Shown piece by piece: positions 1 to 21,268 of a stretch of DNA of 21,268 nucleotides. The position numbers and the translations under genes were made by a program. The notes under the pieces were generated by a model. It ran no database searches, was not told where the DNA came from, and worked only from the letters and a program-made list of their open reading frames with translations. Position 1 is the first letter of the stretch; each line of letters starts with the position of its first letter. This stretch comes from a virus: the IMG/VR virus record IMGVR_UViG_3300042557_000593, positions 1 through 21,268 of that record. One strand, written 5' to 3'.

Positions 1-603
1 GATAACGCTGTCCCCCAAGTATGTGAACAGGTCCGGGTCCGCCGTGGCATCCACCGCGTAAACCTCTACTCCCGTCTTAGCGTCTTTGAAGGTCACGGTG
101 ATGGACCTATTGCCCTCGAATACCAAGATGCTGTCAAGGCAAACCAATGAAAGGTCACTTACCAACGTAAGCCGGAACCGCTGGGTCGAAGTGGCGACGA
201 ACGTGTAGCTGTATTGACCCGGTTCCACAATGTCAACCGATAGCCCGCCCAATACCACGTTCAGAACGCCTTGCACATCGGTGATATTGAACCGTAGTTC
301 ATACGTCTCCCCAATGGACGGCGTAAAGTCATTCTCCACCAAGGTAGCACCAGCATTGTTCACAGAACAGCACGCCGTGCCGGGTGTAATGACAAATCCC
401 CTGTTCCCTTTCCAAGTGTTCGCGTCAAAGTTCGTATTCGTCAGCAATTGCTCCGCATCGGCGCAACTGAACGCACGTAGAACGAACTCAAAGGTATCAT
501 CGGCCCCGATCAACGTGGCGGGCGTCAACGGGTCGCAGATGCAACCCTGCAAAGGCGATGCCGTCAGGTTGACGGGCTGGTTAGGCAGTGCGGCTATGCT
601 CAT
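1..603 (-). CDS. Tail/virion protein with carbohydrate-binding-like domain (C-terminus beyond left edge)
   Basis: I read this partial gene directly: the ATG lies at 603-601 and overlaps the stop of the upstream tail gene as ATGA. The frame stays open for 201 codons to the window edge. Residues about 50-165 look like a beta-sandwich carbohydrate-binding module: a start resembling 'NxNFDANTWKGNRGF', a central 'GETYELRFNI', a 'PGQYSYTF' turn, and an ending 'CLDSILVFEG' typical of CBM4/9-like domains. A further beta-rich segment begins after about residue 165. Position after the tape measure and the tail protein fits a distal tail or receptor-contact component. The family assignment is pattern recognition only; a generic jelly-roll structural domain is the alternative. 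Confidence 0.75.
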   Translation of the reverse strand, partial: MSIAALPNQPVNLTASPLQGCICDPLTPATLIGADDTFEFVLRAFSCADAEQLLTNTNFDANTWKGNRGFVITPGTACCSVNNAGATLVENDFTPSIGETYELRFNITDVQGVLNVVLGGLSVDIVEPGQYSYTFVATSTQRFRLTLVSDLSLVCLDSILVFEGNRSITVTFKDAKTGVEVYAVDATADPDLFTYLGDSVI

Positions 604-2525
604 GGACGTGCGATAACTTCCCACTGCGTTGACCCCGTGGCCACGTTACGCTTGGCGTTGGCAACCCATCCGAATATGAGGGGCGAAGATGACGGGGAAA
701 TGGTCATAGACTGCTCCGGGTTTCCCGTCAAAGATAACCACGAATTGAGGTTGATATGTCGCTCAAAGATGTACTTCAGCATGGGCGCGGGTCCGGCCCC
801 ATCGGCAAAGCCTCCCCCATTGCTTAACGTCTTTTCAATCGTGGCCCCGTCCGGTATCTCGAATACCGTGGTAAGCGTTCCGGGCGTTACCCCGATGGGA
901 CCGCTGCCAGCAGGCGCCGAAGACGTGGTGAACACGTAGGACACTTGCACGTAGTCCCCAATGTTCAGGCTGAACCCGAACGCCGCGCTGAAGTTGAGCA
1001 GGCCCGGCGCGATGGCCGTGGCGTTGGCGTCAAAGGTCAGGGACTGGATAAGGACGTTCGACGCATCGAACCGTTCGGCGATGATCTGGAAGTTGCCAGC
1101 GGCGTACAACAGCAGTCCCCCGAATAGCTGCGGCGTGTTGGATACGATACGCCAAGGGACGTTCACCTCAAAGTATGCGTATTCGCTAACGGCTGCGGTG
1201 TACGGCGTGCCGAATAGAACGGCGGGCGTAGACGCTTGGTTAAGCCCGTTCAGGGTATCGGTCAACGCGGCGGGCGTTGTCTCGCTGTATGGCGTCTGTG
1301 GGCCGAAGTTGGCACCCACTGAAGAGGGCAGGTAGTACCTGTTTAGGATATTGGCGTTCAGGCCTTGTTGGTTAAATGGCCATACGAACAGGATGCCATC
1401 AGGGGTGAACTGCCAACGGGACGTTGCCGTAGACGCTAACGGCCCTTCGTAATACTGGAGCAGGAAGATGTCCTCATCGTATTCCTCATTGGCGTTCAGT
1501 ACAACGTCCTCAATCGCGTTGCTATCCGTAATGAAGTCAAACGAAAGTTCCAACGTCTCAGACGTGTTGCATACGCCCGTGAAGTGGTATTCCTCTTTGC
1601 CTTGCGTCAACAGCGGGATGTACGGCAGGGCTAACGGGGTGTCCGTGAACTGCCGGATGTAGTCATCACAGCCCACTACCACGCGGGCGTATAGGCGATC
1701 GCTATCGACCGTGCGCTTCAGATCTTGGATGTCAAGTTCCATGACAGGGCCGGGACCGCTGTAAAAATACGCCTCCGGTTCGATGCGCAACAACGGATTG
1801 CCGTTGGCGTCCCTTGTGGCCAATAGCCAAAGGTTATACCGCCCGGCCATTTCATCGAATAGCTGTTTGAAGTTCCACACTACCCGCGTGTTCGCCCCGT
1901 CATGAGTGCGAAGTTCCAACCCATCTACCAGCGCCCATTTTTCAGCGTCATCGAGGTTAGCGTACCAATCGGATACCACGCCAACGGTATCATCGGTCAT
2001 GTACTTTACAGCGTGCGTAATGGCATCAAACCAATCCCACGTCCTACGGGTGTCAGGTAGTTCAGTCGTTCCGTCCCCTTGTGGGTCATGGATAAGCAAG
2101 TTCAGCACAGGAACGGGCGCAATAGTGATGCCGTTCTTTGACGCTTCGGCGGCTGGTGAGATTGGGATGTCCTTGTTGGATATGACCCGCGCCCCGATGC
2201 TGTCATCCACCACGGGCACCACCACCTCGCAACGGGTCAGGTTCCATTCCGCATCGGCCAAGATCAGCACGCCTTTAGCACAGGTGTTCAGCGTGCCGTT
2301 GCAGCGTTGTTTCGCCTCATACAAGACGATCCGGCAATATCCGTCCGTGTCGTTGATGCTGTTCAGGTATGCGTATGCCCCGCCCGTAAAGGTTAGCTCC
2401 GTGGCGTACTTCACCGATATGATGCGCTCCCGAATATCGCGGTCGAGTTCCTCGCTGAAGTCCAGCCACCCCAACGGCTCTTCAACGGGTAGCCCGTCAA
2501 GGTAGTGGATGATTTCGCCGTCCAT
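600..2525 (-). CDS. Large tail protein downstream of tape measure (distal tail/baseplate hub-like)
   Basis: This is a 641-residue protein. Its ATG shares one base with the tape-measure stop (TGATG), so it is likely co-translated. The first 150 residues are mixed alpha/beta. Residues about 165-275 contain 'DWFDAITHAVKYM' and then 'LWLLATRDANGNPLLRIEP', a pattern I associate with tail-hub proteins of Bacteroidetes phages and prophages. The C-terminal 250 residues are rich in G, S, T, N and beta-prone segments, as in virion surface proteins. Its place immediately after the tape measure is where distal tail and hub proteins lie in siphophages. The tail role is secure from synteny; the exact subunit is not. 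Confidence 0.8.
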   Translation of the reverse strand: MDGEIIHYLDGLPVEEPLGWLDFSEELDRDIRERIISVKYATELTFTGGAYAYLNSINDTDGYCRIVLYEAKQRCNGTLNTCAKGVLILADAEWNLTRCEVVVPVVDDSIGARVISNKDIPISPAAEASKNGITIAPVPVLNLLIHDPQGDGTTELPDTRRTWDWFDAITHAVKYMTDDTVGVVSDWYANLDDAEKWALVDGLELRTHDGANTRVVWNFKQLFDEMAGRYNLWLLATRDANGNPLLRIEPEAYFYSGPGPVMELDIQDLKRTVDSDRLYARVVVGCDDYIRQFTDTPLALPYIPLLTQGKEEYHFTGVCNTSETLELSFDFITDSNAIEDVVLNANEEYDEDIFLLQYYEGPLASTATSRWQFTPDGILFVWPFNQQGLNANILNRYYLPSSVGANFGPQTPYSETTPAALTDTLNGLNQASTPAVLFGTPYTAAVSEYAYFEVNVPWRIVSNTPQLFGGLLLYAAGNFQIIAERFDASNVLIQSLTFDANATAIAPGLLNFSAAFGFSLNIGDYVQVSYVFTTSSAPAGSGPIGVTPGTLTTVFEIPDGATIEKTLSNGGGFADGAGPAPMLKYIFERHINLNSWLSLTGNPEQSMTISPSSSPLIFGWVANAKRNVATGSTQWEVIARP

Positions 2526-5032
2526 CAGTAGTAACGCTTAGATGTGGGGCGCAGCGCCTTGGCGATCTGTGAAAGAATTACCGTCTGCTCCCGTTCGATG
2601 CGGGCGTTTCGGCGCAACCCGTCCACGATGTTCGCATCATGGTATTTCATCAGTTGCACGGACCCGGCCACACGGCTACCGAAATCGGACGCCACGAAGT
2701 CGGCAGCGCGGCGGTCATCTTCCCAATTCAGCGCGGCAATGGCGGGGGCTATGTAGCGGTCAAGTACATGGTCATCCCACTTGCCTTTCCGCATGGCCTC
2801 AAGGTCATCCCAGTAGGCGGCGTTGTCCTTTGACGTTACCACCCGCTCCCCCTTGTCCAGCCTGCGCAGGTATCCATCGCGGCCCGACCATGTGGGGGAT
2901 GTGCCGTCACCACCTACGAACGGATCACCCATGTAGTTCGCTGTGATAGCCGCCTTTGCAGCCCCGAACAGGGCTTTGACCAACCCGGCCAAGATGATAC
3001 CCCGCGCGATACCGAAGATGCCACCAGATGCCACGTTAGCCGGGTCGGGGGCACCCGCGCTAATGGCCTGCACTTGGAAGGCGTTGGCAAGGATGATCTT
3101 TTCGAGGGTGTCGAGCAATAGGGCCACGATAGCCTTGGACGCCTTTTCGCTAATGTCCTCCCCAGCTGCTGCGGCCTGTGCAATGATGCCCGTAGCGTTG
3201 ACGGCGAAGTCGGTGAGGAGTTGGGCGTTCTGTTCCTGCAATGCGGCCCGGCGCTCAAGTTCAGCGGCCTGTGCTTCGGTGCGCTTGCGCTCTTCGTCGG
3301 TTACGATGCCCGTTAGTTCGGCCTCCCGTGCGCGGGCAAGCTCAAGGCGGGTGCGCTCAAGTTCATCTTCGTCGGTGATGTTCTTTTCGGCAAGGGCCAA
3401 TAGTTCGTCATACTTGGCCGTGACCGCCTCCCGTTCCCGTTGCGTTGAATTGAGCAGGGACGAACGGATCTTTTCGACCGCTTCGGCGCGGGTCTGTTCT
3501 ATCTCTTCCGTGCGTTTCTTTTCCAGCGCGGCAAGTTCCTCCGTCTTAGCCTGTTCAATGGCAACGATGGCATCCGCCTCCCGCTTGGTAATCTCGCTCT
3601 GTGCGTTGGGCGGTGATGCGGCCCGTAGCTTTTCGATGCCCTCCAATGTGGCCTGCTCCAGCTTGGCGTACTTGCCCTTGATCGCTTGGACCTCCCGCTC
3701 ATCTTCAGACTGCTGACGGGCAAGGCGCTCATTTGCGATGCCGTCCAATACGTTGTCAAGGCTTTGTTCGGCTGCGGCCCGCTGCTCTGCAATCTTCAAC
3801 GCCTCGGCCTCCCGTTTGCGCTGTGCTTCAAGTGCCTTTTGACGTGCGGCCTCTTTCCGCTGCTCTTCGGCCTCTACGATACCAGCACGGCGGGCGGCTA
3901 CCCGTTCCGTAAGGGATACGCTTTCCGCCTCAAGATTAAAGATGGCCGTTTGGATGCCGCTGATTTGAGCCTTTAGCGCATCATCCACTTCGCCCTTCAG
4001 TGCTTGCTGCCTTGCCGCTTGTGCCTTTAGGATGGCCAGTTCTTGCGTTAGCTGGGTGCGCTTTATCGCAAGGTTTTCCTCTTCCTTTGCGGTAATCTCA
4101 TCGGCAATTTTTAGCCTTTCCTCCGTTGTCTTAGTGGTATCGCGTAGTGCGGCCAAGTTCTTACGGATGGTAATCTCATTCTTTGCCGTGGCTTCATTGA
4201 CGCCAAGTTGCTTATCGGCAAGGTCGTCCAACTGGTTGGCGACCTGTTGGCCGAACTCAAGGTCGGACTTCAGCGCATCGGTGATGCCCGTGAACTCCCC
4301 CAAAAGTTGCAGCGGCCCCGTCACGATATTGAACAGCACCCCCGCCACATCGCCAAGCGCACCCGCAATCTTGCCTATAACCGTGTCGCTATTGGTGAAT
4401 GTGTCAAAGAACGACTTTGCAAGCCCGGTGATACGGTCGAAGATGGCCCCGCCCGTTACGCCAAGCCCCTCCAATGCCGTTGCCCCCGCGTCCGTGTTCT
4501 TTACGATGCTCAAAAGGCCACCTGCCGCCGCAGCCGCAGCAATGCCCACCGGACCCAATGCCGCGGCAAAGCCCCCGATCAAAGGCACTTGCCCCGCAAC
4601 GTTCGTCACCTGTGCGCCCAGTTGCTTAAACGCTGCCGACCCGGACGCCCCGAAGCCTTTAATCTTCGCACCTACCTGTTGAACAACCCCGCTCAACCCG
4701 CCCACCTCCTTAACAGCCGTCCTAAATCCATCCCGTGCGCCCAACGCGAACTGCCGCACCGTCTCACCAGCCCGGCGAATGATGCCCGCGCTTTGCTGGG
4801 TCTTTACCCCTACCTCCGCACTTGCCTCTGCCGCCTTCGTCGCCTCCGCTGCCGTTAGCTTGTACTTGGTCCCAAGGTCGCCCGTAGTGGCGGCAAGTTG
4901 TTTGCCCGTGCTGTCCGCCTTTTTGTTGGCAGTCTCAACCCCGGTCATGGACTGCTCATACGTCTGAACGCCCTGCTCGAAGTCCGTCAGATCAGCAACG
5001 AACCGCGTGACTATTACCTGTTCATCAGCCAT
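2525..5032 (-). CDS. Tape-measure protein
   Basis: At 835 residues this is the longest gene in the window. The N-terminus 'VTRFVADLTDFEQGVQ' is typical of tape-measure proteins. Residues about 80-260 are Ala/Gly-rich and hydrophobic, including an 'AALGPVGIAAAAAAGGLL' segment. Residues about 265-600 are a long charged coiled coil full of E, K, R, A and Q. A second hydrophobic block at about 635-700 ('IARGIILAGLVKALFG') precedes a globular C-terminus with 'RRLDKGERVVTSKDN'. Tape measures set tail length; using the usual 1.5 angstrom per residue, a tail near 125 nm is inferred. The start overlaps the end of the chaperone extension by 8 bases. I see no peptidase or lysozyme motif. Confidence 0.93.
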   Translation of the reverse strand: MADEQVIVTRFVADLTDFEQGVQTYEQSMTGVETANKKADSTGKQLAATTGDLGTKYKLTAAEATKAAEASAEVGVKTQQSAGIIRRAGETVRQFALGARDGFRTAVKEVGGLSGVVQQVGAKIKGFGASGSAAFKQLGAQVTNVAGQVPLIGGFAAALGPVGIAAAAAAGGLLSIVKNTDAGATALEGLGVTGGAIFDRITGLAKSFFDTFTNSDTVIGKIAGALGDVAGVLFNIVTGPLQLLGEFTGITDALKSDLEFGQQVANQLDDLADKQLGVNEATAKNEITIRKNLAALRDTTKTTEERLKIADEITAKEEENLAIKRTQLTQELAILKAQAARQQALKGEVDDALKAQISGIQTAIFNLEAESVSLTERVAARRAGIVEAEEQRKEAARQKALEAQRKREAEALKIAEQRAAAEQSLDNVLDGIANERLARQQSEDEREVQAIKGKYAKLEQATLEGIEKLRAASPPNAQSEITKREADAIVAIEQAKTEELAALEKKRTEEIEQTRAEAVEKIRSSLLNSTQREREAVTAKYDELLALAEKNITDEDELERTRLELARAREAELTGIVTDEERKRTEAQAAELERRAALQEQNAQLLTDFAVNATGIIAQAAAAGEDISEKASKAIVALLLDTLEKIILANAFQVQAISAGAPDPANVASGGIFGIARGIILAGLVKALFGAAKAAITANYMGDPFVGGDGTSPTWSGRDGYLRRLDKGERVVTSKDNAAYWDDLEAMRKGKWDDHVLDRYIAPAIAALNWEDDRRAADFVASDFGSRVAGSVQLMKYHDANIVDGLRRNARIEREQTVILSQIAKALRPTSKRYY

Positions 5033-5339
5033 GTTTGGACCTTGCTTTATCCGCCATCTTCTTGGCGTTCAGTAGACGGTTCATATACGCTTCGGCGGTG
5101 TCCCAATACAGGCGCACCGTGCCACGTTCCAACGCGCTCACCTTAATGGGGTCGCCCTCCGCAATCATCATTGTGAAGCGGTCGAAGTCCCTCATTTGTT
5201 GGATGGCGATTTGCCGGATGCCCGAAGGACCGCTTCCAGCCTCAGCCTCTGCGCTGTCCAACTGCTCAACAATTCGATGTATGCGCTTTCGGTAGTGAGT
5301 GAAGAGCCTAACAGCTTCCGCCACGCGGGCGGATGGGTA
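5025..5339 (-). CDS. T extension of tail assembly chaperone GT, reached by -1 frameshift
   Basis: This frame encodes the C-terminal extension of a GT-type tail assembly chaperone. It lies in the -1 frame relative to the upstream chaperone gene and is open from the slippery site at 5345-5339. After the slip, translation would continue 'YPSARVAEAVRLF' and run 104 residues, giving a fusion of about 270 residues (5836 to 5025). A separate start is possible at a GTG (5324, 'MAEAVRLF' if used), but no ATG is suitably placed. The segment is helical and charged, as expected for the T domain, which in lambda contacts the tape measure. Its stop overlaps the tape-measure start by 8 bases. Synteny and frame geometry both match lambda G/GT. 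Confidence 0.82.
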   Translation of the reverse strand, partial: YPSARVAEAVRLFTHYRKRIHRIVEQLDSAEAEAGSGPSGIRQIAIQQMRDFDRFTMMIAEGDPIKVSALERGTVRLYWDTAEAYMNRLLNAKKMADKARSKHG

Positions 5340-5836
5340 AAAAAAGTGTGCCCGGCCCTCCCCGCCTTCGATAGCATTTCTACCTTTTGACCATGGATGC
5401 CGGGATCAAACCCACGCGCATCTTCATCTTCCCGTACCACGAACACGGCGGCAAGGTCATAATAGACCTCCTCCGGGATGATTTCTTTAGGGCGGTTGCG
5501 GATTTCGCCAATGGCATGGGCGGCGCGGGCCGCTGCCTTGCTGCGTGCCTCCGACTTGCTTTCCTTTAGGCTCGACATTATCGCCTCTTCAGCGATGCCG
5601 CATAGCGTTTCGAGCGTCTTTTCACCTATGCCCGCATCGGCCATCTTCAGGCACCGTTCGATGTGCTTTTGACGGACGGGGGGCATGTCTGCAATGTCTG
5701 CCCATGTGTAGTAGGCGCGGCCATCGGTCCCGCTGTATGCGTGCTGCATACCGTCGAACCCGGCAGGGCGTAGCGATCCCTCCGCTATGTGGCGATGGAT
5801 AGCCTTTCCGAATAGCCTGAAAAGTAGCCCGGTCAT
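5192..5836 (-). CDS. Tail assembly chaperone (G-like)
   Basis: This is a 214-residue protein. The ATG at 5836 is chosen over an earlier in-frame GTG or ATG because it overlaps the preceding stop as ATGA. The protein is largely helical, with a charged Ala/Lys/Glu-rich middle ('KSEARSKAAARAAHAIGE'). It lies just before the tape measure and overlaps the -1 frame of the T extension by 133 bases. Without frameshifting it ends in the helical tail 'WTAQRLRLEAVLRASGKS'. Chaperones of this class coat the tape measure before the tail tube polymerises. No single motif identifies the family; the call rests on position, the overlapping -1 frame and the slippery sequence. Confidence 0.82.
   Translation of the reverse strand: MTGLLFRLFGKAIHRHIAEGSLRPAGFDGMQHAYSGTDGRAYYTWADIADMPPVRQKHIERCLKMADAGIGEKTLETLCGIAEEAIMSSLKESKSEARSKAAARAAHAIGEIRNRPKEIIPEEVYYDLAAVFVVREDEDARGFDPGIHGQKVEMLSKAGRAGHTFFTHPPAWRKLLGSSLTTESAYIELLSSWTAQRLRLEAVLRASGKSPSNK
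5317..5345 (-). promoter_or_regulatory. Programmed -1 ribosomal frameshift signal (slippery heptamer plus hairpin)
   Basis: On the coding strand the G gene reads AC-T TTT TTT-ACC in frame, an ideal X XXY YYZ heptamer (T TTT TTT, 5345-5339). Five bases later begins a 6-bp stem, TCCGCC/GGCGGA, with a 5-base loop (5333-5317), correctly placed to stimulate slipping. The -1 frame is open across the site and leads into the T extension. The heptamer, spacing and hairpin are seen directly. That it works is inferred from the conserved G/GT arrangement upstream of tape measures. Confidence 0.85.
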
Positions 5837-6051
5837 CGGTGTGCGGCCTTTAGTGCTGACCCATACATGGAGCTGAACTTTTGCGACGGTCTGCGCTTGT
5901 GTGCAATGTGCCAACGTCCGCAATGGTGGCATTTGTACGCCTCCGCGGGGTTCTTTCTGGCAAGGCTACGTACGGCAATGGCGGCATCTTGACGCGTCAT
6001 GCACATCTTATCCTTATGGATGCAGTAGTCGCCTACGTGTGACGTGCTCAT
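5833..6051 (-). CDS. Small zinc-binding phage protein
   Basis: This 72-residue basic protein has the likely zinc motif 'YKCHHCGRWHIAHK' (Cys41, Cys44, His48, His51), with further Cys at positions 10 and 17. Similar short 'CHHCGxWHxxH' proteins are common in tailed phages, but I know of no assigned function. Both ends overlap the neighbours by ATGA, so it is translated as part of the packaging-tail transcript. The start at 6051 is supported by that overlap. It could bind nucleic acid or protein; the sequence does not decide. Confidence 0.75.
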   Translation of the reverse strand: MSTSHVGDYCIHKDKMCMTRQDAAIAVRSLARKNPAEAYKCHHCGRWHIAHKRRPSQKFSSMYGSALKAAHR

Positions 6052-6314
6052 CGGTTAAGGTATGCGGCAAGGCCAGCGGATGCCAGCAGGTAAGGAACAA
6101 TGTAGTCGGGATGCGCCCCAAAATACAGGGCCGCAGGGACGCCCCACACGGATACCATGCACACGGGGCAAGTAAACAAAGGCTTGTGCAGAAAGGCGGG
6201 CAACTGACCCCATAGCTTTGCTAATGGATGTAGGATCATGCCATCTTCCTGCACAATGTGGGCACCAGTGGCCACCAACGCCATAAGCACGATATAGATC
6301 AGATGCTCAACCAT
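6048..6314 (-). CDS. Small membrane protein with CPVC motif
   Basis: This is an 88-residue protein with about three hydrophobic segments: roughly residues 4-19, 50-66 and 70-86. A 'CPVCMVSVWG' motif (Cys49, Cys52) lies at the start of the second segment. Small membrane proteins with a 'CxxC...W' signature (DUF1360-like) are frequent in phages and bacteria, but their role is unknown to me. It overlaps the upstream gene by 16 bases and the downstream one by ATGA. A holin-like role is conceivable from size and topology, but nothing specific supports it and no endolysin is adjacent. Confidence 0.75.
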   Translation of the reverse strand: MVEHLIYIVLMALVATGAHIVQEDGMILHPLAKLWGQLPAFLHKPLFTCPVCMVSVWGVPAALYFGAHPDYIVPYLLASAGLAAYLNR

Positions 6315-6679
6315 TGGTCGCCACTTGTGTAGGTGTTGAAGTCCGCATCCCGCATCACCTCAAATGTGGCATAGATGCCCATCTGTGAAGCCGTGGATGC
6401 CACGAAGTTAGTGCCCGTCAAACTATACGGGTAGAATGCCGTGGGGATGCCGTTGTACGTCAGTTCCACAAGGAAGGTGAGCGTATTGGTTAGCGTCAAC
6501 CCTTCCACGTACACATCGGCCCCATCCCGAAGGGTCGGCAGTTCCACGATAGCGCCAGTGGCAAGGTTGGTAAACCGCGCCTTGAGGTTGCTTAACAGGC
6601 TCTCCCCAAGGTATAGCCGGGCATCTTCATCAGCGCACAGGCTTACGGGGTTGGCCTTGGGATAGTTGGTGCAGGGCAT
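6299..6679 (-). CDS. Small beta-rich protein after terminase (virion-associated?)
   Basis: This gene encodes 126 residues if it starts at the ATG at 6679. An upstream GTG at 6757 would add 26 residues but would overlap the terminase gene by 128 bases, so the ATG is preferred (50-base overlap). The sequence 'LKARFTNLATGAIVELPTLRDG' followed by alternating hydrophobic stretches suggests a small beta-sandwich, as in tail, head-tail or decoration proteins. It follows the terminase large subunit, where structural genes often start. I do not recognise a family. A TATCTTTG box at 6731-6724 lies upstream of its ATG, but without a matching -33 element. Confidence 0.65.
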   Translation of the reverse strand: MPCTNYPKANPVSLCADEDARLYLGESLLSNLKARFTNLATGAIVELPTLRDGADVYVEGLTLTNTLTFLVELTYNGIPTAFYPYSLTGTNFVASTASQMGIYATFEVMRDADFNTYTSGDQWLSI

Positions 6680-7958
6680 GGCCTTTACGGTGTTGTTCAA
6701 TCCACCTGTGAAGATGGGTATTGCAAAGATAACGGAAGGTGTCGATAAGGTCGGCACGTTGGGACGCCTTGGAGCGGTCCGCCTTGATCATTCGCTTGTC
6801 CGGGTCTACCTCTACCGTCTTTAGGTCCATGATAAGGCCCGTGCATCGCGGGTTGATCTTCAGCGATGGGTAATGGGTCAAGATGTAGTTGACCTGTTCA
6901 CGGCTCTCTACGTGGGACGGGTTGTGCGGCAGTTGTAGCTGGGTGTCCCTTAACCGTAGCTCGTCCATTAGGTCATCCCAAAGGGACGCGGTGGAGTTGC
7001 GCCCGATGCGGCGGGATGCTCCTGTGCTGTCCCCCGTCAGGGTGATATTGAAGGTGGCGGGGCAAATGGTGCGGATGCGTTCGGCCATTTCGGTAATCGT
7101 GCCGGAACGGACAACTATCTCATGGGTAACGACCGCTTCCCGCTCAAGGTTGCGGACCTGCCCCACGATTGCACAGAACGGCTCCACGTTGAAGTCAACG
7201 GACACGATCACTGGTTGGCGTAGGTCAAGCTCGCATTCGGCTACCGTCTTAGCCGGGTCGAACGCATGGGCGAACGGCATATCACCAGAACGCTCAAGGA
7301 ACTCCCCGTAAATCTCCTGTGCGACCTCCTCCGGGGCCATGGCTGCTATCTCTGCCTTGGTGACTTCGATGTCATCGGTGGATAGTAGCGGGTTGTCATA
7401 GGTGGAGTATCGCAGGCTGCGGTGATCGGCATCCGACGTGCCGAAAATGCGGTAGAACGGGTGTTCCTTGCCATCCTTTAGGAACTTGCCCTTCGGCACC
7501 CCCAGCGCAAAGAGTTTAGCGTCCGGGTAGTCCATCATCATGGGCAGGACCGCATTGGAATACAGGTACGGGTCAGACAGGATAATCCCGGCCTCGTTCA
7601 GCACGATGTAATGATAGCCGAAGCCCTCCCAGCTTTCCGGCCGGTCGGCTGATCGAAAGTCGATGTATCCGTCACGGACCTTCAGCGTCTTTTCCTGTGC
7701 CCTCCATTCGTGGGGGATGGAAGATGCCTTTAGGGTGGGCAGAAAGTAGCGGTCAACGTAGCGAACGATGTTCCCGTAGACGGTATCCCCCCATAGGATG
7801 TGAGCGCCCTCGATAGCCCATTCTATACAGGCATGAGCGGCCCCACGGGTAGCCCCGAACCTTCGCCCCTTGGCTACGGCGTTGAACCGCTTGACATCGC
7901 CAAAGAAGATCTCAAGCTGTGGCGGCGTGTAGGTTAGCTGAATGCCCGGTCCTTCCAT
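6630..7958 (-). CDS. terL: Terminase large subunit (ATPase and nuclease)
   Basis: This 442-residue protein is the packaging motor that drives DNA into the procapsid and cuts it. Residues 29-38 ('AKGRRFGATR') are the deviant Walker A typical of TerL. 'HYIVLNEAG' (about 116-124) is Walker B with Asn in the usual Asp position followed by the catalytic Glu122. The C-terminal RNase H-like nuclease shows Asp255 ('VSVDFN'), Asp310 ('LTGDSTG') and Asp403/Asp406 ('RADLIDTFRY'). The length is normal for the family. Its start overlaps the 58-residue upstream gene by 25 bases. Portal and capsid genes do not follow, which is unusual. Confidence 0.95.
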   Translation of the reverse strand: MEGPGIQLTYTPPQLEIFFGDVKRFNAVAKGRRFGATRGAAHACIEWAIEGAHILWGDTVYGNIVRYVDRYFLPTLKASSIPHEWRAQEKTLKVRDGYIDFRSADRPESWEGFGYHYIVLNEAGIILSDPYLYSNAVLPMMMDYPDAKLFALGVPKGKFLKDGKEHPFYRIFGTSDADHRSLRYSTYDNPLLSTDDIEVTKAEIAAMAPEEVAQEIYGEFLERSGDMPFAHAFDPAKTVAECELDLRQPVIVSVDFNVEPFCAIVGQVRNLEREAVVTHEIVVRSGTITEMAERIRTICPATFNITLTGDSTGASRRIGRNSTASLWDDLMDELRLRDTQLQLPHNPSHVESREQVNYILTHYPSLKINPRCTGLIMDLKTVEVDPDKRMIKADRSKASQRADLIDTFRYLCNTHLHRWIEQHRKGHALHQLSQGQPRKPVR

Positions 7959-8110
7959 TCGCGGCCCGTCAGGGAGATTGGGTCTTTGCCGGGTGGCGCG
8001 AAGGTGTAAGAGCGGTCATCTTCCAATAGGCGGATGATTGCGGCCATGCGTATGCGCTGCCGTTCCTTTTTGCGGCGAAGGTCACGCCCCGCCCTTTTGA
8101 TCTTTCCCAT
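7934..8110 (-). CDS. Small basic protein between terminase subunits
   Basis: I found this 58-residue gene by reading the gap between the two terminase genes. The ATG is at 8110 and TAA at 7936-7934. It overlaps the end of terS by 29 bases and the start of terL by 25 bases, consistent with coupled translation. The N-terminus 'MGKIKRAGRDLRRKKERQRI' is strongly basic; the C-terminus 'ISLTGREWKDRAFS' is mixed. I recognise no family. Position suggests a packaging accessory or DNA-binding role, but this is inference. The overlapping longer frame at 7969-8220 looks like a shadow of terS. Confidence 0.7.
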   Translation of the reverse strand: MGKIKRAGRDLRRKKERQRIRMAAIIRLLEDDRSYTFAPPGKDPISLTGREWKDRAFS

Positions 8111-8501
8111 GTAGGATCACCCGTTCTATGGTCACCTTCGTCTCTGCCAGCTTTTCGCCCTTGCTGGTGAGGTCCAACGCATCGCCGTACCGCTTGGCGT
8201 TCTCTTTGCCCGTCTGCCATTTGATAGCGTCGAGCATCACCCGCGCCTGTTGAGCGTCAAGTTTCCCGGACCTCAGTTCGGCCATGATCTCGTCAACCCG
8301 TTCAAAGCGGGCATCGGCACGGGTCGCACGCGCGCGCACGTAGTGTTGCGTGAGTTCGGAACCGTCTCCTTCTTTATTGAGGATGCGGAGGAACTTGGTT
8401 ATTTCGATCCCGGCCTCTTTGGTGGCTGAACGCATGGACTGACCTTCCGCGATAAGGTCGCAGACTTTATGGGCAATGGTCAGTTCTTTGGATGCGCTCA
8501 T
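8082..8501 (-). CDS. terS: Terminase small subunit
   Basis: This is a 139-residue protein. Residues about 10-40 ('VCDLIAEGQSMRSATKEAG') form a helix-turn-helix for recognising the phage packaging site. A charged helical oligomerisation region follows ('RADARFERVDEIMAEL', 'VMLDAIKWQTGKENAKRYG'), a pattern shared with Sf6 gp1-like small terminases. TerS rings load the large subunit on DNA. The gene lies directly upstream of terL, separated only by an overlapping 58-residue gene. The ATG at 8501 lies 6 bases after the previous stop. A likely late promoter at 8761-8792 is upstream. Confidence 0.88.
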   Translation of the reverse strand: MSASKELTIAHKVCDLIAEGQSMRSATKEAGIEITKFLRILNKEGDGSELTQHYVRARATRADARFERVDEIMAELRSGKLDAQQARVMLDAIKWQTGKENAKRYGDALDLTSKGEKLAETKVTIERVILHGKDQKGGA

Positions 8502-8507
8502 TGTGTC

Positions 8508-8726
8508 CTATCGGTTGGCGTAGGTGGTCATTGGTCCGCAAAGTTCACGGTAGGACATGTGGACAACGCGGTCGTATACGTCCTGCTGTTCACGGGTCAA
8601 TTTCCGGGCCATGCCGTAGCGGGCGGGTTCTTCGGCGGCTATACAGGCGGCAACCTCAAAGGCTTCCCACTCAGCGGCTATCTCTTCAGCGCGGGTCAGT
8701 ACGTCCGCGAACTTGGGGTGTTTCAT
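8508..8726 (-). CDS. Small helical protein upstream of terS
   Basis: This gene encodes 72 residues from the ATG at 8726, which overlaps the stop of the tiny membrane protein as ATGA. The frame extends further upstream, but that part is composition-biased and overlaps two other genes, so the internal start is preferred. The protein is charged and helical ('VLTRAEEIAAEWEAFEVAAC', 'ARKLTREQQDVYDRVVHMSY'). No family is recognised. It is the first complete gene downstream of the candidate late promoter. Confidence 0.7.
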   Translation of the reverse strand: MKHPKFADVLTRAEEIAAEWEAFEVAACIAAEEPARYGMARKLTREQQDVYDRVVHMSYRELCGPMTTYANR

Positions 8727-8848
8727 GGCTTGCGTTTGATGCCTGCGATATATGCCACCACAAAGATATAGGTTTGGGGCAGCAGGGCCAAAAGCCAAAA
8801 GAACAGGGCTATGGGCAGGCCGATGATATGGGCAATGACTTTTCTCAT
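8723..8848 (-). CDS. 41-residue single-pass membrane protein
   Basis: This short gene has an ATG at 8848 and a TGA at 8725-8723. It overlaps both neighbours by exactly four bases (ATGA on each side), which strongly supports it. The protein starts 'MRKVIAHIIGLPIALFF', continues as one long hydrophobic helix (residues about 4-34) and ends with 'GIKRKP'. No function is recognised; a small lysis or signalling peptide is possible but unsupported. The candidate promoter at 8761-8792 lies inside this gene. Confidence 0.75.
   Translation of the reverse strand: MRKVIAHIIGLPIALFFWLLALLPQTYIFVVAYIAGIKRKP
8761..8792 (-). promoter_or_regulatory. Candidate Bacteroidetes-type late promoter
   Basis: On the minus strand TTTG (8792-8789) is followed by a 20-base spacer and TATCTTTG (8768-8761), a full match to the Bacteroidetes -33/-7 consensus TTTG and TAnnTTTG. 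Transcription would begin near 8754, about 28 bases before the gene at 8726, and run through both terminase genes into the tail genes. The match is seen directly; activity is inferred. It lies within a coding sequence, so chance cannot be excluded. Confidence 0.5.
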
Positions 8849-9594
8849 GGGTTGGCAAGTTTACGGAAGGTTTGGCTAAATCCGTGTAGCTGCCAAACAT
8901 TTTGTGTATGCCCCCGGTACAGCATGGCCCATAGCGCCGTGTTACCCGTTGTGCAAATGACTTTGTTAGCCTGTCCGATGGCATACAGGGCGGCGTTGAA
9001 GTTCAGGGCAAACTCCGGGCGGTGGGGTCCGGTGGGCATAACGTAGCGGTCGGTGTTCCGCTTGATGCGAGGCAGGCCCGGTAGCGCGATGGTATCGGGG
9101 TACTTGGCCATGAACGCATCATAAAAGTCCTGTTCGTCCGTTTGGACAAGGAAGGGACCGCCTACCTGTTCGGCGGCGTCAAAGGCGATTTCGTAAGACG
9201 TGGCGGGGACTTCCTTTGCCTTGTCGTTGCCCCTGTATAGCACTACGGTACGCTCCCCGATGATTGTGCGGAAGTGGGACGAACGGGCAAGGACGGCGGC
9301 GGATGGGCGGCAGACCTGCATAGCGATACGCGATAGCTGCGGGATGCCGATGTCATCGTACCAGCCGTATTGCCAGCCGTGGTCATATTCGGTGTATCCT
9401 TCGGGCTGGTCGTAGTCGCCAAGTAGGAGCAGGTCGATCCGTTCGCCGGGTGTGGCGCGATATGCCTCGAATTGCGATGCGCTATCTATGCCCGTTGGCC
9501 ATTGGCCATGTTCGCGGCGGTACTTGGCGGCTTCGTGAAGCCGAACGGATAGGCAGGACGTTAGCCCCGCGTTATGGGTTACGGTCAAGGTCAC
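8845..9594 (-). CDS. Putative GT-B-type glycosyltransferase (fucosyltransferase-like)
   Basis: This is a 249-residue protein. The middle contains 'VLYRGNDKAKEVPATSYEIA', then a beta-strand segment 'GPFLVQTDEQDFYDAFMAKY'. The C-terminal part 'VICTTGNTALWAMLYRG' is like the donor-binding loop of GT-B enzymes. The arrangement recalls NodZ/FUT-type fucosyltransferases and related phage proteins, but the identity is uncertain. It is the last of four sugar-related genes, coupled by ATGA overlaps at both ends. Its likely partners are the GT2 enzyme and the FkbM methyltransferase upstream. The substrate could be a virion glycan, host surface polysaccharide or modified DNA; the sequence does not say. 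Confidence 0.6.
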   Translation of the reverse strand: MTLTVTHNAGLTSCLSVRLHEAAKYRREHGQWPTGIDSASQFEAYRATPGERIDLLLLGDYDQPEGYTEYDHGWQYGWYDDIGIPQLSRIAMQVCRPSAAVLARSSHFRTIIGERTVVLYRGNDKAKEVPATSYEIAFDAAEQVGGPFLVQTDEQDFYDAFMAKYPDTIALPGLPRIKRNTDRYVMPTGPHRPEFALNFNAALYAIGQANKVICTTGNTALWAMLYRGHTQNVWQLHGFSQTFRKLANP

Positions 9595-10178
9595 GCGATG
9601 CCGAACTTTTTGTTGATGGGTTGGAACTTGTAGCGGTAGATGTACAGCGCCTTGTCTATGTACTCCTCCCGCTTGAGCAGGCCCGAAGCGGCGAGGCGGT
9701 CGCTGTAATCCTTGTCCTCTGCAAAGCGCATATCGGCGAACCCGATGGCGATGGCATGGGACCGCTTGACCGGGGTCTTATGGTAGATGCCCCGCACGTA
9801 GTCGAACCCGTCGATGTCCTTTTGCCATGTGTAGCGCATGGAAGCGGATGCCATTTCAACGCGGCGGCGGTTCAGGCCGTGGACATCGATACGGAACCCG
9901 ATGCAATCCGGGGCGCTTTCCGTGGCCTTTAGGATGTCATCAACGTATGTCGGGGCTACCCAATCGTCGTCGTCAATAAAGGCGATGTAATCCCCCGTGG
10001 CGCGGGTCAATAGGGCTTGCCGCTTGGACCCGATGCTTATGTCGCCTTTGGGCGCGTCATCGGTCAGGATTTCAACGGGTAGGCCGTCCGACATGGCGCG
10101 AAGGTGGTCCATCAACTTGCGGAACGATGAACGCCGTTCGGGTATCGTTGCCACAAGGATGGACAGGCGCGGGGTCAT
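9591..10178 (-). CDS. Family 2 glycosyltransferase
   Basis: This 195-residue protein opens with 'LSILVATIPERRSSF', a typical GT2 start. It has the metal- and nucleotide-sugar-binding run 'FIDDDDWV' (Asp69-72), and 'RFAEDKDYSDRL' near residue 152 supplies the ED catalytic-base motif. It should transfer a sugar from a nucleotide donor in the cytoplasm; there is no signal peptide or membrane helix. Length is at the short end for GT2 but includes the full GT-A core. It overlaps the FkbM gene and the following glycosyltransferase gene by ATGA. Confidence 0.85.
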   Translation of the reverse strand: MTPRLSILVATIPERRSSFRKLMDHLRAMSDGLPVEILTDDAPKGDISIGSKRQALLTRATGDYIAFIDDDDWVAPTYVDDILKATESAPDCIGFRIDVHGLNRRRVEMASASMRYTWQKDIDGFDYVRGIYHKTPVKRSHAIAIGFADMRFAEDKDYSDRLAASGLLKREEYIDKALYIYRYKFQPINKKFGIA

Positions 10179-10780
10179 GCCACAAAGATAAGGTTCTGAC
10201 GGTTCGATGCACTTAGCTTCATTCCGGCATCCGTGCAGTATTTCACCATTGCATCGAGGTCGCCGTGTTCGTGTTCGATGATAAGCATCTTCACGCCCAG
10301 CGCGGTCAGGTCCATTTGCTGCAAGATGTCGAGATCGGCCCCTTCCGCGTCAATGCTCACAAGGTCGAACGTCTTATGATCGGACAACGCCATAAGCCCG
10401 CCGAACGTGATTACGGGAACGTCAACGGGCGTGAACTGCTCCGTCCATATGTGCGTGTGCGCTTCGTGCAAGGTGGATAGCAGCGCGATGTCGCCTTTTT
10501 TGAGGTGTTCGCCGCTTTCGTGCAGGGTCATGGTGCCCGCCTTATCCGACACGGCCACGTTGACGCATTGCACACGGTCGCCAAAGATGGACATATTGGC
10601 CGTCAGGCGGGTAAAGGCTTGCGGCGAGGGTTCCACGCACACACCAGACCACCCGCGTTTAGCACAGGCGTAGACGTTGGACAAGGTGCGGCCATCGTTG
10701 GCCCCGATGTCAAGGAACGTGCCTTTGCGGTTACCAAAGTGGCGCCGGATAAGTAGCTCCTCGTTGTTTTGGCTGTTCAT
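10175..10780 (-). CDS. FkbM family methyltransferase
   Basis: This is a 201-residue SAM-dependent methyltransferase. Motif I is 'TFLDIGANDGR' (residues 21-31), followed by 'VCVEPSPQAF' with the ribose-binding Glu50 and 'FDLVSIDAEGADLDIL' further on, which is the FkbM signature. FkbM enzymes usually O-methylate sugars or polyketides. Between two glycosyltransferases it most likely caps or decorates a glycan. It overlaps both neighbours by four bases. The family call is firm; the substrate is inferred. Confidence 0.88.
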   Translation of the reverse strand: MNSQNNEELLIRRHFGNRKGTFLDIGANDGRTLSNVYACAKRGWSGVCVEPSPQAFTRLTANMSIFGDRVQCVNVAVSDKAGTMTLHESGEHLKKGDIALLSTLHEAHTHIWTEQFTPVDVPVITFGGLMALSDHKTFDLVSIDAEGADLDILQQMDLTALGVKMLIIEHEHGDLDAMVKYCTDAGMKLSASNRQNLIFVA

Positions 10781-11445
10781 GGGAAGCCGAGCGCCTTTCG
10801 GCTCTCGTAGGTTTTGCGGTCTACGTTGTAAAGCTTGTTATTCCTGCGGTAAAGTTCGTCCCTCTTTTGCTTTCCGCCCCAGTCCGGGCTTTCATTCCGA
10901 ATGATGCAACGGCCCGTGTAGATCAGCTTTTTGTCCCGTATCCCTACGTCCGTGGCTTCGTTATCGCACCAGAGGCTCAGGTAGTCGGGGTGGTAAATAT
11001 ACCCAAGCCGCTCATATTCCAATCGTCCAAGGCACTGAATGGTATTGATGCGGTCCTGTCTGCCGTCCCACCACCACAGCGCCCCGTCCGTGTGCGTGAA
11101 GTTTTCGCGCATGGCAATGCGGATGGCCTCATCATACCCGTGTTCCTGCGGGATCATGTCATCCGATGCCAATAGCACGATGTCCCACGGGTCGGGCGCT
11201 TGGTCCATGTTAGCGTTGACGGCTTCTATCTTGGACTTGTTAGGCCCGTAGTGGATGGATGCCGATACGCCACAGCCGTTGATAGCGGCAAGTACATCCG
11301 GGCGGCGCATGGTTCGATCGTCAAGGTCGGCACTGATCAGGATATGGCAAAGGTTAGGCCGCACCAACTTCGATGCGTAGATGCCCAGCGTTTCAATGAA
11401 TTGCTTAGGCCGGGCGCGGGTCGGGTACTTTATGAGCAGATGCAT
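10777..11445 (-). CDS. GT-A-type glycosyltransferase
   Basis: This 222-residue protein starts 'MHLLIKYPTRARPKQF' and has the donor/metal-binding segment 'WDIVLLASDDMIPQ' (SDDM at 94-97), typical of GT-A fold transferases. 'GYDEAI' and 'LWWWDGRQDRI' follow, as in related phage and bacterial glycosyltransferases. The C-terminus is basic and ends 'YESRKALGFP'. It is the first sugar enzyme of the cassette, overlapping the nuclease gene upstream by 16 bases and the FkbM gene downstream by four. No signal peptide is visible, so a cytoplasmic role is expected. Confidence 0.75.
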   Translation of the reverse strand: MHLLIKYPTRARPKQFIETLGIYASKLVRPNLCHILISADLDDRTMRRPDVLAAINGCGVSASIHYGPNKSKIEAVNANMDQAPDPWDIVLLASDDMIPQEHGYDEAIRIAMRENFTHTDGALWWWDGRQDRINTIQCLGRLEYERLGYIYHPDYLSLWCDNEATDVGIRDKKLIYTGRCIIRNESPDWGGKQKRDELYRRNNKLYNVDRKTYESRKALGFP

Positions 11446-11741
11446 CGACGTAACAGATCAATGGTCTTTTGCGTTCTGAGTTCCTTCGGTTGGACGCGCA
11501 AGATACGCCAACCCAGCGCAGCCGCCTCGCTATACTTTTCCATGTCGCCAATGTACCCACTGCCCCGTGTGTGCCTCCCGGCTATCCATACCCCACCCTC
11601 CACCTCCAAGGCTACCAGATGCTCCGGCCATGCGTAGTCAAAGCGCCACTTTCGCACGGGGTGGAAGCGATGTTCCGTCACGGGGGCGGGTAACCCCTCG
11701 GACCTGCACAGCTCGGCAAAAATGGCATCAGCCTTTTTCAT
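11430..11741 (-). CDS. PD-(D/E)XK family nuclease
   Basis: This 103-residue protein has the layout of a small single-domain endonuclease: 'RKWRFDYAWPEHLVALEVEGG' holds Asp35, Glu46 and Glu48, and 'GDMEKYSEAAALGWRILRV' holds Lys69 and the final core strand. This resembles the VSR/DUF559-like phage nucleases often found beside replication genes, some of which may resolve branched DNA. It lies between the replication genes and the sugar cassette. Function in recombination or repair is inferred from fold and position. Confidence 0.78.
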   Translation of the reverse strand: MKKADAIFAELCRSEGLPAPVTEHRFHPVRKWRFDYAWPEHLVALEVEGGVWIAGRHTRGSGYIGDMEKYSEAAALGWRILRVQPKELRTQKTIDLLRRCICS

Positions 11742-11910
11742 CGGTCGGGCCGGGTTCGTTCATGCCGCCATTTGCCCACCACATCAGCGCATAGGACAAC
11801 GCCCTTTGGTACAACTCCACCTGCAAAGGCGTGACGGGTTCGGCAATGCCGCCAATGTCAACGCGCTTCATGGCCCAAATGTACCGCCGTATGATCTCAG
11901 GTCCACTCAC
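11728..11910 (-). CDS. Small protein of unknown function after the loader-like gene
   Basis: This gene encodes 60 residues if translation starts at the GTG at 11910, which overlaps the previous stop as GTGA. The frame is open further upstream, but that would need a long overlap, so the coupled GTG is preferred; an ATG at 11871 is the other choice. The sequence 'EIIRRYIWAMKRVDIGGIAE' followed by 'ELYQRALSYALMWWANGG' is helical and unlike families I know. It overlaps the nuclease gene by 14 bases. Confidence 0.6.
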   Translation of the reverse strand: MSGPEIIRRYIWAMKRVDIGGIAEPVTPLQVELYQRALSYALMWWANGGMNEPGPTDEKG

Positions 11911-12368
11911 TTGTTCTCCAGTTTCCGCCGTAGCTGGTCGATCATCCGATCCTTCCACCCGGCATCGTGTTCCGTCCGGTCCAAATATCCCGCCCCTAAG
12001 TTATCACCAGTGAACTTATTCCGGGCCGCATCGCTCTCGACATGGCCCAAAATCTTGGCCTCATGCGTCTGCATCCATTCGGCAATCTGCGGATAGTTCA
12101 GCGACCCGTAGACCTTACCGCTGGTCATCCCGTCCCGGATTGCCATAACCACGCTCTCACAGCTACGGTGCCCCCATTGCCCCATCAGCATCCTTGCCCA
12201 CATTGCAATCACGTTAGGCGGGTTCTTTCCGCCCACCATGGCATCGGCCTCGGTCAGGATCAGCACGGCCCACGCCTCGCTCACCTCGCTGCCGTAGTCC
12301 TTTACCATGCGGCGGATGGGGTAGCTATTGGTCCCAGTAGCTTGGTCCAGCGTCACGTTGACTGGCAT
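11907..12368 (-). CDS. Replication accessory protein, probably helicase-loader-like (lambda P analogue)
   Basis: This gene encodes 153 residues from the ATG at 12368, which overlaps the initiator gene by 44 bases; an ATG at 12308 is an alternative. The helical core 'VIAMWARMLMGQWGHRSCES' and 'SGKVYGSLNYPQIAEWMQTH' resembles small Bacteroidetes phage proteins that follow the initiator (DUF6633-like pattern). There is no Walker motif, so it is not an AAA+ loader. The call rests on synteny: initiator followed at once by a small helical protein, as in lambda O-P. The function is inferred. Confidence 0.6.
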   Translation of the reverse strand: MPVNVTLDQATGTNSYPIRRMVKDYGSEVSEAWAVLILTEADAMVGGKNPPNVIAMWARMLMGQWGHRSCESVVMAIRDGMTSGKVYGSLNYPQIAEWMQTHEAKILGHVESDAARNKFTGDNLGAGYLDRTEHDAGWKDRMIDQLRRKLENK

Positions 12369-13209
12369 GGAACTCGGCGTTAGCTTGAATAGCCAGTCGC
12401 GCCTTTTCTGCAACGCTAAGCTGTTCGGGGCGGACTTGTCCGGTAGGTTGTTTGATGGCATTGATGATCTTCGCTAAGTTGTTGAACAGGTAGGTAAAGC
12501 TGGTGGCGTTCTTTCCGTGGAACGCATCCTCCTTCACTTTTTTGATCAGAGCAAGAACGGACTTAGTGGCATCGTATTCGGGGTACAGCACCTCCATTTT
12601 CCGAAGCAAGTTGTAACAGGCCCGGCGCTCCTTTGCCACGGACCCATCAAGCAGGCCATCGTTCGCCAACTTCAAAGCCTCCCAGCACTCGTTGATACGG
12701 GCATCCCCACGGACCTCGGCGCTTGCGCCAGATGCGTTAGCATCTTCTTCTTTCTTTTCCTTCTTGCTTTCTTTCCTTCTTTCTTTCTTTCCTTCTTCTA
12801 TTGTGGCCGCTTGTTGGCTCACTTGTTGGCCGCTTGTTGTATCACTTGCTGGCCGTTTGCTGGCCGTTTGTTGGTCGGTTTGTTGGCCGCTTTGATGTTC
12901 TACCTGCTGATACTTTGCCCAATTGACAAGGGTTAAAAGCGTGAATTTGTTGGCCGCTTTGGTGGCCACATCTCCGCTCGACTTCAGTTTGTCAAGCGTT
13001 CGCCGAAGTTTCGCACGGGACCACCCCAACGTGTCGGACATTCGGTCCATGGATGTGATCATTTGGCCGGGTTCCACGTCGATACCCTTCCACCTTGCCG
13101 CCTTCCAGTTTGCCCGCATGAGCAAGTGAATGAGCAGGCGAAGACAGGCATCGTCGTGATACCACTCCCATTCGGGCAGCGACCTGTGAAGGCGAACGTA
13201 ACCCTCCAT
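12325..13209 (-). CDS. Phage replication initiator (winged-helix, lambda O-like)
   Basis: This is a 294-residue protein. Residues 1-105 form a winged-helix DNA-binding domain of the replisome-organiser type ('YVRLHRSLPEWEWYHDDACL', 'MDRMSDTLGWSRAKLRRTLD'). A Gln/Ser/Thr-rich linker (about 105-140) and a run of Lys/Glu/Arg (about 143-158) follow, then a helical C-terminal domain that probably contacts the loader or helicase. The linker-coding DNA carries tandem 11-12 bp repeats and a homopurine tract, so the gene probably contains the origin, as lambda O does. The start at 13209 lies just after the previous stop. Confidence 0.82.
   Translation of the reverse strand: MEGYVRLHRSLPEWEWYHDDACLRLLIHLLMRANWKAARWKGIDVEPGQMITSMDRMSDTLGWSRAKLRRTLDKLKSSGDVATKAANKFTLLTLVNWAKYQQVEHQSGQQTDQQTASKRPASDTTSGQQVSQQAATIEEGKKERRKESKKEKKEEDANASGASAEVRGDARINECWEALKLANDGLLDGSVAKERRACYNLLRKMEVLYPEYDATKSVLALIKKVKEDAFHGKNATSFTYLFNNLAKIINAIKQPTGQVRPEQLSVAEKARLAIQANAEFHASQRDAGPSYWDQ
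12742..12969. repeat. Iteron array and homopurine tract: probable replication origin inside the initiator gene
   Basis: On the plus strand the unit TTGTTGGCCGCT recurs with variation at 12801, 12811, 12823, 12834, 12846, 12857, 12868 and 12880, and again at 12947 and 12959. Spacing is 10-12 bases, close to one helical turn. Because this spacing shifts the reading frame, the encoded protein is not a clean repeat, so the DNA itself appears to be conserved. Next to it, about 12742-12800 is an almost pure C/T run (A/G on the minus strand) that could serve as an unwinding element. The arrangement matches lambda ori within O. Confidence 0.7.
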
Positions 13210-13211
13210 GG

Positions 13212-13454
13212 TTAGTGGCTCTTAGAAAGGCGATTATCCTCCATGCGTTCATACATGGCGCTAAGGTCTTGTGACAACAGGAGAACATCATCCATTCCGA
13301 GTTCTATGTGAACAAGCTTTCGATCATCATTATCAAAAACTGAAATCAACAAACTTTGGTCTTGCTCGTTTATTCGCATGTGAGTGTTCCTAAACGACTT
13401 CTCTGTGTACTCAACTACTCGTGCCATGGTATTGGTGAAAAAATCGCCCCCCAT
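13212..13454 (-). CDS. Small protein upstream of the replication initiator
   Basis: This gene encodes 80 residues from the ATG at 13454; a GTG at 13460 or an ATG at 13427 ('MARVVEYTEKSF') are alternatives. The sequence is acidic, with 'LISVFDNDDRKLVHIELGMD' suggesting a small alpha/beta fold. No family is recognised. Base composition is AT-richer than the neighbours. It lies between a structured leader (13455-13571) and the initiator gene, so it may be the first gene of the replication transcript. Confidence 0.65.
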   Translation of the reverse strand: MGGDFFTNTMARVVEYTEKSFRNTHMRINEQDQSLLISVFDNDDRKLVHIELGMDDVLLLSQDLSAMYERMEDNRLSKSH

Positions 13455-13571
13455 GTTCACCTTCGCAGGGAGTGCAGCCCTGTTCAGATGCCCATGAGGG
13501 GCGGGTAAGTTGGTTCGACTTCATCGCTGCTGCACTCAGCGGCCACCGTTCCCGGCGACCTTGCAAAGATA
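13455..13571 (-). other. Structured leader before the replication genes
   Basis: This non-coding stretch holds a 9-bp perfect inverted repeat (GAGTGCAGC/GCTGCACTC at 13470-13478 and 13529-13537). It also holds a hairpin CAGGG-loop-CCCTG whose 7-base loop is exactly complementary to the upstream copy, so the two could kiss or form a pseudoknot. A further 7-bp helix with wobbles occurs near 13542-13561. No open reading frame of note is present. Regulation of the replication transcript is inferred. Confidence 0.5.
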
Positions 13572-13594
13572 CTACACAAGCCACTTATGACCAC
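13564..13594 (-). promoter_or_regulatory. Candidate promoter for the replication genes
   Basis: TATCTTTG (13571-13564) matches the Bacteroidetes -7 box, with TGTG (one mismatch to TTTG) 20 bases upstream. Transcription would start near 13557 and produce the structured leader before the gene at 13454. The -33 element is imperfect, so this is tentative. Confidence 0.35.
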
Positions 13595-13673
13595 ACGCCT
13601 TGCACACGTAGCCGATGATAGTGGATAGCCAACGCGTCACCACTTGGTCGCTTTTGCAGCATGGGCAGGTCAT
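13572..13673 (-). CDS. 33-residue zinc-ribbon protein
   Basis: This short gene starts at the ATG at 13673, overlapping the methyltransferase stop as ATGA, and ends with TAG at 13574-13572. The protein begins 'MTCPCCKSDQ' and ends 'VCKACGHKWLV', giving two CxxC pairs separated by about 18 residues: a minimal four-cysteine zinc ribbon. The exact coupling to the methyltransferase and the intact Cys pattern make it convincing despite its size. It may bind nucleic acid or a partner protein; no function is known to me. Confidence 0.72.
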   Translation of the reverse strand: MTCPCCKSDQVVTRWLSTIIGYVCKACGHKWLV

Positions 13674-14689
13674 GCCTCTTCGGTGTCAAGTTCGACCTCT
13701 TCCGCATCGAAGTTCAGCATAGGATCACCCTCGCCATCAAAGCGGCTCTTCACTTCCTTGAGGTTGCGGATAGCCTGCTTAAAGTAGCTATCCTTTAGCT
13801 CGATGCCGATGGCCTTGCGGCCCATGCTGACGGGGCTGTAAACCTCCGAACCTACACCCATGAACGGGGTCAGGACCGTTTCGCCGGGATTGCTGTAAAG
13901 CTCCACGATGCGGTCGATCACGTCAAGCTGCAAAGGGTGAACGTGCTTTTCGTCGTCCTCTTCACGCGCCTCTTTGAACTTCAGCACGTTGTCAATACGG
14001 ATGTCATCCCATACGCTCGAAGCGTACCGCTGCCAAATGATGTGCGATAGCTTGTTGGTCTTCGGATCCTTGTGATCCTTGTACTTTGCGCGAAGCTGCT
14101 CAAAGGTGCCGTACTTGTCCTTCATCATGGGCAGTATAGGCGTAGCCCCTGCGTAGTGCTTTAGCCCTGTCGGGTGCGTTACGGGAACTTCGTTTTCGCC
14201 AGCACGCTTGAATATCAGCATATAGTCAGGCATTGCCGTAAAGCATTCCGTGCTATCCTCTACGATCAACTTGTGCATCAGGCTCCGCACCATTGTACGC
14301 ATCCGCACCTTCAGCGGCTCTTTCCAAATGGTCACCCGGTTACGATACGCGAACCCGTGCTTTTCGTGCAGGCGGATGATCTCGTGCGGGAAGTCCCAAA
14401 GCTCCTCCGTCTTGCTGTTCATCACATCCGTGCAATGAACGGCGGTAATGCGCCCCGGCTTTGTGACCCGCGCAATCTGAGCAATCAGGAACTCATATTG
14501 CTCCATGAACTGCTCTTTGCTTTCGCAGTTGCTAAAGTCATTTTCCGAGCTGCTGTAATTGTACAGACCTGCGAACGGCGGGCTGTACACGCTTAGGTCA
14601 ATCGACTTGTCCGGCAGTGTTGGCAGGACGTACATACAATCGCTATTGTAGATAGCGAAGTCATCGGTAATCAGTTGTTGCTTAACCAT
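13670..14689 (-). CDS. DNA methyltransferase (N4-cytosine/N6-adenine, beta-type order)
   Basis: This is a 339-residue protein. The catalytic motif 'SVYSPPFAGLYNY' (SPPF at 36-39) comes first, and the SAM-binding motif 'TPFMGVGSEVYSP' with 'KAIGIELKDSYF' lies near the C-terminus (about 280-305). That is the order of beta-class amino-methyltransferases. SPPF is known from N4-cytosine enzymes such as M.PvuII, though some N6-adenine enzymes are similar. No restriction endonuclease is adjacent. It begins 3 bases after the helicase gene, so the two probably act together. Protection of phage DNA or marking for replication are both possible; specificity cannot be read. Confidence 0.88.
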   Translation of the reverse strand: MVKQQLITDDFAIYNSDCMYVLPTLPDKSIDLSVYSPPFAGLYNYSSSENDFSNCESKEQFMEQYEFLIAQIARVTKPGRITAVHCTDVMNSKTEELWDFPHEIIRLHEKHGFAYRNRVTIWKEPLKVRMRTMVRSLMHKLIVEDSTECFTAMPDYMLIFKRAGENEVPVTHPTGLKHYAGATPILPMMKDKYGTFEQLRAKYKDHKDPKTNKLSHIIWQRYASSVWDDIRIDNVLKFKEAREEDDEKHVHPLQLDVIDRIVELYSNPGETVLTPFMGVGSEVYSPVSMGRKAIGIELKDSYFKQAIRNLKEVKSRFDGEGDPMLNFDAEEVELDTEEA

Positions 14690-14692
14690 TGT

Positions 14693-16075
14693 TCAGGCGT
14701 GTTGAGTTTGTTGAAGGAAAGACGGAAGCGTGACGGGCTTGTTGAACTCCTTTACCGAATTGTGGTAATCGGCGTTGATGGATGCGTTGAGCTTGTCAAA
14801 TAGTTCAGCGGCCTTTTCAGCCTTGGCGATAAGGCTATCCATTACGCGCTGCTGGCCATCGCTGTAAACAAGGTCAACGGTTACCGGGCGCGTTTGGCCA
14901 AAGCGCCAAAAGCGGCGGATGGCTTGGTAGTACTGTTCATAGCTGAACGTGGGAAAGAACACCGTATGTGCGCAGTGCTGCCAGTTAAGGCCGAAGGCGG
15001 TAATTTTTGGCTTGGTAATTAGCCGCTTGAGTTCGCCCGAACTGAACGCTAATAGAAGCTCCTCTTTGCGTTCGATGTTCATGGACCCTTTGACCTGTCG
15101 CGCATCTTTGTCCAACTCTTCCAGTAGATCGCCTTCACCGTTGAAGTTGCACCAGTAGACAGAACTATCGTGGCCATGTACCAGCTCAACAGCCCTTTCG
15201 CATCGCTTTGTGGTCGTTAGCTTTTGCTCAGAACGAACCTCCGTTAAGCGCCGTGCAATTTGGTTGAATAGTTGTATCTGACCGTCCACCACAAGGTTCT
15301 CTTCGTTCTTTACCGAATGGTGGACAAGGTTCAGCGCTGGCAAGATGTGGCGTTCGTCGCTAAATCCAAGGTCTGACGGCTTGCGCATGGATACGCTCCA
15401 CGAACTGACCCACTCAAAGAACGCGGTTTCGGCGTGTCCCTTTAGCATCCACTTTGTGCCTATGGCCTGCGGCGAAATGGTGTCTTCGTTGTTGGTAAAG
15501 AACTTGCCCAGCATATCCATATAGCCCATGTACCCCAGCGCCTCCGAACTTGTGCCCAGCTCGATAAAGTCGTTAGGGCTTGGCGTGGCCGTGAACAGGA
15601 AGCGATATTTCACCCGCTTCATAAAGCTCGTCACCTGCGACTTGATAGCCCCGTCGAAGTTCTTTAGGATGCTGCTTTCGTCAAGTATCACAGCACCAAA
15701 GTCATCCGCGCTGAACTTGTCCAGCCGCTCGTAATTGCAGACCACAATCCCAGCATCATGCTTGCCGTCCTTGCTGTATTGGATGTCCGTTATACCAAAC
15801 TTTTCAGCCTCTTTGATGAACTGAAAAGCCACCGCCAACGGGGTAAGGATCAACACAGGCTTGCCCGTGTGCTTCCTAAAGTTGACCGCAGTGGTTAGTT
15901 CGATAAGCGTCTTACCCAACCCCGTATCGAGGAACACGGCGCACCGCCCTTTGCGGATGGCGTATTCACTCACATAGCGTTGGTAATCAAACATCCCGTC
16001 CGGGATATACCACGGCTCTATCCCGTGGCTTGACGGCTTGTGCCGCTTGCCGTCTATGAAATCATCGTAGTTCAT
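14693..16075 (-). CDS. SNF2/DEAD-like superfamily 2 helicase
   Basis: This gene encodes 460 residues from the ATG at 16075, chosen because it directly follows the leader AACACGAACGA; an earlier in-frame start would overlap the previous gene. Motifs in order: 'FLDTGLGKTL' Walker A (51-56), 'VILDESSILKN' Walker B with DES (132-134), 'FTATPSP' motif III (162-165), 'ITAFGLNWQHC' motif V and 'QAIRRFWRFGQTRPV' motif VI (384-398). This is a full SF2 translocase of SNF2-like type. It is followed at once by a methyltransferase. Similar helicase-methyltransferase pairs occur in other phages; their joint role is not settled. Confidence 0.88.
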   Translation of the reverse strand: MNYDDFIDGKRHKPSSHGIEPWYIPDGMFDYQRYVSEYAIRKGRCAVFLDTGLGKTLIELTTAVNFRKHTGKPVLILTPLAVAFQFIKEAEKFGITDIQYSKDGKHDAGIVVCNYERLDKFSADDFGAVILDESSILKNFDGAIKSQVTSFMKRVKYRFLFTATPSPNDFIELGTSSEALGYMGYMDMLGKFFTNNEDTISPQAIGTKWMLKGHAETAFFEWVSSWSVSMRKPSDLGFSDERHILPALNLVHHSVKNEENLVVDGQIQLFNQIARRLTEVRSEQKLTTTKRCERAVELVHGHDSSVYWCNFNGEGDLLEELDKDARQVKGSMNIERKEELLLAFSSGELKRLITKPKITAFGLNWQHCAHTVFFPTFSYEQYYQAIRRFWRFGQTRPVTVDLVYSDGQQRVMDSLIAKAEKAAELFDKLNASINADYHNSVKEFNKPVTLPSFLQQTQHA

Positions 16076-16086
16076 TCGTTCGTGTT
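16073..16086 (-). promoter_or_regulatory. Early-gene leader motif before helicase
   Basis: On the minus strand AACACGAACGA directly precedes ATG. The same or nearly the same leader occurs before the starts at 17573, 17812, 18179 and 20761. It is not a Shine-Dalgarno sequence and probably marks an A/C-rich initiation region or a regulatory site. Confidence 0.5.
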
Positions 16087-16097
16087 GTTTGTGGGCG

Positions 16098-16129
16098 CAA
16101 GTATAGCACCCGGCTCGTTCACTTCCTAA
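16098..16129 (-). promoter_or_regulatory. Weak candidate promoter for the helicase-methyltransferase genes
   Basis: TATACTTG (16105-16098) matches the TAnnTTTG box at seven of eight positions, and TTAG lies 20 bases upstream in place of TTTG. It sits just upstream of the helicase ATG. The match is imperfect and could be chance. Confidence 0.3.
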
Positions 16130-16317
16130 CCTTTTTTCGGATTGGCGTTTGCCCCGCATCGTGGGCATACCACCGTGCGCTCCCCGTTGGCTATCGCCTG
16201 CGGTGAAATCGCCACCCTTCTCCCGTCCACCGTTTGCCGTTCATCGGCATACAGGCCGAACCCTTGGCAGCGTTTGCAGTCCTTGCGTGCCTTCCATATC
16301 CACGCGGCTACGGTCAT
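16126..16317 (-). CDS. Zinc-ribbon small protein
   Basis: This 63-residue protein has two CxxC pairs, 'DCKRCQGFGLY' (Cys14, Cys17) and 'VVCPRCGANAN' (Cys51, Cys54), like half of a DnaJ-type zinc finger. Its start overlaps the previous stop as ATGA. No function is assigned; nucleic-acid or protein binding is likely. It precedes the helicase gene by about 50 bases that hold a possible promoter and the shared leader. Confidence 0.75.
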   Translation of the reverse strand: MTVAAWIWKARKDCKRCQGFGLYADERQTVDGRRVAISPQAIANGERTVVCPRCGANANPKKG

Positions 16318-16745
16318 CGGTATTGCGTCAATACGTCCATGTATTCGTCGGCTATCTCACGAAGTTCGCCCCGGTGCTTTATCGGTATGGCCCGCGATGC
16401 GTTGTGCAGCCTTGACCAATTCTCCACAAGGTTGATATCACAAATGCGGTCGCCAATCATTTCGGCCATAAAGTACCGCGCCTCTTCGCCGTTCACGCCC
16501 TCTTCGCGTAGCCTTGCTTTCATGCGTTCAACGAACTCTTTAGCGCGTTCTATGCCCTTGCTGGTAATCTTCCCGTGCCTGCGCTTTCGCAGAAGCCCAA
16601 GGTCATCGCGCATGGCAATTACAGCGCCCTCACTTACCCCAAGTTCTGCCATGATTTCAAGGTCGCTCATCGCCTCAACACTCTCACGGACGAACTCGTA
16701 ATCTAAGCGCGTCACTTGGTCCCGGTTCCTAACGACTGAACTCAT
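16314..16745 (-). CDS. Helix-turn-helix-type small protein
   Basis: This is a 143-residue protein. Residues about 26-50 ('MSDLEIMAELGVSEGAVIAM') look like a helix-turn-helix, followed by basic 'LRKRRHGKITSKGIERAK' and a helical acidic C-terminus. This could be a DNA-binding regulator or a replication accessory protein; no family is recognised with confidence. The start overlaps the HNH gene by 17 bases and the stop overlaps the zinc-ribbon gene by four, so it is part of the same transcript. Confidence 0.7.
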   Translation of the reverse strand: MSSVVRNRDQVTRLDYEFVRESVEAMSDLEIMAELGVSEGAVIAMRDDLGLLRKRRHGKITSKGIERAKEFVERMKARLREEGVNGEEARYFMAEMIGDRICDINLVENWSRLHNASRAIPIKHRGELREIADEYMDVLTQYR

Positions 16746-17301
16746 ACGGCGTATGTGTTAGGTATGCGTTCGCGGCCACCTTCCTACGCTTGCGTTCGTT
16801 CGCATCTAACACCCCTTCGCCCGTCCTTTTCCTCCACTCTTCATCATAAGCCACAAACCGCGTAACGTATGCCCCGGCCTTTTTATGGGTCATCATGGCA
16901 AGGTTGCCGATATCGCAGTTCATCTTATCGTTGTCAAGGTGGACAATGACACAGCCGCGAAGGATGGGGCCGTTGTGCTGCTCCCACACGTAGCGCGAAT
17001 ATCCGACCCATTTAACAGGCCCGACCTTGATGCGCTTTTCCTTTGGTCTGTTTGGTCCTCTGTGAATGCGTATGGTGCCTATCGGATACGTTCGGCGCGT
17101 TGTGAAGGTTCTTTCTTTGAACAGGCCAAGTTGCTGACGAATGTGATATACCCTTTTTTTGTTCCACCGCTTATCACCCGTCAACCTCCGAAGCCCCTGC
17201 ACGATATCCTTGTCCTCTTTTTTTAGGGCGTGCTTCCTGACGTAATCAATGACCTCGCTGGTGCGCTTTAGCGGGCTGTTTTTCTTTGCACCTACGGCCA
17301 T
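16729..17301 (-). CDS. HNH endonuclease
   Basis: This is a 190-residue protein. The N-terminus is a helical DNA-binding region ('VIDYVRKHALKKEDKDIVQ'). The C-terminal half contains the HNH core 'YVWEQHNGPI', 'CVIVHLDNDKMNCDIGNLA' (His, Asp, Asn, Asn), as in free-standing phage homing endonucleases. It overlaps its upstream neighbour by 10 bases and its downstream neighbour by 17, so it is well embedded in the operon rather than a recent intron. Such enzymes cut DNA of related phages lacking the gene. Two A7 runs occur within it but do not lead to a useful alternative frame. Confidence 0.82.
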   Translation of the reverse strand: MAVGAKKNSPLKRTSEVIDYVRKHALKKEDKDIVQGLRRLTGDKRWNKKRVYHIRQQLGLFKERTFTTRRTYPIGTIRIHRGPNRPKEKRIKVGPVKWVGYSRYVWEQHNGPILRGCVIVHLDNDKMNCDIGNLAMMTHKKAGAYVTRFVAYDEEWRKRTGEGVLDANERKRRKVAANAYLTHTPYEFSR

Positions 17302-17573
17302 TGCTCAGGATTTGGGCGCTCGGTCCCGCCGATCAACCAGCAGGAACTTTCGCGGTGGTTAAAGATGCCCCGTGCCTTGCGCCATACGGCGTTAGCCTTG
17401 CGGGTCTGTTCACGGTGCCGGGCGTTCGCATCTTCTTTCCCTTTGAGATACTTGCGCCATTCGGCACGGGCTTCGGTCTCGCGGCGAAGTAGGCGCTTGT
17501 GTTCCTCGCGATCTTCGCGTGTCATTAGGCGCGGATTGTCCGTTGGTTCGCCGTCTATTGATAGTTGTGTCAT
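17292..17573 (-). CDS. Charged helical protein of unknown function
   Basis: This gene encodes 93 residues from the ATG at 17573, which follows CAACGAACGA and overlaps the previous stop as ATGA; the frame extends further upstream but lacks support. The protein is very rich in Arg, Lys and Glu ('REDREEHKRLLRRETEARAE') and probably forms a long helix. It ends 'NPEQWP'. No family is recognised. It is coupled to the small protein upstream and overlaps the HNH gene downstream by 10 bases. Confidence 0.68.
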   Translation of the reverse strand: MTQLSIDGEPTDNPRLMTREDREEHKRLLRRETEARAEWRKYLKGKEDANARHREQTRKANAVWRKARGIFNHRESSCWLIGGTERPNPEQWP

Positions 17574-17812
17574 TCGTTCGTTGTTGAAAGTGCATTTACT
17601 ACGCTGTCCCATGATGTCTTGTCGCACTCCCATCCGCCATCGCCCCACTCTTTAAAATGGTCTTTGATTTCACGGATTATCATGCTTCGCGTTGTCGGTT
17701 GTAATTCGGACTTCTTGCGGATAAGGTAGTCGGCAACGTCCGAAACCGCGTAGGTGTGTCGTCCAAGCGCATACCTAAATGCGTAGAACATTATGCTTTC
17801 GTGCTCTGTCAT
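17570..17812 (-). CDS. Small conserved phage protein (AFRYALGR type)
   Basis: This gene encodes 80 residues from the ATG at 17812, preceded by CAACGAACGA. The motif 'IMFYAFRYALGRHTYAVSDV' followed by 'MIIREIKDHF' belongs to a small protein family widespread in phages, with no known function. The earlier in-frame start would run into the tRNA-like element and is rejected. It lies 16 bases after that element and is coupled to the next gene. Confidence 0.78.
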   Translation of the reverse strand: MTEHESIMFYAFRYALGRHTYAVSDVADYLIRKKSELQPTTRSMIIREIKDHFKEWGDGGWECDKTSWDSVVNALSTTNE

Positions 17813-17827
17813 TCGTTCGTTGATTTG

Positions 17828-17934
17828 TTCCCGCAGCGGGGGTCGAACCCGCACCTGTAACATCGGCGTCATAAACCCAGCGTTGTGTATTGCAGGTCAC
17901 CGCGTTACCGTCTCTACCCTTGGACCATACGGGA
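17828..17934 (-). tRNA. tRNA-like element with oversized anticodon arm
   Basis: On the minus strand the ends pair as a 7-bp acceptor stem (TCCCGTA with TGCGGGA). A D-arm-like GTC-loop-GAC with GGGTAGA follows, and the T arm is canonical: GCGGG, loop TTCGACC, CCCGC. A stem GTAAC/GTTAC sits where the anticodon stem should be, but it encloses 42 bases instead of 7, and no simple removal leaves U at position 33. Within it are two anticodon-like spots, CTGCAA and TTATGA. CCA is not encoded. Possibilities are a degenerate tRNA, a tRNA with an extra arm or intron, or a tRNA mimic. Confidence 0.5.
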
Positions 17935-17942
17935 GTTGTGTT

Positions 17943-18179
17943 CTATTCTTCGCGGGCCTTCAGCATGGCATCGGCGAAGTCATATGCAATTTCAGGCACA
18001 TCTTCTGCCTTGTGTGCCGAAAGGTTTTCGAGCATGAAAGCGATAAGGGACTGCATCGCCTTGGCCGCGAAATAGTCGCGTAGGGTCATTCCGTCTATGC
18101 CTTCCGTGCCAGTCCACTTGTCCCAAGCCTGTAGCGTTACTGGAAAGGCCGGGCCTCCTGTCTTCTTCGTGTCGCTCAT
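17943..18179 (-). CDS. Small conserved phage protein (GMTLRDYFAAKAM type)
   Basis: This 78-residue protein has 'GGPAFPV' near the start and 'GIDGMTLRDYFAAKAMQSLI' in the middle, a pattern common in short tailed-phage proteins of unknown function. A helical acidic C-terminus follows. The ATG at 18179 is preceded by the leader CTAACACGAACGAAC, identical to that at 20761, which fixes the start. It lies just upstream of the tRNA-like element. Confidence 0.82.
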   Translation of the reverse strand: MSDTKKTGGPAFPVTLQAWDKWTGTEGIDGMTLRDYFAAKAMQSLIAFMLENLSAHKAEDVPEIAYDFADAMLKAREE

Positions 18180-18194
18180 GTTCGTTCGTGTTAG
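18177..18194 (-). promoter_or_regulatory. Early-gene leader motif (copy identical to 20759-20776)
   Basis: The 18 bases CTAACACGAACGAACATG, including the start codon, occur exactly here and again before the gene at 20761. Related forms precede three other early genes. Confidence 0.55.
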
Positions 18195-18204
18195 TGGTTT
18201 GTGT

Positions 18205-18315
18205 TCAGTACCTACGCGGGGATAGGAATGGCCCCAGCGCGGCGTTCATTTGGTGTTCAAACTGTCGCAGCCATGCACAGGCAGCGCCGTAAAGGATGCG
18301 GATGGTGTAGGTCAT
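18205..18315 (-). CDS. Possible 36-residue protein
   Basis: A short frame runs from the ATG at 18315 to TGA at 18207-18205. It encodes 'MTYTIRILYGAACAWLRQF' followed by a tail ending 'SPRRY'. It fills an otherwise empty gap between two supported genes and has an amphipathic helix, but it has no overlap or motif that proves it. The upstream bases 18316-18366 hold only an imperfect GC-rich hairpin (about 18341-18362) and an 8-codon frame. Confidence 0.35.
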   Translation of the reverse strand: MTYTIRILYGAACAWLRQFEHQMNAALGPFLSPRRY

Positions 18316-18366
18316 GGCTCAAAAGTCTTTTCTGTCATTTGATGCGCTGGCGGAGTACGCTGCGCT

Positions 18367-18621
18367 TTAGGAATTACGCTCATTATTGACCCTTTGATAA
18401 TAATCATTTAGCCACGCCTTCAAATCGTCGGGAGTCATGGAACTTAGAACTGTATCAAGTTTATCGCGCATCTTTGATATGGTTTGGTCAGGCTCTTTAA
18501 TAATGCCCATATTATACAGGTAGTGCAATGTCTCAAGGCCGGTGAACTTATCGTATCCGGCGCTTGAGTTCTTAACACATTCGCGCAGAAGCGAATAGAT
18601 GTAAAAGTCGCGCTTTGTCAT
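18367..18621 (-). CDS. Small protein of unknown function, AT-richer
   Basis: This 84-residue helical protein ('MTKRDFYIYSLLRECVKNSS', 'DDLKAWLNDYYQRVNNE') resembles no family I can name. The base composition is more AT-rich than the rest of the window, like its upstream partner, suggesting the two were acquired together. The start overlaps the previous stop as ATGA. Confidence 0.68.
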   Translation of the reverse strand: MTKRDFYIYSLLRECVKNSSAGYDKFTGLETLHYLYNMGIIKEPDQTISKMRDKLDTVLSSMTPDDLKAWLNDYYQRVNNERNS

Positions 18622-18848
18622 TTTTCGATGTTTTTAACGACTACCAAGTAACGACCGTCCGTAGTCTCTTCAATCTTGCACTTACGACCGTTGTAATAGT
18701 GGCACACTACCAAGGCGTCCCACTCGTTGCCGCAGATCAACGTGATGTGCGTCTCTTCGATAGTGTAAAGTTCAGCCTTTACCACTACGGTGCGGCCTGC
18801 AATTACTTTTTCGATGGTGATGATTTCGGGGGTGGTGGCGGTGTTCAT
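18618..18848 (-). CDS. Small beta-rich protein of unknown function
   Basis: This 76-residue protein has alternating strands ('EIITIEKVIAGRTVVVKAEL', 'GRYLVVVKNIEK') and one Cys-containing central segment. No family is recognised. The ATG at 18848 follows an A/C-rich leader (ACAACGAACAACAACACG) related to the leader motif of other early genes. A possible promoter at 18877-18906 lies upstream. It is coupled to the next gene by ATGA. Confidence 0.68.
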   Translation of the reverse strand: MNTATTPEIITIEKVIAGRTVVVKAELYTIEETHITLICGNEWDALVVCHYYNGRKCKIEETTDGRYLVVVKNIEK

Positions 18849-18876
18849 GGCGTGTTGTTGTTCGTTGTTGATGGGT

Positions 18877-18906
18877 CAAAGATTAGGAAAAGAATTGAAC
18901 CCGCAA
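18877..18906 (-). promoter_or_regulatory. Candidate promoter in the 86-base gap before the 76-residue gene
   Basis: TAATCTTTG (18885-18877) resembles the TAnnTTTG box with one extra base, and TTG (18906-18904) lies 18 bases upstream. Transcription would begin about 20 bases before the ATG at 18848. This is the only sizeable gap in the area, which supports it modestly. Confidence 0.35.
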
Positions 18907-18934
18907 CACCCCAATCTAAAAATGTGACGAACGG

Positions 18935-19372
18935 TTAACCCGGTATCATCTCCATCTGCTCCCCCGGACTTGGCAGCACTATGCCCATTTCGGCCCAGTA
19001 CCTTAGCACCGCGTCAATAGTCATCATGGCCTCCTCCTTGTCAAGTTCCCGCGTAGGCTTGACCACTTGCACGGTGTGGCCCTTGACGGTCAGATCCTCC
19101 ACCGGGTAGCATCCTTGCGCCTTGCACCATTCTTTGACCCGCTCGACCGTCCATCGCTTGCCATCCCCCATCCCTTCGGCGTTCAGCGTATCGGCAACGA
19201 TGGTGAACAGGACGTGCAGGTAGTTGCATTGGGCTGTGGTCTTTCTCTTTACAGACCTCTTGCAAGTTAGCTCAAGGCTTGTGCCAACGGGGTATGACTT
19301 AACCTCTGCGGCAAAGGATGACGCCACCAGCCTTTTGCCATCATAATGCCCATAGTGCTTTATGGCGCTCAT
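18935..19372 (-). CDS. NinB-like recombination protein
   Basis: This is a 145-residue protein. The pattern 'KRKTTAQCNYLHVLFTIVAD' (RS-x-QN-x-YYW-like), 'WTVERVKEWCKAQGCY' and 'TRELDKEEAMMTIDAVLRYW' ending 'GIVLPSPGE' matches NinB-like (lambda Orf) proteins of Bacteroidetes phages, which assist recombination on SSB-coated DNA. Fit with lambda NinB is remote, so the name is tentative. It overlaps the HNH-AP2 gene by four bases. An SSB-like gene lies upstream in the same transcript, which fits a role in recombination. Confidence 0.6.
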   Translation of the reverse strand: MSAIKHYGHYDGKRLVASSFAAEVKSYPVGTSLELTCKRSVKRKTTAQCNYLHVLFTIVADTLNAEGMGDGKRWTVERVKEWCKAQGCYPVEDLTVKGHTVQVVKPTRELDKEEAMMTIDAVLRYWAEMGIVLPSPGEQMEMIPG

Positions 19373-19887
19373 GTCAATCGCGCATATTTGCCATGCAGCC
19401 TAAGAGCGGCCTTGGCTCTTGCAACGGCGGCTTCTCCTTTTGTGGCAAAGCCTCCAATATGGATAAACTTGCCAGAGACCATTATTCTTGCAATGTACCT
19501 TCCCCTATTATAGCTCACACCCTTTAGACCAAGCCTGTTTGCTTTAGAGACCTTTGCATTAAAGCTGTTTTGCTGCTTTGTGGCAAGCCGTAGGTTTGAC
19601 AGCCTATTGTTTGCCGGATTCCCGTCTATGTGATCAACTACCTGTCCATCATTAGGAGCAAATCCATGCATCTCCGCAACTATATTATGAACGGCGTAAT
19701 GCTTTCCAAAAATAGGTATCCACTTGCCAGCAGAAGTTGATATCGACTTTTTTCGGTCATGTCCTGCAACCTTCCCAGCGTATCGAGAGTTCCATCTCTT
19801 CCAATCCGCGTCAAAGCCGTTAGGCTTTGGCTTCCAAATCAGCTCTCCGCTTTCGCGGTCATAAACAAATCTTTCGTTCCAGTCCAT
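19369..19887 (-). CDS. HNH endonuclease with AP2-like DNA-binding domain
   Basis: This is a 172-residue protein. The N-terminal 'FVYDRESGELIWKPKPNG' is the usual opening of phage HNH homing endonucleases. The core 'QVVDHIDGNPANNRLSNLRL' supplies His, Asp, Asn and Asn. From about residue 118, 'GLKGVSYNRGRYIARI' and 'FIHIGGFATKGEAAVARAKA' form an AP2-like three-strand DNA-binding domain. Composition is clearly AT-richer than neighbours, suggesting recent acquisition. It is preceded by the structured element at 19914-20029 and coupled to the NinB-like gene. Confidence 0.88.
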   Translation of the reverse strand: MDWNERFVYDRESGELIWKPKPNGFDADWKRWNSRYAGKVAGHDRKKSISTSAGKWIPIFGKHYAVHNIVAEMHGFAPNDGQVVDHIDGNPANNRLSNLRLATKQQNSFNAKVSKANRLGLKGVSYNRGRYIARIMVSGKFIHIGGFATKGEAAVARAKAALRLHGKYARLT

Positions 19888-19913
19888 GTTACCAATGCCC
19901 CGGCCATGCGGGT

Positions 19914-20029
19914 GCTGTTACCGCGTCCAATGAACGTGGTCCCGATGGCCGAGGACTTATTGTTGGTTATGGTAGTTCATCGGGGTCGGTAACAGCGTTG
20001 TAAATATACAACAAAGTTCAGAAACTTTG
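19914..20029. other. Chain of abutting palindromes in the gap before the HNH-AP2 gene
   Basis: In plus coordinates: GCTGTTACCG (19914-19923) pairs with CGGTAACAGC (19987-19996) perfectly, and the stem continues inward through CC/GG and ATGAAC/GTTCAT with few mismatches (about 19 of 22 positions). Directly abutting are GTTGTA-AATA-TACAAC (19997-20012) and CAAAGTT-CAGA-AACTTTG (20012-20029), the latter spanning the stop codon of the 50-residue gene. No convincing gene lies within. It could be a structured RNA, a protein-binding site or a trace of a mobile element. Confidence 0.6.
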
Positions 20030-20170
20030 ACCGTTCTGGTGCGTTGTCTTTCGCCCGCTGTGGCGTTTGATCTCTACGGCGTACTGTCCCGGCTCACAGG
20101 CATCGAGAGCTGCCCTAAGCGCCTTGCCGTGCCACTTGCCGCGTTCGTCTTTGTGGATGTACAGCTTCAT
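20018..20170 (-). CDS. 50-residue protein of unknown function
   Basis: This short gene runs from the ATG at 20170, overlapping the previous stop as ATGA, to TGA at 20020-20018. It encodes 'MKLYIHKDERGKWHGKALRA', then 'EPGQYAVEIKRHSGRKT', a small basic alpha/beta protein. No family is recognised. The exact overlap and an N-terminus typical of small phage proteins make it credible. Its stop codon lies in the palindrome at 20012-20029. Confidence 0.7.
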   Translation of the reverse strand: MKLYIHKDERGKWHGKALRAALDACEPGQYAVEIKRHSGRKTTHQNGQSF

Positions 20171-20364
20171 GGTTCGCGGTCAATTCGTTGGGCAATCCAC
20201 TTCGCCTGTGCCGTCTGGCTTTCGGTGTCCGGGAATGCGTCCGGCTGGTATTCGTCGATGATCTGGTGAAGTCTGGCAACTGCTCGGGGGGAGAGGTTGT
20301 TCCCCTCCGCCCCTTGCAGCCGCCGTATCAGGCCCCAGATCATATCATCCGTGGCCGTGTCCAT
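20167..20364 (-). CDS. Small acidic protein of unknown function
   Basis: This gene encodes 65 residues from the ATG at 20364, just after the preceding TAA; a longer frame starting at 20403 would overlap that gene and is less likely. The protein is helical ('MDTATDDMIWGLIRRLQGAE', 'AVARLHQIIDEYQPDAFPDT') and resembles small phage accessory proteins, with no assigned role. Confidence 0.65.
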   Translation of the reverse strand: MDTATDDMIWGLIRRLQGAEGNNLSPRAVARLHQIIDEYQPDAFPDTESQTAQAKWIAQRIDREP

Positions 20365-20365
20365 G

Positions 20366-20761
20366 TTACCAAATCCAGCGAATGAAACGCCGCACAAGTC
20401 CAATGGGCTGGGGTTGTGGGATGTGCTTCGGTGCGGGAACGTATTGCACCTTCAGTTCCGTTTGCGTTCCTTTCGCGTTGGCCGCAATGGCCTTAGCGCG
20501 GTATACCCTTTGCCGATTAAGGGCAGCGGACCTCACCTCCTTTGCGAGTTTGTGCAACCCGGCATCCGTATCGGGGCGAGGGCCAATGTACACGCAGCCG
20601 GAGTTTTGCGCCGCCTTTAGGTAGCCCATCTCGCGCATCGTAGCCGTTGCCGCATTTGTGATACCATACTTGCGGCACATTGCGCTGCCGTTGAATTGCG
20701 TGCGCGTTGTCACCTCTTTGACAAAGCCAAGCCATTGGCCGTATTTCGCTTTCTTTCCCAT
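20366..20761 (-). CDS. Basic protein of unknown function next to the SSB-like gene
   Basis: This is a 131-residue protein. The N-terminal 'KYGQWLGFVKEVTTRTQFNG' and 'RKYGITNAATATMREMGYL' suggest a small winged-helix or HTH-like domain. A basic Ala-rich middle and a hydrophobic, basic C-terminus ('IGLVRRFIRWIW') follow. The ATG at 20761 follows the leader CTAACACGAACGAAC, identical to that at 18179. It is the first gene after the SSB-like one. Nucleic-acid binding is plausible only. Confidence 0.7.
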   Translation of the reverse strand: MGKKAKYGQWLGFVKEVTTRTQFNGSAMCRKYGITNAATATMREMGYLKAAQNSGCVYIGPRPDTDAGLHKLAKEVRSAALNRQRVYRAKAIAANAKGTQTELKVQYVPAPKHIPQPQPIGLVRRFIRWIW

Positions 20762-20776
20762 GTTCGTTCGTGTTAG
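20759..20776 (-). promoter_or_regulatory. Early-gene leader motif (copy identical to 18177-18194)
   Basis: CTAACACGAACGAACATG, 18 bases including ATG, is the same as before the gene at 18179. The gap between the SSB-like gene and this start is only about 19 bases, so the motif is more likely to act in translation than as a promoter. Confidence 0.55.
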
Positions 20777-20780
20777 ATGG

Positions 20781-21268
20781 TTAGAATGGAAGATCGTTCA
20801 CTTCGTCACTTGCCGCACTTGGCGCGGCCTTTTGCGGGGCGGGTGCCGTAGCGGTCCCGTCTGCCGGGCGGTCCTTCCTCCGCACAAAGTCGGTAGGGAT
20901 GGCCGGGATAGTTGCGCCCTTGGGCGGGGGCGCAATGCCGTTGATGTTCGACCAAGTGCGCGTAGGGTCGGTCGCGTCCTTGCTCTGCGTAACGGTCAGG
21001 TAAGCACCCATGCCGATCAGCTTGTCAGGGTCCACCGCATCCAGCTTGCCCATCGCAGGGTTCCACTTGCTTACGAACTCGCGCAGGCTGCTCTTTTCGT
21101 TCCATGAGATATTGAACTGCGTCGATACCAATCGCGGCAGCATATCGCCGTTGATTTCGATGGGTTCATCAGTCAGGAACTCGATACGCACTTTGGTAGG
21201 CGGTTCGACCTTCCCGTACTTGTTGACCTGTCCGGCCTTTTTGTTGGGCACCTCGTAGATGTCACGGC
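20781..21268 (-). CDS. SSB-like single-stranded DNA-binding protein (N-terminus beyond right edge)
   Basis: The frame is open to the right edge, reading 'RDIYEVP' before an internal GTG at 21251, so the true start is outside. About 161 residues are visible. The core has beta-rich segments ('TKVRIEFLTDEPIEINGD', 'AYLTVTQSKD', 'TWSNINGIAPPPKG'), followed by a Pro/Ala-rich flexible stretch and the acidic tail 'SDEVNDLPF'. That tail matches the D/E-x-x-(D)-LPF tip by which SSB proteins recruit partners. Its neighbours (NinB-like, replication genes) agree. The OB-fold is inferred, not demonstrated. Confidence 0.7.
   Translation of the reverse strand, partial: RDIYEVPNKKAGQVNKYGKVEPPTKVRIEFLTDEPIEINGDMLPRLVSTQFNISWNEKSSLREFVSKWNPAMGKLDAVDPDKLIGMGAYLTVTQSKDATDPTRTWSNINGIAPPPKGATIPAIPTDFVRRKDRPADGTATAPAPQKAAPSAASDEVNDLPF

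Follow-up and report, generated by a model that had tools for sequence, protein, structure and literature searches.

The window, by which we mean the whole stretch of viral DNA analysed here, is a virus record of 21,268 bases with no completeness estimate. On its minus strand, an open reading frame at 12325-13209 encodes a protein of 294 residues that we identified as a replication initiator from its PHROG match and its AlphaFold model. In a profile search, residues 1-156 matched PHROG 2514 (DnaD-like helicase loader) with an E-value of 2.1e-26, and the PHROG families matching this protein are DnaD-like helicase loaders and replication initiation proteins. The codons of the DNA-binding domain (residues 1-102) occupy 12904-13209 on the minus strand, as judged from homologues and from AlphaFold, whose block-mean pLDDT is 94-98 over residues 21-100. 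With 50 sequences from the window and its related loci as input, AlphaFold predicted a confident winged helix-turn-helix in which helix 2 spans residues 54-61, the recognition helix residues 65-78, and the two wing strands residues 81-85 and 90-94. Residues 105-143 were predicted to be disordered and the C-terminal part to be helical. No match to the C-terminal DnaD domain (PF07261 / TIGR01446) was detected in that C-terminal part, and we therefore claim PHROG 2514 membership for the N-terminal domain only; the domain was found in two relatives (L010 and L095). Pfam and NCBIfam searches of the window protein returned only chance matches. The best sequence match among solved structures was a helix-turn-helix of the FadR family, in which the residues equivalent to the proposed contact positions of the initiator presumably touch bases.

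The next gene (11907-12461, minus strand) encodes a product of 184 residues that had been described as loader-like. Homology lends this label no support: no relative of the product could be detected in named phages or families, and no loader homology was found; it matches no family and can be called a helicase loader by position only. In relatives, the gene that follows the initiator encodes DnaB, a DnaC-like protein, a lambda P-like protein (PF06992), a G39P-like protein (PF11417) or a primase-helicase. Between the replication genes and the terminase, at 9591-11445, we observed glycosyltransferase-like and FkbM-like methyltransferase proteins, for which only the translations were read.

The initiator gene of the window contains nine units scoring at least 8/11 against CGGCCAACAAA, as written on the strand of the gene; the preliminary description had given the plus-strand form, TTGTTGGCCGCT. 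Seven recognisable copies and one eroded slot make up an array at 12799-12889. In the direction of the gene, all on the minus strand, these are CGGCCAACAAA (11/11, 12879-12889), CGACCAACAAA (10/11, 12867-12877), CGGCCAGCAAA (10/11, 12856-12866), CGGCCAGCAAG (9/11, 12845-12855), the eroded slot (about 12834-12844), CGGCCAACAAG (10/11, 12822-12832), GAGCCAACAAG (8/11, 12810-12820) and a degenerate last copy, CGGCCACAATA (8/11, 12799-12809), with start-to-start steps of 12, 11, 11, 23, 12 and 11. Two outlying copies, TGGCCACCAAA (9/11, 12958-12968) and CGGCCAACAAA (11/11, 12946-12956), lie at 12946-12968 on the same strand. The preliminary description had counted eight tandem and two outlying copies, all in the linker-coding part of the gene. 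The two outlying copies stand, whereas only seven tandem copies are recognisable, and it is the array alone that encodes the disordered linker, the outlying copies falling within the codons of the wing (residues 81-88). No unit scoring at least 9/11 was found in the opposite orientation, and in a repeat scan of the whole window the other top-scoring segments all overlapped the same array. An N6/N4 DNA methylase gene is located just upstream of the initiator gene (13670-14689), and GGCC is present in most of the window iterons. Methylation of the origin by this adjoining enzyme is conceivable, although untested.

Repeats in such a place could be a mere by-product of a Gln/Asn/Thr-rich linker under selection at the protein level, or of slippage, since Q, N, T and K abound in the family's linkers and simple tracts slip, but the window does not behave in this way. 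When the protein was held fixed and recoded by the gene's own codon usage in 300 trials, the recodings had a repeat score of 13.8 +/- 2.2, compared with 27.5 for the actual segment, and none of the 300 reached it; Markov shuffles scored 10.6 +/- 1.8, again with 0/300 at the observed value. Moreover, the series of units runs through codon phases 0, 1 and 2. It had been argued earlier that the spacing is not a multiple of three. This is inexact, as the 12-bp steps are, but the conclusion drawn from it holds because the units occur in all codon phases, so that protein repeats offer no explanation. Finally, the wing copies match the phage's own unit.

Just past the array, a nearly pure purine, A-rich tract at 12743-12798 (minus strand) is a candidate DNA-unwinding element, on the basis of its sequence and of the family-wide composition: across relatives, AT content is 0.76 just past the array compared with about 0.62, and purine content is 0.76. 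A hairpin, AGATGC-TAAC-GCATCT, is found at 12730-12745 (minus strand), supported by its sequence and by over-representation in the family, and a second short inverted repeat, GGCGCAAGCGCC, identified by sequence and folding, at 12718-12729 (minus strand). In the family, inverted repeats past the array were in excess over synonymous recodings (z 7.4). Hairpins of the form C-T[AT][AT]N-G were observed in 17 of 165 genes when 0.95 were expected (approximately 18x), including the window and L014, whose stems differ. Such hairpins, with CTAAAG, CTAACG, CTATCG or CTTACG as loop and closing pair, lie beyond the purine tract in the window, L014, L009, L113, L122, L225, L261 and others. That the CTA is a primase start signal remains speculation. 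The CCCCCTAAAGGGGG hairpin form also follows the array of P22 gp18 (L383). GC skew over the 21-kb fragment was flat or noisy and thus uninformative as support for an origin.

Homologue searches gathered about 370 loci. The training set consisted of 66 non-redundant relatives, and the held-out set of 98 newly fetched genes sharing <80% identity with the training genes and with one another. Named relatives, both phages and prophages, span Vibrio, Staphylococcus, Cellulophaga, Sphingobacterium and gut Clostridia or gut elements. The Bacteroidetes host previously put forward could not be substantiated: Vibrio and others are the hosts of the best named phage relatives, and terminase matches were weak.

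About 160-165 diverse relatives mostly keep the array plan, with a repeat sequence that differs from phage to phage. Over the first 99 nt after the domain in the 66 training relatives, lag-11 identity was 0.533 compared with 0.412 for synonymous recodings (z 21), with a further signal at lag 22 (z 16.5); the upstream control region of the same 66 genes gave no lag-11 signal. An 11-bp linker array beyond the synonymous null recurred in 60 of the 66, each of these genes exceeding z 2 on its own at lag 11 or lag 12. The held-out genes repeated the lag-11 result (0.552 versus 0.416). Upstream of the linker, the family shows three additional copies with centres at about -76, -64 and -52 nt, and these wing copies exceeded both the synonymous null and a foreign-iteron null, with z up to 13 in training and 23 in the 98 held-out genes. 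In two relatives, a viral contig (L043) and a Maricaulis MAG (L094), both with the gene at 2501, the winged helix-turn-helix was kept, but neither the linker nor the fetched flanks showed an 11-bp array; these natural exceptions weigh against the proposed origin.

We then asked which residues of the protein vary with the repeat. In a partial Mantel analysis with overall protein distance removed, residue 66 was the column most tied to the linker iteron (r 0.46, z 13). In the window, codons 65-66 (Arg-Ala; 13012-13017, minus strand), singled out by covariation and by the Mantel analysis, encode the first turn of the recognition helix. About 28 nt separate the end of this codon 66 from the first wing copy, and the linker is far away. 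Codon 66 is therefore outside the repeats, and the link between residue and iteron cannot come from shared codons. In the training set, Gln66 occurred with AA, Arg66 with GA and Lys66 with GG at unit positions 4-5. The held-out genes, in which the register was set with positions 4-5 masked and without hand corrections, followed the same rule: Lys with GG in 12/12, Arg with GA in 21/23 and Gln with AA in 41/47. Taken together, 74 of these 82 genes were as predicted, compared with a maximum of 43 in 5000 permutations. Among the minor classes, Ser was found with GA (4/4) and Asp with CC (2/2), while Asn was divided between CA (5) and AA (4). When column 66 and the wing were left out of the tree, 40 of 46 independent pairs had both members as predicted; a second tree gave 38 of 45, with the bases differing in all 45. 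For these tree counts, a few training genes with a plainly unreliable register were omitted or corrected by hand.

A scan of all column pairs revealed a second link, between residue 54 and unit position 7, and a weaker one between residue 55 and position 8. Arg54 was accompanied by C7 in 15/17 training genes and 24/25 held-out genes, and of 22 independent pairs 16 agreed, none was reversed and 6 were neutral. Codon 54 (13048-13050, minus strand), pointed out by the AlphaFold model and by covariation in relatives, encodes Met in the window. In the model, residue 54 starts helix 2 and residue 66 starts the recognition helix region (65-78). The window thus combines Met54 with C7. Among 12 genes having C7 without Arg54, five, including the window, carry Arg65, and it is plausible that Arg65 stands in for Arg54 in the window's subgroup. 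Two caveats apply: the C7 of the window fits the code only if Arg65 does the reading, and Ala66 falls outside the well-sampled classes, so that its GG is accounted for only loosely.

Arg-G, Gln-A and Lys-G are textbook contacts. Since residues 66 and 54 covary with the repeat, residue 66 across approximately 45 independent pairs, the initiator's own helix-turn-helix is almost certainly what reads the repeats, a conclusion that rests on comparison without a binding assay. One may object that the repeats are bound by a host protein or another phage protein and that the initiator covaries with them only through shared ancestry, both features being common to related genes. We regard this as very unlikely because base switches accompany about 45 independent switches of the residue, the linked residues belong to the opening turn of either the recognition helix or helix 2, and the Arg-G and Gln-A pairs fit the expected contacts. 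The same association bears on the by-product of linker composition or slippage considered above, for the unit sequence follows residues that are encoded outside the repeats. Given the synonymous null, exceeded in the window and family-wide, the codon phases and this residue-base association, we rejected protein-level repeats and slippage and give that reading next to no credence.

Comparison among relatives thus establishes the repeats, their place, selection on them at the DNA level, and the association of residue 66 with bases 4-5 and of residue 54 with base 7. In vitro binding, a filament, melting of the purine tract, helicase recruitment and an active origin in this phage are inferred. We consider it very probable that the initiator gene carries an iteron origin within its own sequence, the start of replication itself being an inference. 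The corresponding claim of the preliminary description is accordingly supported by the residue-base covariation, by the family-wide array and by the purine-rich, AT-rich tract beyond it, with origin firing being inferred. In the mechanism that we propose, the initiator gene would be a self-contained replicon. The initiator would line up on the 11-bp iterons in the wing and linker codons, one per helical turn and on a single face of the DNA, forming a filament that might span about 170 bp. Strain would then be released by melting in the adjacent A-rich purine tract, and the C-terminal domain so presented would bring in the replicative helicase, probably together with the product of the downstream gene.

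The same binding evidence would hold if the iterons were instead operators for autorepression or for plasmid-style copy control, with the origin elsewhere, and many initiators do autoregulate through iterons. We find this unlikely, as the sites are located 240-410 nt into the coding sequence and away from the promoter, a melting-prone purine tract and hairpins adjoin them, and helicase or loader genes come next in relatives. The same layout has been put to the test in pSK41, and there the sites are the origin (PMC5703833). The sites could nonetheless serve autorepression instead of, or besides, origin firing. Returning to the intragenic origin, we lean, with some reservation, towards a fuller reading for this widespread family, in which the wing codons are themselves copies of the sites recognised by the domain, and in which residues 66, 54 or 65, and perhaps 55, constitute a simple base code. 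Protein and origin would then be locked together in one gene, with specificity readable from the protein, and the C-TAAN/TATC-G hairpin past the purine tract may act as a third element, for priming.

It is rare for a phage origin to be predictable from sequence; in this family a single gene is enough to predict an origin and its sequence specificity across very different hosts. The residue-base code amounts to a natural series of matched initiator-origin pairs, which opens to direct test an old question, namely how an initiator can switch origin specificity and still replicate. A further outcome is an explanation for the repetitive Gln/Asn/Thr linker of these genes, and a reason not to dismiss such 'low-complexity' regions.

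The arrangement has parallels in several known systems. In lambda O (ori-lambda) and P22 gp18, the initiator gene likewise has annotated iterons in its linker part, past the DNA-binding domain; an A-rich tract comes next, and after it a helicase-loader or helicase gene. The parallel with lambda ori drawn in the preliminary description is therefore apt for the iterons between DNA-binding and C-terminal domains and for the A-rich tract, but it does not extend to homology with the O domain: the N-terminal domains of O (0.7 bits) and P22 gp18 (0.6 bits) did not match the family profile. Lambda has four 18-bp iterons, in contrast to the 11-bp head-to-tail array found here, and none is annotated in wing codons. 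A Lactococcus lactis plasmid or prophage (L379, gene near 2501) combines the N-terminal domain of the family with a C-terminal domain that by eye resembles lambda O, so that the half that binds DNA and the half that recruits the replisome seem to be recombined as separate modules.

By its N-terminal domain, the window protein also belongs with the phage replisome organizers and DnaD-like loaders (PHROG 2514, 186 and 7498; TIGR01714), of which it matches PHROG 2514. It gave no match to TIGR01714 (phage_rep_org_N), which was matched weakly in L018 and L009, the best relative reaching 16.1 bits against a cut-off of 49.8. The note attached to TIGR01714 reportedly mentions direct repeats in the DNA that can serve as a phage origin. 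Among the RepA_N proteins (pSK41 and the phage-like hybrids pPR9 and pUSA03), in-gene linker sites are a shared feature, whereas no wing copies are described there. RepA of pSK41 has a winged-helix N-terminal domain, a DnaD-like architecture and four Rep boxes in the centre of the repA gene, within dispensable linker codons (PMC5703833). A fold search of the window initiator returned initiator N-terminal domains 4pql and 4pt7 among weak matches (E about 0.05), and Pfam gave no match to the RepA_N domain (PF06970) in the window protein. Membership of RepA_N, lambda O, P22 gp18, Lactococcus r1t ORF11 and pUSA03 RepA was rejected by profile. In the PLE satellites of Vibrio cholerae, the DNA-binding domain of RepA and the origin type change together, and swaps demonstrated cognate specificity (PMC8263062). 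The PLE iterons, each of about 30 bp, are semi-palindromic and occupy non-coding DNA (PMC8263062), in contrast to the intragenic 11-bp units observed here. Neither the 11-bp wing-plus-linker plan nor a residue-base code was described in the literature searched, from which most subscription papers were absent, and older studies of lactococcal, lactobacillus and staphylococcal phage origins may already contain part of these findings. The principle of an intragenic origin is established from lambda O and pSK41 RepA; to our knowledge, the wing-coded iterons, the family-wide 11-bp array plan and the residue-base code are new.
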